NCBI GenBank assembly: GCA_014695325.1
Contig: JACJNZ010000077.1
Coordinates: forward strand, 1 to 64,000
Reading direction: 5' to 3'
Source: Cyanobacteria bacterium FACHB-502
Lineage (GTDB): Bacteria > Cyanobacteriota > Cyanobacteriia > Elainellales > Elainellaceae
Length of the DNA: 64,000 nucleotides
The position numbers and the translations under genes are program-made. Positions within the stretch are counted from its first letter, which is position 1, and the number at the start of each line of letters is the position of its first letter. Shown here one piece after another: positions 1 to 64,000 of the stretch. Under the pieces are notes generated by a model. It had not been told where the DNA came from. It did no database searches and saw nothing but the letters and a program-made list of their open reading frames with translations.

Positions 1-400
1 ACCTGGACGATCACCTACATCAGGTTGTCCGTTCCCATCACTGTTGCCAGGGTTGTCAGGTCTTCCGTTGCCATTGCCATTGCCGGGGCGATCGTCTACA
101 TTCGGTCTTCCATTGCCATTGCCCGGACGGTCGCCTACATCGGGTTGTCCGTTCCCATCACTGTTGCCAGGGTTGTCGGGTCTTCCGTTGCCGTTGCCGT
201 TGCCGTTGCCATTACCCGGACGATCGTCTACATTCGGTCTTCCATTGCCATTACCCGGACGGTCGCCTACATCGGGTTGTCCGTTCCCATCACTGTTGCC
301 AGGGTTGTCGGGTCTTCCGTTGCCATTGCCATTGCCGGGACGATCGTCTACATTCGGTCTCCCGTTGCCATTTCCGGGACGATCATCAGTTGGATTCCGC
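1..400 (-). repeat. Coding tandem repeat, units of 120 and 132 bp
   Basis: The marker GGTTGTCCGTTCCCATCA recurs at 23, 143 and 275, so successive units are 120 and 132 bp. The 12-bp difference is four extra Gly/Asn codons. Within each unit there is a second, shorter duplication of the GRPNVDDRPGNGNG type. The array stays in frame in the FecR-domain gene and runs off the left edge of the window, so its copy number is unknown. Confidence 0.9.
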
Positions 401-1353
401 CGATCGTCAACTCGTGGATCGGTAATGACCTGATCCGATCGGTTCTGGAAAGATGGAATTGCGGGTTGTGAATTTGGATCTAGGGGCGTATTGCGAGGCT
501 GGTTTTCATTCGTCAGGGTTTCAAGCGGACTGGTGACTTGATTGGAGTCAGGGAAATTATCAAAGACGGGTGGCGCGATCGAAGGCTCTGTGGCGCTGGA
601 CTCTGGAGTTCTGACAAAGCTTGGAGTTTCAATGACTTCGTTGGGAGGGAGCGATTGCTGCTGTTCGATCGCAGTCTGCATTTCCTCTTGAACCTGGGAG
701 ATTGTGGCATCGCGAGTCTCTGATTGCGATCGTTCCTCGGTTGGAGCTAGCCCTCGCACCAGCGTACTCGTTTCATAGAAAGTATTTAGATCGAAATCGT
801 AAATTTGTTCAATGCGATCCCCGATCGCAACTGCCATCTGCCCACCTCGTAGGGATTGCTGCTGAGAGGCATCTCGATTAAATACTTGAATGCCACTATC
901 CGTTAAGGCTCCAATAATTGTCGTATCGGTTTCGGGAATATAGCGGACAAAGAGCGCAGAACCCTGAATCCCGGCGGTTGCATTCGGAGTTTGGATGCGT
1001 GTCCTGCCCTGTCCGGGCGTAATCAGAAACAAAGCAGTTCCATTCGAGATGCGGAAATTGCGTGTTCCGGGCGTGAACCAGAAGACAACCTGTTCTCCGA
1101 GCCGTCCTAACGAACCGTCATTAAATCGGAGTTCTGCTAATGAAGCGCGAGCTGTAGAAACTCCCTGTCCAGGCGTGACAACATCGGAAATACGAGCTGC
1201 ACGAGCAGACTGGTTTTGCTGCAGCACCTGGACCTGATTTCGGATTGCTGAGAGCACAGCACGATTGAGCGAGGTTTGGGCACGCGCTTCTGTTGTCAGT
1301 AAAACCGTACTTGACAAAATAGCAATGATAACGGGAATTGTACGGCGAACCAT
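1..1353 (-). CDS. FecR-domain secreted protein with Gly/Asn/Asp/Pro repeat tail (3' end outside window)
   Basis: The frame is open from an ATG at 1353 to the window edge, giving at least 451 residues without a stop. The N-terminus (about residues 1-26) is a signal peptide ending near EARAQ. A FecR-type beta domain follows at about residues 35-160, with the family-like sequences LRFNDGSLGRLGE, FRISNGTALFLITPG and ATAGIQGSALFVRY. After that come a Gln/Pro/Ser-rich linker and, from about residue 320, 40- to 44-residue repeats rich in GNGN, RPD and DRPG. In cyanobacteria FecR-domain proteins are often encoded beside CHASE2 proteins, as here; the CHASE2 kinase gene lies 153 bp upstream on the same strand. 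FecR domains sense or relay signals in the periplasm of Gram-negative bacteria. A surface or periplasmic sensory or structural role is inference. The tail is not an RTX repeat, because GGxGxD nonapeptides are absent. Confidence 0.8.
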   Translation of the reverse strand, partial: MVRRTIPVIIAILSSTVLLTTEARAQTSLNRAVLSAIRNQVQVLQQNQSARAARISDVVTPGQGVSTARASLAELRFNDGSLGRLGEQVVFWFTPGTRNFRISNGTALFLITPGQGRTRIQTPNATAGIQGSALFVRYIPETDTTIIGALTDSGIQVFNRDASQQQSLRGGQMAVAIGDRIEQIYDFDLNTFYETSTLVRGLAPTEERSQSETRDATISQVQEEMQTAIEQQQSLPPNEVIETPSFVRTPESSATEPSIAPPVFDNFPDSNQVTSPLETLTNENQPRNTPLDPNSQPAIPSFQNRSDQVITDPRVDDRRNPTDDRPGNGNGRPNVDDRPGNGNGNGRPDNPGNSDGNGQPDVGDRPGNGNGRPNVDDRPGNGNGNGNGNGRPDNPGNSDGNGQPDVGDRPGNGNGRPNVDDRPGNGNGNGRPDNPGNSDGNGQPDVGDRPG

Positions 1354-1506
1354 GCAGAATTTCGATAGGGTCTGAAGGTTGAAGACTGCGACGTGGTAGA
1401 TATGTTCCGCACTTGCCCTGATTGTCTGATATTGCGTGAAAGGATGTTGGTATTTGTAATCTTACTAAACCCATCTCGCATTCTACACAAGCTTCTGAAA
1501 GTTTCG

Positions 1507-3981
1507 CTAGCGATGATCGGGTGAATGATCCAACCAATCCTCAGGCAGCGGTAGGGTCATGTTATTGACCGATTCTGCCTCGTTCTGATCTAGCCAATCC
1601 TCAGGCAGCCGCAGGGTCATGTCGTTGAAACGGTCTTCTTCAGAAGCGATCGGATCAGAGGATTCACTAGGAGCTATGCTTTGCGCCGATTGTGTCCCTG
1701 CCATTTCAGCACTGCTCGTTTGCGGGTCAGGATTTGCTAAATCAGGATAAAGGGACATCAGAGCAGTTTGGGCTTCCTGAACCGATCGATAGCGGCGGGT
1801 AAAGTCGTGGCATACCATCTTGTTCAAAATGGCTACCAGAGCAGGATTCAGCCCACGCGCCTGCTGGCTCCATCGCAATGCTCCGGTCTTGGAGTCATGG
1901 GTGAGTCGATGGGGAGACTGTCCAGTTAACGCCTCGATCGCAATAATGCCGAGCGCATAGATATCGCTATTGAACTGGGGTCGTCCGGCAGACTGTTCGC
2001 TAGGCATATAGCCCGGTGTGCCAACTGCGATCGTAAATTTTGTGTTGCTGCTTTCGGCAAGCTGGGTTGTAATCTTCTTGGCAATGCCAAAATCGATCAG
2101 AATGAGTTTCCAATCAGATCGTCGTCGAAGAATATTAGAGGGTTTCAAATCCCGGTGAATCACCCCCTGGCTATGCACAAACGCCAGCACATTCAGCAGT
2201 TCATAAATCATCTGCACAACTTTCTGTTCCGGCAACGATCGCTCAGGCAAAATCTCTGTTGTTAAGGGATGCCCCCGAATATATTCCTGCACCAGATAAA
2301 ACTCTTGCTCCTCCTCAAAGGATGCCAGCAGGCGCGGAATTTGTTCATGTTGCCCTAACCGTTCTAGCGTTTCTGCTTCGATCGCAAAAAGTCGCTGTGC
2401 CTGCTTGAGGGTGTTTGGGTTGTCGCTCAAGACGCGCAGTTTCTTCACCACGCAAGACGGATTGCCCGGTCGCTGGAGGTCTTCAGCAATGTAGGTTTCG
2501 CTAAATCCACCAGATCCCAAAACTCTCGTGATGCGGTAGCGACTGGCTAACACTTTGCCGGATAAAGCCAGTTCTCGTTCTCGCAGCAAATCATGAAGGT
2601 CATCGTGCTGGCTGACAATTTCCTGCACGATCGGCGAAGTGACATACTGCCTCAGTGTGTCTCGGAGCTGCCGCTTTTTGACCTGTTCTTTCACCGACCC
2701 CGCAATGAGCTGCGACAAACCGCTCAATGCAATTGCTCCAACTGGAACTGCTGTTGGAATCAGCAATCTCGCCTGGATAAATAAGCCATAGCTGAGACCG
2801 AGCCAAACTGCTGCGAAGCCAATCGCCCAAATTAAGCGACGTAGGGGCTGCTGCGGACGGGTCAACCACCAGCCTGCGCCTGCAACCCCGATCAGCACCC
2901 ATAATCCTCTGAGGGGAGCTTGCGGCACGGCTTCCGCGATCGATCGTCCTTCCAGCAGCGTGGCGATGGCGTTGGCGTGAATTTCCACCCCTGACATCGG
3001 CTGCGGATAGAGCCAGCTTTTAGAAAAGGGAGCCGCATGCAAGTCTTGATGAACCATGGCAGTTGAGCCGATCAGCACAATTTTGTCTTTGAAATAGGCT
3101 CCCGACTCTAATGTGGTCTGCCAGGCAGAAGGATCCAGCACGGTCCAGAAAGGAACGTGGGTAAAACTGTTTGCCGGACCGTAGAAGAAAATCGAATCGG
3201 CGATCGGCTTCTGATACGGCAGATTCACAGCCCGCAGCGTTGTTTCAACAAAAGAAGGAGCCTGCGGTAAAACCTCTGCCTCAACGGATGGCGAATTTTG
3301 CAGCAGGTGGCGCGAAAATGCCTCACCGAATCGATGAATCCGCTGGTCTGGCTCCATTAGAAAATTGATGAACCCGATGCAGTCAGGACGATTGCAGAAT
3401 TGAGGCAGTGGTGCTACAAGTTGGGTGCTAAATCCCTGCGGCGTTTCTGCTTCTGCATAGCGAGCTGCCAGCACAATCCGTCCTTGATACTGCTGAAGTA
3501 CCTGGGCAAGCTGCTGATCATCTTGTGCACCATAGCTGCTGGGCGTTGAGAAAATTACATCGATCGCCACTGCTTTTGCCCCAGCCGCCATCAATTTTTC
3601 AACAGCCTTCGCGTAGGCACTGCGCTTCCAGGGCCAAGACTGAATCGGTTCTAAACTGGCATACTGTTTTGGATCCGATCGAAAAAAATCACCTTGGGCA
3701 AGAGAGCTTTCATCAATCGCTAGAATGACAACCTCTTTCGGGGCAGCAACCGTGCCTCTGACCTCAGAAAATAAAGTCTGTGTCTGTCGTTCTAAAACCT
3801 GTACCAGCCCCAGATCCAGCGCTGTTGCTATTGCCGCAGCCATTGCCCAGAAGCCGACCAGCCCGCGCCCCCAGTCTCCCCGCCTGAAGCCTCGCTTCCC
3901 TCCAGTCGTCATGCCGTCGCGTTGAGCAGAGCTGCTGGCTTTGGCAGAGGGAGTAGACATCAACGATCGTTGTTTGTTCAT
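1507..3981 (-). CDS. CHASE2-domain transmembrane Ser/Thr protein kinase
   Basis: 824 residues from ATG. A short basic N-terminus and one membrane segment precede an extracytoplasmic CHASE2 domain (about residues 75-345, with VVILAIDESSL and AVAIDVIFS). Three membrane segments follow at about 355-430. A Hanks-type kinase domain starts near residue 480: glycine loop GSGGFSETY, catalytic HRDLKPSNIL (about 610), DFG in LIDFGIAKK (about 630), and GTPGYMPSEQ in the activation segment. The kinase therefore looks catalytically complete. The C-terminus carries two copies of MTL(R/P)LPEDWLD, near residues 786 and 807. CHASE2 is a predicted extracellular sensor module, and the kinase should phosphorylate cytoplasmic Ser/Thr targets. 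The FecR-domain gene lies immediately downstream on the same strand and may be a partner. Ligand and substrates cannot be read from the sequence. Confidence 0.93.
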   Translation of the reverse strand: MNKQRSLMSTPSAKASSSAQRDGMTTGGKRGFRRGDWGRGLVGFWAMAAAIATALDLGLVQVLERQTQTLFSEVRGTVAAPKEVVILAIDESSLAQGDFFRSDPKQYASLEPIQSWPWKRSAYAKAVEKLMAAGAKAVAIDVIFSTPSSYGAQDDQQLAQVLQQYQGRIVLAARYAEAETPQGFSTQLVAPLPQFCNRPDCIGFINFLMEPDQRIHRFGEAFSRHLLQNSPSVEAEVLPQAPSFVETTLRAVNLPYQKPIADSIFFYGPANSFTHVPFWTVLDPSAWQTTLESGAYFKDKIVLIGSTAMVHQDLHAAPFSKSWLYPQPMSGVEIHANAIATLLEGRSIAEAVPQAPLRGLWVLIGVAGAGWWLTRPQQPLRRLIWAIGFAAVWLGLSYGLFIQARLLIPTAVPVGAIALSGLSQLIAGSVKEQVKKRQLRDTLRQYVTSPIVQEIVSQHDDLHDLLRERELALSGKVLASRYRITRVLGSGGFSETYIAEDLQRPGNPSCVVKKLRVLSDNPNTLKQAQRLFAIEAETLERLGQHEQIPRLLASFEEEQEFYLVQEYIRGHPLTTEILPERSLPEQKVVQMIYELLNVLAFVHSQGVIHRDLKPSNILRRRSDWKLILIDFGIAKKITTQLAESSNTKFTIAVGTPGYMPSEQSAGRPQFNSDIYALGIIAIEALTGQSPHRLTHDSKTGALRWSQQARGLNPALVAILNKMVCHDFTRRYRSVQEAQTALMSLYPDLANPDPQTSSAEMAGTQSAQSIAPSESSDPIASEEDRFNDMTLRLPEDWLDQNEAESVNNMTLPLPEDWLDHSPDHR

Positions 3982-4101
3982 GGTCCTGACGGATTGAACC
4001 TAGCATTATATATACCTGACCTGAAGGAGAAGTTCAGGATGCTTAAAACCAGTGTAGGACTGAAATTAAGGTTGTGTGCTGACTGGTTAAGCAGGGCTGT
4101 T

Positions 4102-4407
4102 TCATTGTAATAGGGGAAAAACCTTGTCCAACTGATTGGCAAATTGCCGTTTGGCAGCAGCCATCGAAGTGAACCCCAGCGTGCGAGAAAAAGAAAAGTT
4201 AATGAAGAAGTTGCGGACCACTGACCAGTTCGTGACTGTATTGCTGCCGGTTTGCAGCGCATTGTCTTCGTTAAACGTCACGTCCTTGACCCAATGCAAT
4301 CGATTCTCGATGCACCAATGCTCACGAATAATACGATGAAACTGCTCGGCACTCGCAACGACACTACTAATGTAGTGCCACAGACAAATATCATGTCGCT
4401 CTACAAT
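4102..4407 (-). pseudogene. ISAs1-family transposase C-terminal remnant
   Basis: Read on the minus strand, this frame encodes about 100 residues ending in a normal stop. It contains the ISAs1-type signature IIREHWCIENRLHWVKDVTF followed by NEDN, and a following Arg-Asn-Phe motif typical of the end of these DDE transposases. The N-terminal two thirds, including the first catalytic aspartates, are absent. The open frame begins 1-2 bp from the 3' end of tRNA-Thr, so the tRNA gene marks the truncation point. I saw no terminal inverted repeats or target duplication. It is a dead fragment. The family call rests on the HW.IEN.LHW.(K/L)DV.F.ED motif. Confidence 0.75.
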
Positions 4408-4408
4408 A

Positions 4409-4480
4409 AGCCCGTGATGAGGATTGAACTCATGACCTCACCCTTACCAAGGGTGTGCTCTACCACTGAGCTACACGGGC
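4409..4480 (-). tRNA. tRNA-Thr (GGU anticodon)
   Basis: 72 nt on the minus strand. The acceptor stem GCCCGTG pairs with CACGGGC and the discriminator is T. The D-arm is GTAGCTCAGTGGTAGAGC, the anticodon stem CACCC/GGGTG encloses the loop TTGGTAA (anticodon GGT), and the T-arm contains GTTCAATC. CCA is not encoded. It lies 11 bp downstream of tRNA-Tyr on the same strand, the Tyr-Thr order also seen in other cyanobacteria and plastids. Confidence 0.95.
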
Positions 4481-4491
4481 AAATCGTGGAA

Positions 4492-4573
4492 TGGGCCGGG
4501 CTGGATTCGAACCAGCGTAGGCGTAGCCAGCGGATTTACAGTCCGCCCCCATTAACCACTCGGGCACCGACCC
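4492..4573 (-). tRNA. tRNA-Tyr (GUA anticodon)
   Basis: 82 nt, class II, with a long variable arm. The acceptor GGGTCGG pairs with CCGGCCC (one G-T pair) and the discriminator is A. The anticodon loop CTGTAAA gives GTA. The T-arm GCTGGTTCGAATCCAGC is canonical. It is probably co-transcribed with tRNA-Thr. Confidence 0.95.
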
Positions 4574-4656
4574 GTCCTTTCCACGATTAATCATCGTACA
4601 TGGAAGTTGCGAATTTTGTCAAAGAGTTTGCGATCAATTTTTTCAGAATGACGGGG

Positions 4657-5838
<1,182 letters not shown>

Positions 5839-6017
5839 TTAAATTAAGAGGAAGGTCGTGCGTCAGCAAAGAGCGACAGAACCCAAAACATCCAGCAAAA
5901 AATCAGGGAATATCTTGTGATGATATCCCCCCATTTCGTTACCCCAGTATTGCTAAAGGAAGAATGAAGCTCCGGCAGGAAGGCAATTACCTCGAAGAAG
6001 GAACTACTTCGCATCAC

Positions 6018-6287
6018 CTAAAAGGCTTGAATCCATTCCATTAGCTCATATTCTGTCCAGATGCCGTTTTGCCAGTAAGGGTCTTCTTCGACAAGCTGAC
6101 GGGCAGCGACTTCGGTTTCTGCGTCGTATAGGCCAAAGACCCGCGTTACATCTTTGGTTGGTCCGATCGTGATTACCCGTCCTGCATCTTTTAGTTGAGC
6201 CAGGCGATCGAGGTGTGCCTGACGGTAAGGGGCGCGTTTTTCCAGCACGTCTTCGCAGTAGCGACCCCAGAGAACATATTTGGGCAT
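6018..6287 (-). CDS. YciI-like protein
   Basis: 89 residues from ATG, the usual length for this family. The dimeric ferredoxin-like fold of YciI proteins is recognised from the pattern YVLWGRYCEDVLEKRAPYRQ...HLDRLAQLKDAGRVITIGP...VFGLYDAETEVAARQLVEEDPYW. That includes the His-Leu and Asp-Pro positions conserved in YciI homologues. No enzymatic activity is established for most members. The gene lies 28 bp downstream of pheT on the same strand and may be co-transcribed, but no functional link with phenylalanyl-tRNA synthetase is evident. The 182-bp gap to the CNNM gene holds no recognisable signal. Confidence 0.88.
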   Translation of the reverse strand: MPKYVLWGRYCEDVLEKRAPYRQAHLDRLAQLKDAGRVITIGPTKDVTRVFGLYDAETEVAARQLVEEDPYWQNGIWTEYELMEWIQAF

Positions 6288-6315
6288 AGATTCCTGATTG
6301 ATTTAGCTTCCTAGA

Positions 6316-8805
6316 CTAACTTCTTAGCTCTGCCTGGAATTTTTCTTCCAGGACTCGGCGGACTTTCACATGGACGGGGTTGATGTCCTCGTCGGTCAGG
6401 GTGCGATCGGGAGCGCGATAAATCAGACGGAAGGCGAGGCTGCGTTTGCCCTGCGGCACATTTTCGCCCCGGTATTCATCAAATAGCTCCACGGAATCGA
6501 GCAGTTTACCGCCTGCTTGGGTAATCGCCCGCGAGATTTCCGCGACCGAGAACTGCACGGGTGAAAAGAAGGCAATATCGCGATCGGATGCCGGATAGGA
6601 CGAGTAGGACTGGAACAGGGAAACCAGGTTTTCGTCCTGCGCCATGCCGTCGAGCAGTTCGTCCAGACTGAGTTCAAAGCCATAAATGGCATCAGGTAAG
6701 CCGCGCTCCTGGCAAAGCTGGGGGTGCAACTGACCGAATGTGCCCAGGCGGTTGCCATTGATCCAGAGAGAAGCGGTTCTGCCAGGATGCAGCAGGGGAT
6801 TGCGGCGATCGGGCTGATATTCCACGTTCAGGCCTAGCCGCAGAAAGACACTTTGCAGCATTCCTTTTGCCTCAAACCAGGTCATCGGCTGTTCACGTCC
6901 GCTCCGCACCCATTTGCCCACCGTCGGATCGCCGCCCAGAATGCCCGCCACCATATCGGTTTCGTTCAAGCCGTCTTCATCGCGCCAGAACACGCGCCCA
7001 ATTTCAAAGCCGTTGAGTGCCCCGTTACCTTGTTCCAGGTTGTACTGAAAGGCATCGATCAGGGCAGGCATCAAATCGGTACGAAGGGCAGCATATTCTA
7101 CCAGGAGCGGGTTGCTGAGGACGACCTGGTTTTCTTCACCCGTTTTCACCAGCGAGTAGTGCATCACCTCGGTTAAGCCAACTGCCTGCATCGCCTCACG
7201 AATTCGCTTCGTCAGCGCGTACTCGTCGGAGAGGTAGCCTGGCTCGGTTTTTCCGGGCAGCGTATCGCAGAAATTATTGAAGCCGTAGAGCCGTGCCACT
7301 TCTTCGATCAGGTCGATCTCGCGCTCTAGATCTCGATAGCGATAGGGCGGCACAGTGACCGACCAAACCCCTGCTTCAGTTTCCGTAAGCTGACAGCCCA
7401 GTGCGCTCAGGGTGCGCTCGACATCGACAGGTTGCAGTTCGCCAATATCGTCTTCGGTCAGCTCATCATGGCTGTGATCATGACCGTTATGATTGCAATT
7501 CTCGCCGTGACCGTTGAGCAGCACCAGTCCGAGCACTTGATTGACTCGCTCCATTCGCAGGGCGATCGTCCTAATTGTCGCTGCTTGACCCGGACGGTGA
7601 TCGGCAACCGCCTGAGTGCGAACCGTTCCGCCTGCCAGTTCAGTAATGAGTTGGATGGCACGACGGCAGGCAAGCTCTAGCTCTGCTGAGTTTACCCCTC
7701 GCTCATAGCGGGCAGAGGCTTCGGTGCGGAGTCCCTGAGTGCGAGCCGATCGCCGGATTGCCACCGTATCGAAAATCGCCGCCTCCAGCATCAGGTTTTG
7801 CGTCCCGTCAAAGACTTCCGTTGATTCGCCGCCCATTACCCCTGCCAGCGCAACAGGTTTATCGCCTGCGGTAATCAGCAGATTTTGCTCCTGCAAATTG
7901 CGCTCCTGCGCGTCCAGGGTTTTCAGGGTTTCTCCAGAATGGGCACTGCGAACGCCGATCGTCAGCGATTGGGCTTGGGCAACGGTCTGAAGCCGATCGC
8001 GATCGAAGGCATGAAGCGGCTGTCCCCATTCCAGCAAAATATAGTTTGTGATATCAACCACGTTGTTAATCGGGCGAGTGCCTGCTGCCTGCAAACGACG
8101 CTGCATCCAATTGGGGGAAGGGGCGATCGTAATGCCATCGATATTCGTGCCGATGTAGATCGGGCAGGCTTGCGGCTCACTGATGCGAATTGCCAGATCT
8201 GAACCAGACTGCACCGGAATTTCGGGCACTTCGGGCAGCTTTAGCTTTGCCCCCGTCAGGGCAGCGACTTCGCGGGCAATTCCGATCATGCTGAGGGCAT
8301 CGGCGCGGTTTGCCGTTGAGGTGAGATCCAGCACCACGTCATCCAGCCCTAGAAAAGGACGGGCATCTGACCCGACGGTGACATCCTGCTGAAAGATGTG
8401 AATGCCTTCGGAGTCTTTTGCTAAGCCCAACTCCGCCAGCGAACAAATCATCCCCTCAGACGGCACATCCCGCAACTTGCGCGGCTTGATCTTGAGGTCA
8501 ACTTTGGGCAAGTAAGTGCCGATCGTCGCTACGGCAACAAAGATATCGGCTCGCACGTTTGAAGCTCCGCAGACGATCGTAGAAGGCTGTGCTGCACCAA
8601 TATCAACCTGACAAACGCTGAGCTTATCCGCATTCGGGTGAGGCTCTCGACTAATCACACGACCGATGACCACGCCATCCGCCCAGGTGCGCCGATCTTC
8701 GATCTCTTCAACTTCAAACCCTGCCATCGTCAGCAAATCTGCCAACGCTTCGGGGGTCATATCAATTTCAACCAATTCTTTGAGCCAGCTTAAAGAGATT
8801 CGCAT
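6316..8805 (-). CDS. pheT: Phenylalanyl-tRNA synthetase beta subunit
   Basis: 829 residues from ATG, the expected size of PheT, which forms the (alpha-beta)2 enzyme charging tRNA-Phe. The order is: N-terminal segment, EMAP/OB-type tRNA-binding domain (about 40-150, [20 protein letters not shown]), B3/B4 editing domain (about 210-395, with [22 protein letters not shown] and MGGEST), B5 domain, the catalytic-like core ([17 protein letters not shown] onward), and a C-terminal FDX-ACB domain ([17 protein letters not shown] to the end). Odd feature: residues 431-448 form a His/Asn/Asp/Gly-rich insert ([18 protein letters not shown]) inside the B5 region, not part of the fold's core. pheS is not adjacent; in cyanobacteria the two genes are commonly separated. 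Confidence 0.97.
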
Positions 8806-8963
8806 CGCCTGCTTTTCCTAGACATTCTTCAGCGCAACCGTTCCTTATTCTACCGTTCTCGCTGCCTGAGGATCTTGCTCTCCTCTTAGGTTTGAAAGTC
8901 CCTTATTCACGGGGAGTATGGCGGGCAATGCAGAACCTTCAATACTTCTCAAACAACCTTTAG

Positions 8964-10085
<1,122 letters not shown>

Positions 10086-10213
10086 GCATCTTAAGCATCC
10101 CTTTCCGTTAAGGATAATCTGGCATCTTCACAGAGCAAAGAGTACCTGTCAGGGGAATGCGACCCCAGGAAGGCAAATGCTTTCGTGGTTAAAGATGCAA
10201 CCAGGAATCCTTA

Positions 10214-10768
10214 ATGATTATTTCTTCTTTTGAACTGTTGGTTAAACCGATCGCTCCCGCACCGTTCAATCCGAGTGTTTCTCGTCGCGTGGTGCAGGCA
10301 TATTTTCTGATGATTTCTAACGTGAATCCCGTTAGCGAACCCGATGCCGCAATTTCAATTCAATTCAACAGTTCATCACCCCTCAATAATGAGGAATTGA
10401 TTTCGATCGTGGATATGGGAAGTGGCAATGTGTTTAGCGATTTGATTCCTGATCCGGTGACGGGTAAGCCCAGCCAACCGCTGACGCTTGCCTCTGGTGC
10501 AACTGCCCTACTCATTTTGCAACCCGATGTTTCTAAAACAGCACCGATTCGATCGAGTCTGGAAGTTGCCAACCTGGAAGTGCGGGGCTATGTGGAAGCA
10601 TCCCTCTCTCCCTACTCTGCTGCTGCTCATGCGGAGGTGCTGATCACGCCTCAAATTCGCGGGACTTTCCTGCCTGCGGATCTGACGCTGCCCAACCCTG
10701 ATTTTGACCAGCAGGCTTATTCACTGCCAACGGCAAATCCGGGCAGCATTCTGAAGCTGAGCAAATAG
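10214..10768 (+). CDS. Hypothetical protein, beta-rich
   Basis: 184 residues from ATG; no family recognised. It has no signal peptide and no membrane segment. The sequence alternates short hydrophobic stretches with Pro/Ser/Asn turns (SIQFNSSSPLNNEELISIVDMG, PLTLASGATALLILQPDV, LEVRGYVEASLSPYSAAAHAEVLITPQIRGTFLP), suggesting a single beta-sandwich domain. Cysteine is absent. The last 25 residues are low-complexity. It lies 128 bp after tocopherol cyclase and 149 bp before the DUF1350 gene, all on the plus strand, so weak co-transcription is possible. Codon use matches the neighbours, which supports a real gene. Confidence 0.7.
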   Translation: MIISSFELLVKPIAPAPFNPSVSRRVVQAYFLMISNVNPVSEPDAAISIQFNSSSPLNNEELISIVDMGSGNVFSDLIPDPVTGKPSQPLTLASGATALLILQPDVSKTAPIRSSLEVANLEVRGYVEASLSPYSAAAHAEVLITPQIRGTFLPADLTLPNPDFDQQAYSLPTANPGSILKLSK

Positions 10769-10917
10769 CGATCGTGTTCTGACGCTTGACGCTTACGTTT
10801 GGCAGATTACCCTTGCTCGATAGACTGGGGTTTCAGCAGCAATCGCTGGAACCCTTTTCCTGATTTCCTGCCCGTCTCATTCAATCAACTTCACAAAATA
10901 TTTCAAAGAATTCAATC

Positions 10918-11727
10918 ATGCGGTTTCGCCCCATTTCCCATAGTTGGGTCGCTCGTCATCCTGAACCGATCGGCGTTATCGAATTTTTGGGGGGAGCTTT
11001 CTACGGTTCCTTTCCTTCGATCGCCTATTCCCATTTTCTAAACAGTCTGTTTGAAGCAGGCTACACCGTGATTGCGGTTCCTTTTCGGTTTGGGTTCAAT
11101 CATTTGGCGATCGCGCAAGGGTTACTCCAAGAGCGCGATCAGATTCGAGCCGAGCTGAACTATCCGTCTACGATTCCTCATTTCTGGGTAGGACATAGCT
11201 TAGGCTGCAAATATATTGTGCTGCTAGAAACGATGCGATCGATTCTCGATCAGCCAAGCCTGCTGATCGCGCCCGATATTTCAGACACTCGCAACGCACT
11301 ACCCATTCCATCCCTGGCAGACCTGCTCGATCGACTGCATCTCGGTGCAGTGCCCAATCGTCAGGAAACCCAACGCCGAATTTTAGACAGTTCTCTGTTT
11401 AATCTCACTGCGCTCATTTCCTTTCGGCAGGACACGATTGCTGGAACCTTGGCAGGCTCTCCTAATGAGAGCGATGTGGCATGGTTTGCTCAAACCCTTA
11501 GTCGAAAACAGAAGGCAAACCCGATTCAGCAAGAAATTCCGGGCGGACATCGGGAACCGATCGCCGTTAGATTTGCAGACTGGGTTGTCAGACCACCGGG
11601 GCATCAGGGCTGGCTTGAATCAATTTGCGATCGGCAGCTTGAATCCCTTGCAATTGAGATGCTCTCAGAACTCACCCATCGAAGGCAGAAACTTCAACCC
11701 CGTCCTGTTGAACCACTGCTGAGCTGA
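10918..11727 (+). CDS. DUF1350 family protein (alpha/beta-hydrolase-like)
   Basis: 269 residues from ATG. The N-terminus RFRPISHSWVARHPEP..GVIEFLGGAFYGSFP matches the DUF1350 family of cyanobacteria and plastids. A hydrolase-like strand-turn-helix occurs in HFWVGHSLGCKYIVLLE, with GHSLG in the nucleophile-elbow position (about residue 98). GGHREP near residue 205 could supply the histidine. The family's function is not established; a lipid or ester hydrolase is inferred from the GxSxG elbow only. No signal peptide. An alternative start further upstream, out of this frame, is not needed. Confidence 0.87.
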   Translation: MRFRPISHSWVARHPEPIGVIEFLGGAFYGSFPSIAYSHFLNSLFEAGYTVIAVPFRFGFNHLAIAQGLLQERDQIRAELNYPSTIPHFWVGHSLGCKYIVLLETMRSILDQPSLLIAPDISDTRNALPIPSLADLLDRLHLGAVPNRQETQRRILDSSLFNLTALISFRQDTIAGTLAGSPNESDVAWFAQTLSRKQKANPIQQEIPGGHREPIAVRFADWVVRPPGHQGWLESICDRQLESLAIEMLSELTHRRQKLQPRPVEPLLS

Positions 11728-11821
11728 GGGCGATCGTCATGCTGTCGACAAGCTGTCTATAGTTTTGGTTTTCGTTTACGCCTGCTCCAGATTCTCTTGC
11801 TATGATAATGGCGGTAGATCT

Positions 11822-11895
<74 letters not shown>

Positions 11896-11925
11896 TCAAT
11901 GCCAGAGTTAGAGTAGCCAAAGCCT

Positions 11926-12843
11926 TTAACCCCCTTGTCCTGCCGGAGTTGCAGGGGAATCGATCGGGGCAGAATTTGGGGCAGTCGTTTGCGAGGGAGC
12001 TGGAGGAGGAGTGGGTGTTCCCGGTGTCGGGGTTGGGGCAACTCCTGGGTTTGCAGGCTGATTGGACGGCTGATTCCCAGATGGGTTTGCAGGCTGATTG
12101 AACGGCTGATTAAACGTGGGGGGCTGGTTTGCAGGTTGACCCGTGGGTTGATTTGCGGGTTGATTGGTCGGCTGATTCGCGGGCTGATTCGCGGGTTGAT
12201 TCGCGGGTTGATCGCTCGGCTGATTCGCAGGTTGGGGTGTAGGCTGGTTTGTCGGTGAAGCATCCGCAGGCGGATTCATATTCGCGGGTGGGACGGTTCC
12301 CGGTTGCGCTGCTGGAGAATTGACGGGAGCAGAGGGCACTGGAGCCGCAGGCGCAGAAGGAGGACTGGCAGCGGGAGTTCCCAGTTCGAGAAGCAATCGG
12401 GCACTGCGAAAATAAGTTGACCACTGCTGCGGATCAGGACGGGTACGCCAGTTGTCGCGACTCACACGCATTGTCAGAATGGGGACGATCGAAGTTCCGC
12501 TTTCTCCCACCACCGTAATTGCGACTTCGCTTACCAAAATATCGCCGTCAAAAATCTGCTGAGCCGTGGTTCGCGCCGCTGTCTCTGCCCGGCGCACCAG
12601 AGCTGTGTAGCTGTCCCCTTCCTGCTGAGCGACCGACACCGAAGTTTGACGCGGATAAGCCTGAGCCAATTCAGCATGGAATCCCAAAGGCAGCAGGGAG
12701 AGAGTGGCAGCGATCGAGAGGGTAGACCCCCAATGCAGCAAGCCTGTGAGGATCGGATGACGGCGATGTTTCCTGCTTACTAGACTTCTGCTCGCTGGAT
12801 CTCTGCTCGCTAGACTTCTGCTCAAATGGTGATGCTGGGGCAT
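11926..12843 (-). CDS. Secreted protein with Asn-Gln-Pro tetrapeptide repeats
   Basis: About 305 residues. I chose the ATG at 12843 because an AGAGG Shine-Dalgarno sits 5 nt upstream; a GTG at 12879 is in frame but unsupported. Order: a basic Ser/Arg-rich N-terminus of about 27 residues, a hydrophobic signal or anchor segment (LLHWGSTLSIAATLSLLPLG), then a conserved-looking domain of about 85 residues (QQIFDGDILVSEVAITVVGE...SIVPILTMRVSRDNWRTRP...YFRSARLLLEL), then a Pro/Ala linker and a 100-residue tail of NQPA/NQPT-type repeats encoded by 12-bp units. No known domain recognised. The tail is probably disordered and envelope-exposed (inference). The gene is convergent with tRNA-Arg. Confidence 0.75.
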   Translation of the reverse strand: MPQHHHLSRSLASRDPASRSLVSRKHRRHPILTGLLHWGSTLSIAATLSLLPLGFHAELAQAYPRQTSVSVAQQEGDSYTALVRRAETAARTTAQQIFDGDILVSEVAITVVGESGTSIVPILTMRVSRDNWRTRPDPQQWSTYFRSARLLLELGTPAASPPSAPAAPVPSAPVNSPAAQPGTVPPANMNPPADASPTNQPTPQPANQPSDQPANQPANQPANQPTNQPANQPTGQPANQPPTFNQPFNQPANPSGNQPSNQPANPGVAPTPTPGTPTPPPAPSQTTAPNSAPIDSPATPAGQGG

Positions 12844-13086
12844 TCTGACCTCTCGAAAACATCCGGTGCGTTTAACCACACTGTTTTAGTTGATTTAGCG
12901 GCAGAATTCAATGCTGTTTTGCCTGCTGCCCTTGGGTAGAAACCTCTATTTTTCGCGATCCCCTGTGTGCCGGGACTGAATAGATTGTGTTATCGTCTGG
13001 GCATTCTTAGCTTAGACAGGGCAAGGAATCCACTTAGACCGGCACAGGGTTAACGCATTTTACGGCTGGAGAACGGGTGAAACGGA

Positions 13087-14826
13087 ATGGCACACTGGGC
13101 GATCGCGATCGGAATTAATCAATATCAAACTCAAAAGCTGCAACCTCTTTTGTATGCTCAGCGAGATGCACAAAGCTTGCGCGATTTCTGGGTTCAGGAA
13201 GCGGGGTTCTCTACCGACTGCTGCCTGACCCTGACGGATTGTGCTGAAGGATCGCTCTATCCCACTCAAAAGAACATTCCGCAGGCGATCGAGCAGATTT
13301 GCCAGACGCGCCTCGCCGCCAAGGACGTGCTGTGGTGCTTTTTCAGCGGCTATGGAATTCAGCAGAACGGGGTTGATTACGTGATGCCGATCGACAGTGA
13401 CCCCACTCGTCCCGCAGAAACCGGAATTGCGATCGACACAGTTTTTCAACGGCTCAAAACTGCCCCGACTCAGCAAGTTGTGCTGCTGCTGGATGTGAAC
13501 CGCACTCACAATCACCTCACCGGAGACGGAGTTGGCAATCAAACGCTACAGCTTGCTCAGCATTATGGGATTGCCACGATTCTTTCCAGTCAGCCGCAGC
13601 AGTTTTCCCACGAGACGATCGCCCTGCGGCAGGGACTTTTCACCGCGACGTTGATAGAGGCGATTCGCTATCGAAACTGTTTTACGCTCGATCAGTTAGT
13701 GCAGTATTTGACCGATCGCCTGCCGGAACTGAGCGAACAGCACTGGCGACCGCGACAAGATCCTTTAGCCTTTTTGCCGCTGGCTCAGAAATATCAGCTC
13801 ATTGTGCCCGAAGCAGCGGTGGTGCGTCTGGGTGCCGTGGCTCCGGTCGGTGTGGGCGGGGGAGGAGGTGAAACGGGGGTAGGGATTCGATCGTTGCTAG
13901 AGCGATCCTATGCAGCTTCGGCGATCGATGAGCCTGCAGTGGCTTTACCGTCGATTCCTCCAGAACATCAGCCTGCTCCAGTTCAAACGACTCCGATTCC
14001 TGCTTCGGGAGGAGCCGCTTTGTTGCCTCAAGATCCGTTCTGGCAGCGATTGCTGCTTTGGGGCGGCATTCTGGTAAGTCTGCTGCTGGTCGGCGTGCTG
14101 CTGCGAAACGCGGCGGTCATTTTTGGACAGGATAAACCTGCTAATCCGCCTGCTCCGACGGCTTCTGCGCCCACAAACTCGCCTCCGACGCTGGCAGTTC
14201 CCCTTGATCCGGCAACGCTAACGGCAGCCGCCGAAACCGCAATCCAGGCGCGTCAGTATCAGGAAGCCTCACAGCAGCTTAGCCAGCTCACCCCAGAGCA
14301 GCAAACCCCCAACACGCTCAAACTGCTGGAGCAAACCAATCGCGGCTTGCTGAGTCAGGCAAAAAGTATGACCAGCCGATCGCGGGAATCTTCGGCTGAA
14401 AATCAAGCTTCTGACTTTGTTGATGCGATCGAGATTGCCCGCCTGATTCGTCCCGGTCAGCCGCTCTTCGACGAAACACAGCAGCACATCGATCGCTGGA
14501 GTCAGATTATTCTCGACATGGCGCAAGGCAGAGCTGATCGCGGCAATGATGGCTCAACGCCAGCCGCAGCCGAAAACTATGGGGGAGCGATTCGCACGGG
14601 GCTGCTGGTTCCTAACGATCGCCCTGAAGTTTACGCCCGTGCCCAGCAGTCAATCGCCCAGTGGAGTCAGCTCATTTTCCAGCTTGCTCAGGATCGCGCA
14701 ACAGAAGGCAATCTCGATCTGGCAATTCAGACGGCTGAGCTCGTTCCACCCAATACGCCGACCTATCCCAAAGCCCAGGAAGCGATCGCAGAATGGCGGC
14801 GTAGCCAGCCTCCGGTAAATCCTTAA
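13087..14826 (+). CDS. Caspase-like (orthocaspase) protein with Tyr/Asn active-site substitutions
   Basis: 579 residues from ATG. Residues 1-240 are a peptidase C14 p20-like fold: AIAIGINQYQ start, DAQSLRDFW helix, FFSGYG at 85-90 where active members have SGHG, and LLLDVNRT at 133-140 where active members have D-A/S-C-H/R. Tyr89 and Asn138 thus replace the His-Cys dyad, so proteolysis is not expected. Catalytically substituted orthocaspases with Tyr in place of His are known in cyanobacteria. A linker, one membrane segment (about 318-342) and three degenerate helical TPR-like repeats (for example AQQSIAQWSQLIFQLAQDRA) follow. It probably acts as a membrane-tethered scaffold or binding module (inference). 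A divergent gap of 243 bp separates it from the Asn-Gln-Pro protein gene. Confidence 0.88.
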   Translation: MAHWAIAIGINQYQTQKLQPLLYAQRDAQSLRDFWVQEAGFSTDCCLTLTDCAEGSLYPTQKNIPQAIEQICQTRLAAKDVLWCFFSGYGIQQNGVDYVMPIDSDPTRPAETGIAIDTVFQRLKTAPTQQVVLLLDVNRTHNHLTGDGVGNQTLQLAQHYGIATILSSQPQQFSHETIALRQGLFTATLIEAIRYRNCFTLDQLVQYLTDRLPELSEQHWRPRQDPLAFLPLAQKYQLIVPEAAVVRLGAVAPVGVGGGGGETGVGIRSLLERSYAASAIDEPAVALPSIPPEHQPAPVQTTPIPASGGAALLPQDPFWQRLLLWGGILVSLLLVGVLLRNAAVIFGQDKPANPPAPTASAPTNSPPTLAVPLDPATLTAAAETAIQARQYQEASQQLSQLTPEQQTPNTLKLLEQTNRGLLSQAKSMTSRSRESSAENQASDFVDAIEIARLIRPGQPLFDETQQHIDRWSQIILDMAQGRADRGNDGSTPAAAENYGGAIRTGLLVPNDRPEVYARAQQSIAQWSQLIFQLAQDRATEGNLDLAIQTAELVPPNTPTYPKAQEAIAEWRRSQPPVNP

Positions 14827-14844
14827 GTGGTGCAGCAGTAGTGC

Positions 14845-14878
14845 AGCTAAAGCTGTGTAGCTAAAGCTGTGTAGCTAA
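14845..14878 (+). repeat. 14-bp tandem repeat, 2.4 copies
   Basis: AGCTAAAGCTGTGT is repeated exactly at 14845-14858 and 14859-14872 and then partly to 14878, just after the caspase-like gene. A weak hairpin, CCGTT/AACGG at 14883-14895, follows without a T-run. The rest of the 220-bp gap shows nothing else. Confidence 0.9.
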
Positions 14879-15046
14879 GAAGCCGTTAAAAACGGTTGAT
14901 ACTGCGTTCAAGGTGATCTGCTGCGGCAATTAGAACCCACACGACGCACCACTTCAATAGCTGTCCTTTAGGTCACGCTGACTTTGCAAATCTCTGGCAA
15001 AGTAGAGGCACGGAAATCATCCGATAATCCAGAACAGGATGCGGCA

Positions 15047-16507
15047 ATGGCCTCAGAGAAGTTTCGGCAGCAGTTGCGCCAGGAAGCAGAGCAATGGCGA
15101 TCGGAAGGCTTGATTAACGCAGACCAGTTTCAGCAGCTTGCAGACCGCTATCAGTTTGAAGGGCTAGACCGCGTGGCTCGCGATCGCTTTGTCGTCGTGG
15201 TGCTGTGTTTAGGCTGTGCGCTGCTGGGGCTGAGCGTGATTACCTTTGTCGCAGCAAACTGGCAGGCGATCGGGCGAGGCGTAAAACTGCTCTTGCTGAT
15301 GGCACTATTTTTGGGTGTGAATACGATCGGCTTTTACCTCTGGCATCTCGTCCCGCAAGCAAGCCTACAAAAGAACTGGCAGCATCGGTTCGGACTGGGC
15401 TTATTACTGCTGGGAGCACTCATCCTGGGGGCAAATCTGGCACTGGTGGGGCAGATGTTTCACAGCACAGGCACGTTTGCCGAACTCTGTCTGGTCTGGG
15501 GGCTGGCGGTGCTGGCAATGGCATACGCGCTGCGGCTGACCCTGCTGGGAGTGCTGGCGATTTTGCTGATGGGCATTGGCTATTGGAGCGGCGTTGCTTA
15601 CCTAGTGGGTTTGGGCACGCTGCCCGGAATTATGCTGCTGATTCGCAATATGCCGATCGCCGCCACACTGCTGTTTCTGCCTCTTGCCTACTGGTGTCGC
15701 TCTAGAACGATTTTCGTGCTAGGGTCGATCGCCGTGATTTCTTCGTTTGAAGTCGTCTTGCAGTCGTTTGGTCTGGGACTAAATTTTGCGTCGGGGTTTC
15801 TAGCTGCGATCGCCTTTACAATTCCGCCCGCGCTGCTCTGGAGCTTCGAGGACGAAGGACAGGCTGTACACCAGAATGAGGAGCATCAAACCGAGGAAAC
15901 CGCGACTTTTGCGCCGCTTGCCCGCAGTTTAGCCATTATTTTTTTAGTGGGACTGCTCTACATCCTGTCGTTTCACAATGCCTGGGATTTTCCAGGAACC
16001 GATTTGCCGCTTTCGCAGCAGCTGGGACGATTGATTACAAGCGGGCGATCGTTTTTGCTGAATCCCAATCTGCTGCTGTTTACGATCATCGCGATTCTTC
16101 AGTGGATTAATCTGGCGCGTCCCCAAAGAACCGATCGCTGGAGACTGAGCCAAACTGATGCGCTGGTGCTGCTGGTGCTGGTACTGCTGGCACTGCTAGG
16201 CTTCTGGCACTGGAGCATGAATCCGATCCTGGAGCTGGCAACGCTTTTAATAAATGCCGTATTTTTTGTAATGGCAACGCGATTTCTACGAGAAGGACTC
16301 GCCGAAGGTCAGCGCAGTCTGTTTTGGAGTGGCTTAATTCTGCTGACGCTGCAAATTCTCAGCCGTACCCTGGAATACGACACCGGACTGCTGGTGAAGT
16401 CCCTGGCGTTTCTGCTCTGCGGCATTGGCATTATTGCGATCGGTCTCTGGTTTGAGCGTTATGTTCGCACCCTCAGAAATTCAGAATTCGGAGTTCGGAA
16501 TTCGTAA
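15047..16507 (+). CDS. DUF2157 polytopic membrane protein
   Basis: 487 residues from the ATG at 15047. An in-frame TTG at 14984 would add 21 residues that lack family character, so I prefer the ATG, which begins the DUF2157 domain directly (FRQQLRQEAEQWRSEGLINADQFQQLADRYQFEGLD). The first cytoplasmic 60 residues are followed by about 12-14 hydrophobic segments, beginning VVVLCLGCALLGLSVITFVAANW, a sequence typical of the family. One long hydrophilic Glu-rich loop lies near residues 285-310. DUF2157 proteins are inner-membrane proteins of unknown role. The end of the frame runs into a short duplicated sequence (AGAAATTCAGAATTCGGAGTTCGGAATTC region), which may have altered the C-terminus. Confidence 0.87.
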   Translation: MASEKFRQQLRQEAEQWRSEGLINADQFQQLADRYQFEGLDRVARDRFVVVVLCLGCALLGLSVITFVAANWQAIGRGVKLLLLMALFLGVNTIGFYLWHLVPQASLQKNWQHRFGLGLLLLGALILGANLALVGQMFHSTGTFAELCLVWGLAVLAMAYALRLTLLGVLAILLMGIGYWSGVAYLVGLGTLPGIMLLIRNMPIAATLLFLPLAYWCRSRTIFVLGSIAVISSFEVVLQSFGLGLNFASGFLAAIAFTIPPALLWSFEDEGQAVHQNEEHQTEETATFAPLARSLAIIFLVGLLYILSFHNAWDFPGTDLPLSQQLGRLITSGRSFLLNPNLLLFTIIAILQWINLARPQRTDRWRLSQTDALVLLVLVLLALLGFWHWSMNPILELATLLINAVFFVMATRFLREGLAEGQRSLFWSGLILLTLQILSRTLEYDTGLLVKSLAFLLCGIGIIAIGLWFERYVRTLRNSEFGVRNS

Positions 16508-16725
16508 TTGCAAAACCTGGAGTAGACCAGCGGTTTATCTCCCTGCTCACCCTCAAGACGACCGATAAACCCTTCACTCTGCTCAATCACTCTCCTCGCT
16601 GCCATTCTTAATTGCGACCTCCTAAATTCCAAGTTCCGAAGTCGATCAGAGCTTCCTTCCCTGGTTCCATACAAAAAAGTGCCTTCCCTGCCTATCCTTA
16701 AGGAAAGGTATCTTTTCATCACAGC

Positions 16726-17688
16726 ATGGTTAACGGTCACACTCCGCTTCCCGCCGCCAATTTTTCTACCTCAACTCCCTCGACTTCCCATGCCCTGACG
16801 ATCGCGGTTGTTGGCGATGTCCATGATCTGTGGGAACCCGCCGACGAGCTTGCCCTGAAGCATCTGGGCGTGGATCTGGTGCTGCTGGTGGGTGACTTTG
16901 GCAATGAATCGGTGGAAGTGGTGCGATCGATCGCGGAGATGTCGATTCCCAAGGCGGCAGTGATGGGCAACCACGATGCCTGGTACACCGCAACTCACTG
17001 GGGCAAGAAGCTGCGAACCCACACCGAAGATCGGGTACAGCAACAGCTTGACCTCTTGGGAGCAACCCATGTCGGCTATGGCAAACTCGACTTTCCCGAA
17101 TTTAATCTCAGCGTAGTGGGTGGCCGTCCGTTTAGCTGGGGCGGCTCAGATTGGTCAGCCCACGGGCAGTTTTACAAAGAGCGGTATGGGGTGCAGAGTT
17201 TTGAAGAATCGACGGCGAAAATTGTGCAGGCGGTGAAAGATGCTGCCTTCGACACGGTACTCTTTATCGGGCACTGCGGACCCAAAGGACTGGGCGCTCA
17301 GCCCGAAGACCCGTGCGGCAAGGACTGGAAACCCCTTGGCGGCGACCACGGCGACCCGGATTTGACAGCGGCGATCGAAGAAACGCTGCTCCTGGGCAAG
17401 TCCGTTCCCCTCGTTACCTTCGGACACATGCACCACGGGCTGCGCCACACCAAAGACTGTCTGCGAAAAATGATCGATGTTTTCCCCACCGGAACGGTCT
17501 ATCTCAATGCTGCCAGTGTGCCTCGCATTATCCAAACCGAAGCCGGACGCCAGCGCAATTTCTCCCTGGTGCAAATGAAAGCCGGAACGATAACGCAAGC
17601 TTCTTTAGTGTGGCTCGATGAAGAAGACGCGATCGTCTCTGAACAGGTGCTATACCAGGCAGAGCCCGCTTCCCTACCAATGCACTAG
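16726..17688 (+). CDS. TIGR04168-type metallophosphoesterase
   Basis: 320 residues from ATG. The calcineurin-like metal-binding motifs are all present: AVVGDVHDLW (about residue 28), LVGDFGN (about 57), MGNHDAWY (about 80), IGHCGPKGLG (about 185) and FGHMHHGL (about 230). The domain is thus complete and should bind two metals and hydrolyse a phosphoester. The cyanobacterial/plant TIGR04168 family has no established substrate. No signal peptide, so it is probably cytoplasmic. It sits between DUF2157 and tRNA-Ser on the same strand with 218-bp and 40-bp gaps. A purine-rich AAGGAAAGG lies about 20 nt before the ATG, too far for an ideal ribosome site. Confidence 0.9.
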   Translation: MVNGHTPLPAANFSTSTPSTSHALTIAVVGDVHDLWEPADELALKHLGVDLVLLVGDFGNESVEVVRSIAEMSIPKAAVMGNHDAWYTATHWGKKLRTHTEDRVQQQLDLLGATHVGYGKLDFPEFNLSVVGGRPFSWGGSDWSAHGQFYKERYGVQSFEESTAKIVQAVKDAAFDTVLFIGHCGPKGLGAQPEDPCGKDWKPLGGDHGDPDLTAAIEETLLLGKSVPLVTFGHMHHGLRHTKDCLRKMIDVFPTGTVYLNAASVPRIIQTEAGRQRNFSLVQMKAGTITQASLVWLDEEDAIVSEQVLYQAEPASLPMH

Positions 17689-17728
17689 CATCTTTTGAGG
17701 TCAACCTGTTAAGATAATCTTGCCGTCT

Positions 17729-17813
<85 letters not shown>

Positions 17814-18062
17814 TTGATTGAGGGGATAAGTTACCGGTGAAGATAACCGGTGAAGGGATAAGTTACTAGGTTGGGGTAGATGCCTGAACCATTCGGTCGA
17901 TTTGGGTTTTCCCATTTTCGATTTGAATGCAGTATAAGTCAGGATTCTGCAAACTCTCCCACTCCAAATAACCAATCTGTTCGTCTTGCAAGACGGCTCA
18001 ACTCGCCTCCTGCAAAGCTCAAGCTTAGATCTACAAACGTCTCAGCCAACCATTTCCACCGG

Positions 18063-18608
18063 CTATCCAGCGGAATCAGACTCAACCTCAGCAACTTCAC
18101 CCGTTAGCGTTGCCAGCGTCGATCGATAACACTGATAGGCAGACTCGCTGAAGCACACAAAAATCACGCGATCGATCCGGGGTTCCTGACTCAAAAAATT
18201 TAGCGTTTCGCTGAGGGCAATTTGAGTGGCACGATCGAGGGGAAAGCCATAAACTCCGGTGCTGATGGCAGGAAAGGCGATCGATCGAATGTTATAGCCG
18301 ATCGCCAATCGCAAACTATTTTGGTAGCACTGCGCCAGAAGTTGATCTTCTCTATAACTGCCACCGCGCCAGACAGGACCAACCGTGTGAATTACCCATT
18401 TTGCTGGAAGCCGATAGCCGTGCGTGATTTTTGCCTGTCCGGTCTCGCAGCCGCCAAGCTGCCGACATTCCTCTAGAAGTGCTCTGCCTGCTGCCCGATG
18501 AATTGCCCCATCGACTCCGCCGCCCCCCAGCAAAGAAGAATTGGCAGCATTAACGATCGCATCCACAGCTTGCTGCGTAATGTCACCTAGGGCGATCGAG
18601 AGGTTCAT
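18063..18608 (-). CDS. Macrodomain protein (O-acetyl-ADP-ribose deacetylase type)
   Basis: 181 residues from the ATG at 18608; a TTG at 18641 would add 11 poorly fitting residues. The MacroD/YmdB-type signature is complete: ITQQAVDAIVNAANSSLLGGGGVDGAIHRAAG near the N-terminus, then GQAKITHGYRLPAKWVIHTVGPVW, and AFPAISTGVYGFPLDRA. Members hydrolyse O-acetyl-ADP-ribose or remove ADP-ribose from proteins. The binding-loop residues Asn-Ala-Ala-Asn and Gly-Val-Tyr-Gly are intact, so activity is likely. It is a cytoplasmic, single-gene unit, convergent with the tRNA-Ser region. The last 10 residues are acidic and not conserved. Confidence 0.95.
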   Translation of the reverse strand: MNLSIALGDITQQAVDAIVNAANSSLLGGGGVDGAIHRAAGRALLEECRQLGGCETGQAKITHGYRLPAKWVIHTVGPVWRGGSYREDQLLAQCYQNSLRLAIGYNIRSIAFPAISTGVYGFPLDRATQIALSETLNFLSQEPRIDRVIFVCFSESAYQCYRSTLATLTGEVAEVESDSAG

Positions 18609-19097
18609 AAGCTTCTTATGCCTCAAAGGTAAAGAACTCAAGGGTACTTTGAATAAAGTAATAACTTGATGAATGCTTCACATACTGACGAAGCATTAAC
18701 GAGCCTGGAAAATCACAGCTATCGGACTGAATCTAACTAACATTTACAAGCAGCTCTTACTGCTCAAAGCGAAGCTGTCCGTTCAGTATAGCCTCCGTAA
18801 GGGTCATTCTCTCATCCTGAGGGGAAAAACAAAGATTTAATGAAGCGAAAGCAAACTTAAGTGTTAGCACATAACTTCATGCCATATTTACTGCTACGCA
18901 CAGCCTACACTGAGCCGTCCTAGCAGAGGGTTACAAGTAACGTCCTATCGCCCTTTAGAAAAATTAGAGCGTAGGAACAAAGCACTTGAGCGATCGAGAT
19001 TGCATAGTGACAAGATTGGCTTGCCAAATGTTTTGGCTGGGCAGGATTTCATTGCCAATGCATACATAGAATTAGCTGATTGCTGGAGATATCGCAG
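18609..19097. other. Intergenic region without recognisable gene
   Basis: 489 bp between the divergent macrodomain and GT61 genes. I see no RNA gene, convincing reading frame or strong repeat. It is AT-richer than the flanking gene bodies and probably carries both promoters. Confidence 0.6.
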
Positions 19098-20150
19098 ATG
19101 CAAATTTCATTACAACATCGCATTCCAGGATACGTGGTTGATTCAGCACTTATGTTTGCTTATCCAACCTGCGCCGCCGATGTGTATACAGCTTTCACAG
19201 AAACAATCCTCCTACCCGAAGAGTCTGTCCCAGAAAAAAATGTACAGATTCAAGTTAACAGCAAAGATACAGGAGCCAGACAAACAGGAAGCTGGAAATG
19301 GAAAGTCCATAATAAACTCAATCAAGCCCTGAAGGGTTCTGAAACCCTGGATTTTTCAGGTCGTTTTGTTTATGACAGTCGATATGATACAGAAAAAAAT
19401 ATAAGCCATATTATTGATAACGTAGCGACTCCTGTCTTGCTTGCAAAAAAGGCTTTGTCAGAGCATCTTGGTCAAGAAGCTAAGATTTATGTTGTGTTGA
19501 ATGCAAGTGCTACAGAATTAGCCCGCCAAGTTTATGACGGATTGGGGATTCCCACGATTTGCACTGATGGTAATGTTTTTGGAGAAGTGGTTGAAGTCAC
19601 TCCAAATCGAGAGCTTTATGGATTTCAGCCTGAAGCTTACGATCTTGAAATTAAAGACTACAATCCTAATACACCTGAACGAGTTTTTATTCCCCGTAAA
19701 GGCAGCCGTCAATTAAGCAACAATGATGAAATCACTGAGTTTTTAGAAAAGCGAGGCTTCGTCACTTACTATTTTGAAGATTTAACCCCAAGTGAAGAAT
19801 GGTCGATTTGCCGGAATGCCAAAGTTGCAGTTGTTGCTCATGGAGCTGGAACCGCCAACTTCGTTTTCAATCGCCGGGGGCTAGAAAATCCAGAAGTTGC
19901 AGGGAGCGGGCTTCGACTGATTGAACTGTTCTCCCCTTGCTTCACCCTCAGTCGCCCCGGATTTCGTCGGCTCGCCACACTCTTCAATGGCAGATGGTGC
20001 GGAGTTCGCGGAAAAATGACCCCTAAAGTTTTGCGCTATTTAGACTTCGATAAACGTCCTCGAAATACCCTTACTTTTCCTATCAAAGACCCCTACGAAA
20101 TTGACCTGACCACATTGCTGCTCGCCCTCAATCACTTAAAGGTATATTAA
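19098..20150 (+). CDS. Glycosyltransferase family 61 (DUF563) protein
   Basis: 350 residues from the ATG at 19098; a TTG at 19080 is also in frame, but the ATG is preceded by GGAGA about 13 nt upstream and gives the better start. The C-terminal half carries the GT61 pattern: FIPRKGSRQLSNNDEITEFLEKRGF, then AKVAVVAHGAGTANFVFNRRG and LRLIELFSP, where homologues have the (A/G)HGAG...N...V(I/L)E(L/I)FP motif. GT61 enzymes transfer sugars to glycans or lipids. The acceptor is unknown here and no other glycan gene is nearby. The gene is AT-richer than its neighbours, with many AAA/TTT runs, suggesting acquisition. No signal peptide or membrane helix seen. Confidence 0.82.
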   Translation: MQISLQHRIPGYVVDSALMFAYPTCAADVYTAFTETILLPEESVPEKNVQIQVNSKDTGARQTGSWKWKVHNKLNQALKGSETLDFSGRFVYDSRYDTEKNISHIIDNVATPVLLAKKALSEHLGQEAKIYVVLNASATELARQVYDGLGIPTICTDGNVFGEVVEVTPNRELYGFQPEAYDLEIKDYNPNTPERVFIPRKGSRQLSNNDEITEFLEKRGFVTYYFEDLTPSEEWSICRNAKVAVVAHGAGTANFVFNRRGLENPEVAGSGLRLIELFSPCFTLSRPGFRRLATLFNGRWCGVRGKMTPKVLRYLDFDKRPRNTLTFPIKDPYEIDLTTLLLALNHLKVY

Positions 20151-20260
20151 CGCTTCAGGCATTGAGCCAGCGATCGAGCAATTGCAGGGGGCTGTTCGCT
20201 AAATTAGCGAGGTTCACTAAGCGTTCACTAAGCAAATCTGAAAGACGCAGAAATCACGCG

Positions 20261-20305
20261 ATCAATCTTTTGTTGATCAATCTGTTACTGATCACTCTGT
20301 TCTTG
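20261..20305 (+). repeat. 15-bp tandem repeat, three copies
   Basis: ATCAATCTTTTGTTG, ATCAATCTGTTACTG and ATCACTCTGTTCTTG lie head to tail in the 286-bp gap between the GT61 and DUF4330 genes. GTTCACTAAGC is also duplicated just upstream (about 20212-20234). In the plus frame the repeat would read INLLL, but the surrounding frame lacks gene-like features. Confidence 0.85.
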
Positions 20306-20436
20306 ATTCAAAGAACTCAGAACTTTAGTGAGAACAATCGACGATCGCATTCATTGCCTGCTGAGCAAGGTTTTCCAGGGCGATCGGAATCTTTGCTCCA
20401 GGCAAGTAGTCTTGCGTCTTTCAGATCTGCCTACGC

Positions 20437-20967
20437 CTAATCTTTGATTCTGACTCCAATCACAGGCGCATTGAAGCGGTAGGTGAGCCCTTCCAACTCG
20501 AGGGGCGTTCCAACCTTGATTTTGGTGTTGCCCAGAACAGGACCATTTTCAACAATTTGAGCATTGCCGCCCAGCGTGACCATCATGTCTACGGTGTAGT
20601 TCAATTCTGGACGCGGATCAGGAAACGACTTCACGGAACCATCGGGTTGAGGAACGGCTACCGTGCGCGGAAGCTGCTGCACTCCCAGGACATTCACCTG
20701 ACCGAAGGGCTGATTGCGGATGATGATGTTGGTCTTCTTTTCGTCTTCCAGCGACTTGATCAACGCCTGCGGATCGCGCACCGTCAAACCCCGAACGATC
20801 ACATCAACTTCGATCGGCTTGGTTGACGTACCTACTTGCGCCACAGAGCCACCGCTTCCCGGCAACAGAAACAGCCCGACCAGCACCAGCAGAATTACCA
20901 GACCTGCACCCAGATCGAGAATGCTAATTTTGCCAAATAGCCGACCTTTAGAATCCAAAATAGCCAT
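20437..20967 (-). CDS. DUF4330 family membrane-anchored protein
   Basis: 176 residues from ATG. The N-terminus MAILDSKGRLFGKISILDLGA, followed by one membrane segment (GLVILLVLVGLFLLPGSG), is the hallmark of DUF4330, a family found mostly in cyanobacteria. The C-terminal 145 residues form a soluble domain with IEVDVIVRGLTVRDPQALI and VTLGGNAQIVENGPVLGNTKIKVGTPLELEG. Its topology suggests a single N-terminal anchor with the body outside the cytoplasm (inference). Function is unknown. It is a single-gene unit; the 370 bp upstream hold its promoter region. Confidence 0.9.
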   Translation of the reverse strand: MAILDSKGRLFGKISILDLGAGLVILLVLVGLFLLPGSGGSVAQVGTSTKPIEVDVIVRGLTVRDPQALIKSLEDEKKTNIIIRNQPFGQVNVLGVQQLPRTVAVPQPDGSVKSFPDPRPELNYTVDMMVTLGGNAQIVENGPVLGNTKIKVGTPLELEGLTYRFNAPVIGVRIKD

Positions 20968-21337
20968 TGGGTTGAGCAGTGCCCAGCACCGGATGAAAAG
21001 AGCAAGATCATTGTAGGCGAAGTTGGCACATTGAAGTCACTGACCCAATCATTTTCGCAGATCGTTTCAATTAGGCATTGCGATAGACCATTTCGACGCT
21101 ACAGAGGGAATGCTTAAAATAGCGATCAGAGAACTGAACATCGGCTGAAACATTTCATTTTGCTGCTTCGTCTAACGAATAATAGGGCGTTTGGTTTTGC
21201 CCAGTTTGGTTTTGCCTATTGGATCTTGAATGCAAACTACGATCGCTGCATCCTAACCCACTCAGCCCCCAATCCCTTGCAGCAAAATCTGTCTACGCAT
21301 CCTTAATGAACCTGCACTCTGAGAACCACAGTCAGAT
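20968..21337. other. Intergenic region between divergent DUF4330 and M48 genes
   Basis: 370 bp. Apart from a duplication of GTTTGGTTTTGCC/AGTTTGGTTTTGCC near 21188-21215, I see no RNA, frame or terminator. Both genes start outward from here, so it must contain two promoters. Confidence 0.55.
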
Positions 21338-22186
21338 ATGCTTAATTTTTTCGATCGCCTCTCGCTCTATTTCCGTCGTCGCTGGCTATATGGGCTGCTA
21401 TCGCTGTTTACCGCAGTGAGTCTGGTCATCGCGACCCCACATACTTCGCAGGCAGTTCCCTTGCTCGATTTGCTGCTGCGCGGTGTGCAGGTGCTTCAGC
21501 TTTCGACTCTGTCGGATCAGCAAGAAGTTTCACTGGGACGACAAATTAATCAGCAGCTCGTTTCAGAAGAAATCAAGATCTACAACAATCCGACAATCAC
21601 GCAATACGTGAATCAGATCGGACAGCGGCTTGCACCGTTTAGCGATCGTCCCAACATTCCCTATACCTTTCAAGTTGTGGAAGGCGATCAGATCAACGCT
21701 TTTGCCACAATGGGCGGCTTTGTCTACGTCACCACGGGTTTGCTGAAAGCGGCAGACAACGAGGCGCAGCTTGCCAGCGTCATTGCCCACGAAATCGGAC
21801 ATATCGCAGGTCGTCATGCGGTCGAAAATTTGCGGGAAGGCGCACTGGCTTCAGGACTGGTTTCGGCAGCGGGACTCGATCGCAATGCCGCAGTGCGGTT
21901 GGGCGTGGAGTTTGCCGTACGTCGCCCCAACAGCCGCCAGGACGAACTTGAAGCCGACCAAAAAGGACTGGCAAACCTGAGACGAACGCGCTATGCACCA
22001 GGGGCAATGGTTGACTTTATGGAAAAGCTGGCAAACCAGCGATCGATTCCTTCGTTTCTCAGCACCCACCCGGCGGTACGCGATCGAATTGTTGCCCTCG
22101 ATCGAACGATCGATCCGGCAACGGCAAATATGGGAGATGGATTAGATAGTGCCACTTATCGATCGAAGATTGCTTCGGTGAGATAG
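21338..22186 (+). CDS. M48 family metalloprotease
   Basis: 282 residues from ATG. A signal or anchor segment lies at about residues 14-38 (LYGLLSLFTAVSLVIATPHTSQA). The peptidase domain contains the zinc motif HEIGH (in VIAHEIGHIAGRH, about residue 150) and the third ligand region ELEADQKGL (about 204). The N-terminal part SLGRQINQQLVSEEIKIYNNPTITQYVNQIGQRL is typical of BepA/YfgC-like M48 proteases without the TPR half. It should act in the periplasm on misfolded envelope proteins; this is inference from the family. It ends about 30 bp before a strong inverted repeat that could terminate transcription. Confidence 0.93.
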   Translation: MLNFFDRLSLYFRRRWLYGLLSLFTAVSLVIATPHTSQAVPLLDLLLRGVQVLQLSTLSDQQEVSLGRQINQQLVSEEIKIYNNPTITQYVNQIGQRLAPFSDRPNIPYTFQVVEGDQINAFATMGGFVYVTTGLLKAADNEAQLASVIAHEIGHIAGRHAVENLREGALASGLVSAAGLDRNAAVRLGVEFAVRRPNSRQDELEADQKGLANLRRTRYAPGAMVDFMEKLANQRSIPSFLSTHPAVRDRIVALDRTIDPATANMGDGLDSATYRSKIASVR

Positions 22187-22216
22187 GGCAAGGTTGGACT
22201 GGTGTTTGAGGCTTTG

Positions 22217-22250
22217 CAGCCCCCTAAATCCCCCAATTCTGGGGGACTTT
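22217..22250 (+). repeat. Inverted-repeat (MITE/REP-like) element, copy 1
   Basis: The sequence begins GCCCCCTAAATCCCCC and continues AATTCTGGGGGACTTT. A CCCCCA/TGGGGG hairpin with a 4-nt loop sits at its core and a TTTTAAA-containing stretch follows. It could end the M48 transcript. A related copy in opposite orientation lies at 22861-22917. Confidence 0.85.
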
Positions 22251-22365
22251 GAGTTTTAAAGGGATAGTTCTGAAATTAGTTTTGAAGCTCTGAAACCGAT
22301 ATTTTATGCTTCACTAGCATCCTATGACTTGAAATCGATATTCCCTGCACCACCCAATGATTCGC

Positions 22366-22821
22366 TTAGCGAATTGCTAAATTGCTGGGGACTTTAAAGT
22401 CCTCAACAACCTGCAAAGTTATCCCGCTTTTCTCAAAGTAAATTAGCTCAGTTTTGAATTTAGTGATATCTATCATGTAACCGACTAAGCCTTCGTCAGT
22501 GCTGATTAAAAATAGCCAATCCGAGAACCAATTCCAAGGACCGCCCCAGCACCAATCGTCTCCTATCTCGATGCGAAAACATAATTGGTTGTTACTGAAA
22601 ACACTCCGACGAAGTTGAGAGCGATATTTCTGTTCATACTCTATCTCTGTGTTTGCAATAATACTTCTCCATTCCTTGCCTTCTGTGAAAAGGGCATCGT
22701 CAAGCAGCGTTTGAAAATCATAATCTTGCGATCGTGTCATGTACTCTAATGTCTCAATATCCTCGCTTGCCAGTTCAGGTTGCAGGTTGAGAATTAAGCC
22801 GATTTCAAACGCAGTTCCCAT
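22366..22821 (-). CDS. Hypothetical protein bracketed by inverted elements
   Basis: 151 residues from ATG; no family recognised. The sequence is acidic and aromatic-rich, with a Trp/Gly cluster (DDWCWGGPWNWFSDWLFLISTDEG, about residues 90-115) that resembles small immunity-like or SMI1/barstar-type globular proteins only in general character; I do not claim such a link. No signal peptide or membrane segment. It is flanked by two copies of the same repeat element in opposite orientations (22217-22250 and 22861-22917). The gene body is AT-richer than its surroundings. Together these suggest a transferred or mobilised cargo gene (inference). Confidence 0.6.
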   Translation of the reverse strand: MGTAFEIGLILNLQPELASEDIETLEYMTRSQDYDFQTLLDDALFTEGKEWRSIIANTEIEYEQKYRSQLRRSVFSNNQLCFRIEIGDDWCWGGPWNWFSDWLFLISTDEGLVGYMIDITKFKTELIYFEKSGITLQVVEDFKVPSNLAIR

Positions 22822-22860
22822 AGGACGTTGACAAAGATGCTTAGAAATTTCTCCTATTTT

Positions 22861-22917
22861 AAAGTCCCCCTCGCGCTTTCAGCGCGGCAGATTAAAAATG
22901 GGGGATTTAGGGGGCAA
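22861..22917 (-). repeat. Inverted-repeat (MITE/REP-like) element, copy 2
   Basis: Read on the minus strand it starts GCCCCCTAAATCCCCCA, as copy 1 does, and ends AGGGGGACTTT. Between the arms lies an extra perfect hairpin CGCGCT-GAA-AGCGCG. Its orientation is opposite to that of copy 1. Confidence 0.85.
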
Positions 22918-22954
22918 TGCAGGACTCCTAATACGATTCTTCAAACAGTACTTT

Positions 22955-24643
22955 TTAATCCCTCTGGGTCTGGCAGAACTGCACCAGCCAATCTTTCACA
23001 ACATAAGTTGCTCGGCAGTCATCTTCGTTGTAGCGCAGGATTAAATCTAGATAGGTTCGATCGCCTGTAGCAACCCACTGGTCATACCAGCAGACGGACT
23101 GTGCCCCATTTGCCTCTGGGTCGCGCCAGTCGAAGCCAACCCAGCGGGCGATCGGTTTCAGCGCATAGCTTTCCACAGGGAGGATGGCAACGCGGGTGAT
23201 CCGCTCATGCAGATCCACAAAGCGATGGATCAGGGGCGCGATCAGGTGGGTGGGGGTGCCGTAGGTTTGGGCAAGACGTTTGGCGGTTTGCACTTCGTAG
23301 GGGCAGAAGTGATAGATAGGTGCATCGGGGTATTGCCAGACCAGATCGAGGAATTTTTGCCACGCCAGGGATTCGTCAGTCTGGTTTTCTGCAAGCAGTG
23401 CGTGGAAGGTTTCGGTTTGGTTGAGGCGATCGACCACCAGCACACCATGCAAATAGACAATATTCTGTTCGGGGGCGGCTTCGATGTCAAAGTAAAGTTC
23501 GATCGGGGCAGTGGGTAATTCTGCCTCAGACAGCAGCGGGTAGGGGACGGGTTCCTGGGGTAGGCAGTCTGGCAAGGCCTCATTCGTTAAAGCTGCCTGT
23601 GCCTGACGAATCAGCCGATGGGCAACCTGCGGGCCAAATCCGGGCAAAGATTCAAGCTTTTTAGGCTGGATGGCGGCCAGAGCTTCGAGCGTTGTAATCT
23701 GATGCTCTTTGAGATAGATGTAGCGGCTGGGGGTGACTCCGGGCAACAGCGACAGGTGAATCTGGCTCTGAGCGATGCCATAGCAGTGGCTATACCAGTG
23801 ACACAGATCGCAACGATTGCTGGAGATAAAAATTTCAGGTTCTTCGGGGTGCAGCAGCGTTTCGATGCAGCCTTGCAGCGTTTCTTCCATACGGGGCAGC
23901 AGTTCCGTCAGGTTAACCGCATACGCTCCACGTCGGCGTAAAATCAGCCAGCTTGTTTCTGACCAGGCTCCCTGGACAGCTGCCAGCAAATAGGCATGAA
24001 ACGCAGCAACAACCTGATAATCAAGCTTAGGACGCTTACCTAACCGAATATCAACGGGTGCATAAATCCAATCACCAAAAATCGACTGTCCGGGCTGCTT
24101 CACCAGCAAATTTGGACTGCTGACCAACGTAATGCCATTTTCGATCACCACCAGCAAAACGCCCTGTGCGATGCGATCGACTCCCTGCTGCATCAGTTCC
24201 AGGGTTGCGGTAGCTCCGGCTGCCCAGTTGTTGGCAAAATAATCCGGCTGAATGGCAGGCTGTTCGAGCAAAATTTCCTGCTGGTGGGTCTGGCTATCTT
24301 GCTTTAGCTTTAGCAAATAATTGCTGGGCGGATCTTGCAGCGATCGATCGCCATAGACATCCAGAAACGAGCGACGGCGACATCGCTGGAAGGTAAACAG
24401 CAGATCGTCGGTTAAATAAATCGTTTGCAGTTCAGCAAGAGTTTCTGATTCGAGCAATTCGGGCAAAATGATACCCGAAGCCGAAACATCAGGTACAACG
24501 GCGGGAATCAAAATCGGGCGAGAAGCAGTTTCTTCAGAGTTGCGCTTTGTGCTGATGATAGGCTGCTGGCTGGACACAAGACTGAGTGAGGCTGGCAACG
24601 ACTCAGCCCCCACAAACTCCGGCTGGTGAGGGTTAGCCGTCAA
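22955..24643 (-). CDS. TM0106-type RecB-like putative nuclease
   Basis: 562 residues from a TTG at 24643, chosen because GGAGG sits 3 nt upstream; no ATG exists near the N-terminus. The family core starts near residue 75 (YLTDDLLFTFQRCRRRSFLDVYGD), so the first 70 residues are extra. A Cys cluster FISSNRCDLCHWYSHCYGIA (about 275-292) resembles the Fe-S or metal cysteines of RecB-type proteins. A helix-hairpin-helix (KLESLPGFGPQVAHRLIRQA, about 330) follows. The C-terminal part has an RNase H/exonuclease-like domain (ELYFDIEAAP, YHFCPYEVQTAKRLA, YNEDDCRATYVVKDWL). It is likely a DNA- or RNA-acting nuclease; substrate and role are not established. A hairpin overlaps its ribosome site. Confidence 0.87.
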   Translation of the reverse strand: MTANPHQPEFVGAESLPASLSLVSSQQPIISTKRNSEETASRPILIPAVVPDVSASGIILPELLESETLAELQTIYLTDDLLFTFQRCRRRSFLDVYGDRSLQDPPSNYLLKLKQDSQTHQQEILLEQPAIQPDYFANNWAAGATATLELMQQGVDRIAQGVLLVVIENGITLVSSPNLLVKQPGQSIFGDWIYAPVDIRLGKRPKLDYQVVAAFHAYLLAAVQGAWSETSWLILRRRGAYAVNLTELLPRMEETLQGCIETLLHPEEPEIFISSNRCDLCHWYSHCYGIAQSQIHLSLLPGVTPSRYIYLKEHQITTLEALAAIQPKKLESLPGFGPQVAHRLIRQAQAALTNEALPDCLPQEPVPYPLLSEAELPTAPIELYFDIEAAPEQNIVYLHGVLVVDRLNQTETFHALLAENQTDESLAWQKFLDLVWQYPDAPIYHFCPYEVQTAKRLAQTYGTPTHLIAPLIHRFVDLHERITRVAILPVESYALKPIARWVGFDWRDPEANGAQSVCWYDQWVATGDRTYLDLILRYNEDDCRATYVVKDWLVQFCQTQRD

Positions 24644-24669
24644 AGTCCTCCATCCTGAAGCGAGGATGG
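24641..24669 (-). promoter_or_regulatory. Hairpin overlapping the ribosome-binding site of the RecB-like nuclease gene
   Basis: CCATCCT (24650-24656) and AGGATGG (24663-24669) form a perfect 7-bp stem with a 6-nt loop. On the mRNA (minus strand) the stem's 3' arm runs into GGAGG (24647-24651), which is 3 nt from the TTG start. The arrangement could restrict initiation, or it may be a leftover end of an IS200/IS605-type element, whose ends carry similar hairpins. Not proven. Confidence 0.5.
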
Positions 24670-25003
24670 CAACTAGGAATTCCGATCGCAGCGTTTCGTA
24701 CCCTAAAATCCATACGAAGATTTACGCAATTGCTCTCCTATGACTTTAACTTATCTTGCAAAATTGTGCTAAAGTTCGCGAGTTTTTCAGACCACTAACT
24801 CCTTCCTAATTCCTGCTTCTTCACCCGCTTTCCCTGAGCCGCAAAGCTCAAAAGATAATACGTTACGCTGCGCTAACGCATCCTGCATAAGCAACACAAG
24901 CAACGTTACCCCCATCCCCTCATCCACCCTTTACCCCACCCTCCCAGCCAAAGTTGCTAGAATTCGAGCAATCCCCCGCGTCCGATGCTTTCGCCCTTCT
25001 TCT

Positions 25004-26200
25004 ATGACCCTCACCCCCATCCTCCTGGAACTGGAAAAGCACCGTCAGCAATTCCCGGCACTGCGGCAAAAAGCCTATTTTAACTATGGTGGACAGGGAC
25101 CCATGACCCAGAGCGCAATCGATGCGATTATGCATGGGCATCAGTTCCTTCAGGAAATTGGACCGTTTTCTGACGAAGCGAATCGCTGGCTGATGCAGGA
25201 AGGGCAAAAAATGCGAGAGACGATCGCCGTTGAGCTGGGTGTTTCGATCGCGACCGTTGCGCTGACTGAAGATGTGACCGTGGGCTGCAATATTGCGCTG
25301 TGGGGTGTGGATTGGCAAGCGGGAGATCATCTGCTGCTGTCGGACTGTGAGCATCCAGGGGTGATTGCAGCAGCGCAGGAGATTAGGCGACGGTTTGGCG
25401 TAGAAATTACCACCTGCCCCCTGCGGTCAACGCTGAACGAAGGGGATCCGGTGGCGACCCTTGCAGCGCATCTCAAGCCGACAACTCGGATGGTCGCGAT
25501 TAGCCATATTCTGTGGAACACCGGGCAGGTCTTGCCGCTAAAGGAAATCGCATCAGTATGCCACAGCTACCCGACTAAGGGAGAGCCAATTTATTTGCTG
25601 GTAGATGCGGCGCAGTCGGTGGGAATGCTGCCTCTAAATCTGGATGCCCTGGACGTGGATTTTTATGCTTTTACCGGGCACAAGTGGTGGTGTGGTGCAG
25701 CCGGAATCGGGGGACTATACGTTCGATCGCCTGTTCTGGAAACCTTTAGCCCGACGTTTATTGGCTGGCGCGGCATTACAAAAGATGCCAAAGGCAATCC
25801 GACCGGATGGCAGCCCGACGGACGACGGTTTGAAATTGCCACCTCAGACTATACGTTATTTGCCGGGTTGAGACAGGCGATCGCCACCCATCGCACTTGG
25901 GGCACTACCGAAGCTCGCTATCAGCGTATTTTGCATCTCAGCCGCATTCTCTGGCAAAAGCTGAACAACATTCCCTGGATTCGATGCCTTCGTACAAGTC
26001 CGCCGGAGTCGGGGCTGGTGTCGTTTCAGGTGATGGGGCAGGAGGACAACGTTCACGGGCGACTGGTGCAGTTCCTTGAAAAGCGGGGCTTTTTGCTGCG
26101 GACGATTCTCGACCCGGACTGCGTGCGCGCCTGCGTGCATTATTTGACGCTGGAATCTGAAATCGATCGCCTCATCGAAACGATCGAAAAATTTCAGTAA
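25004..26200 (+). CDS. Class V aminotransferase-fold PLP enzyme, cystine C-S lyase (C-DES)-like
   Basis: 398 residues from ATG. The start QFPALRQKAYFNYGGQGPM and the segment ALTEDVTVGCNIALWGVDWQAGDHLLLSDCEHPGV resemble Synechocystis C-DES, a PLP enzyme that splits cystine and feeds sulfur into Fe-S assembly. PLP-site residues are visible: DAAQSVG with the cofactor Asp (about residue 205) and TGHKWWCG with the Schiff-base Lys (about 226). A cysteine desulfurase of the NifS type would have an active-site Cys loop, which I do not see. So a C-S lyase or related epimerase is the better guess. The 360-bp upstream gap contains the nuclease hairpin and C-rich, low-complexity DNA but no further gene. 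Confidence 0.82.
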   Translation: MTLTPILLELEKHRQQFPALRQKAYFNYGGQGPMTQSAIDAIMHGHQFLQEIGPFSDEANRWLMQEGQKMRETIAVELGVSIATVALTEDVTVGCNIALWGVDWQAGDHLLLSDCEHPGVIAAAQEIRRRFGVEITTCPLRSTLNEGDPVATLAAHLKPTTRMVAISHILWNTGQVLPLKEIASVCHSYPTKGEPIYLLVDAAQSVGMLPLNLDALDVDFYAFTGHKWWCGAAGIGGLYVRSPVLETFSPTFIGWRGITKDAKGNPTGWQPDGRRFEIATSDYTLFAGLRQAIATHRTWGTTEARYQRILHLSRILWQKLNNIPWIRCLRTSPPESGLVSFQVMGQEDNVHGRLVQFLEKRGFLLRTILDPDCVRACVHYLTLESEIDRLIETIEKFQ

Positions 26201-26401
26201 TTGGTCAAGCTCCTCTCTATCTCCCGATAGAAACCATTGAAAAAATCCAATAATTTATCCAAGCCGTAGCACTTGTTACGGTAACTTCATGAACGTACGT
26301 TAAGCTACGAAAAGTAGGAATTTTTTGACCGAGCTGATTTGACTGGGTTGATTTGACTGGGTTGAACTGAAAGTAGAGATAGCAAGTAGAGTCAGAGCGT
26401 T

Positions 26402-27787
26402 ATGCAAACTTCTGTACAGCAACCTGCCCCTCCTTCTGGGCGGCATCAAGTGGTGATTGTCGGTGGCGGATTTGGTGGCCTGTATGCCGCGAAAGCCTTT
26501 CGACGTGCCCCCGTCGATGTAACGCTAATCGATAAGCGTAATTTTCACTTATTCCAGCCTTTGCTATATCAGGTTGCAACGGGAAGCCTCTCTCCTGCTG
26601 ATATTTCCTCGCCGCTTCGCAGCATTTTGAGTCGCCACAGAAATACCCATGTGCTGTTGGAAGAAGTCACTGACATCGACCCGGAACGCCAGGTCGTCAT
26701 CATGCCGGGCATGGAGCAGCCCTACGACACGCTGATTATCGCCACGGGCGTGAGCCACTTCTATTTTGGGAATGACCAGTGGAAGTCGATCGCCCCCGGA
26801 CTGAAAACCGTCGAAGACGCGCTGGAAATTCGCCGCAAGATTTTCATGGCGTTTGAAGCAGCCGAAAAAGAAACCGATCCTGAAAGACGGCGGGCGTGGC
26901 TCAATTTCGTCGTGGTGGGTGGCGGTCCGACCGGGGTGGAACTGGCAGGCGCAATCTCAGAACTAGCCCATAAAACGCTAAAGGACGATTTTCGCAAGAT
27001 TGACACCAGCGAGGCACAAATTATTCTGCTGGAAGGAGTCGATCGCGTGCTGCCGCCCTACCCACAGGAACTATCCGAGAAAGCGATGGCGTCGCTGCAA
27101 AAGCTGGGCGTGACCGTTCGGACCAAAACCCTGGTTACTCAGATCGACGGCGACACTGTGACGGCAAAAGAGGGCGATCGCATCGAGCAAATCCCGGCAA
27201 AAACGGTGCTGTGGGCAGCCGGAGTCAAGGCATCGGGAATGGGCGAAGTGCTGGAAAAACGCACGGGCGCAACGCTCGATCGAGCGGGACGAGTGATGGT
27301 CGAACCCGATTTGAGCGTTTCGAACTATCCCAATATTTTTGTGATTGGCGATCTGGCGCACTTTGCTCACCAGGAAGGAAAAGTGCTACCGGGTGTGGCT
27401 CCCGTTGCCATGCAGCAGGGGCAGTATGTGGCGAAACTGATTTGGCAGCGACTTCATCAGTTGACTTTGCCGCCGTTTAGCTATTCTGACTTCGGTAGCA
27501 TGGCGGTGATCGGGCAAAACGAAGCGGTGGTCAATCTAGGCTTTGTCAAATTCACAGGCATTCTGGCATGGCTATTCTGGATGTTCGCTCACATTTACTA
27601 TCTCATTGAGTTTGATAACAAGCTGGTGGTCATGATCCAGTGGGGCTGGAGCTACTTTACGCGCAAGCGTGGAGCTAGACTGATCACCGGAGAAGCTGAC
27701 CTATTTGAGGTAGGCATTGATGCCAAAGGCGAGTTCCATGTACCAGAGCATCCAAGGGAGCATCAGAATACACCTGTGAATGTGTAG
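26402..27787 (+). CDS. Type II NAD(P)H dehydrogenase (NDH-2)
   Basis: 461 residues from ATG. FAD-binding Rossmann motif VVIVGGGFGGLYAAK at about 18-32, quinone/FAD region RNFHLFQPLLYQVATG, NAD(P)-binding VVVGGGPTGVELAGAISEL (about 172), second FAD motif NIFVIGDLAH (about 317) and the C-terminal amphipathic membrane-binding region (AWLFWMFAHIYYLIEF). This fits single-subunit NDH-2 enzymes, which oxidise NAD(P)H and reduce plastoquinone on the cytoplasmic face of the membrane without proton pumping. Which of the cyanobacterial NdbA/B/C types it is cannot be decided here. It is a single-gene unit with a 200-bp upstream region containing two copies of TTTGACTGGGTTGA. Confidence 0.93.
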   Translation: MQTSVQQPAPPSGRHQVVIVGGGFGGLYAAKAFRRAPVDVTLIDKRNFHLFQPLLYQVATGSLSPADISSPLRSILSRHRNTHVLLEEVTDIDPERQVVIMPGMEQPYDTLIIATGVSHFYFGNDQWKSIAPGLKTVEDALEIRRKIFMAFEAAEKETDPERRRAWLNFVVVGGGPTGVELAGAISELAHKTLKDDFRKIDTSEAQIILLEGVDRVLPPYPQELSEKAMASLQKLGVTVRTKTLVTQIDGDTVTAKEGDRIEQIPAKTVLWAAGVKASGMGEVLEKRTGATLDRAGRVMVEPDLSVSNYPNIFVIGDLAHFAHQEGKVLPGVAPVAMQQGQYVAKLIWQRLHQLTLPPFSYSDFGSMAVIGQNEAVVNLGFVKFTGILAWLFWMFAHIYYLIEFDNKLVVMIQWGWSYFTRKRGARLITGEADLFEVGIDAKGEFHVPEHPREHQNTPVNV

Positions 27788-28372
27788 CCAGCTTGGATAC
27801 GACTTTTTCAGACTTGAGCGGCTGACTTTTTTAGGCTGAGTCAACAAAAGCACTGGCTTAGGGTAGAGACATGGCGAAAAGGCGTCACTCAACCTAAGGT
27901 TCAGGAGAAATTCCATGAGACACACGGTGGATGCAGAAATTGGGGCACCGCTAGCCCGTTTCACCACTCACTTTAATTTCTGTGGTGTTGTGTCAAATTG
28001 GTGTTGTGTGACCTAACAGCGGATTGTGAATCCGAACCGCCCTCCGACTCTTCCAATGCTAGGGGAACTTAGTGCTTCTAAGGATTCTAAAGTTCCCCGA
28101 AATTGGGAACCCGATTGGGAAATCGCGGGGGCGATGTAAAACTTCTGATGCTTCTCCAACAATTTCTCAGGCTCCCTCCGGGGGGTAAAACACTTCCCTT
28201 ACCTTTCTATCTTTTGATGCTCCGTGGGCTGCCGGAGGTCTATGAATTGAGGGATTGCGATCGGCTAATGGCTATGCAATGGTAAGAGAAATTACGGAAT
28301 GTCCGTATCTTTCCCGAGTCGTTGTATTAAAGTTTTATTCCCTAAGGTCGTTTATTATCCCAAGGATTGCCT
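27788..28372. other. Intergenic region with a nested inverted repeat
   Basis: 585 bp without a supported gene. It contains the 9-bp stem described at 28062-28098 and a C/G-rich stretch near 28170-28240. Short frames here have no homology I recognise and poor starts. Confidence 0.6.
28062..28098. repeat. Inverted repeat GGGGAACTT/AAGTTCCCC
   Basis: Perfect 9-bp arms at 28062-28070 and 28090-28098 enclose 19 nt. GC-rich outer sequences (CCGCCCTCC and CGGGGGCG) partly match. The design resembles the other C/G-rich nested repeats in the window (22217, 36672, 55498). Confidence 0.75.
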
Positions 28373-28795
28373 GTGACTCCCTTACCCCGCTCTAGTTCTT
28401 CCTCGATAACGCTTGCTGCTCAAACCCTGGTTTTGAGAATTGACGGGCTCCGTAGCCAAAAAGGTGTGGTTCATCTTGCCGTTTTTGCCAGTGCAGATGG
28501 ATATCCTAAAGACATCAGCCGTGCCGTGCGATCGGGCAGTTTTGAAGTGGACGAAGCCCTGCTCGAAATTGAGCTGCCGGATTTGCCCTACGGGAAATAT
28601 GCCGTGACTGTGCATCATGACGAGAATATGGACGGTCAACTGAACTTCAACGCGATCGGTATTCCCCAAGAAGGCATCGGCTTTTCGAGTAATCCTCCAA
28701 TCTGGCTCGGTGCCCCTTCATTTGAAAAAGCGGCATTTGAGTTTGGTGCAAATCAGTCGATCGTCTCGATTACCATGAAATACCTCTTGAAGTAG
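28373..28795 (+). CDS. DUF2141 domain protein
   Basis: 140 residues from a GTG at 28373, preceded by AAGGA 6 nt upstream; a TTG two codons earlier is the alternative. The DUF2141 pattern is clear: LRIDGLRSQKGVVHLAVFASADGYP, then LPYGKYAVTVHHDENMDGQLNFN, then GIPQEGIGFSSNP. These small beta-sandwich proteins are usually exported. Here the N-terminal 18 residues (TPLPRSSSSSITLAAQTLV) are only weakly signal-like. Function of the family is unknown. The 3' end overlaps the convergent acyltransferase gene by 26 bp. Confidence 0.85.
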   Translation: MTPLPRSSSSSITLAAQTLVLRIDGLRSQKGVVHLAVFASADGYPKDISRAVRSGSFEVDEALLEIELPDLPYGKYAVTVHHDENMDGQLNFNAIGIPQEGIGFSSNPPIWLGAPSFEKAAFEFGANQSIVSITMKYLLK

Positions 28796-29981
28796 CCTCA
28801 GTCAGGATATCGAGATTTTGCTGCACGGTTTGCTGAAGCTGGCGTGTAAGCTGGTTGACCGTACTGGTGCGATCGGCACGGTAGGCAGCATAATAATCTT
28901 TGAGATTCACAGGTTCACCAATTCGCAGAAATGCCTGTCGATGTCCCTTAGGGGCAGGCTGGTCGATGCCGAAAACTTCGCGCTCTAGGCGGATCAGCGT
29001 GTCTAAAAATCTTTCTGGCGTTGGCTTCGCAGCAACATAACCGTCGTAGATCGCATCAAAATTCAACACTCGTCGCCCAGCGCGAAACATTACATCCAGC
29101 GCGTCTGCTCCGTCTGCCATCAAAGTATTGTGATGGGCTTCCAGCGTGTTCAGAATTCGATAAACCCGCTCCCGATCTGGTTCTGTAGTGGCTGAGGTGA
29201 TCTCCAGTTGTTGTTCGCAGCGATCGAGCACTTCGGCTTTGAGCCGGGCAATGCGCTGATTCCAGTCGGCTCCCGGCACAGGCATGAGATTGGCTTCCTG
29301 TTCACAGCGATCGATCACCACCGCCCCCACCCGCCGCAGCCGTTCATACACATCGCCCTCCGACGAAATACGTAACGCCTGTTCTAATCGCCTCAGGGTT
29401 TGGTGAATCACCGGAGCCATTTTGCCCGTGTAGCGATACTTGAGGCTGATCGGCACAATGCACAAATCTGGAGCTGCCTCGCCCTGCTTCATTTTGCGGC
29501 TGATTGCCTGAAGTGCCATTTGCACCGCGCCCGATCGAAACGGCATCACGGTATCATTCTGAAACGAACAGCCGCCTTCGGGGAAAATCACCAGCTTGGT
29601 CTTTGGCTGTTGCAGCAGGTTGAGCGTGTAAGCAATGCTGTCGCGATCGGCTAAGCCGCGACGAATCGAATAAGCTCCCAATCGCTGATACAGCCAACCC
29701 TGCCAGCCGCGAAACGGTTCATGCGCGGTCAGGTAATAAAACGGTTCCTGAAGCAGCGACGACAGCAAAAAAACCGCCTTCGGATCATCAAACGTCGGAT
29801 GATTACACACCAGCAAACACGATCGCCCCTTCAGCGTCTCAAGCTGCACCCTCGGATCAGAGCTAATCACCAGTTCCAGCCGATAGCACAATCGAACTAT
29901 CCAGGGCGCAATTTGCTGAAGCCCTCGCAAGAGCGGGAGATTAATTTGGGCAGGATAAAACGGCTGCGATCGAGGTTTCAT
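28770..29981 (-). CDS. Lysophospholipid/1-acylglycerol-phosphate acyltransferase family protein
   Basis: 403 residues from the ATG at 29981; a TTG at 30059 would add 26 residues with no family match. The PlsC-type block I is NHPTFDD (His-x4-Asp, about residue 61) and block III is FPEGG (about 135). Between them are GAYSIRRG and other family positions. The C-terminal half, about 200 residues of helical sequence with APKGHRQAFLRIGEPVNL, is longer than in minimal PlsC enzymes. It probably transfers acyl groups to lysolipids at the membrane; the acceptor is not known. Stops of this gene and the DUF2141 gene overlap tail to tail. Confidence 0.85.
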   Translation of the reverse strand: MKPRSQPFYPAQINLPLLRGLQQIAPWIVRLCYRLELVISSDPRVQLETLKGRSCLLVCNHPTFDDPKAVFLLSSLLQEPFYYLTAHEPFRGWQGWLYQRLGAYSIRRGLADRDSIAYTLNLLQQPKTKLVIFPEGGCSFQNDTVMPFRSGAVQMALQAISRKMKQGEAAPDLCIVPISLKYRYTGKMAPVIHQTLRRLEQALRISSEGDVYERLRRVGAVVIDRCEQEANLMPVPGADWNQRIARLKAEVLDRCEQQLEITSATTEPDRERVYRILNTLEAHHNTLMADGADALDVMFRAGRRVLNFDAIYDGYVAAKPTPERFLDTLIRLEREVFGIDQPAPKGHRQAFLRIGEPVNLKDYYAAYRADRTSTVNQLTRQLQQTVQQNLDILTEATSRGISW

Positions 29982-30257
29982 GAGCAGACACAGAGACAAA
30001 CATACCAATTCCTTCCACCCCACGGGAAAGGCTTTTTTCAGTCTAAAGGTGATCTGCAAGACTGGTAGAAATATTCTCTGGATGAGTGCATCTTGCTTGC
30101 TTGTTCATCTCATGATTCAGCAACACCATTACTCGTTGAATCGATCGTTAAATCGATCATTGAATTAAACTGAATTACTCGATCGGAAGAGGCTGAGTTG
30201 GCAGTTCTGCGGCATTGTGTGACTAGATTCTGTTTTTAACCGTTTTCTAAACAACCT

Positions 30258-30893
30258 ATGAGCCTGAAGCTTCATTTTTTGCGCCACGGGGAAACGACTT
30301 ACAGCCAAACCGGGGGCTACTGCGGCGAAATTGACCCGGATTTGACAGCGGAAGGACATCTCATGGCAGCTGACTTTGGCAAAGCTTATCAAGACGTGGA
30401 CTGGGAGGCAATCTACGTTAGCCCGATGCGGCGCACAATCGCCACTGCGAAACCGCTTTGTGATGCGATCGGCATGGAAATGCAGCTTCGAGACGGACTG
30501 AAGGAAATTCGCTATGGCAAATGGGAAGGCAAAACTCAGCAGGAAGTGCAATCCGAGTTTCACGATGATTACATCAACTGGTTGACCGAACCCGCTTGGA
30601 ATCCGCCCACAGGCGGCGAAACTTCGGTGCAAATTGCCAGTCGCGCCTCGCTCGTGATTGCCGAGATCGAAGCAAAGCATACGGGCAATGTGCTGGTGGT
30701 TTCCCACAAAGCCACGATTCGGATTTTGCTATGCAGTCTATTAGGCATTGATTTGGGACGCTATCGCGATCGCATTGGTCTGCTGGCGGCTTCGATGAGT
30801 GTGGTGAAGTTTAACATTCATGGTCCGATGCTGGAAATTTTGGGCGATCGCTCCTATATGGACAAAACGTTGCGCGATCGACCGGGAACTTGA
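30258..30893 (+). CDS. Histidine phosphatase superfamily protein (phosphoglycerate mutase-like)
   Basis: 211 residues from ATG. The catalytic RHGET (LRHGETTYS, residues 7-15), the second Arg in SPMRRTIATA (about residue 57), EIRYGKWEGKT (about 82-92) and the second His in VVSHKATIRILL (about 155) are all in place, so it is an active-looking branch-1 histidine phosphatase. Members dephosphorylate sugar phosphates or other small molecules; the substrate is undetermined. It precedes the AraC regulator by 55 bp on the same strand and could share its transcript. Confidence 0.93.
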   Translation: MSLKLHFLRHGETTYSQTGGYCGEIDPDLTAEGHLMAADFGKAYQDVDWEAIYVSPMRRTIATAKPLCDAIGMEMQLRDGLKEIRYGKWEGKTQQEVQSEFHDDYINWLTEPAWNPPTGGETSVQIASRASLVIAEIEAKHTGNVLVVSHKATIRILLCSLLGIDLGRYRDRIGLLAASMSVVKFNIHGPMLEILGDRSYMDKTLRDRPGT

Positions 30894-30948
30894 TGCAAAA
30901 TTAAATCACCGCAGTCCTTCAACCTTCAGCGAATTAGGGGAATCGGTG

Positions 30949-31839
30949 ATGGCAGCAAAATTATCGATCGATTTTGCCCAGGAGCCAGAACAGGGCTACG
31001 AGCGCGTCTTTGCCAGGCGACCGCAGCTCACAAATCTGGCGAGGAATTGGAGCGGCATTTACTTTGCCTACGATTACCTGCCGCCCGGTGAAACGCCAGA
31101 AGTTTGCACTAAGCAGCACGGCATCGCCATTTTTACCGATATGCCCACTTCGATTCGGGCAGAGCGACGGCTCGACGGGCAGTTTCGGCAGGAAGATGTG
31201 CAGGAAGGCGATATGGTGATTACCCCTGCAGGCGTGAGCTGTGCGACCCGGTGGAATCGAGCAGGTGGCGTAATTTTGCTGGGCGTTGAGCCAGTTCGTT
31301 TAGCACAGGCAGGGTACGAGTTTCTTGATCCCGATCGGGTTGAGCTAACCCCGCGCTTTGCCACCTCCGATCCCTTAACGCACCAACTGGGACGATCGCT
31401 CAAGCAGGCGATTGAGCAAGATGCGATCGGTAACCGTCTTTATGCCGAAACTCTGGAAAACACGCTGATGGTGCATCTGCTCCAGCATTACACGGTTCGT
31501 CCGCTCAAGCTGCAAACTGAAGTTGAACGACTGCCACACCACCAGATTCAGGAGGTGATCGACTACATTCACGCCCATCTGGATCAGGATTTGAGCTTGA
31601 GTGAACTGGCGAGCGTTGCCCAGATGAGTCCCCACTATTTTGCTCAGCGATTCAAGCAGGCGACCGGCATGAGTCCGCATCAGTTTGTGATTCGCTGTCG
31701 CGTCGAACGGGCAAAACAGCTCTTAAAGCAGGGACGATCGATCGCCGAAACTGCCTTGCTGGTCGGCTTTGTCGATCAAAGCCACTTGAATCGCCACTTC
31801 AAACGACAATTTGGCATCACCCCCAAAATGCTGCGCTAA
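30949..31839 (+). CDS. AraC-family transcriptional regulator
   Basis: 296 residues from the ATG at 30949, preceded by AGGGG at a workable distance. The C-terminal 100 residues are the double helix-turn-helix (LSLSELASVAQMSPHYFAQRFKQATGMSPHQFV and SIAETALLVGFVDQSHLNRHFKRQFGITP). The N-terminal 170 residues look like a cupin-type sensing domain with DMVITPAGVSCATRWN. A small-molecule effector is likely but unknown. It lies behind the histidine phosphatase gene. The target may be nearby, but no binding site can be assigned. Confidence 0.93.
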   Translation: MAAKLSIDFAQEPEQGYERVFARRPQLTNLARNWSGIYFAYDYLPPGETPEVCTKQHGIAIFTDMPTSIRAERRLDGQFRQEDVQEGDMVITPAGVSCATRWNRAGGVILLGVEPVRLAQAGYEFLDPDRVELTPRFATSDPLTHQLGRSLKQAIEQDAIGNRLYAETLENTLMVHLLQHYTVRPLKLQTEVERLPHHQIQEVIDYIHAHLDQDLSLSELASVAQMSPHYFAQRFKQATGMSPHQFVIRCRVERAKQLLKQGRSIAETALLVGFVDQSHLNRHFKRQFGITPKMLR

Positions 31840-31941
31840 CCCAATCGATCGCAAAAATCTCCAAAAATCGGAAAAATCTCCAAGATTCCTTTTCTGCTCC
31901 TGCTGATACTGAAAGCAGCCTATTCGTTGGAGGTATGAAAA

Positions 31942-33054
31942 ATGCAATCGCTCGATTTTCAAACTAACTTTATTGATTTGCTCAACGGCTTCGGGATTCC
32001 CACAGGCACAGCGAAGGCGATCTGGATGCCAATTCCAATGATTTTGATTATTACGTTTGCAACATTGTTCGCGCTGGTCACAACCTGGATGGAGCGCAAA
32101 GTCTCGGCGGCAGCTCAGCAGCGAATTGGTCCAGAGTTTATGGGTCCATTTGGCATTCTGGTTCCGATCGCCGATGTCTTAAAACTCCTCACTAAAGAGA
32201 ACATTTTGGCAAATCGGGTCGATCGCTGGCTATTTACCCTCGCGCCGCTGCTAGTGTTTGTGCCTGTGTTTTTGTCTTATCTGATTGTGCCGTTTGGACA
32301 AACGATCGTGATTACAAACCTGGGCATCGGTATTTTCCTTTGGATCGCGCTATCGAGCATTGCGCCGATCGGGCTATTGATGGCAGGCTACGCCTCAAAT
32401 AACAAATACTCGCTGATTGGGGGACTGCGAGCGGCAGCTCAGTCGATTAGCTATGAAGTGCCCCTTGCGCTGTCGGTGCTGGCAGTGGTGCTGATGTCGA
32501 ATTCGCTCAGCACGATCGACATTGTGCAGCAACAGTCAGGCTATGGCATTCTGGGCTGGAATGCGTGGCGACAGCCGATCGGCTTACTGATTTTCTGGAT
32601 CGCGGCACTGGCAGAATGTGAGCGATTGCCCTTTGACCTGCCGGAAGCCGAAGAAGAGCTTGTTGCGGGACACCAGACAGAATATACGGGTATTCGTTTC
32701 ATGCTGTTTTACGGCACGTCCTACACGCAGCTTGTGCTATCGGGTCTGCTGTTTGCGGTGCTTTATCTGGGTGGCTGGGAGTTCCCGGTTTCGACGGAGG
32801 CGATCGTCCAGTGGTTCAACATCTCCCTATCCGCCCCCGTGCAAATTTTGCTGGCAGGTCTGGGCATTGTCACCACGCTGTTTAAGGCATATCTGATGGT
32901 GTTTCTCGCAGTCCTGATTCGGTGGACGGTGCCTCGCGTGCGAATCGACCAGATTCTAGACCTCGGCTGGAAATTCATGCTGCCGATTTCTTTAGTCAAT
33001 CTCATTGCAACTGCGGGATTGAAACTGGCGTTTCCTGCGGTGTTTGGCGGCTAA
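31942..33054 (+). CDS. ndhA: NAD(P)H-quinone oxidoreductase (NDH-1) subunit 1
   Basis: 370 residues from ATG, with GGAGGT 7 nt upstream. About eight membrane segments; family landmarks are [76 protein letters not shown] and [10 protein letters not shown]. NdhA forms part of the quinone channel of the plastoquinone-reducing NDH-1 complex in the thylakoid membrane. In most cyanobacteria ndhA begins an ndhAIGE operon. Here the next gene is a fasciclin protein on the other strand and ndhI, ndhG and ndhE are absent. From memory, the first 60 residues and the segment [21 protein letters not shown] are unusually divergent from typical NdhA. It could be a second paralogue. Confidence 0.95.
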
Positions 33055-33125
33055 GATCTGACGGTTCGCCTGGAGCGATCGACTTCCTGATTAGATTTAA
33101 CCACGTTCAGATTGAAAACGCGCAA

Positions 33126-33168
33126 AAGCTTCCAGCCGATCGCCCTAAAGCTCATTCACTGGAAGCTT
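33126..33168 (+). terminator. Inverted repeat behind ndhA, possible terminator
   Basis: AAGCTTCCAG (33126-33135) and CTGGAAGCTT (33159-33168) form a perfect 10-bp stem enclosing 23 nt, starting 72 bp after the ndhA stop. There is no T-run after it, so intrinsic termination is doubtful. It may stabilise the 3' end or be an element end. Confidence 0.4.
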
Positions 33169-33346
33169 AGATAGAAGCTTATACAGCAGTAAAACTTGTG
33201 GGCATTGCTGATCAATGGATGAATTCTGTAAGGGGAGTTTGCAATCCAGCCCTAGCGCAGAACTTCCTATCCGATAATCCAATTTCCATTCAGCAATGCC
33301 AATTTGCGAATTGTTCTCGATTTAGCCCCTGAAATTAACCCTGGGA

Positions 33347-33748
33347 TTAGCCCATGAGAATAACGCGATCGAGCACATGAATAATCCCGTTGTCTGCTTC
33401 GATATCAGCAGCAAGCACTGTGGCGTTTTTCACCTCAAACCCATCTGAGCAGTCGATCGGGATAGGCGACCCTTCGATGGAAGTAACCGTGCCCAGTTTC
33501 GCCAGGTCTTCTTTCTTGAGCCGACCCGGAACCACATGAAACGTGAGAATCCTTGTGAGCTGTGGAATGTTTTGGACAAGCGTCGTAATTGTTCCGGGCG
33601 GGAGCTTGGCGAATGCGTCGTCATTAGGCGCAAACACCGTAAAAGGACCGGGGCTTTTTAGCACATCCACCAGGTTAGCCGCTTGAACTGCGGTGACAAG
33701 CGTGTTGAACGAACCAGCACCAACGGCAATATCAACAATGTCTGGCAT
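33347..33748 (-). CDS. Fasciclin (FAS1) domain protein
   Basis: 133 residues from ATG, just one FAS1 domain. The H1 region [37 protein letters not shown] and the H2 region [17 protein letters not shown] are both intact. There is no signal peptide, so the protein may be cytoplasmic; many cyanobacterial single-FAS1 proteins are like this. FAS1 domains mediate adhesion or small-ligand binding, with role unknown here. Its stop lies 292 bp from that of ndhA, so the two are convergent. The 292 bp contain the inverted repeat at 33126 and no gene. Confidence 0.94.
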
Positions 33749-34283
33749 ATAAGAAATGACCTAACTGCGAACAAGAAGGCTGTGATTGACGCATCAGCAT
33801 CACAATAAAGAACAATACAAAATTTCGAGTAGCCTTTCAAAATAATTTTGAAGGAAAAATCTCAAGAAAGAGCGTTGCAGCGTATTTTTAAGGAGGAAGG
33901 GCTGGAGCAATCTTTAATCTTCAACAGCCTCTCGCTCTGTGCTCAGACTGCAAGACGTGCAGCTCTGACCATTACGAGACAACTCTCAATCTAGACTGCT
34001 GGAATGGGAATTAAGGGGTTACCTGAACCCAACCCGTCTTCCTTTCAACGTGCAACGCTTATTGGAAGGGAACTCATGTAGTTTCCATTGCGTAATATCT
34101 TAACCTTGAAATCTATAGATAAAAATCATTAGTTCAAATATCTATGATAGACTTGGTTCTATAAGGAGCAAGGTTGTTCTTCTGGCTTGACTTCAGGCTA
34201 GCGTTGACCGACACCGCTCCTTTTCCGAATTTAAAGCCTCGCCGCTCGATTTTTTTGTCCCCGTTCGTTAGGAGAATTCGCAG
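33749..34283. other. Intergenic region between divergent fasciclin and rbcR genes
   Basis: 535 bp without a gene-like frame. Contains a perfect palindrome ATCTATAGAT at 34111-34120 and the related ATATCTATGAT near 34138-34148, possible regulator half-sites in front of the LysR gene. No RNA gene recognised. Confidence 0.5.
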
Positions 34284-35264
34284 TTGATACACGCGACCCT
34301 ACACCAACTCAAAGTCTTCGAGGCGACCGCCCGCCACGGTAGTTTTACTCGCGCCGCAGAAGAGTTGTTCCTGACACAGCCCACGGTTTCGATGCAGGTC
34401 AAACAGCTTACCAAAGCCATTGGTCTACCGTTGTTTGAGCAGGTTGGTAAACGGCTGTACCTGACCGAGGCTGGGCGAGAACTGTTTGGAACCTGCCAGG
34501 AAATTTTTCAGCGACTTGAGCAGCTTGAAATGACCGTTGCCAACCTCAAGGGCATGAAACAAGGACGCTTAAGGCTTGCAGTCATTACGACCACCAAGTA
34601 TTTTATGCCGCGCCTTTTGGGTCCGTTCTGCAAGGAGTATCCCGGCATTGATGTGTCGCTGACCGTTACTAACCACGAGCGCGTCATTGAGCGGCTTGCC
34701 AACAACCAGGATGATATCTACGTGATGAGTCAGGTTCCTGAGCATCTCGATATTAAAACTTATCCATTCCTGGACAATCCGCTCGTCGTCGTTGCGCCCC
34801 ATGATCACCCGCTTGCGAAGGAAAAGCACATTTCGCTGAAGCGTTTGGTCGAAGAGCCGTTTATTATGCGGGAGCCAGGGTCGGGTACACGAGGCGCACT
34901 CCAGAAGCTGCTCGATGAACACAAGCTCTCGGTGAAAGTGCGGCTAGAGCTGGGTAGCAATGAAGCGATTAAGCAGGCGATCGCTGGAGGGCTGGGATTG
35001 TCGGTGCTGTCTCGCCATACGCTGGCGATGGATGCAACTGCAAACGAACTGGCGATTCTGGACGTAGAAGACTTCCCGATTCAGCGACAGTGGTATGTGG
35101 TTTATTTGGCAGGCAAGCAGCTCTCGGTTGTCGCCAACACGTTCCTGGAATACTTGCAGGATGCTGCCCAAAAGCTTTCCCATGCTTACATGGCTCTGCC
35201 CTGGCAAGACGGCAGTGAAGAAACCGGCGAAGCGCAACCAGAAGCAGAAGTTTTGCCCGTGTAA
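34284..35264 (+). CDS. rbcR: RbcR/CbbR-type LysR transcriptional regulator
   Basis: 326 residues from a TTG start, chosen because TTAGGAGA lies 8-9 nt upstream and because RbcR homologues begin (M)xxATLHQLKVFEATARHGSFTRAAEELFLTQPTVSMQVKQL at the same place. The N-terminal 60 residues are the winged helix-turn-helix. The rest is the periplasmic-binding-like effector domain (LRLAVITTTKYFMPRLLGPFC, EPFIMREPGSGTRGAL). It matches cyanobacterial RbcR and the plastid-encoded Ycf30, which regulate RuBisCO and carbon-uptake genes in response to carbon metabolites. The rbc operon itself is not in the window. The acidic tail after residue 305 is variable. A 9-bp stem follows the stop. Confidence 0.93.
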   Translation: MIHATLHQLKVFEATARHGSFTRAAEELFLTQPTVSMQVKQLTKAIGLPLFEQVGKRLYLTEAGRELFGTCQEIFQRLEQLEMTVANLKGMKQGRLRLAVITTTKYFMPRLLGPFCKEYPGIDVSLTVTNHERVIERLANNQDDIYVMSQVPEHLDIKTYPFLDNPLVVVAPHDHPLAKEKHISLKRLVEEPFIMREPGSGTRGALQKLLDEHKLSVKVRLELGSNEAIKQAIAGGLGLSVLSRHTLAMDATANELAILDVEDFPIQRQWYVVYLAGKQLSVVANTFLEYLQDAAQKLSHAYMALPWQDGSEETGEAQPEAEVLPV

Positions 35265-35340
35265 TCTTATCTTGTGAGGTTATCTGGTTTTAAGCGTGGC
35301 GATCGGCGCAAAAACAGGGCAATTCTCCAGTCATTTCATG

Positions 35341-35361
35341 GGGTGGGCATGGTGCCCACCC
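35341..35361. terminator. Hairpin between convergent rbcR and coaBC
   Basis: GGGTGGGCA (35341-35349), loop TGG, TGCCCACCC (35353-35361): a perfect 9-bp GC-rich stem between two convergent stops. No T-run on either strand. It may work as a bidirectional block to read-through or be a dispersed repeat. Confidence 0.5.
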
Positions 35362-35378
35362 TGGCGATCGGGCAAACT

Positions 35379-36611
35379 CTAGCCTGATTCTCCCTCCACA
35401 AAGTCATACTGCACAAAATCATACAAAGCGTGAGCCATCTGTAGCTTGCTGCAAGGCTCCAAAATTTGCTTTCGTCCTGCTCGATCGAGAAAAACCGCCT
35501 GATTTCGATCGCTGCCAAAGCCGCTGTCCGTACGATCGACTGGATTAGCTGCAATCACGTCCAGGTTTTTGCGCTGAAGTTTTTCCAGGGCAGGCGGCAG
35601 GATATCTCCGGTTTGTGCCGCAAAGCCGATGAGCTTTTGGCGCGGCTGCTTACGCTGGCTCAACTCTGCCACGATATCAGGAACCGCAGCGAGCGGCAGG
35701 GTATCGGGAAGCGATCGTTTCGGTAATTTTTCCGGGTGAAATTCGGCAGGACGCACATCGGCAACGGCAGCAGACATGACAATCCAGTCGGCTTGGAGCA
35801 TGAGCTGCTGCATTTCTCGCTGCATCTCGGCAGCACTTACAATCGGCACAAGTCGGGCTGTCTTAAGCGATGCAAGCAAATTTAGCTCGATCGGGGCATG
35901 AACCAGCATTACTGCTGCGCCTCGGTGCAGGGCTGCCAGTGCTAGGGCAACGCCCATCTTTCCCGTCGAGGGATTGCCAATAAAGCGCACCGGATCGAGG
36001 TATTCGCGGGTTCCGCCTGCGCTAATCAAAATTTGCTTGCCGCTCAGGTCGCGTTTGCCGCCTGTGACGAGCAGCGATTCTAAATAGGACAAAATTTCGG
36101 CGGGTTCTGCCATGCGCCCTTTCCCCACCCGATCGCACGCCAGGATTCCGGCAGTGGGGTCGATCGCGTGATAGCGCAAATCAGTTTGAAGCTGCTGCCA
36201 GTTGCGCTGCACGGCTTGCTGCTCCCACATATCGGTATTCATCGCCGGAGCTAGCAGCACCGGACAGGTCGAAGCCAGCACCGTATTGGTTAGCAAATTA
36301 TCTGCCAAGCCATAAATCAGTTTGCCGAGCGTATTTGCCGTGAGCGGAGCCAGCAAAAACACGTCTGCCCATTCGCCTAGCTCAATATGCAGGGGACGGG
36401 GATGGGTCGGCTGCCAGAAATCTGCATCGGTGTAAGCCGGATGACGGGACAGGGTTGCAAGGGTGAGGGGTGAGATAAACTGCTGGGCGCGATCGGTCAG
36501 AATTACGCGCACTTCTGCACCCGCTTTTGCCAGTGTCGAAACGACCTCGCACACTTTATAGGCAGCAATACCGCCACCCACGCCAATGAGAATTCGGCGA
36601 CCTTGAAGCAT
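35379..36611 (-). CDS. coaBC: Bifunctional phosphopantothenoylcysteine decarboxylase / phosphopantothenate-cysteine ligase
   Basis: 410 residues from the ATG at 36611; a GTG at 36626 is in frame and would add 5 residues. The N-terminal CoaC flavoprotein domain (residues 1-185) has [18 protein letters not shown] (PASANT in many homologues) and [14 protein letters not shown]. The C-terminal CoaB domain begins [27 protein letters not shown] and includes IGFAAQTGD and the Lys-Asn motif [15 protein letters not shown]. It carries out two steps from 4'-phosphopantothenate to 4'-phosphopantetheine in coenzyme A synthesis, in the cytoplasm. Full-length, no defects seen. The gene stands alone, preceded by a nested repeat element at 36672. 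Confidence 0.96.
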
Positions 36612-36671
36612 TGTTAATCTCGCCACAAACCCTTGCAGGGGTGTTCAAAGGATATTAAATCTCCTATCATC

Positions 36672-36753
36672 GCCCCCTCAATCCTCCAGAAATGGGGACT
36701 CTGAAAACCCAGAGGAAAGCCAGGTTTTCCCCATCATTGCAAAACCAGGGGGC
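36672..36753. repeat. Nested inverted-repeat element upstream of coaBC
   Basis: Outer arms GCCCCCT (36672-36678) and AGGGGGC (36747-36753) and inner arms ATGGGGA (36692-36698) and TCCCCAT (36728-36734) are perfect, giving a double hairpin. It occupies the gap between the coaBC start and the DUF2555 stop. It has the same nested design as the elements near 28062 and 55498. Confidence 0.85.
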
Positions 36754-36775
36754 GGCTCGGGGATGATGCCTTTTT

Positions 36776-36988
36776 CTAAGCTTCGTCGTATGCTTCCAGA
36801 TCCAGCAAATACAAGTAGGGTTCGATCATTTCGGGACGCTGGAAGGCGATCGCTCTCAGCAAATGCCAGTCTTGCAGCCCTTCAAAGGGACTGGTGTATT
36901 CGTCCTGCTCCAGCCGGGTTGCCAGCGCAGCCAATTCCGTATCCGTAATCTTCTCGATTTCCTGACGCGAAAAGTGTAATGCTTTCAT
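36776..36988 (-). CDS. DUF2555 family small protein
   Basis: 70 residues from the ATG at 36988, which is preceded by GGAGGGG 4 nt upstream; this decides against the upstream in-frame alternative at 37051. The sequence FSRQEIEKITDTELAALATRLEQDEYTSPFEGLQDWHLLRAIAFQRPEMIEPYLYLLDLEAYDEA is the whole DUF2555 domain, found in cyanobacteria and of unknown function. It is predicted all-helical and soluble. The gene lies between coaBC and the esterase gene, all on the minus strand. The repeat element at 36672 separates it from coaBC, so an operon is uncertain. Confidence 0.88.
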   Translation of the reverse strand: MKALHFSRQEIEKITDTELAALATRLEQDEYTSPFEGLQDWHLLRAIAFQRPEMIEPYLYLLDLEAYDEA

Positions 36989-37099
36989 CTGACCCCTCCG
37001 AATTTCCGCATCTGTGCGGGTTGAAGTTGACGTGCGTATCCGCAAAGCCACAGACGCGACTTACCCCTATCCTACTCGCAGACCCCTCCTCCATCGGGG

Positions 37100-37753
37100 C
37101 TATTCAAGCTTATCTTCTATAAAACTTTGCATCCGGCTTAAGACAGACATGGAAATTTCGTGTCCCATCGTGAGTTCTTCATACACAACCGGAAGTCCCA
37201 GCTCTGTCAGCCGATCGCGTGCCTGATGCGCTGCCCGTAAAGGAACCACCTGATCCGATCGTCCGTGCATTATCACCACCTGCGGCAGTTTAGCGGCATT
37301 AATCGGTTGGGGAAGGTCGATCGGCGCATGGAGATAGCCGCTCAAAATCATGATCGCTGCTAAAGGCAATTGCAGCCCAATATCTAGCGTCATTGCGCCA
37401 CCTTGAGAAAAACCTGCTAGCACCGTCCGGGAAAGGGGAACCCCGGTTTGAGATTCGAGCGATCGGAGCCAATCAGTCAACTGCTGACGGCTGGCTTGTA
37501 GCTCCGCATTCTTTGCAAAATCAGAGCTGCTAGCAAAGGAGTAGTTCGCCGGAAAGTTATACCAGACGCGCCCCGCACCGCCATACGGAAAGGGAAACGG
37601 CGCATCGGGAAAGGCAAACTGATAGTTTGGCAAATTCAAATAAGCGGCAACGGCTGCTACATCCTGACCACTTGCGCCCCATCCGTGCAGCCCGACGAGT
37701 AATCCTTTTGCAGGTTCTCGTTTTGCCGGAACCAAAATTGCTTGCAGCGTCAT
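37100..37753 (-). CDS. Carboxylesterase/phospholipase-type alpha/beta hydrolase
   Basis: 217 residues from ATG. LVGLHGWGASGQD gives the oxyanion-hole region, LAGFSQGGAM (about residue 117) the nucleophile Ser elbow, IMHGRSDQVVP the acid Asp (about 171) and MGHEIS the catalytic His (about 204). The complete triad and the small size fit the YpfH/EstB carboxylesterase group, which hydrolyses short acyl esters. There is no export signal. Its upstream gap (298 bp) contains G/A-rich then C/T-rich low-complexity DNA (37800-38010) and no gene. Confidence 0.92.
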   Translation of the reverse strand: MTLQAILVPAKREPAKGLLVGLHGWGASGQDVAAVAAYLNLPNYQFAFPDAPFPFPYGGAGRVWYNFPANYSFASSSDFAKNAELQASRQQLTDWLRSLESQTGVPLSRTVLAGFSQGGAMTLDIGLQLPLAAIMILSGYLHAPIDLPQPINAAKLPQVVIMHGRSDQVVPLRAAHQARDRLTELGLPVVYEELTMGHEISMSVLSRMQSFIEDKLE

Positions 37754-38051
37754 CCTGTTTATGCGGTAAAGGTTTATCTTATGCGGTGAAAGTTTATCAA
37801 AAAAAGCGTGGATGGGGGATGGGGAAAAGGGGAGATGAGGGATTAGGTGGCATCGGCGCGCTTCGCAAACGCAAGTCTCAGCAAGAAGCCGTAACGAAAT
37901 ACAACCAGCCCCCTAACCCAAATCACTGCCCTAACCCATAAACCCTTCAACTCCAACCCCCACTCATCCACTCCGCCACCCCTCAATTCATCTACCCTTC
38001 CCTCCACCTCCGTACTATTCTGAATAAGGCGATCGATAAAGAGTAGAAGTC

Positions 38052-39608
38052 ATGGCACGGTTTGCATTGCTGAGCGTTTCGGACAAATCAGGGTTGGTGG
38101 ATCTGGCTCGATCGCTTGTCGAAGAATTTGAATTCAGCATTATCAGCAGTGGTGGCACGGCGCAAACGCTGAAGGATGCGGGAATTCCCGTGACGAAAGT
38201 TTCAGACTACACAGGGTCGCCAGAGATTTTGGGCGGACGGGTAAAAACGCTGCATCCCCGCATTCACGGAGGCATTTTGGCGCGGCGCGATGTGCCTCAG
38301 GATGTCACCGATCTGGCAGCAAATGGGATTAATCCGATCGATCTCATCGTCGTCAACCTGTATCCGTTTCAGCAGACGATCGCGAAACCGGGCGTAACCT
38401 TATCGGAGGCGATCGAGCAAATTGACATTGGCGGTCCGGCGATGGTGCGAGCCTCAGCGAAAAACTTTGCCCATGTGACGATTCTCTGCAATCCCAATCA
38501 GTACGGCGATTATCTAGAGGAACTGCGGCAGAACGGCACTCCGTCGATCGCGTTTCGGCAGAGCTGTGCGCTGCAGGCGTTTGAGCATACCTCAGCATAC
38601 GATCGGGCGATCGCAGATTACTTGAGTCAGCAGAGCCAGCAAGAAGAAGCTCCGTCTGCCAGTTTGCCTAACCTATTCAGCCTCAACGGACAGAAAGTGC
38701 AGGAATTGCGCTACGGCGAGAATCCGCATCAGCCTGCGGCGTGGTATCAGACTGGGGGAAGTGCGAGCGGCTGGGCAGCGGCGGAGAAGTTACAGGGCAA
38801 GGAGCTGAGCTATAACAATCTGGTCGATCTGGAAGCAGCGCGGCGGATTGTGGCAGAGTTTCCCGATTCGGAAGCGGCGGCAGTAATTATCAAACACACC
38901 AATCCCTGTGGCGTGGCGTTAGGCGGTTCGCTGGTAGAGGCTTACACAAAAGCATTTAACGCCGATTCGACTTCTGCATTTGGCGGCATTGTGGCTCTAA
39001 ATCGATCGATCGACGGAGCCACCGCAAACGAACTTAAGAAGACTTTCCTCGAATGTATTGTGGCTCCAGGCTGTGATGCAGAAGCGGCAGAGATTTTGGC
39101 AACCAAGTCAAATCTGCGGGTGTTGGTGCTGCCGGATTTGAGCCGGGGTGAAAAGGAACTGGTGCGTCAGATTGCAGGTGGATTTCTGGTACAAACGGCA
39201 GACGATCAAATTGCCAATCCTGCCGACTGGAAAATTGTTACCGATCGCCAGCCCACCGAGTCGCAGCTTGCCGAGCTATTGTTTGCCTGGAAGGTTTGTA
39301 AGCACGTTAAATCAAACGCCATTGTGATCACCCACGATCGCACTACGCTTGGAGTCGGCGCAGGACAAATGAATCGCGTTGGGTCGGTGAAAATTGCGCT
39401 GGAGCAGGCAGCAGACAAAACCAAAGGCGCAGTGCTGGCTAGCGATGGCTTCTTCCCGTTTGATGACTCGGTGCGAACGGCAGCGGCAGCAGGCATTGAG
39501 GCGATCGTTCAACCAGGGGGCAGTATGCGCGATGCAGATTCGATCGCAGCAGCAAATGAATTGGGCATTGTTATGGTGTTGACGGGAATGAGACACTTCT
39601 TGCACTAA
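38052..39608 (+). CDS. purH: Bifunctional AICAR transformylase / IMP cyclohydrolase
   Basis: 518 residues from ATG. The N-terminal IMP cyclohydrolase domain (MGS-like) starts FALLSVSDKSGLVDLARSL and includes TKVSDYTGSPEILGGRVKTLHPRIHGGIL. The C-terminal transformylase begins at LRYGENPHQPAAWY and includes NNLVDLEAARRIV, IIKHTNPCGVA with the catalytic Lys-His, SAFGGIVALN and GAGQMNRVGS. It performs the last two steps of IMP synthesis. Normal length, no defects. It is followed 11 bp later by the 2OG-Fe(II) oxygenase gene, so they are likely co-transcribed. Confidence 0.98.
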   Translation: MARFALLSVSDKSGLVDLARSLVEEFEFSIISSGGTAQTLKDAGIPVTKVSDYTGSPEILGGRVKTLHPRIHGGILARRDVPQDVTDLAANGINPIDLIVVNLYPFQQTIAKPGVTLSEAIEQIDIGGPAMVRASAKNFAHVTILCNPNQYGDYLEELRQNGTPSIAFRQSCALQAFEHTSAYDRAIADYLSQQSQQEEAPSASLPNLFSLNGQKVQELRYGENPHQPAAWYQTGGSASGWAAAEKLQGKELSYNNLVDLEAARRIVAEFPDSEAAAVIIKHTNPCGVALGGSLVEAYTKAFNADSTSAFGGIVALNRSIDGATANELKKTFLECIVAPGCDAEAAEILATKSNLRVLVLPDLSRGEKELVRQIAGGFLVQTADDQIANPADWKIVTDRQPTESQLAELLFAWKVCKHVKSNAIVITHDRTTLGVGAGQMNRVGSVKIALEQAADKTKGAVLASDGFFPFDDSVRTAAAAGIEAIVQPGGSMRDADSIAAANELGIVMVLTGMRHFLH

Positions 39609-39619
39609 GGTTACGCGCT

Positions 39620-40504
39620 ATGCCAGAATTTCAGGATTTGCCGGAAATCGTCAAAGTCACGCTGCTTCTGTCAGGAGGGCAGCAGTACCAGGTCGCCATT
39701 CAGTCTGAGAATCCTTTGCTGGAGCAATTGTTTGAAGTGCTGGCAGATTGGGAAGGCAAGCGGGTGCGGCGGCTGTTTCAGGTCCCGCTCAATCAGGGAC
39801 AGGCAGTGTTGGCGTTTCCGTGCGATCGACTGGTGGGCATGGTGACCGAGCCGCCGATCGTGATGCAAACCCAGAGCGTGACCCCTGTTCCGGCTGGCAT
39901 TCCGCGCTTTTCAGATGGCGTTTTACCGTCCGAGTCCGTTCAGGTTGATGACTTCCTTTCGCCAGAAGAACATCAGATGCTGCTCAATTACGTTCTGGAG
40001 CGCGAAGCAGAATTTGTAAGCACCACGACTTCAACCGGAGATGAAAGTTATCGCCAGTCGGTTGTGCTGTACGATTTCCCTGAAGTTCACAGTTTCATCA
40101 CCGATCGCATTCGCTCGATCGTTCCCGATGTCATCAAAGCACTCGGTCTTCCACCATTCACCGCTCAGGATATCGAAGCGCAAATTACCGGACACAATGA
40201 CGGCAATTATTACCGCATCCACAACGACAATGGCAGTCCTGACACTGCTACCCGCGAACTCACCTATGTCTACTATTTCTATCGTCAACCCAAGGCTTTT
40301 TCCGGCGGAGAGCTATTAATTTACGATAGCCGCATCGAAGATAATTTCTTTGTCCAGGCTGACACCTTCCAGACGATCGATCCCAGGAATAACAGCATCG
40401 TTCTGTTCCTCAGCCGCTATATGCACGAAGTGTTGCCTGTGCGCTGTCCTTCGCGATCGTTTGCGGATAGTCGATTCACGGTAAACGGCTGGATTCGTCG
40501 GTAG
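39620..40504 (+). CDS. 2-oxoglutarate/Fe(II) oxygenase (prolyl-4-hydroxylase-like)
   Basis: 294 residues from ATG. The C-terminal half is a P4H-type jelly roll: YYRIHNDNGS supplies the His-x-Asp of the iron site (about residue 200), FSGGELLIYDSR the central strand, and RYMHEVLPVRCPSRSFADSRFTVNGWIRR the distal His (about 268) and the 2-oxoglutarate Arg region. The first 110 residues have no assignable fold. Such enzymes hydroxylate proteins, peptides or small metabolites with oxygen and 2-oxoglutarate; the target is unknown. Directly after purH (11 bp), so probably in one operon with it, but no metabolic link is evident. Confidence 0.88.
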   Translation: MPEFQDLPEIVKVTLLLSGGQQYQVAIQSENPLLEQLFEVLADWEGKRVRRLFQVPLNQGQAVLAFPCDRLVGMVTEPPIVMQTQSVTPVPAGIPRFSDGVLPSESVQVDDFLSPEEHQMLLNYVLEREAEFVSTTTSTGDESYRQSVVLYDFPEVHSFITDRIRSIVPDVIKALGLPPFTAQDIEAQITGHNDGNYYRIHNDNGSPDTATRELTYVYYFYRQPKAFSGGELLIYDSRIEDNFFVQADTFQTIDPRNNSIVLFLSRYMHEVLPVRCPSRSFADSRFTVNGWIRR

Positions 40505-40536
40505 AATTTGCTGAACCACATCCATAGACCCGCATC

Positions 40537-41184
40537 CTAAATCGATCGCAGTTCCGCAAACAATCGCGCTACTTTTTGCAAATCCTTCTGACCGGGAGAA
40601 TGCTCAAGACCGCTCGATAAATCGATTCCGTCTGGACGGGTGAGCCGCAGTGCATCGCGCACGTTATCGGGGGTGAGTCCGCCCGCAAGGAGCCAATTGC
40701 ACATCGGACGGAAGGTTTGCAGGGTTGACCAATCGATCGTTTGACCTGTGCCGCCCAGCATTCCTGGATGGTAGGCATCGAGCAGGAGCGTTTCGACACA
40801 GGTTTGATAAGCTTCTGCCTGTTCCAGGTCTGCTTCTGTGCGAATTCGTAGTGCCTTGATTAGCTCGATTATCCCAAATTTGTTTTTGCAGGCATCGCGC
40901 AACCGATGACAAAATTCGGGCGATTCGCTGCTGTGAAGCTGTACCACGTTAAGCCGCCCGATCGCCACCACTTGCAGAATTTCTTCGATCGACGCATTGG
41001 CAAAGACCCCAACGCGATCGACTGTGCAGCCTTCAGGCAAATCATCGACCACAGCGCGAATCTGTTCCGGCGTGACGTAGCGCGGAGACTGCTGCACACA
41101 GATAAACCCGATCGCCGTTGCTCCCATTTGAGCGATTGATCTTCCTTGTTCCGGGTCAGTAATTCCGCAAATTTTGACGCGCAT
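40537..41184 (-). CDS. trpF: Phosphoribosylanthranilate isomerase
   Basis: 215 residues from ATG, the standard length. Active-site residues are present: Cys in VKICGITD (residue 5 region), [13 protein letters not shown], and Asp in [15 protein letters not shown], with the phosphate-binding [12 protein letters not shown] and GIDLSSGLE. It interconverts phosphoribosylanthranilate and CdRP in tryptophan synthesis. The gene is on its own, convergent with the oxygenase gene at 39620 and 26 bp after the stop of the S9 peptidase gene. No other trp genes are in the window, as is usual for the scattered trp genes of cyanobacteria. Confidence 0.97.
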
Positions 41185-41210
41185 AATTTCTAGAATTTCT
41201 AGAGTCTTGA

Positions 41211-43133
41211 TTATAAATTCTCGATCGCCACAGGTTCGATCGTCTCCGCCAGGTCAAAGCCAAACACCCGCGAATAAAAATACAGTTCGCCGTCGAGGGC
41301 ACGTCGGATATTTTCGGCTTTACGGAAGCCGTGCTGCTCGCCCTCAAACAGGACATACGCCACGGGTAGCCCTTTTGCCTTCAGTGCGTCCACCATCATT
41401 TCTGCTTGGTTGGGCGGCACGATTTTGTCTTCATTGCCCTGGAAAAAGATTACAGGACAGGAGAGGCGATCGACGGCGTAAATGGGCGATCGTTCGTGGT
41501 AGAGGGCAACTTCTTCTGGGTATTTGCCGATCAAACCGTCCAGATAGCGCGACTCAAATTTATGCGTATCTTTTGCCAACGCTTCCAGATCGCTCACGCC
41601 GTAGTGACTTGCTCCCGCCCGGAAGGTGCTGTGAAATGTGAGAGCTGCCAGCGTTGTATAACCGCCCGCACTGCCGCCATCGATACAGAGCCGATCGCCA
41701 TCCACCAAGCCCTGATCCACCAGATACTTCGCGCCGTTGATGCAGTCTTCCACATCGACAATGCCCCATCTGCCCTTCAGCCGTTCCCGATACTCGCGTC
41801 CGTATCCGGTACTGCCGCCGTAGTTCACATCTAGAATGGCAATGCCGCGACTCGTCCAATATTGAATGCCGGGGCTAAAACTAGCAGAAGTTGCTGCCGT
41901 GGGACCACCGTGGATCTTGACCAGCAGCGGCGGTCGTTCTCCATTGGGAGTCTGGAAGTCTTTGTTTTGCGGCGGATAAAAGAAAGCAAACGCTGTCTTT
42001 CCTTCTGCCGTGGGAAACTCGATCGCTTGAGGCACAGAAATATAGCCCGGATCAATCTCCAAAGAACTCGATCGCCGCAGTTCTACCGTTTCCCCTGTCG
42101 CTAAATTTAATCGGACGATCGCGCTGGGAGCCGCTGCACTGCCGCCCACAAACGCCACAAACCCATCCCCTACCTGCAAACCACCCAGACTGGAATAGGG
42201 AATTGGAATTTCTGTGAGTTCAAACGAGGCGGTATCGATCTGTGCCAAATGCTGAATGCCCGATTCTACATAGGTACAAACGAGGCGATCGGCGGAGGCA
42301 AAACCATAGTTCGTCATGCGAAACACCCACAGGGGCTGCCCAAACTCCGCCGCCTTCGGACAAATGGGCTGAACTTCTCCCCCCCGCCAACAATACAGAT
42401 TCCACCAGTTCGATCGATCGCTGACAAAATACAGCGTCCCGTCCGGCGACCATTCTGGCTGAAAAATTGATTCCGTTTCTCCCCCCGCGATAAGCTGCGC
42501 CTCGCCCAATGACCCATCCTGGCGAACCTCTGCCACCCAAAGCTGCGTCCCATCCCACGGCATATTCGGGTGATTCCAGCTGAGCCATGCCAGCCGATCG
42601 CCTTTTGGACTGAGACGCGGAGCCGCATAAAAATCTGACCCTGAAACGAGAACAGTCTGCGGATTGGAAGACGCTAAGCTGATGGCAGCGATCGTATTTA
42701 TCGGCTCATGTCCACCCCCCGTATGGTCTTCGCGCACACAGATCAGGCGATTTCGGACGCGATCGATCACCGCATCGGCATAGCGCAAATCGGCTTCGGG
42801 CGTGATTGGTTCTGCCGCCTGACCCGGTGACTGACGATAAAGCCGCTGATCGACAAAATTCGAGAAATAAACAGTGCTATCCGCCACAATATACGCCCCG
42901 CCGCCATACTCATGCACCCGCGTCCGCGCATTCAAGGGCATGGGGAGGAGATCGATCGCCTCTCCAGAGGGCTTTCTTTGAACGATCGCATTGCGTCCGC
43001 TTTCGGTCGGTCGTCCCTCGCTCCAGTAAATGTCCTGTCCATCCAGGCGAATTTCACCCAGGCGCAAACTTCCCGCCACAATCAACTCTGATGTAATCGG
43101 GGATTTCCAAGAACCGTAGGGGGCAACTGGCAT
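41211..43133 (-). CDS. S9 family serine peptidase (prolyl oligopeptidase-like)
   Basis: 640 residues from ATG. The N-terminal 370 residues form the beta-propeller gating domain ([20 protein letters not shown] and similar blades). The C-terminal hydrolase domain has the catalytic Ser in GGSAGGYTT (about residue 486), Asp in [14 protein letters not shown] (about 568) and His in [12 protein letters not shown] (about 600). This is the S9C acylaminoacyl/dipeptidyl peptidase type that cleaves short peptides. No signal peptide, so likely cytoplasmic. It is 26 bp upstream of trpF on the same strand. The region behind its start holds a 15-bp repeat at 43168. Confidence 0.94.
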
Positions 43134-43167
43134 AGCTCTGCTTTCGATCGCTCAACGCTCTTCATTG

Positions 43168-43212
43168 TACGGTGCAGAACTATACGGCGCAGAACTGTAT
43201 GGCGCGGAATTG
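43168..43212 (+). repeat. 15-bp tandem repeat, three copies
   Basis: TACGGTGCAGAACTA, TACGGCGCAGAACTG and TATGGCGCGGAATTG are consecutive. Read on the plus strand they encode YGAEL three times, a pentapeptide-repeat-like register, but the frame has no credible start or continuation. They lie in the 205-bp gap between the S9 peptidase start and the kinase stop. Confidence 0.85.
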
Positions 43213-43338
43213 CACGATGTGGAATGTGGCGATGCGGCGCAGTTCTCTGACAGAGGAATTTGTCTATGGTGTGTACACGAGTTAATCCTGCCGGTGTTCC
43301 GGGTTTTGCAGCCCCTTCAATCCTGCGCCAATTCCCTC

Positions 43339-44415
43339 TTAGTAAATCACCATCTCCGATCGTTTTCGCTGCCGTTCAGCTGCCAGTCTACGTTTGCGCC
43401 AGCGTCGGATCGCAATTGCGGTTCGCACGATCGGGGAAAGATAGCTGCCATGCAATAAGTCTTCATCCTCGATCGTTCCCAAGGGATGATTGCTCATGCA
43501 GGACGCCAAACTGTCAAGATACGGTTCTAGCTCGATCGCTCGCAGCACGTCCTCTGCCGACTGATAGCGATCGCGGGGCGACACCTTCAGCATTTTGTCC
43601 AGCACTTTGGCAAAATAGTCGCTCACCTGCACAGCATCCTGCCACTTCACTTCCCCAGTTTCGATGTCATAGTCAAACTCCATCGGCGGCTTTCCAGTCA
43701 GCAGGTAAAGGCAGGTAACACCGATCGCAAAAATGTCACTGGCGTAGGTTGATCGCAGAGAGAGCTGCTCCGGCGGAGCAAAGCCCAGCGTGCCGACAAA
43801 GTGGGTTGTTGCCCCTTTATGAGTCATTTCATCGACCTTGATGAACTGTTCTTTCACAGCTCCAAAGTCGATCAGCACCAGCCTGCCGTCATCCTGACAG
43901 CGAATAATATTAGGTGGCTTAATGTCGCGGTGAATCACCTGCTGCTGATGGATGTAGCTCAGCACGGGCAATAGCTCCCGCAGAAAAGTTTTAACTTCTG
44001 CTTCTGAAAAAACGCCCCGCAGTTTAACTTCTTTTGCCAGGGTGCGACCGCGCACATATTCCTGCACGAGATAAAACTCGCCATTCAGCTCAAAGTAGTC
44101 GAGCAAGCAGGGGATCTGGGCATGACTTCCGAGCTGGCTGAGCGTTTTTGCTTCCCGTTCAAACCGCTGGCAGGCGCGCTGCAACACGATCGGGTTAGCA
44201 ACCTTGGGGCAGAGCTGCTTAATCACGCAAAGGGGATGATGGGGCAGCAAAACATCCCTTGCCAGAAAAGTCACCCCAAAGCCACCCCGACCCAGTGCCC
44301 GCACAATCTGATATCGATCGCGAAATCGCGTTTCAGAACCACAGAGCTGATTGAGTTGACTTGGCTGAGGCGAGCCAGAACGCAGATCATTGATAGGGGG
44401 AGTTGAAGCATCCAT
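43339..44415 (-). CDS. Ser/Thr protein kinase
   Basis: 358 residues from ATG. Hanks-type domain: glycine loop GRGGFGVTF (about residue 41), Lys in CVIKQL, catalytic HRDIKPPNI (about 163), LIDFGAVKE (DFG) and GTLGFAPPEQ, the form seen in many cyanobacterial kinases. After the kinase domain (about residue 300) comes a short basic tail ending RKRSEMVIY, with no membrane segment or repeat. It is soluble and is expected to phosphorylate proteins on Ser/Thr; its targets are unknown. It lies downstream of maf on the same strand with 125 bp between. It is unlike the CHASE2 kinase at 1507 in having no sensor domain. Confidence 0.93.
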   Translation of the reverse strand: MDASTPPINDLRSGSPQPSQLNQLCGSETRFRDRYQIVRALGRGGFGVTFLARDVLLPHHPLCVIKQLCPKVANPIVLQRACQRFEREAKTLSQLGSHAQIPCLLDYFELNGEFYLVQEYVRGRTLAKEVKLRGVFSEAEVKTFLRELLPVLSYIHQQQVIHRDIKPPNIIRCQDDGRLVLIDFGAVKEQFIKVDEMTHKGATTHFVGTLGFAPPEQLSLRSTYASDIFAIGVTCLYLLTGKPPMEFDYDIETGEVKWQDAVQVSDYFAKVLDKMLKVSPRDRYQSAEDVLRAIELEPYLDSLASCMSNHPLGTIEDEDLLHGSYLSPIVRTAIAIRRWRKRRLAAERQRKRSEMVIY

Positions 44416-44540
44416 GCACTTGTGCGGCTGTCACTCGGCTTATCCGTATTGTCCCGTCTTCCTAGGGACTATAGCATCCGTAGCCCTATTGACTTCATAA
44501 AGACAACATGAACCCTGAGGCGAGTTTTTATTTTTTAGTG

Positions 44541-45149
44541 CTAGCTCAACCAAAAGTTCACGACCTCGTACTGTAAATCTACCAGCATCTGGCGCAGCAG
44601 GGGAAGACTCAGCCCAATCACGTTGCTGTGGCAGCCTTCGAGTCGCTCTACAAACAGTCCCCCCCGCCCTTCCAGCGCAAAGCAGCCTGCACACTGAAGC
44701 GGTTCACCCGTCGCCACATAAGCCTCAATTTCTCGATCGCTCACGTTTGCAAAATGCACCTGCGTCACCTGAGCCCGCACCAGTGTTTTTTGTTGCGGCT
44801 GATCGATCAGGCAGTGCCCGGTATAAAGCTGCCCGACTCGCCCGCGCATCTTCTGCCAGCGTTCGATCGCTTCTGCCGCATCTTTCGGCTTGCCGTAGAT
44901 TTCGCCCTCTAGTGCCAACACCGAGTCACAGCCCAGAATCAGTGAATCCGACAATAGCGGCGCAACGGTTTCGGCTTTGCCCTGGGCTAATTGTTGAACG
45001 AGGCGATCGGGTTTTGATTCTTGAATTTTTGACTCGTCATAGTCGCTCGGCTGCACAAACACCGGAATTCCAGCCGTTTGCAGCAACCGTTTACGAGCCG
45101 GAGACGCAGACGCTAAAACAAAGCGAGGAATCAAGGGATTAACCGCCAT
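44541..45149 (-). CDS. maf: Maf-type nucleoside triphosphate pyrophosphatase
   Basis: 202 residues from ATG. The N-terminal [17 protein letters not shown] corresponds to the substrate-binding S-x-S-P-R-R motif, and DYDESKI and [16 protein letters not shown] match the catalytic acidic region (Glu/Asp). Maf enzymes hydrolyse non-canonical or methylated nucleoside triphosphates and can arrest cell division when overproduced. It lies 32 bp downstream of the psbP-like gene on the same strand, so the pair is probably an operon. The C-terminal part, [27 protein letters not shown], is standard for the family. Confidence 0.95.
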
Positions 45150-45181
45150 GAAACCACCCTCACTCCACTAAATTAAATTGA

Positions 45182-45727
45182 TTAATAGACCGAGAAGGAT
45201 TTGGCAACGACCCGAAACAGGTCTTCCACTTTGCCCCAGCGTCGCTCGGTGGTAGAAACATTAAAGGTATAAAGCTGTCCCCGCCGCACCGACACGCTGG
45301 CAATACTGTGACGAAGCTGATTCGGGAGCGTTACAGCATATTCCAGCAGATAGTAAGTCTTTTCATCGTCCTGCCGCGCTTCGGCGGATACTAGCTCTGC
45401 CTGCCGTCCTGATCCTTCTGGGGCGATCGCACTTTTTGAGAGCCGATAACCCACTTCCGTCGGAGTGCCCAGGTCTTCTAGCGTTTTGTTGTCGCTGACG
45501 GGGCTAATAATCACGCTGGCGTTTTCTGTTTCCTCGATCAAGTCATGCAGCACTACATCAGGACCGTTGTTCACCTTTACCTCAACCCAGCCGTTGGGAT
45601 AGAGGAACTGGTATCCCTGATACGTGTTCACATAGCTTTTCAAACCGGTTCCGGTAGCCGCCGGAGTGCAACTCTGTAGACTCAGGCTCAACACAACGAC
45701 CAGCACTGCTGCAATCCGCTTCAGCAT
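45182..45727 (-). CDS. PsbP-domain lipoprotein (CyanoP-like)
   Basis: 181 residues from ATG. A lipoprotein signal peptide ends in LSLQSC (Cys about residue 20), so the protein should be lipidated. The mature part is the PsbP fold: YVNTYQGYQFLYPNGWVEVKVNNGPDVVLHDLIEETENASVIISPV and the end YTFNVSTTERRWGKVEDLFRVVAKSF. CyanoP binds the lumenal side of photosystem II and aids its assembly. The gene is 32 bp upstream of maf and likely co-transcribed. In another frame of this stretch no competing gene exists. Confidence 0.92.
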   Translation of the reverse strand: MLKRIAAVLVVVLSLSLQSCTPAATGTGLKSYVNTYQGYQFLYPNGWVEVKVNNGPDVVLHDLIEETENASVIISPVSDNKTLEDLGTPTEVGYRLSKSAIAPEGSGRQAELVSAEARQDDEKTYYLLEYAVTLPNQLRHSIASVSVRRGQLYTFNVSTTERRWGKVEDLFRVVAKSFSVY

Positions 45728-45775
45728 TCATTTTCCTCAAAACCTATCCAGTAGGATCTTACAGCGATCGGGCGG

Positions 45776-46057
45776 CTACTGCTGATCGTTCCAGTCTGGG
45801 CAGGTATCGTCCTGTTGCCAGCCATAGGGATGAAAGCCACACACCAGCAGACTGCGACTGTCGCGATTATAGCCGTAGGCAATGCCATGGTAGTGGACAC
45901 AGCCCGCACAGGCTCTTGGACGCGAAGAGCTAACGTCCCGAAAGCCAAGCTGCGATCGAAGAATGTGCTGTTTGCTCTGCTGTCGATGCCAGTGAGCGTA
46001 GTCTGCCCGCCGAAACGAATAATTGGCGCGGCTAAAGGGACTTTGAACAGTATCCAT
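45776..46057 (-). CDS. Small Cys-motif protein (possible metal-binding)
   Basis: 93 residues from ATG; not assigned to a named family. The N-terminal 45 residues are basic and aromatic. The C-terminal part has four evenly placed cysteines: CAGCVHYHG, LLVCGFHPYGW and CPDWN. The CxxC pair with nearby His and the later Cys-His and Cys-Pro motifs suggest zinc or Fe-S binding (inference). Similar CPDW-ending small proteins are, as I recall, widespread in cyanobacteria, without known function. It is 48 bp before the psbP-like gene on the same strand, so may share its transcript. Confidence 0.75.
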   Translation of the reverse strand: MDTVQSPFSRANYSFRRADYAHWHRQQSKQHILRSQLGFRDVSSSRPRACAGCVHYHGIAYGYNRDSRSLLVCGFHPYGWQQDDTCPDWNDQQ

Positions 46058-46513
46058 AGGTGTGAAGAGGGAGGGGGATAATTTTAATCTACCCGCACGA
46101 GAGAAAAATCGATCGATGAAAATATCGCTGGAACCTGAGTCGAAGGGTCAAGATGAGGTTGAGATATAAGTTGAGATTCTGGGAAGCTACGGTCAAAAAG
46201 CTAACGTAAAGCAAAAGGGAAATACGCCGCTGCGCTCAAGTTTCAGAATCTCTTTATGCAGTTCTCACTGAGTTCCATCTATCCTTAACACAAGGTTATG
46301 TGAAGAGAGGCGATCGCTCGATCGCACACAAACCCCGTAAGCAGAGTATAAAATCACCATTGCCTAGAATGGGGTCAGTTTGCTTCTGCCGGAGGGCTGA
46401 TTCTATATATCATCCCGAATACGGTAGGAGTTCTGCCCTTGCCTCAGGAAAATTTTTCCAACCGCTTGACACTTTGCCGACCTGTGTTGGTAATATGATG
46501 AAGGCGCAGACGA
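46058..46513. other. Intergenic region upstream of tRNA-Gln
   Basis: 456 bp between the divergent Cys-motif gene and tRNA-Gln/ureA. I see no gene, RNA or strong repeat. Promoters of the tRNA and possibly ureA must lie here. I found no clear NtcA-type GTA-N8-TAC site. Confidence 0.55.
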
Positions 46514-46585
46514 TGGGGTGTCGCCAAGTGGTAAGGCAGCGGGTTTTGGTCCCGCCATTCCTAGGTTCGAATCCTAGCACCCCAG
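46514..46585 (+). tRNA. tRNA-Gln (UUG anticodon)
   Basis: 72 nt. The acceptor TGGGGTG pairs with CACCCCA and the discriminator is G. The anticodon stem GCGGG/CCCGC encloses loop TTTTGGT (anticodon TTG), and the T-arm is CTAGGTTCGAATCCTAG. ureA starts 15 nt after its end, so the two may share a primary transcript. Confidence 0.96.
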
Positions 46586-46600
46586 TTCAGAGTTAATTTT

Positions 46601-46903
46601 ATGCAACTAACTCCTCAAGAGAAGGACAAGCTTCTTATTTTTACGGCTGCTCTGGTTGCCGAAAGACGCAAGGATCGCGGCATCAAGCTTAACTATCCAG
46701 AAGCGATCGCCTATCTTTCAGCAGCAATTCTGGAGGGAGCCAGAGAAGGACGCACCGTTGCCGACTTGATGACCTATGGCACAACGCTGCTGACACGAGC
46801 GGACGTGATGGAAGGCATCCCCGAAATGATTCACGAAGTTCAGGTCGAAGCCACCTTTCCCGACGGTACAAAGCTTGTGACCGTTCACGATCCGATTCGC
46901 TGA
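46601..46903 (+). CDS. ureA: Urease gamma subunit
   Basis: 100 residues from ATG, the exact size of UreA. The sequence [55 protein letters not shown] and [26 protein letters not shown] is diagnostic. With UreB and UreC it forms the nickel urease that hydrolyses urea to ammonia. No ureB or ureC follows: dacB lies on the opposite strand 93 bp away. Scattered urease genes are known in cyanobacteria such as Synechocystis, so the isolated gene is probably functional. It begins 15 bp after tRNA-Gln. Confidence 0.97.
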
Positions 46904-46919
46904 CCCGGTCTCTTCAATG

Positions 46920-46961
46920 TTTCCAGCTCACAGTCTCCAGTTCACCGTTTCCAGCTCACAA
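46920..46961 (+). repeat. 14-bp tandem repeat, three copies
   Basis: TTTCCAGCTCACAG, TCTCCAGTTCACCG and TTTCCAGCTCACAA follow each other directly between the ureA and dacB stops. No gene or terminator hairpin is visible in the 93-bp gap. Confidence 0.85.
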
Positions 46962-46996
46962 TATTTCCATCCCACACGGGCTTAGAGCGGGTGCGA

Positions 46997-48313
46997 CTAT
47001 AGTATCTCGTTGCGCTCCGCAGCCCCCAGACGAGAAGCAGACGGACGCGGTCGATCGCTAGGCTGAATTGCTGGCGGGAGCGGGTTGGGTGCGCCCCAGG
47101 CTTGCTGAAGTCTCTGGAGGAGCTGATCTTGCTGTTGGTGGAAGGTTTCGAGGTCGCCTGCGCCCAGGTTGATGATTGTGAACCAGACTAAGCCCCGATC
47201 GCGGGTAGGAATCGCGCCTGCCAGCGAGCTGACGGCATTCAGCGTTCCCGTTTTGACGGCTGAGCCGTTGGGCAGTTCTCGCCATTTGAGCGTGCCCGAA
47301 TCGCGCCCTTGAATCGGATAAATATCGGCAACGGAGAGCTGGCGCGGCTGAAGATATCGCTGCGTCGCAATCAGAATTGCCGTTACGGCTCTGGGGGACA
47401 GCCGATTTTGCTCTCCCAAGCCTGAACCGTTGATGATTTGAATCTCTTCCGGGGGAATCTGCGTTGCCTGCAATACTTTTTGCGTCACGCCTGCCGCCCC
47501 GCCCAGCATTTGCGCCATCATCTCAGACATGATGTTATTGCTGTAGATATTCATCGCCTTGAGAATGTCGATCATCGGCAGCGATCGGTGGCGAATCAGG
47601 GGCGTGAGCGAGCGGGCTTTAAGCTGCTCTAGGGAGTTGACCTGCATGGTGCCGTTGATCTGAATCTGCGGGCGGGCAGTTCCGGGAGGAAGTTTGCTGT
47701 GCTGCGCTGCGGCTTCGGCTGACCAGAGATTTGCATCAATTCCCTGCTTTAGCAGCGATCCGGCTTGTGCGGGGTCAGTCTCAAAGTTCATCGCAAAATT
47801 GCCAGATACGACCAAGTTGCCTGTCACCTGCCGGATGCCTTTCTGGCTGAGCGAATTGCCCAGGACGATCGCCTCTTCCCACACAAAAAACGGATCGCCG
47901 CCCCCCTGCACAATCAGATCGCCCTTCAAAACGCCATCCTCGATCGGGCCTGACGCGCTGATTAGCGTTTCAAACCGATGATCGATCCCCCAGGCTTGGA
48001 GGGCTGCAAGCGTGGTTGCCGTTTTGGTGAGAGATGCAGCCGACAGCGGCGCAATCCCCTGATTTTCTGCCAGAATCTCGTTGCCCGCCTGAACCCAGAC
48101 ACCCTGGCCCTCGATCGGTAAATTGAGCCGCGCCATGGTTGCCAGATGGAGCCGCACCGCGAGTTCTGCCTGGGGGTCGGGCTTGCGAACGGCAGCCGAT
48201 CGCACCCAAACAGTATCGAGCCAGGGGGAAAGATTGGTCGATCGCAAAAGCTGAAGTTTTGGCTCTTGTTGACTAAAGAAAAGGGAAAGGAGTCCTTGAA
48301 ACAGGTCTAGCAC
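46997..48313 (-). CDS. dacB: D-alanyl-D-alanine carboxypeptidase/endopeptidase (PBP4 type, S13)
   Basis: 438 residues from a GTG start. Penicillin-binding motifs are all present: SLTK (SxxK, about residue 97), SNN in YSNNIMSEMM (about 256) and KTG in AVKTGTLNAVSS (about 352). This is the class C low-molecular-weight PBP that trims or cleaves peptidoglycan cross-links in the periplasm. The N-terminal segment LDLFQGLLSLFFS is only weakly signal-like, so the start may need review; no better ATG is seen upstream. The last 25 residues are Pro/Arg-rich and variable. It is a single-gene unit, convergent with ureA. Confidence 0.92.
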   Translation of the reverse strand: MLDLFQGLLSLFFSQQEPKLQLLRSTNLSPWLDTVWVRSAAVRKPDPQAELAVRLHLATMARLNLPIEGQGVWVQAGNEILAENQGIAPLSAASLTKTATTLAALQAWGIDHRFETLISASGPIEDGVLKGDLIVQGGGDPFFVWEEAIVLGNSLSQKGIRQVTGNLVVSGNFAMNFETDPAQAGSLLKQGIDANLWSAEAAAQHSKLPPGTARPQIQINGTMQVNSLEQLKARSLTPLIRHRSLPMIDILKAMNIYSNNIMSEMMAQMLGGAAGVTQKVLQATQIPPEEIQIINGSGLGEQNRLSPRAVTAILIATQRYLQPRQLSVADIYPIQGRDSGTLKWRELPNGSAVKTGTLNAVSSLAGAIPTRDRGLVWFTIINLGAGDLETFHQQQDQLLQRLQQAWGAPNPLPPAIQPSDRPRPSASRLGAAERNEIL

Positions 48314-48911
48314 CGTCGAACCATCTCCGAAACTGCGTGCATACCATCCCTGATAATAGACGCTGTTTTATTCCTTAGGGGTGATTTATTTAACGCTCCG
48401 ATACGGAACTTTATCTCGCATTCTTGAGCTTTGTCGTTGAATGGGGTAAGCCTTGCTTTACTTCCAGCCAGTCTTCAAGCATCGGGTTCAAGTGAGTTAC
48501 TGTGGTTTGATTTGTGGTTTGATTTACTGGGGTTTACTGCACGGATTGCCCGCCCCGAAATCTCCCGCGAATCCCCCTCAAGTAGAGGACTTGAAACCAT
48601 TGGCATTCCCGAACACCAAAAATTCCTGCGCTGATCTGAACCTGATCCTAAAAAATTTGGTACGTTGGTACTAAGTAGATAGTGTTTCTGCCGATCGTCC
48701 ACCCTTGCTTGAGCCCATCTTTTGCTTAAGCCCATCTTTACTTTGAGCCCACCCTTGTTTGAGCGTTAGCGAGTTTTGCATCGAGTTTTATCGACATATC
48801 CTACTTATAGCGTTTGCCGTGGTGAAAATTCGTAGAAAATCCTATATATAGTTTGCACGTTGCAGGAATTCGGTTAACCTTATCTCAGCCCTGTGTGTGG
48901 TATGAGAGCCT
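48314..48911. other. Intergenic region upstream of dnaE, with 17-bp tandem repeats
   Basis: 598 bp between the divergent dacB and dnaE starts. Three 17-bp units lie at 48705-48721, 48722-48738 and 48739-48755 (for example TTGCTTGAGCCCATCTT). GTGGTTTGATTT is duplicated near 48500-48530. An AT-rich CCTATATATAG at about 48842 may belong to the dnaE promoter. No credible gene. Confidence 0.6.
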
Positions 48912-51900
48912 ATGTCTTTCGTTGGTCTTCACATTCATAGCGACTATAGCCTGCTGGATGGCGCGAGTCAGTTGCCCGAACTCGTCGATCGCGTGCTGGA
49001 ACTGGAAATGCCTGCCGTTGCCATTACCGATCACGGCGTGATGTATGGGGCGATCGAGCTGCTAAAGGTTTGCAAGGCAAAGGGCGTAAAGCCGATTATC
49101 GGCAACGAAATGTATGTGATCAACGGCGACATCACAAAGCAAGAACGCCGACCGAAATATCATCAGGTCGTCCTGGCGAAGAATAAGCAGGGCTACAAGA
49201 ATCTGGTGAAGCTGACGACGATTTCGCACCTGAAGGGCTATCAGGGGAAAGGCATTTTTGCGCGTCCCTGCATTAACAAAGATTTGCTGGTGCAGTATCG
49301 CGAAGGGCTGATGGTGACGAGTGCCTGTCTGGGTGGAGAAGTACCGCAGGCAATCTTACAGGGCAGACCCGAAATTGCGCGAGAGCGGGCGGGCTGGTAC
49401 AAGGAAGTTTTCGGCGACGATTATTATCTGGAGCTTCAGGATCACGGATCGCAGGAAGACCGGATCGTAAACGTGGAGCTGGTGAAAATTGCACGCGAGC
49501 TGGATATCAAGCTGATCTGCACCAACGACTCGCACTACATCTCCTGTTTCGATGTGGAGGCACACGACGCGCTGCTGTGCATTCAAACCGGAAAGCTGAT
49601 CACCGAAGAAAAGCGGCTGCGCTATAGCGGCACAGAGTATCTAAAATCGGCGGACGAAATGCGGCGGCTATTCCGCGATCACCTGATCACAGAGATCATT
49701 GAAGAAGCGATCGTCAATACGCTGGAAGTCGCAGAGAAAGTCGAAGACTACAACATTTTGGGAGAACCAAGAATCCCTGAATACCCAGTTCCCCCTGGCT
49801 ACACAACCGCCGCCTATTTCGAGGAAATGACCCGAAAAGGATTGGTCGATCGCTTTGGTTGCCAATCCTACGCAGAAATTGAGCCGGAGTATCAGGAGCG
49901 GCTGGAATACGAACTGCAAATGATGCACCAGATGGGCTTTGATGCCTACTTTCTAGTGGTGTGGGACTATATTAAATTCGCTCGCGATAATGGCATTCCT
50001 GTGGGTCCAGGCCGGGGGTCAGCGGCGGGGTCGCTGGTGGCATACGCGCTGGGTATTACTAACATCGATCCGGTGCATCACGGACTGCTGTTTGAGCGAT
50101 TCCTCAATCCAGAACGGAAATCGATGCCGGATATTGATACCGACTTCTGTATCGATCGCCGGGGCGAGGTCATCCAGTACGTCACCGAGAAATACGGGAC
50201 AGAGCGAGTCGCGCAGATTATTACCTATAACCGCATGGCTTCCAAGGCAGTGCTGAAGGACGTGGCGCGGGTGCTGAATGTGCCCTACGGCGAATCCGAT
50301 CGCATGACGAAGATGATTCCTGTCTTTCGCGGCAAGCCGACCAAGCTGAAGGTCATGATTTCTGAGGGAACGCCTGCTCCAGAATTCAAGGAGAAATACG
50401 ACAAAGATATGGTCGTTCCGGCCACTGAGCCGCCTGTGACTTATCGCCGCTGGATTGATATGGCGATGCGGATCGAAGGGACGAACAAAGCAACCGGAGT
50501 TCATGCGGCTGGTGTTGTGATTTCTGCTGAACCGCTGGATGAGATCGTGCCCCTGGAAATGAGCAAGGAAGGCGGCGCAGTGACGCAGTATCCGATGGAG
50601 GATATCGAATCGCTCGGACTGCTGAAAATGGATTTTCTGGGGCTGAAAAACCTGACGATGATCCAGAAAACGGTGGATCTGGTGAAGGCAAATCATCAGG
50701 TTGAGCTGGATCTCGATCGCCTTCCGTTAGACGATCCCAAATCCTATCAACTACTTGCAAGAGGCGAACTCGAAGGCATCTTTCAGCTTGAATCTTCGGG
50801 AATGCGTCAAATCGTGCGCGACCTCAAACCTTCGGGCTTAGAAGATATTTCTTCGGTGCTTGCGCTTTATCGTCCGGGACCATTGGATGCAGGACTGATT
50901 CCAAAATTCATTAATCGCAAACACGGTATTGAAAAGATTGAATACGAACATGAATTGCTGAAAGGCATTCTCAATGAAACCTACGGAATTATGGTCTATC
51001 AAGAGCAGATCATGAAGATCGCTCAGGATATGGGCGGATATTCCTTAGGACAAGCGGATTTGCTTCGAAGAGCAATGGGAAAGAAGAAAAAGGAGGAAAT
51101 GGAAAAGCACCAAAGCATTTTTGTGGAAGGGGCAAAAAAGAATCAAGTCCAACCTAAAGTTGCAGCAGGTTTGTTTGAGCAAATGGTTAAGTTTGCCGAA
51201 TACTGCTTCAACAAATCCCACTCGACAGCGTATGGATACGTCACGTTTCAAACTGCCTATCTAAAAGCAAATTATCCTGTCGAATACATGGCGGCACTGC
51301 TGACCGCAAACAGCGGCGATCAGGACAAAGTGCAGAAATATATTGCCACCTGCTACAGCATGGGAATTACGGTTGAGCCGCCGGACATTAATCGATCGGG
51401 CTTTGACTTCACACCTTTAAGCGACACCATTCTGTTCGGATTATCCGCCGTGCGAAATGCCGGAGAAGGGGCGATCGAGCATGTTTTGGTGGCACGAACA
51501 GAAGGCGGCAAATTCACATCACTGGCAGATTTGTGCGATCGAATTGATCCGCGCACCGTCAACCGCAGAGCCTTAGAAGCTTTGATTCAGTGCGGCGCAA
51601 TGGACTCGATCGATCTCAATCGCAAACAGCTGGTAAACGATTTGGAATATGTGCTGGACTGGGCGCAGTCGCGGGCAAAAGATCGGGCAGTGGGTCAGGG
51701 CAATTTGTTTGATTTGTTCGGCAGCACGGGTGAGAGTAATACCACCACTACCAACTTTGAAAGTGCGCCCAAGGCTCCCTCCACCGAGGACTATCCGCCG
51801 CAGGAAAAGCTAAGGCTAGAAAAGGAATTGCTCGGCTTCTACATCTCCGATCATCCGCTGAAATCCGTGCATCAAGCCGCCAAAGTGCTCGCACCCATCA

Positions 51901-52439
51901 ACCTCTCTGACCTGGGAGACAAGCCGGATAGCGTCACCCTGAGCGCGATCGTCATGATCAGCAACCTCAAGCCCGTGATGACCAAGAAAGGCGATCGCAT
52001 GGCAGTGCTGCAAATCGAAGACCTGACCGGACAGGCAGAAGCCGTCGTCTTCCCGAAAGCGTATGAGCGAATTGCCCATCTTTTGGAAGTCGATGCCCGT
52101 CTGATGGTGTGGGGCAAGGTCGATCGGCGAGACGATCGCAATCAGCTTGTGATTGAAGATGCGGAGGCGATCGAGGCAGTGCGAATGGTGATGGTGGAGT
52201 TAGAGGCAAGGCTGGCAGGCGATGTCGTCAAACAGCACGAACTGCGAACCATTCTGCTCGATCAGCGCGGCACAGACGACCAGGGTAAGATTCCTGTAAT
52301 CGCAGTCGTCACCGGACAGGAGCGGCGTGAGCTGGTGCGGTTAGGGGCACAGTTTCGCATTCCCAACCCGGAAGCCGCAGTGAATGCCCTGATGCAGGCA
52401 GGATTTCGAGCAAGAGCTTCTTCGCTCACGGGTAAATAG
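48912..52439 (+). CDS. dnaE: DNA polymerase III alpha subunit, uninterrupted (no intein)
   Basis: 1175 residues from ATG, in one frame. PHP domain at the N-terminus ([23 protein letters not shown]), then the polymerase palm with PDIDTDF (catalytic Asp pair, about residue 412) and [11 protein letters not shown]. Fingers follow, then tandem HhH, and an OB fold near the C-terminus ([22 protein letters not shown]). The sequence [17 protein letters not shown], where many cyanobacterial dnaE genes are split by an intein between Tyr and Cys, is continuous. It is the replicative polymerase of the chromosome. The gene is single, with a 598-bp upstream region. Confidence 0.98.
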
Positions 52440-52447
52440 ACGAGTGA

Positions 52448-53440
52448 TTATTTGGAAAGATTTGGTTCGACCACAGTGGGAAAACTCTCAAAGTTGCGTC
52501 GTACCCAATCCATTCCCACTTCGTTGTTGAGTTTAATCTTCTGCAGCGTGCCGGGATAAAGCTTGCCCAAAATGTCAGCATCCTGATCAATAACGACCTT
52601 ACCGAATTTGAGATAGGTACTGCCAAACAGCTTAAAGGCAGGATGTTTCGCTTGACCAAACAGCAGAATGTAGGTGCGAGTGCGATTCTCGGCTTCTGGG
52701 ACAAAGAAATGGCACTGTACTGCTTTGCCCAACGGCATTTCGCCATGAAAGATGATGAGAGAAGGAAAGTGATTTTCCAGGTGTGCCTTAATTACGGTGG
52801 GAAGCAGAAACAAATCAGGTTTTCTCAGTTTTTCGGTTAGCTTGTAGGGCGCGGTGGGCAAGTCATAGAACGCATGGGAATGATGCCCGTTATCCATAAA
52901 CTGATGAAACTCTACGTCTGTAATGCGAAACAAGTCTCGATGCGTGCCGTTTTGATGGTTGTAATCATGCATATTCAGCAGCATCGTTAATAAATCAGTT
53001 TCAACACTTCGATCGCCCGTATGCCCAATAAAGTAATATTTCTCGGCAATTTCATTCAACACAGTCGGAATCGGAACCTTGGGTTCGTATCCACCGTATG
53101 ACCAGATGAAATCGCCTTGAATAATGAGTTCTAAGGGCTTCAATTGCGGCAATGTTTTCTTACCAGAACCCGGTAGAACAGTGCAGCCCGCCGGATCAAA
53201 GGGCAAGGCATGAAACGGACACACTACCACACTGGTGCCGTCCTTTTGCATTTCGCACCATCCTTCTGACAGCATTGCTCCCATGTGCGGACAGGCATTG
53301 GGTAAGGCATGAATTTTCCCCACACCATCCTTCCACATCACATAATCAACGCCATACAAAGCAATCTTTTGGGGTTGGTTTACCTTTAGCATCGATTGAT
53401 GTGCCAATAGCCAAGGCGCACCAGGAAGCATCGAGCGCAT
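52448..53440 (-). CDS. Rieske [2Fe-2S] oxygenase, ring-hydroxylating type
   Basis: 330 residues from ATG, with GGAG 6 nt upstream. The Rieske cluster is at about residues 50-90: CPHMGAML and CPFHALPFD give the Cys-x-His and Cys-x2-His ligands. A mononuclear iron site is suggested by HDYNHQNGTHRDLF (about 155-168). Members of this group are terminal oxygenases acting on aromatic, chlorophyll-derived or steroid-like compounds; the substrate is not predictable here. No ferredoxin or reductase partner is adjacent. A TetR gene starts divergently, its likely ATG 52 bp away, so it probably controls this gene. Confidence 0.9.
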   Translation of the reverse strand: MRSMLPGAPWLLAHQSMLKVNQPQKIALYGVDYVMWKDGVGKIHALPNACPHMGAMLSEGWCEMQKDGTSVVVCPFHALPFDPAGCTVLPGSGKKTLPQLKPLELIIQGDFIWSYGGYEPKVPIPTVLNEIAEKYYFIGHTGDRSVETDLLTMLLNMHDYNHQNGTHRDLFRITDVEFHQFMDNGHHSHAFYDLPTAPYKLTEKLRKPDLFLLPTVIKAHLENHFPSLIIFHGEMPLGKAVQCHFFVPEAENRTRTYILLFGQAKHPAFKLFGSTYLKFGKVVIDQDADILGKLYPGTLQKIKLNNEVGMDWVRRNFESFPTVVEPNLSK

Positions 53441-53492
53441 GGTGTTCTCCGTTAAAGCTAAAATTGTGAAAAATCCGTCGTGTTTCCAAAAT

Positions 53493-54272
53493 ATGACAGA
53501 ACTTTCACATTCGTCAAGCCCTCATTCGCCCATCAATTTGCGTCGCCAGCCTAAACAGCAGCGCAGTAAGGCACGGGTTGAGAAAATTCTGGATGCGGCG
53601 GCGGCAGTGTTTGATGAGGTTGGCTATGAAGCTGCAACTACTCACATGATCGCTGCCAGAGCAGGAACGGCGATCGGTTCGCTCTATCAGTTTTTTCCAG
53701 ACAAAGCTGCCATCTTCAAGGCGATGGAGTTACGCCATGCAGAGCGAGTAAACGCATTTTGGCAACAGGCAGAGATTCCTTCGATCGTTCAGCTACCACT
53801 GCGCCAAATGATTCACACACTGGTATCAGCAACCGCAGAACTGTTTACCCATCCAGTATCGCGTGTGGTGTTTGTACAGTTTTATCTAGCCCGTCAGATT
53901 TTTCAATCGATCGATGAAAGTATGACGCAGGACGCGATCGGCTTTATGGCGAATATTCTGAAGCATCGAAACCCTGCCTTGCCTGAAGCGCAGTACAGTC
54001 TCCTTGCAGAGGTGTGTGTGCATAGCACCAATGCCCTGATTCTCGCGGCACTTCGCAGTCCTGATCCGGCACATCGTCAACGACTGATGCAGCAAATTGA
54101 GGACGTGATGGTGTCGTATTTGGAACCGTATGTGGGCGATCGTCAGTCAGGTGATGTAATGAAAGTAATGATATGCCCTCACTGCCAATCCAAACAGCTC
54201 TCAAAGAACGGGTATCGACGGGGCAAACAGTGCTATCTCTGTAAGGACTGTAGAAAGCAGTTTGTAATTTAG
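53493..54272 (+). CDS. TetR-family regulator with C-terminal IS1-type zinc ribbon
   Basis: 259 residues from the ATG at 53493. An in-frame ATG at 53439 would overlap the start codon of the divergent Rieske gene and leave no promoter space, so I prefer the later one. N-terminal helix-turn-helix: KARVEKILDAAAAVFDEVGYEAATTHMIAARAGTAIGSLYQFFPDKAAI. A C-terminal ligand domain follows to about residue 220. The last 35 residues, starting MKVMICPHCQSK and ending with CKDCRKQF, are a CPxC...CxxC zinc ribbon of the kind at the N-terminus of IS1-type transposase InsA. The stop is 6 bp from the permease stop, with no further transposase sequence. It probably represses the Rieske gene; the ribbon's role is unknown. 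Confidence 0.85.
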   Translation: MTELSHSSSPHSPINLRRQPKQQRSKARVEKILDAAAAVFDEVGYEAATTHMIAARAGTAIGSLYQFFPDKAAIFKAMELRHAERVNAFWQQAEIPSIVQLPLRQMIHTLVSATAELFTHPVSRVVFVQFYLARQIFQSIDESMTQDAIGFMANILKHRNPALPEAQYSLLAEVCVHSTNALILAALRSPDPAHRQRLMQQIEDVMVSYLEPYVGDRQSGDVMKVMICPHCQSKQLSKNGYRRGKQCYLCKDCRKQFVI

Positions 54273-54278
54273 TTTTGA

Positions 54279-55421
54279 TCAGCTCAACTGATTGCGAAAC
54301 TGTCGGATGCTGAAGCCAAGCAGGACGATCGCAAAAACAGCCAGCGCGACAATATTGATCCAGAGTTCACCCACGCCAACGCCTTTTAATAAAAATCCTC
54401 TGGCGATCGCCACATAATGTCTGAGAGGATTGAGCAGGGAAAGGTAGCGGAAAAAGGCAGGCATACTTTCGATCGGCGCAATTGCCCCCGAAGTTTGAAT
54501 GAGCGGCAAGTTAATAAAAAACGAAGTGAGAACGACCTGCCGCTGATTTTTAGAAATGGTCGCAAGCAAAATTCCGACCCCAATTCCCACACATAAATAC
54601 AGCGCAGAAATCAGGAAAAACAGCAGTAAATTACCGCGAAAAGGCAAATTAAACACAACCTTACCCACCGTCAGCGCAAGACACACATCCCCCAGCAGCA
54701 AAATAAACAGCGGCACAATTTTTGCTAGTAAAATTTCCCAGGCTTCTGCGGGAGTCATCAAAAGTTGTTCTAGGGTTCCAGTATCCTTTTCACGCACCAC
54801 GGTTGAAGAAGACACCAACGAGCCGGTGAGCGTGAGCACCAGTCCCAACACGCCCGGCACAAAAAACCAGCTACTAATTAAGCCCGGATTATACAGAAAA
54901 ACAACTTCAGGCTCGACCAAGGGAGACACAGGATTGGAATTCAATCGACGGCTAAATTGATTGATAATTTGCGAGAGATAACCGCTTGCGATTCCGGCAG
55001 TATTAGCGTCAACGCCGTCGATTAGAACCTGGACTTCTGCGGTTTCATTTTCTTTTAACTTGCGATCGAAATCTGGTGGAATAACCAAGCCTGCGGTAAT
55101 TTTGCCAAGCTGTACCTGTTTCCCTAATTCCGCTTCGCTATACAAATAATTTTCGGTTACAAAAATGCGGTTTTCGGTCATTGCCGTCACCAGTTCGCGA
55201 CTCGTGCTACTGTTGGCATAATCAACCACGCCCATCTTGATAAAATGCACGTCTGGGCTGAGTGCAAATCCATAGATTAAAAGCTGAATGGTGGGTGGAA
55301 AGATCAGCAAAAAGATAAGCTGTTTGTTGCGGAGAATTTGATTGATTTCTTTGCGAGCCAGTGCCCAAACGCGGCTATTCAGCAGGCGATCGATCAGTGG
55401 ATAATCAATTACTTTTTTCAT
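54279..55421 (-). CDS. ABC-2 type permease, YbhR-like
   Basis: 380 residues from ATG. One N-terminal membrane segment (LIFLLIFPPTIQLLIYGFALS), a large extracytoplasmic loop (about 50-180) and five C-terminal membrane segments, including VLGLVLTLTGSLVSSSTVVREKDTGTLEQLLMTPAEAWEILLAKI, the usual ABC-2 signature. It forms the channel of the efflux pump with the permease at 55604 and the ATPase at 56740, exporting drugs or other amphipathic compounds (inference from the YbhFSR family). It is the last gene of the operon. A 182-bp gap containing a nested repeat separates it from the preceding permease gene, so co-transcription may be reduced. Confidence 0.92.
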   Translation of the reverse strand: MKKVIDYPLIDRLLNSRVWALARKEINQILRNKQLIFLLIFPPTIQLLIYGFALSPDVHFIKMGVVDYANSSTSRELVTAMTENRIFVTENYLYSEAELGKQVQLGKITAGLVIPPDFDRKLKENETAEVQVLIDGVDANTAGIASGYLSQIINQFSRRLNSNPVSPLVEPEVVFLYNPGLISSWFFVPGVLGLVLTLTGSLVSSSTVVREKDTGTLEQLLMTPAEAWEILLAKIVPLFILLLGDVCLALTVGKVVFNLPFRGNLLLFFLISALYLCVGIGVGILLATISKNQRQVVLTSFFINLPLIQTSGAIAPIESMPAFFRYLSLLNPLRHYVAIARGFLLKGVGVGELWINIVALAVFAIVLLGFSIRQFRNQLS

Positions 55422-55497
55422 CGCTGAATCACCCTTAACTACACCTTTGTTTGCCTGATTGATGAAGTTGTTTAATCCGTCTTAAGAGTTCTACATT

Positions 55498-55569
55498 GCC
55501 CCTATTCTCTTCAAGCCTGGGAAACTTTGAGCATCTTAAAGAAAACTCGGTTTCCCTTAAAATTAGGGG
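55498..55569. repeat. Nested inverted repeat inserted between the two permease genes
   Basis: Outer arms CCCCTA (55499-55504) and TAGGGG (55564-55569) enclose inner arms GGGAAAC (55519-55525) and GTTTCCC (55550-55556). The element lies in the 182-bp gap inside the efflux operon. The other gaps of the operon are only 5 and 20 bp. Confidence 0.85.
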
Positions 55570-55603
55570 TTCGGGTCGTGGTGATCACGTTTCAAACCTC
55601 CTC

Positions 55604-56719
55604 TTAGTCCGGTAACTGCATTCGGCTCAAACTTTGCCGTGCCCGATTAAATAAAAATAATCCCAAAAGAATCAGCATTAACACTGCCCACCACACGCCA
55701 GTCCAGCCGGTTCCGCGCACAAAGGCATCCCGAATAATGGGAATGTAGTATCGGGCAGGAACAATATTAGAAATAAGCGACAGCGGAAAGGGAATATTAT
55801 TGAGCGGATAAATGAAACCAGAGAGCAGAAAAGCGGTGAGAAAGCCGATCGTTGCGACTGCCTGCACTGCTGCATTTTGACTTGCCGCTCTTGTGCCGAT
55901 CATGATGCCAAACAGCACCGCAACCAGAATAAACAGCGGCGTTCCAATCAAAAATGGAGTCGGGTCGCCTGTGAAGCGCAAGCCAAATAGAATCACACTT
56001 GTGCCGATAATTAACAGTCCTTCCAATAAACCAATCACTAGATAGGCAAATGCCTTGCCGAGAATCAATTCGATCGCACTTAAACTGGAAGCATAAACCT
56101 GTAAAATTGTGCCCTGTTCTTTTTCCCGCACCATTGCCAGCGATGATAGCAGCGATGGATAAATCCATAAAATCACCGCACAGGTTCCCGGCACAATGTA
56201 GAGCGATTCTTTGCGTCCCGGATTGAACCAAATACGAATTCGAGGAACAATTAATGGCTGATTTTGCTGCAGTCCAGAAACTCTGACAAAGTACCGCGTG
56301 GTAGACTCAATGCTGCCGCGAATTACCCGCGCATTATTGACATCACTTCCATCTATCAAAACTTGAACCGTAACAGATTCGCCGTTCTTAAGATTGCGCG
56401 AGAAATCGGGTGGAATAATAATTCCAGCTGTCGCTTTGCCCCGATCGATCATCTCAACCACCGACTGATTTAAGGGACGTTCAACTAAATTCAGCTGATT
56501 TGTCGCATAGAGTCTTTCGATATAACTGCGGCTTAGCAGTGTATTATCTAAATCCTGTACGGTGAGCGGAATATTTTTTGCTTCCAATCGAATTGCATAG
56601 CCAAAAATAAACAGTGTTAATAAAGGCAGCAAAAACGCCAGTGCAACAGTTAATCGATCGCGGCGGAACTGAGCTAATTCTTTGATGCACTGAGACCAAA
56701 TTCGCTGCGGCTTAATCAT
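55604..56719 (-). CDS. ABC-2 type permease, YbhS-like
   Basis: 371 residues from ATG. The topology is the same as its partner: an N-terminal segment (VALAFLLPLLTLFIFGYAIR), a big extracytoplasmic loop with DGSDVNNARVIRGSIE, and C-terminal membrane segments with LAMVREKEQGTILQVYASSLSAIELILGKAFAYLVIG and LSGFIYPLNNIPFPLSLISNIVPARYYIPIIRDAF. It starts 20 bp after the end of the ATPase gene. It should form a heterodimeric channel with the permease at 54279. The closest known architecture is E. coli YbhFSR. Confidence 0.93.
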   Translation of the reverse strand: MIKPQRIWSQCIKELAQFRRDRLTVALAFLLPLLTLFIFGYAIRLEAKNIPLTVQDLDNTLLSRSYIERLYATNQLNLVERPLNQSVVEMIDRGKATAGIIIPPDFSRNLKNGESVTVQVLIDGSDVNNARVIRGSIESTTRYFVRVSGLQQNQPLIVPRIRIWFNPGRKESLYIVPGTCAVILWIYPSLLSSLAMVREKEQGTILQVYASSLSAIELILGKAFAYLVIGLLEGLLIIGTSVILFGLRFTGDPTPFLIGTPLFILVAVLFGIMIGTRAASQNAAVQAVATIGFLTAFLLSGFIYPLNNIPFPLSLISNIVPARYYIPIIRDAFVRGTGWTGVWWAVLMLILLGLFLFNRARQSLSRMQLPD

Positions 56720-56739
56720 TGCGCTGTCCTCTGAATTGG

Positions 56740-58782
56740 CTATGCTTCTGCTCGCTGCACAATACCGATAAACGCATCTTCGAGCGTGAAAGAAATTGGG
56801 CGAATTGATTGAACTTCAATGCGGGTTCCGTCTGGCTTCTGATAGGCAAATAGCCAGGTTTTAATTTGCGGCATCTCGCGATCGGGATTGTCTAAAACCA
56901 GGTGAAGTCGATCGCCAAAAATCGAGACGCGCCAGGGTTCCATCTGGGTTTTTAGCAAATCTGAAGCTGCCTGATTTTGGTTAGTTACCAGCTCGATTAA
57001 TCGTCCGGGCTGCGCTGCTTTGATCTGGGTCGGCGATCCTTCTGCAACGACCTCGCCCGCCACCAGAAATCCCATGTAATTACAGTGTTCCGCTTCTTCG
57101 AGATAGTGCGTTGTTACCAAAACGGCTGTGCCGCGACGGGCAAAATCCTCAATTAACCGCCAGAACTGCCGCCGCGCCAGAGGGTCAACTCCCGAAGTTG
57201 GCTCATCTAGAAACAGGATTTCCGGCTCATGCATGACGGATGCACCAAAGGCAACGCGCTGCTTCCAGCCTCCGGGCAAGCCTCCGGTGATTAAGTCCTC
57301 CTGTCCTTCTAAACCGCAGATGTGCAGCACCCAGTCAATTTTTTCGCGTCGCTGCGATCGAGGAACGCCATACACCCCGCAATAGAATTCGAGATTTTGG
57401 ACGATCGAGAGGTCGTCGTACAGCGTGAACTTCTGGCTCATGTAGCCAATCCGTCGCCGCAAATCGGGGTCGCGCAAATTACTGGTTTGTCCTGCCAGGG
57501 AAATTTCGCCGCCGCTGGCAGAGAGTAAGCCGCAGAGCATTTTGATCGTGGTGGTTTTTCCGGCTCCGTTTGCGCCCAACAAGCCGTAGATTTCGCCATA
57601 GCGAACTTGCAGCGTCACATCTTTAACCGCCTGAAAGTTGCCGAAGGTTTTGTAGAGATGATGGGTTTCGATCGCCGCAGTTCCTTTCGCAGCTCTGGAT
57701 CCTTCGCGATCCGATCCGAAGGAGTTCCCGCTTGGGAGTAATCGCGGAAAGGGCACAAACGGCGACTCAGCCCCCTGATGGCGCAACTGGGTCACGAAGA
57801 CATTTTCCAGCGTCACGTCAACGGGTTCGATTTCCGATATTTTCAGCCGCTCCTGTTGGGCAATTTGCTGAATCGTTTTCGTTCCCTCTTCCGGCGAATG
57901 CACCAGCACATCCAGCCGATCGCCAAAGGTCTGCACGTCTACTAAAGCCGAATCGCGGGTTTCACCCAACGGGGAAGGGCTTCGCATCGCTGCTAACAGT
58001 GCCCGTTCTACGGCAGCAAGCTGAGGAGTTCGCAGTTCCAGTCGAGATAAACCCAGATTTTGCCTGAGCTGGCGCAATGTTCCGGTCTGCTGAATCTTGC
58101 CTTCATACATCAGGGAAATTCGGTTGCAGCGTTCTGCTTCGTCCAGGTAGGGAGTTGCGACTACGATCGTCATGCCCTGACTTGCCAACGTCGCCAGCAC
58201 ATCCCAAAATTCCCGTCGCGAAACCGGGTCAACGCCTGTCGTGGGTTCATCCAGCAGCAAAATTTCCGGCTCCGACACCAGCGCACAGCAAAGGGCAAGC
58301 TTCTGCTTCATGCCGCCCGATAGCTGACCCGCCAACCGATCGCCAAACCGATCGAGATCCATCAGCTTGAGATAGCGATCGCGCCGCTCCTGAAAACGAT
58401 CGGACGGAATCTGGCGCAGTCCGGCACTGTAGCGTATGTTTTCGTCCAGGCTCAAGTCCAGATACAGCGAAAACTGCTGCGTCAAATAGCCAATGCCCAA
58501 CCGCGCATCGCGAGGCGATCGTCCCAACACCTGAATCTCGCCTGCGCTTGCCTCCATCACGCCCGCCAGAATTTGAAACGTCGTCGTCTTTCCGGCTCCG
58601 TCAGGACCAATCAAGCCAAAAATCTCGCCGCGCTGCACCTCAAAATCAATGCTCTGAACGGCGATCGTCTGATTGTTCTTTTTGCCATAGTGTTTTTGCA
58701 GTCCTGCCACTCGAATCACGGGTTCTGTTGCAGCAGGAACCGGACGGGCAGAAGCAAAGGAAGCAGGCTGAGTCTGAGTCAT
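56740..58782 (-). CDS. ABC transporter with two fused ATP-binding domains, YbhF-like
   Basis: 680 residues from ATG. Domain 1: Walker A GPDGAGKTT (about residue 60), signature LSGGMKQKL, Walker B ILLLDEPTTGVDP. Domain 2 (from about 375): Walker A GANGAGKTT, signature GLPGGWKQRV (LSGGQ replaced by LPGGW), Walker B ILFLDEPTSGVDP. Duplicated ATPases of this kind drive export through ABC-2 permeases, as in E. coli YbhF. The altered signature in the second domain resembles other YbhF-type proteins. It lies 5 bp behind the HlyD gene and 20 bp before the first permease gene, a tight operon. Confidence 0.95.
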   Translation of the reverse strand: MTQTQPASFASARPVPAATEPVIRVAGLQKHYGKKNNQTIAVQSIDFEVQRGEIFGLIGPDGAGKTTTFQILAGVMEASAGEIQVLGRSPRDARLGIGYLTQQFSLYLDLSLDENIRYSAGLRQIPSDRFQERRDRYLKLMDLDRFGDRLAGQLSGGMKQKLALCCALVSEPEILLLDEPTTGVDPVSRREFWDVLATLASQGMTIVVATPYLDEAERCNRISLMYEGKIQQTGTLRQLRQNLGLSRLELRTPQLAAVERALLAAMRSPSPLGETRDSALVDVQTFGDRLDVLVHSPEEGTKTIQQIAQQERLKISEIEPVDVTLENVFVTQLRHQGAESPFVPFPRLLPSGNSFGSDREGSRAAKGTAAIETHHLYKTFGNFQAVKDVTLQVRYGEIYGLLGANGAGKTTTIKMLCGLLSASGGEISLAGQTSNLRDPDLRRRIGYMSQKFTLYDDLSIVQNLEFYCGVYGVPRSQRREKIDWVLHICGLEGQEDLITGGLPGGWKQRVAFGASVMHEPEILFLDEPTSGVDPLARRQFWRLIEDFARRGTAVLVTTHYLEEAEHCNYMGFLVAGEVVAEGSPTQIKAAQPGRLIELVTNQNQAASDLLKTQMEPWRVSIFGDRLHLVLDNPDREMPQIKTWLFAYQKPDGTRIEVQSIRPISFTLEDAFIGIVQRAEA

Positions 58783-58787
58783 ATTGG

Positions 58788-60035
58788 CTAACGATTAGGT
58801 TCGATTGTTGCGTCCGCAGGCATTCCCGGCTTGGCAAATCCGCCCGGTTCCTCGATCGCCAGCTTCACACCAAACACCTGCTGCACCCGGTCTTCTCGAA
58901 AGTAGATATTCTCCGGGGTAAACGAGGCTTCCGAATCAATCTCGACCACGCTGGCAACCAGTGGGCGGTCTGGGTCAGAGTCAAGGTACACGTTCGCACG
59001 CTGCCCAACTCGGACTAAGCCAATCTGTCCTGCTGGAATAAAGCCGCGCAGATACACCGTGTTTAAATCGAGCACAGTCAGCAGCGTTTTGCCTGCCGTC
59101 ACGACCGTTCCCGGTTCTACGGTGCGATCGGTAATCACGCCGTTAATCGGGCTATTGATCGTTAGATCGTTGAGCTGCGCCACAATCCGCTGACGTTCTG
59201 CTTCGGCATTGCGGACTTCTGCCTGGGCGGCGGCGAGCTGTGCCCGTGCCTGCGCTACCTGAGCATTGAGGCGATCGAGCTGCACGGTGTTAATTTCGGG
59301 GTTAAGCGTGGTGGTTTGCGTCTGAGTCAGTCCGCCCTGAGCCGCCGTAATCTGACGCTGGGCTGCATTCACCGCTGCTTGCCGACTAGTGAGGGTTGCC
59401 TGTGCGGTGCGAAATGCGGCATTCGCTTCGTCAAATCGCTGCTGAGTGACTGCCCCTTCCTGGACGAGCTGAGCAAATCGATCGCGATCCTGGCGGGCTA
59501 GCTCAAGCTGTGCCTGGGCCTCTGTTACCTGTGCCCGTGCCTGTTCGAGCTGTGCCTGGGCGGCGGCGACCTGCGCCTCTGCCTGAGAAACACGCCCCTG
59601 CGTATCGCCCTCTGCTTGCTGAAGCCGCAACTGTGCCTCCTCGATCTGAGTTTGCAGCACATTGAGCTGGAGCTGAGCATTTTGTACCTGATTTTTGGCA
59701 GATTGAATCCGGGCTTCGGTTCCGGCGAGCTGTGCCCGCAGTTCATCATCGTCCAGCCGCGCTAAAAGCTGTCCTTTTTGCACCTGTGCCCCTTCCCGCA
59801 CGGTGACTTCTTCGACTCGCCCCGGCACCTGAGTGCCCACATCTGTTTCGTAGCCTTCAATCCGTCCACTGAGCTGTAGTTCGTCTGTAGCGGGGCGCGA
59901 CAGAAAATACCAGGCAGTTAATCCTCCCCCGGCAGCCAACAGGGCGATCGGCAACAGAACCCTTTTGCGGCGCGATCGGGGCTGAACTACGGGCGGAACG
60001 GCAGTCTTTTCAGAACTGGGAAGTGTTTGTGCCAT
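58788..60035 (-). CDS. HlyD-family membrane-fusion (periplasmic adaptor) protein, YbhG-like
   Basis: 415 residues from ATG. A membrane anchor at about 23-45 (KRVLLPIALLAAGGGLTAWYFLS), a biotinyl-lipoyl half-motif (VEEVTVREGAQVQKGQLLARLDDDEL), a long alpha-hairpin coiled coil of Gln/Ala heptads (about 95-290), the second lipoyl half (LTINSPINGVITDRTVEPGTVVTAGKTLLTV), and a C-terminal beta domain. It links the inner-membrane transporter to an outer-membrane channel. First gene of the efflux operon, divergent from the TetR gene at 60407. The adaptor probably recruits a TolC-like protein encoded elsewhere. Confidence 0.94.
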   Translation of the reverse strand: MAQTLPSSEKTAVPPVVQPRSRRKRVLLPIALLAAGGGLTAWYFLSRPATDELQLSGRIEGYETDVGTQVPGRVEEVTVREGAQVQKGQLLARLDDDELRAQLAGTEARIQSAKNQVQNAQLQLNVLQTQIEEAQLRLQQAEGDTQGRVSQAEAQVAAAQAQLEQARAQVTEAQAQLELARQDRDRFAQLVQEGAVTQQRFDEANAAFRTAQATLTSRQAAVNAAQRQITAAQGGLTQTQTTTLNPEINTVQLDRLNAQVAQARAQLAAAQAEVRNAEAERQRIVAQLNDLTINSPINGVITDRTVEPGTVVTAGKTLLTVLDLNTVYLRGFIPAGQIGLVRVGQRANVYLDSDPDRPLVASVVEIDSEASFTPENIYFREDRVQQVFGVKLAIEEPGGFAKPGMPADATIEPNR

Positions 60036-60179
60036 ACGGGGAACTGCCAGAGTCGAATGATTTGAGAGAAATCTTTGAGGGGGACTTGAGACAGATTTCA
60101 GAGAAATACGGGGAAAAGAAAGAGATAGAAGGAGATACAGAGAGAAATAAGTTTTGAAAAGGGAGCCGGGGAAGGAACT

Positions 60180-60216
60180 TTGATCACACTAGACTGTCTA
60201 GTATGATTACAAGCAA
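60180..60216. promoter_or_regulatory. Palindromic operator with overlapping divergent promoters
   Basis: ACTAGACTGTCTAGT (60188-60202) is a perfect palindrome, arms ACTAGAC/GTCTAGT around one base. It sits in the spacer of a plus-strand promoter, TTGATC (60180-60185), 16 bp, TATGAT (60202-60207). On the minus strand TTGCTT (60216-60211) and TAGTGT (60191-60186) could serve the efflux genes, though with a long 19-bp spacer. This is a likely binding site of the TetR protein encoded at 60407, covering both promoters. Confidence 0.75.
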
Positions 60217-60406
60217 AATCCTAGCGCGATCGCCCAAACCGGACAAGCATCCCTGAAAATTGTTTACATAGCAGGGATTAAACGACCCTGATCTAGGAGC
60301 ATGAACCAAATTCTTGGGTCTGACCTCTTGAACAGGATAGAGCTTTAACCCCCTTGAACCCCTCTTTGAAACCCACCCCTTGAAGCCAGAGACAAGCAAA
60401 GCCACA

Positions 60407-61021
60407 ATGCACAGCAGTTCCCCCCTTGAGGTAATCAGCAGCGACAAGCGAGAGCAGATTTTGCAGGGCGCAATGCAGGTGTTTTTAAGCCAGGGCTACG
60501 CCAGCACCAGCATGGATCGGGTTGCGGCGGCGGCGGGTGTCTCCAAGCAAACTATCTATAGTTACTTTCAAGATAAACAAGGGCTATTTACCGCTCTAAT
60601 CGAACGGGTGACGATCGATCGAATGCAGCACATCTTCCGTGCCGAGGAATTGAGCGACGAACCCGAACTGCTGCGATACTTCGCCGAATCGTTTCTTCAA
60701 AAAATGGCAAACCCAGAATTCCTGAGCCTGCTGCGAATTATTATTTCTGAATCTGCCCGCTTCCCCGAACTCGCCAACCTCTACACCCGCACGGTCATTC
60801 AGCGAGGGCGATCGATCCTGACCGACTACTTCCAGCGTCACCCCGAACTTCGCATCGCCGACCCCGAAGCCACTGCCCAGATCTTCTGCGGCTCCCTGAT
60901 CTCTTTCTTAATTGCTCAAGAAATTCTCTATGGCAAAGAGGTTGCACCCCTGGCAGGCGATCGCCTGGTCAATGCCCTGGTCACCCTCTTCCTCGATCGC
61001 ACCTCTCCCCATCCCAACTAA
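60407..61021 (+). CDS. TetR/AcrR-family repressor of the efflux operon (CecR-like context)
   Basis: 204 residues from the ATG at 60407; a TTG at 60380 is in frame but less likely. Helix-turn-helix: KREQILQGAMQVFLSQGYASTSMDRVAAAAGVSKQTIYSYFQDKQGLFTALI. The remainder is a helical ligand-binding and dimerisation domain with NPEFLSLLRIIISESARFPELANLY, as in AcrR/YbiH (CecR) regulators. It is divergent from the HlyD-ATPase-permease operon. The perfect 15-bp palindrome in the shared 371-bp gap is the likely operator. Release by the exported compound is the expected logic. Confidence 0.93.
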   Translation: MHSSSPLEVISSDKREQILQGAMQVFLSQGYASTSMDRVAAAAGVSKQTIYSYFQDKQGLFTALIERVTIDRMQHIFRAEELSDEPELLRYFAESFLQKMANPEFLSLLRIIISESARFPELANLYTRTVIQRGRSILTDYFQRHPELRIADPEATAQIFCGSLISFLIAQEILYGKEVAPLAGDRLVNALVTLFLDRTSPHPN

Positions 61022-61069
61022 TCCCCTCACCTTTCCACCCCTCGGCTCCCTCGACTCCCTCGACTCCCC

Positions 61070-61276
61070 CTAATCCAGCTTCAATGCATTCACCGGAACC
61101 TCATCCCACGACTCCACCTCCCGCATCTGCGTAAACCACCCCTCCTGTTTCTGAGCCGTCGTCAGGTTTGCTTCAAACGAATCGTGGCACTCCTGCGCCT
61201 GAACCTCATTGCAGCAAGCAATACAAGCCCGGATAATCCCAGAAGAATCGATTTGCTCATTGACCCAAATTTTCAC
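61070..61276 (-). CDS. Small protein of unknown function with Cys residues
   Basis: 68 residues from a GTG start. It is a compact acidic protein: MKIWVNEQIDSSGIIRACIACC followed by NEVQAQECHDSFEANLTTAQKQEGWFTQMREVESWDEVPVNALKLD. Cys18, Cys21-22 and Cys30 in ACIACC...ECHDSF could bind a metal, but no family is recognised. The wealth of conserved-type residues (Trp, Cys, Gly, Asp) and normal codon use argue for a real gene. It is convergent with the TetR gene, their stops 49 bp apart; the gap is C-rich with CTCCCTCGACTCC duplicated. Confidence 0.65.
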   Translation of the reverse strand: MKIWVNEQIDSSGIIRACIACCNEVQAQECHDSFEANLTTAQKQEGWFTQMREVESWDEVPVNALKLD

Positions 61277-61626
61277 GCCGATCGCCCCCGTTCACGCAAG
61301 AAATTCACTGTCGAAATAGGGTTTTCATGATCACAATTGTGACAGACCCTCCTCTAAGGTTTTACCGGACAGTTGGGGCGATCGCAATCACTGATTGCAA
61401 TGACTGACTGCAATAACCGACTCGCAAGAGTTGATGCACAGCACTTACTATTTATAATTCCTATAATTCAGATAATTCAGGACAGGATTTCTAGATTGCC
61501 GATGACGCACTGCTGGCAACGGGTTTTCTTTGATCAACTTAAGCCGATAAGCCAGGCTTTCCCAAAATGGAAGGGCTAAGAAACGGTGCGGGCGACCCAG
61601 AACAAACCAGAACAAAATTACAGGCA
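61277..61626. other. Intergenic region with palindrome and 13-bp tandem repeats
   Basis: 350 bp. A perfect palindrome TCACAATTGTGA lies at 61331-61342. Three 13-bp units of GCAATNACYGAYT type are at 61384-61396, 61397-61409 and 61410-61422. TATAATTC recurs near 61453, 61462 and (as GATAATTC) 61471. These could be regulatory for the divergent genes. No gene-like frame. Confidence 0.65.
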
Positions 61627-62517
61627 ATGACCCATTCAACCCACTCTCCGATCTGGAATGTCTCACGCTCAGGCTGGATTGTTTCTCCTGATTGGCTGGC
61701 GGAGCATCTGAACGATTCCCGGATTGCGATCGTAGACTGTCGCTTTTCGCTGATGCAGCCTGAGCTGGGACAGGAACAATACCGCACAAGCCATATTCCT
61801 GGCGCGTTTTATCTGGATCTGAATCGGGACTTATCCAGTCCAGTCGGGCAACACGGCGGACGACATCCCCTCCCCGACCCGGCAATTCTAGCAGAGAAGC
61901 TCAAGGCGATCGGCATTCGATCGGCTGCATTCGGGCAGGAACCAACGCTCGTCGTGGCTTATGACGATTCGCGGTTTGGCTTTGCGGCGCGGCTCTGGTG
62001 GCTCTTACGCTATCTCGGACACGATCAGGTGGTGCTGCTCGACGGCGGCTTTCAAACCTGGCAGGACAAAGGCTATCCCGTCAGCCGCGAACCTTCGATC
62101 GCCCAACCCGGCAACTTTGTGCCCCAGGTGCGTTCAGATTGGGTGGTTGATATCGAAACAGTCAGGGCAAGCCAAAATCATCCAGGCATTGTGCTGGTTG
62201 ATTCGCGAGAAGCAGAACGCTATCGAGGAGAACGGGAGCCGATCGATCCGATCGCAGGTCATATTCCTGGCGCGGTGAACTATCCCTGGCAGGAAGTGAC
62301 GGGCGCAGATGGACTGGCACAGCCTCCGGTGGTTCAGCAGCAGCGATGGTCAGACATTCAAAATGCGCCAGAAATTTGGGTCTACTGCGGGTCGGGTGTG
62401 ACGGCCTGTGTCAATCTGCTGTCGCTGGCAATGGCAGACTTGCCCCAGGGAAAGCTCTATGCCGGAAGCTGGAGTGACTGGTGCTCGTATCAGACGGATA
62501 CATCCTCTGCCTCCTGA
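61627..62517 (+). CDS. Tandem-rhodanese sulfurtransferase (thiosulfate/3-mercaptopyruvate type)
   Basis: 296 residues from the ATG at 61627; an upstream in-frame ATG at 61567 adds 20 residues unlike the family. Two rhodanese domains: the first (about 15-140) is inactive-type (LAEHLNDSRIAIVDCRFSLM, SHIPGAFYLDLNRDLSS), the second (about 165-290) has the active Cys in VYCGSGVTAC (CGSGVTA loop). The loop type is nearest to SseA/TST enzymes, moving sulfane sulfur from thiosulfate or mercaptopyruvate to an acceptor such as cyanide or thiols. No signal peptide. It stands alone. Confidence 0.93.
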   Translation: MTHSTHSPIWNVSRSGWIVSPDWLAEHLNDSRIAIVDCRFSLMQPELGQEQYRTSHIPGAFYLDLNRDLSSPVGQHGGRHPLPDPAILAEKLKAIGIRSAAFGQEPTLVVAYDDSRFGFAARLWWLLRYLGHDQVVLLDGGFQTWQDKGYPVSREPSIAQPGNFVPQVRSDWVVDIETVRASQNHPGIVLVDSREAERYRGEREPIDPIAGHIPGAVNYPWQEVTGADGLAQPPVVQQQRWSDIQNAPEIWVYCGSGVTACVNLLSLAMADLPQGKLYAGSWSDWCSYQTDTSSAS

Positions 62518-63004
62518 GGAAAACGCCCTTTACCATCAGCAACAGGAAGCCTGCGATCGGGTCAAGAGCTGCACTGAGAGCGATTTGCTGTAACATTGGA
62601 GGCGTATCGCTGACTTTAACTTAACAATTCTATAATGTTCAATTTATAATGCTCAAAATAATGCTCAAATTTAGGTTTTTGCTGACATTTCGCTGACATT
62701 AGGAGGATGATTGACTGCGGCGGCGGCTGTGACTTCTCAACTCAGATTGCTGTGATCCAGCACAGTTGACTTTACAAGTCTGGCGGCTGCGCGTATAAAA
62801 TTGACTTGACTACAAATGGTTGATTACGAGTAGCTGATTACAGCCTGAAGCGGTCATTTTGTTGATTTTGATTTGTCTGGTTTTACTGATTGCCTGAAAA
62901 TGGCAGCGGGCCGCAATTGACACCCCTATCTCTAACGCTTTATTTGACTTTCCATCCTTCAACTTTTTCCTAAAAATTCTAAAAAATATAGGTCTAGAGC
63001 TTCT
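62518..63004. other. AT-rich intergenic region with short direct repeats
   Basis: 487 bp without a gene. ATAATG(T/C)TCAA recurs at 62632-62642, 62646-62656 and 62658-62668. GCTGACATT is duplicated at 62681-62689 and 62692-62700. The arrangement suggests a protein-binding site, perhaps for control of the LabA-like gene. I found no DnaA-box cluster, so an origin is unlikely. Confidence 0.6.
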
Positions 63005-63526
63005 ATGTCTTCATCGATGAACCGTCTTTCGATTTTTGTAGACGGCAACAATATGTTTTATGCTCAACAAAAGAATGGGTGGTTCTTTGATCCAAGACGG
63101 GTGCTGGAATACTTTACCCGTACTATTACTGATGTCAAGCTGGTGAATGCCTTCTGGTACACCGGACTTAAAGACCCGCAGGATCAGCGAGGCTTTCGCG
63201 ACGCGCTAATCAGTTTGGGCTACACCGTTCGCACCAAAATTTTGAAAGAGTACTACGACGATAGTTCGGGTCGCATCTCTCAAAAAGCAAATCTGGACAT
63301 TGAAATTGTCGTTGATATGTTTAGCACCGTCGATCAGTATGATCAGGTGATTTTGTTTAGCGGAGACGGAGATTTTGAGCGGGCGATCGAACTTCTGCGT
63401 GCTAAAAATACCCACATTACAGTCGTTTCAACCGAAGGCATGATTGCACGAGAACTGCGAAATGCCACCGATCGCTATATTGATTTAAACGATATTCGTT
63501 CTCATATTGAAAAATCTGATAATTAG
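63005..63526 (+). CDS. NYN-domain protein of the LabA/DUF88 group
   Basis: 173 residues from ATG. The PIN-like NYN fold: FVDGNNMFYAQQKNGWFFD at the start (first catalytic Asp), ANLDIEIVVDMF (about 100), FSGDGDFERAIELLRAKN (about 122) and the end RELRNATDRYIDLNDIR. All acidic metal-site positions are kept, so a nuclease-type active site is likely. In Synechococcus LabA acts in output from the circadian clock; a similar regulatory role here is possible but not shown. It is a single gene with a 487-bp upstream region of repeats. Confidence 0.92.
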   Translation: MSSSMNRLSIFVDGNNMFYAQQKNGWFFDPRRVLEYFTRTITDVKLVNAFWYTGLKDPQDQRGFRDALISLGYTVRTKILKEYYDDSSGRISQKANLDIEIVVDMFSTVDQYDQVILFSGDGDFERAIELLRAKNTHITVVSTEGMIARELRNATDRYIDLNDIRSHIEKSDN

Positions 63527-63726
63527 TCTAATTAACAGTCTAATCGGCTTGATTTCAGAGGGTGTTTTAAGGGCCGCGATTGCAACCCAGATCACCCTCC
63601 GAACGGGTCAATTCTGAGGGGAACTGAGCATCCTTCCGATACTCAAAGTCCCCCCTCGCTCTTTTAGAACAGCACTCCTTGAAATGGGAGAGGATGTGCA
63701 ATTCAGGACATCTCAAAGACGTTGCC

Positions 63727-64000
63727 TTAGGGTAAATCTGTGGCTCCCATCAGATATCGATCGCACTCGCGGGCAACCCCTCGCCCTTCATTCATTGCCC
63801 AGACCACGAGACTTTGACCCCGCCGACAGTCGCCTGCGGCAAACACGCCCGGAATGCTAGTGGCATAGGAGCCATACTCCGCTTTCACATTGCTGCGCGG
63901 ATCACGATCGAGTCCGAGGGCATCGAGGAGGGGCTGTTCGGGTCCGAGAAATCCCATTGCCAGCAGGACAAGCGAGAAACGCCAAGTACGAGATCCAGCG
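63727..64000 (-). CDS. gltD: Glutamate synthase small subunit, C-terminal part (5' end outside window)
   Basis: The frame is open from 64000 to the stop at 63727-63729, giving about 91 residues of the C-terminus. [57 protein letters not shown] and the ending [13 protein letters not shown] are the standard end of GltD, with the second FAD-binding motif GVFAAGDC. GltD supplies NAD(P)H electrons to GltB in ammonium assimilation. The gene continues to the right beyond the window. The 200-bp gap to the LabA-like gene is C/G-rich with AAAGTCCCCC, resembling the repeat elements at 22217 and 22861. Confidence 0.93.

Follow-up and report, generated by a model that had tools for sequence, protein, structure and literature searches.

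Local repressors of the TetR/AcrR family have TetR_N and TetR_C domains, a characteristic fold and a palindromic site in the promoter region of a divergent target gene, a plan that the locus described here appears to share. TldR proteins descended from TnpB. The excerpted text of PMC13418256 describes them as RNA-guided transcription factors, and that of PMC12428005 presents InsA of the insertion sequence IS1 as a strong repressor whose zinc finger and helix-turn-helix (HTH) are needed to bind IS1 ends. Among the titles and abstract openings listed, in which few subscription journals are covered, no TetR-InsA or TetR-zinc-ribbon fusion is reported, which is weak evidence of absence, and the terms IS1 and zinc ribbon are missing from the main text of a review on recruited mobile elements (PMC8987985).

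We analysed a window of 64,000 nucleotides from Cyanobacteria bacterium FACHB-502, in which a TetR frame ends in a zinc ribbon of the IS1 type. Comparison with related loci makes it likely that the product is a local TetR repressor of the divergent Rieske gene and of itself, equipped with a domesticated C-terminal piece of IS1 InsA.

Domains, predicted fold and distribution of the fusion

The frame at 53439-54272 on the plus strand encodes 277 amino acids without a stop. The likely start of the gene is the ATG at 53493 (gene 53493-54272, plus strand), downstream of the 53439 at which the sequence-only reading began the frame; MT- stands at this place in 42 of the 43 ribbon-only rows of the window's clade, the remaining row being truncated by a contig start. 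The TetR_N DNA-binding domain (PF00440, 53586-53726, plus strand) scores 55.3 bits against a Pfam cut-off of 24, and the TetR_C_15 domain (PF17918, 53796-54122, plus strand) 77.2 bits against 26.8; the protein has the TetR_N HTH together with the helical C-terminal domain and fold of the family. The C-terminal ribbon (CPHC...CKDC, 54174-54266, plus strand) is a four-cysteine remnant of InsA recognized by two NCBIfam models at residues 246-276 of the 277-residue frame, NF050000 (IS1_IS1595_Zn, 45.8 bits against a cut-off of 28) and NF048018 (IS256_N_4Cys, 44.2 against 27), though the Pfam model of the InsA ribbon, PF03811, reaches 15.5 bits, below its cut-off of 26.1. The InsA HTH that follows the ribbon in 16 of 78 ribbon-bearing relatives is absent from the window protein. 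A tblastn search at E<=1 gave no InsB match in the downstream sequence of 93 related loci, of which up to 2.5 kb each was covered, less where a contig ended; of an IS1 element, with its InsB/DDE part and both inverted repeats, the tip of the left end alone was seen, in the linker of some ribbon+HTH members. The sequence-only reading had thus correctly described a TetR frame running stop-free into an InsA-type ribbon, with the rest of the transposase missing.

In the predicted fold of the window protein the TetR core is confident, the linker loose (pLDDT under 50 at residues 220-224) and the ribbon ordered (about 89). For the ribbon+HTH form the prediction shows much the same core and ribbon and, in addition, a three-helix unit; its tail is less confidently modelled. 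A Foldseek search of the PDB returned TetR structures as the best matches of the window model (E 1.5e-6), and wherever a name is given for one of the best 50 neighbours of either model, it is that of a TetR-type or other transcriptional regulator.

Of 60 relatives, 13 have a full-length orthologue with the ribbon, as do 13 of the 386 genomes sampled across the phylum; the own genome is among the 13 each time. Such recurrence argues against a chance fusion. Any match, paralogues included, was found in 28 of the 386. In the named collection, the best 80 of at least 532 confirmed stretches are all cyanobacterial by title, save one metagenome-assembled genome titled Gracilibacteria, which is perhaps misassigned. 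Ten plasmid records gave a match, which in three of them spans 80% or more of the protein. Given these near full-length plasmid copies and the patchy distribution, horizontal transfer may have aided the spread of the fusion.

From the fetched loci, a profile built on 14 ribbon-bearing proteins picked 130 distinct frames, and after removal of six fragments 124 rows entered a tree of the TetR core only, made by a quick method with SH-aLRT support only. The ribbon is present in 78 of these 124 profile-selected TetRs, joined in frame in the same way at identities down to about 40%. One clade of 93 rows (SH-aLRT 98) contains every C-terminally extended TetR, the other 31 rows being unextended; its tails are ribbon only (62), ribbon+HTH (16), winged-HTH-like (wHTH, 10) or none (5). 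The window's own clade (46 rows, SH-aLRT 98) comprises 43 ribbon-only and three tail-less rows.

Two further observations concern related loci. In ten sister TetRs (L115-L118, L127, L133, L029-L031 and L059) a C-terminal wHTH-like domain marked by an RR(T/S)LQR motif replaces the InsA piece; profile searches gave weak matches only by which to name this domain, and GCGACA...TGTCGC repeats upstream of L115 and L117, with part of one at L116 (by eye), are a candidate wHTH site. At L045 (G018:C215, 6690 to about 8118) a second gene copy has its TetR and ribbon parts separated by about 1.4 kb of insert containing a transposase-like frame (by eye), and an intact copy, L046, is present in the same genome.

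The divergent Rieske gene and the putative operator

The presumed target, on the grounds of domain match and conserved linkage, is the divergent gene with a Rieske [2Fe-2S] domain at 52448-53440 on the minus strand. Such a gene lies adjacent and divergent in all 59 testable ribbon-only members, in 12 of 16 ribbon+HTH members, in 7 of 10 wHTH members (at a distance of over 600 bp in one) and, among the tail-less rows of the extended clade, in 4 of 5; it is beside none of 30 testable unextended paralogues, and four loci had too little upstream sequence to be counted. It was not found for 8 of the 90 testable extended-clade members, and the four ribbon+HTH loci without it in the upstream stretch searched (L112, L129, L130 and L134) may have a different target. 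The best NCBIfam match of the Rieske protein, 4beta-methylsterol monooxygenase, reaches 44 bits against a cut-off of 600, and membership of that family was rejected. Its only PDB sequence match is 3-ketosteroid 9alpha-hydroxylase (72 residues, E 0.0005), and VanA_C stays under the Pfam cut-off.

A candidate 26-bp site, TaTGAcAaAt..tTCat.TTTgTcAA, is located between the two genes in two copies, putative site 1 (TGTGAAAAATCCGTCGTGTTTCCAAA, 53465-53490, plus strand) and putative site 2 (TATGACAGAACTTTCACATTCGTCAA, 53492-53517, plus strand), the latter covering the TetR start codon and first codons. Its conserved TGA-N8-TCA palindrome turns up in 45 of the 46 loci of the window's clade whichever of the tested thresholds is applied, and in at most 1.1% of shuffles, with a model trained on 23 sites from the 46 other loci only and a seed pattern picked after viewing all loci. 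The strong copy in the window's clade starts one base upstream of the TetR ATG, so that the first codons of TetR are at the same time the putative operator. The weaker copy, site 1, begins 27 bp away on the Rieske side and was recovered out of sample in 25 of 46 loci at the lowest threshold and in 4 of 46 at threshold 10.

A putative sigma70-type promoter toward the Rieske gene, TTGACG-N18-TATTTT (53517-53488, minus strand), has the site-2 palindrome inside it, and GGAG precedes the Rieske start in the window. The pattern TTGAC(A/G)-N16-19-TA(T/A)NNT was found in the searched stretch of 81 of 92 loci, compared with 1.1 in shuffles. The minus-strand -35 box is the right end of the putative site in 79 of the 92, and the site and promoter counts are not independent because half of the promoter pattern belongs to the site. 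A scan of the window alone found two promoter-like sequences, not clearly above the shuffle mean of 1.0 (sd 1.0), and the case for the promoter is therefore a cross-locus one.

Each operator pattern occurs once in the window's own genome, with no further copy, which points to a regulator of this locus only. In the ribbonless loci L131 and L157 the operator is unchanged; wHTH members have it too, as do 5 of the 31 unextended paralogues. It is therefore best taken as TetR's own site and lends no support to the ribbon as a DNA reader, nor to the proposal that the ribbon reads part of it. We infer that TetR dimers would bind the TGA-N8-TCA palindrome within the putative Rieske promoter, and in the window's clade also over the TetR start codon, and would keep both the Rieske gene and tetR off until the TetR_C pocket takes up a small ligand, for which the Rieske substrate or a related compound is the probable candidate. 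The ribbon on its flexible linker would act as an auxiliary module, most likely adding a DNA contact or promoting higher-order assembly.

On the other side of the fusion gene, 54279-61021 holds convergent genes of an ABC-2-type exporter (two permeases, a double ATPase and an HlyD-type protein) and another TetR gene, at 60380-61021, divergent from them; the ABC names were assigned by reading, HlyD and TetR by Pfam. The exporter genes (54279-60035, minus strand) are a less favoured target, as they are convergent and their own TetR gene may be that at 60380-61021. Among the extended-clade loci compared (5 kb on each side, less where a contig or locus ended), they adjoin the fusion in the window only.

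Kinship with InsA and traces of an IS1 left end

The tail of the 16 ribbon+HTH members is a whole InsA-like module. In one of them, L100, residues 213-292 match positions 1-81 of the 199-position IS1 transposase model (E 1.2e-25); its 90.7 bits lie under the cut-off of 100, which is set for the whole transposase. All 51 members of alignment A2 match both this model and NF050000 at E<=0.001. The search for IS1-type sequences in the own genome (G000, 6.6 Mb, 100 contigs) that the sequence-only reading had suggested yielded InsA-like proteins with ribbons 61% and 50% identical, and sequences matching the fused module at E<=1e-10 occur in 98 of 195 genomes. In a 47-row tree of InsA-like sequences (80 columns; the tails of L180 and L204 read as IS1 type), the 16 fused modules form one clade (98/86); near relatives are favoured in this tree, because for its 31 other rows the sources were the top-scoring matches to a fused module and the own genome. 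A tree of just the ribbon segments, with 33 columns, neither supports nor rejects a single clade of the 78 fused ribbons (four changes, p-AU 0.573).

Stand-alone cyanobacterial InsA-like proteins with ribbon and HTH, and by eye without an InsB-type tail (L175-L178, L181, L182, L184, L186, L188, L194 and L199), form a group with the IS1-type row L179 that is separate from the remaining IS1 proteins (96/61). TGCACA stands shortly upstream of the ATG in several of their genes, and they are possibly domesticated InsA regulators.

Many cyanobacterial IS1-type ends are GGCGTTGCAYAAT or near it. The two ends match each other across 22-26 bases in L179, L190, L193, L203 and L204; the tips of L187 and L189 diverge past GGCGTTGC, and L196 has a shorter match (12 of 14 bases) 22 nt upstream of its insA ATG. 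TGCACAA, the tip of the IS1 inverted repeats, is found in the linker of 11 of the 16 ribbon+HTH members, compared with 0 of 62 ribbon-only members. It lies 29 nt before the first cysteine codon in nine of them, 61 nt in L113 and 20 nt in L130; variants occur in L112, L124, L125 and the ribbon-only row L054. The best alignment of a linker to an IS1 end (L103 to L196) outscores all 200 shuffles, in a test of 19 rows, several closely related, against six left ends, two of them unconfirmed, so that its p values are indicative only. In the window's own linker the likeness is no longer seen (p 0.04-0.64).

These remnants point to an IS1-type element that probably entered the 3' end of a tetR gene. 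The reading frame would have continued across the left inverted repeat to insA, so that the product was TetR-ribbon-HTH with the left end as linker; the transposition part would have been lost, and in several lineages, the window's included, the ribbon would later have been retained without the InsA HTH. The donor could also have been an insA gene of IS1 origin standing on its own. It is improbable that the TetR lineage captured InsA on several separate occasions, instead of once with repeated HTH loss: the interleaving of ribbon-only, ribbon+HTH and wHTH tails on the TetR tree (13 changes in all) and the indecisive ribbon tree would fit such captures, whereas the single clade of fused InsA modules, the recurrence of much the same junction sequence and the nesting of the ribbon-only rows L109 and L110 among ribbon+HTH rows (SH-aLRT 96 and 99) speak for the one event.

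Selection on the ribbon and the junction element

In a pool of 378 pairs from the window's clade, dN/dS comes to 0.030 for TetR_N, 0.077 for TetR_C, 0.404 for the linker and 0.059 for the ribbon, absolute values that are rough because dS is near saturation. The four cysteines, present in 78 of 78 rows, are required by the label 'ribbon' itself; beyond that requirement, N239, G240, Q246 and Q256 are invariant in all 78. By these sequence measures the ribbon is under purifying selection, and its retention indicates that it probably does some job in the repressor. A fifth ribbon cysteine, Cys247 (54231-54233, ...KQCYLC...), is found in all 43 ribbon-only rows of the window's clade and in L102, L105 and L106; the remaining 32 of the 78 ribbon rows have Arg at this position.

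A recent read-in, in which a transposon end broke TetR, would account for a transposon-type ribbon with the remaining transposase missing, and was one arm of the sequence-only reading. For the origin, a read-in from an inserted element is probably right, given the inverted-repeat tip in the linkers of the whole-InsA members; 'broken TetR' is wrong, for the frame is intact, diverged and common to many genomes. As an account of the present gene, a recent break is hardly credible and was discarded in view of the intact conserved orthologues (78 of the 124 TetRs share the in-frame fusion, at identities as low as about 40%), the purifying selection and the constantly linked gene. The occurrence of ribbon-bearing orthologues elsewhere, the very observation against which the earlier idea of a broken gene had been set, favours its other arm, a domesticated module.

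It is somewhat unlikely that the ribbon of this domesticated module is kept for a role other than DNA binding, such as a zinc-dependent dimer or tetramer contact, partner docking, or metal or redox sensing in connection with the iron-sulphur oxygenase. The independence of the operator from the ribbon, the repeated loss of the HTH with retention of the ribbon and the distribution of the fifth cysteine are consistent with such a role, against which stand the descent of the ribbon from a DNA-binding protein and the DNA-binding-like wHTH that sister lineages hold at the same place (by eye, with weak profile matches).

The junction element GTAATGAAAGTAATGA (54156-54171, plus strand), possibly derived from the IS1 left end, is constrained at synonymous sites. 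Val222 is GTA in 71 of 72 rows and Val225 in 68 of 69 (139 of 141 valines together), and Ile227 is ATA in 35 of the 41 rows having Ile there, compared with 26% GTA among Val codons and 14% ATA among Ile codons in the same genes. The Val222 and Val225 columns show one synonymous change each on the tree; the next of 58 fourfold columns is Thr2, within the operator, with three changes among 45 rows, against a median of 0.36 changes per row. Ser8, another operator position, shows none in 42 rows. This codon fixation suggests that the text of GTAATGAAAGTAATGA is under a constraint of its own, of much the same strength as that on the operator. Of the 62 ribbon-only members 46 have the exact 16-mer, and of the 16 ribbon+HTH members 2; for AAGTAATGA the counts are 51 and 13. 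The own genome holds a single exact copy of GTAATGAAAGTAATGA, and five at two mismatches compared with seven for a reversed control pattern. Neither a conserved RNA structure (RNAalifold 0.0, 62 sequences) nor a third TetR site (best score -3.0) was found at the junction, and only 10 of 78 rows have an SD-like sequence 14 nt or less from the first internal Met.

One tentative and rather unlikely reading is that the fused ribbon still reads an old piece of IS1 left end kept at the junction, which would serve as an intragenic operator or in a loop. The protein would then hold two distinct sites simultaneously: with its TetR part the promoter, and with the ribbon a stretch of its own coding sequence some 640 bp further downstream. 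In that case the repressor would have taken over a transposase domain together with the site to which this domain binds. The main rival to this reading is an internal translation start, by which the gene would yield the fusion and a free ribbon (or InsA-like) protein. A Met at position 226 in 75 of 78 rows, where InsA has its own start Met, and strong synonymous constraint exactly at the junction agree with such a start; it is nevertheless doubtful, considering the scarcity of SD-like sequences and the constraint on exact codons, which goes beyond the need of an AU-rich start.

On the preferred reading, a domesticated InsA piece on a local repressor, this locus lets one trace how a bacterial repressor came by an additional module of DNA-binding type that an insertion sequence supplied. 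Both the whole-InsA and the ribbon-only form survive; the linker of the former still shows remnants of the inverted repeat, and the sequences bear marks of prolonged selection. Since a different module, the wHTH, occupies this position in sister proteins, the lineage may offer a view of how extra modules are gained and swapped by repressors, and the junction constraint raises the sharp question of whether a captured transposase domain keeps its own binding site inside the host gene. In contrast to other local repressors of the TetR/AcrR family, these proteins bear an extra C-terminal ribbon, ribbon+HTH or wHTH, and in the window's clade putative site 2 lies within the repressor's own first codons. 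With IS1 InsA they share the ribbon, and in 16 relatives also the HTH, but these are fused to TetR without InsB or a mobile element, and the window protein has the ribbon only. As in TldR, on the evidence of the excerpts of PMC13418256, a transposon-encoded nucleic-acid-binding protein would have become a bacterial regulator; TldR is guided by RNA, whereas here a small module of DNA-binding type has been joined to an existing repressor.
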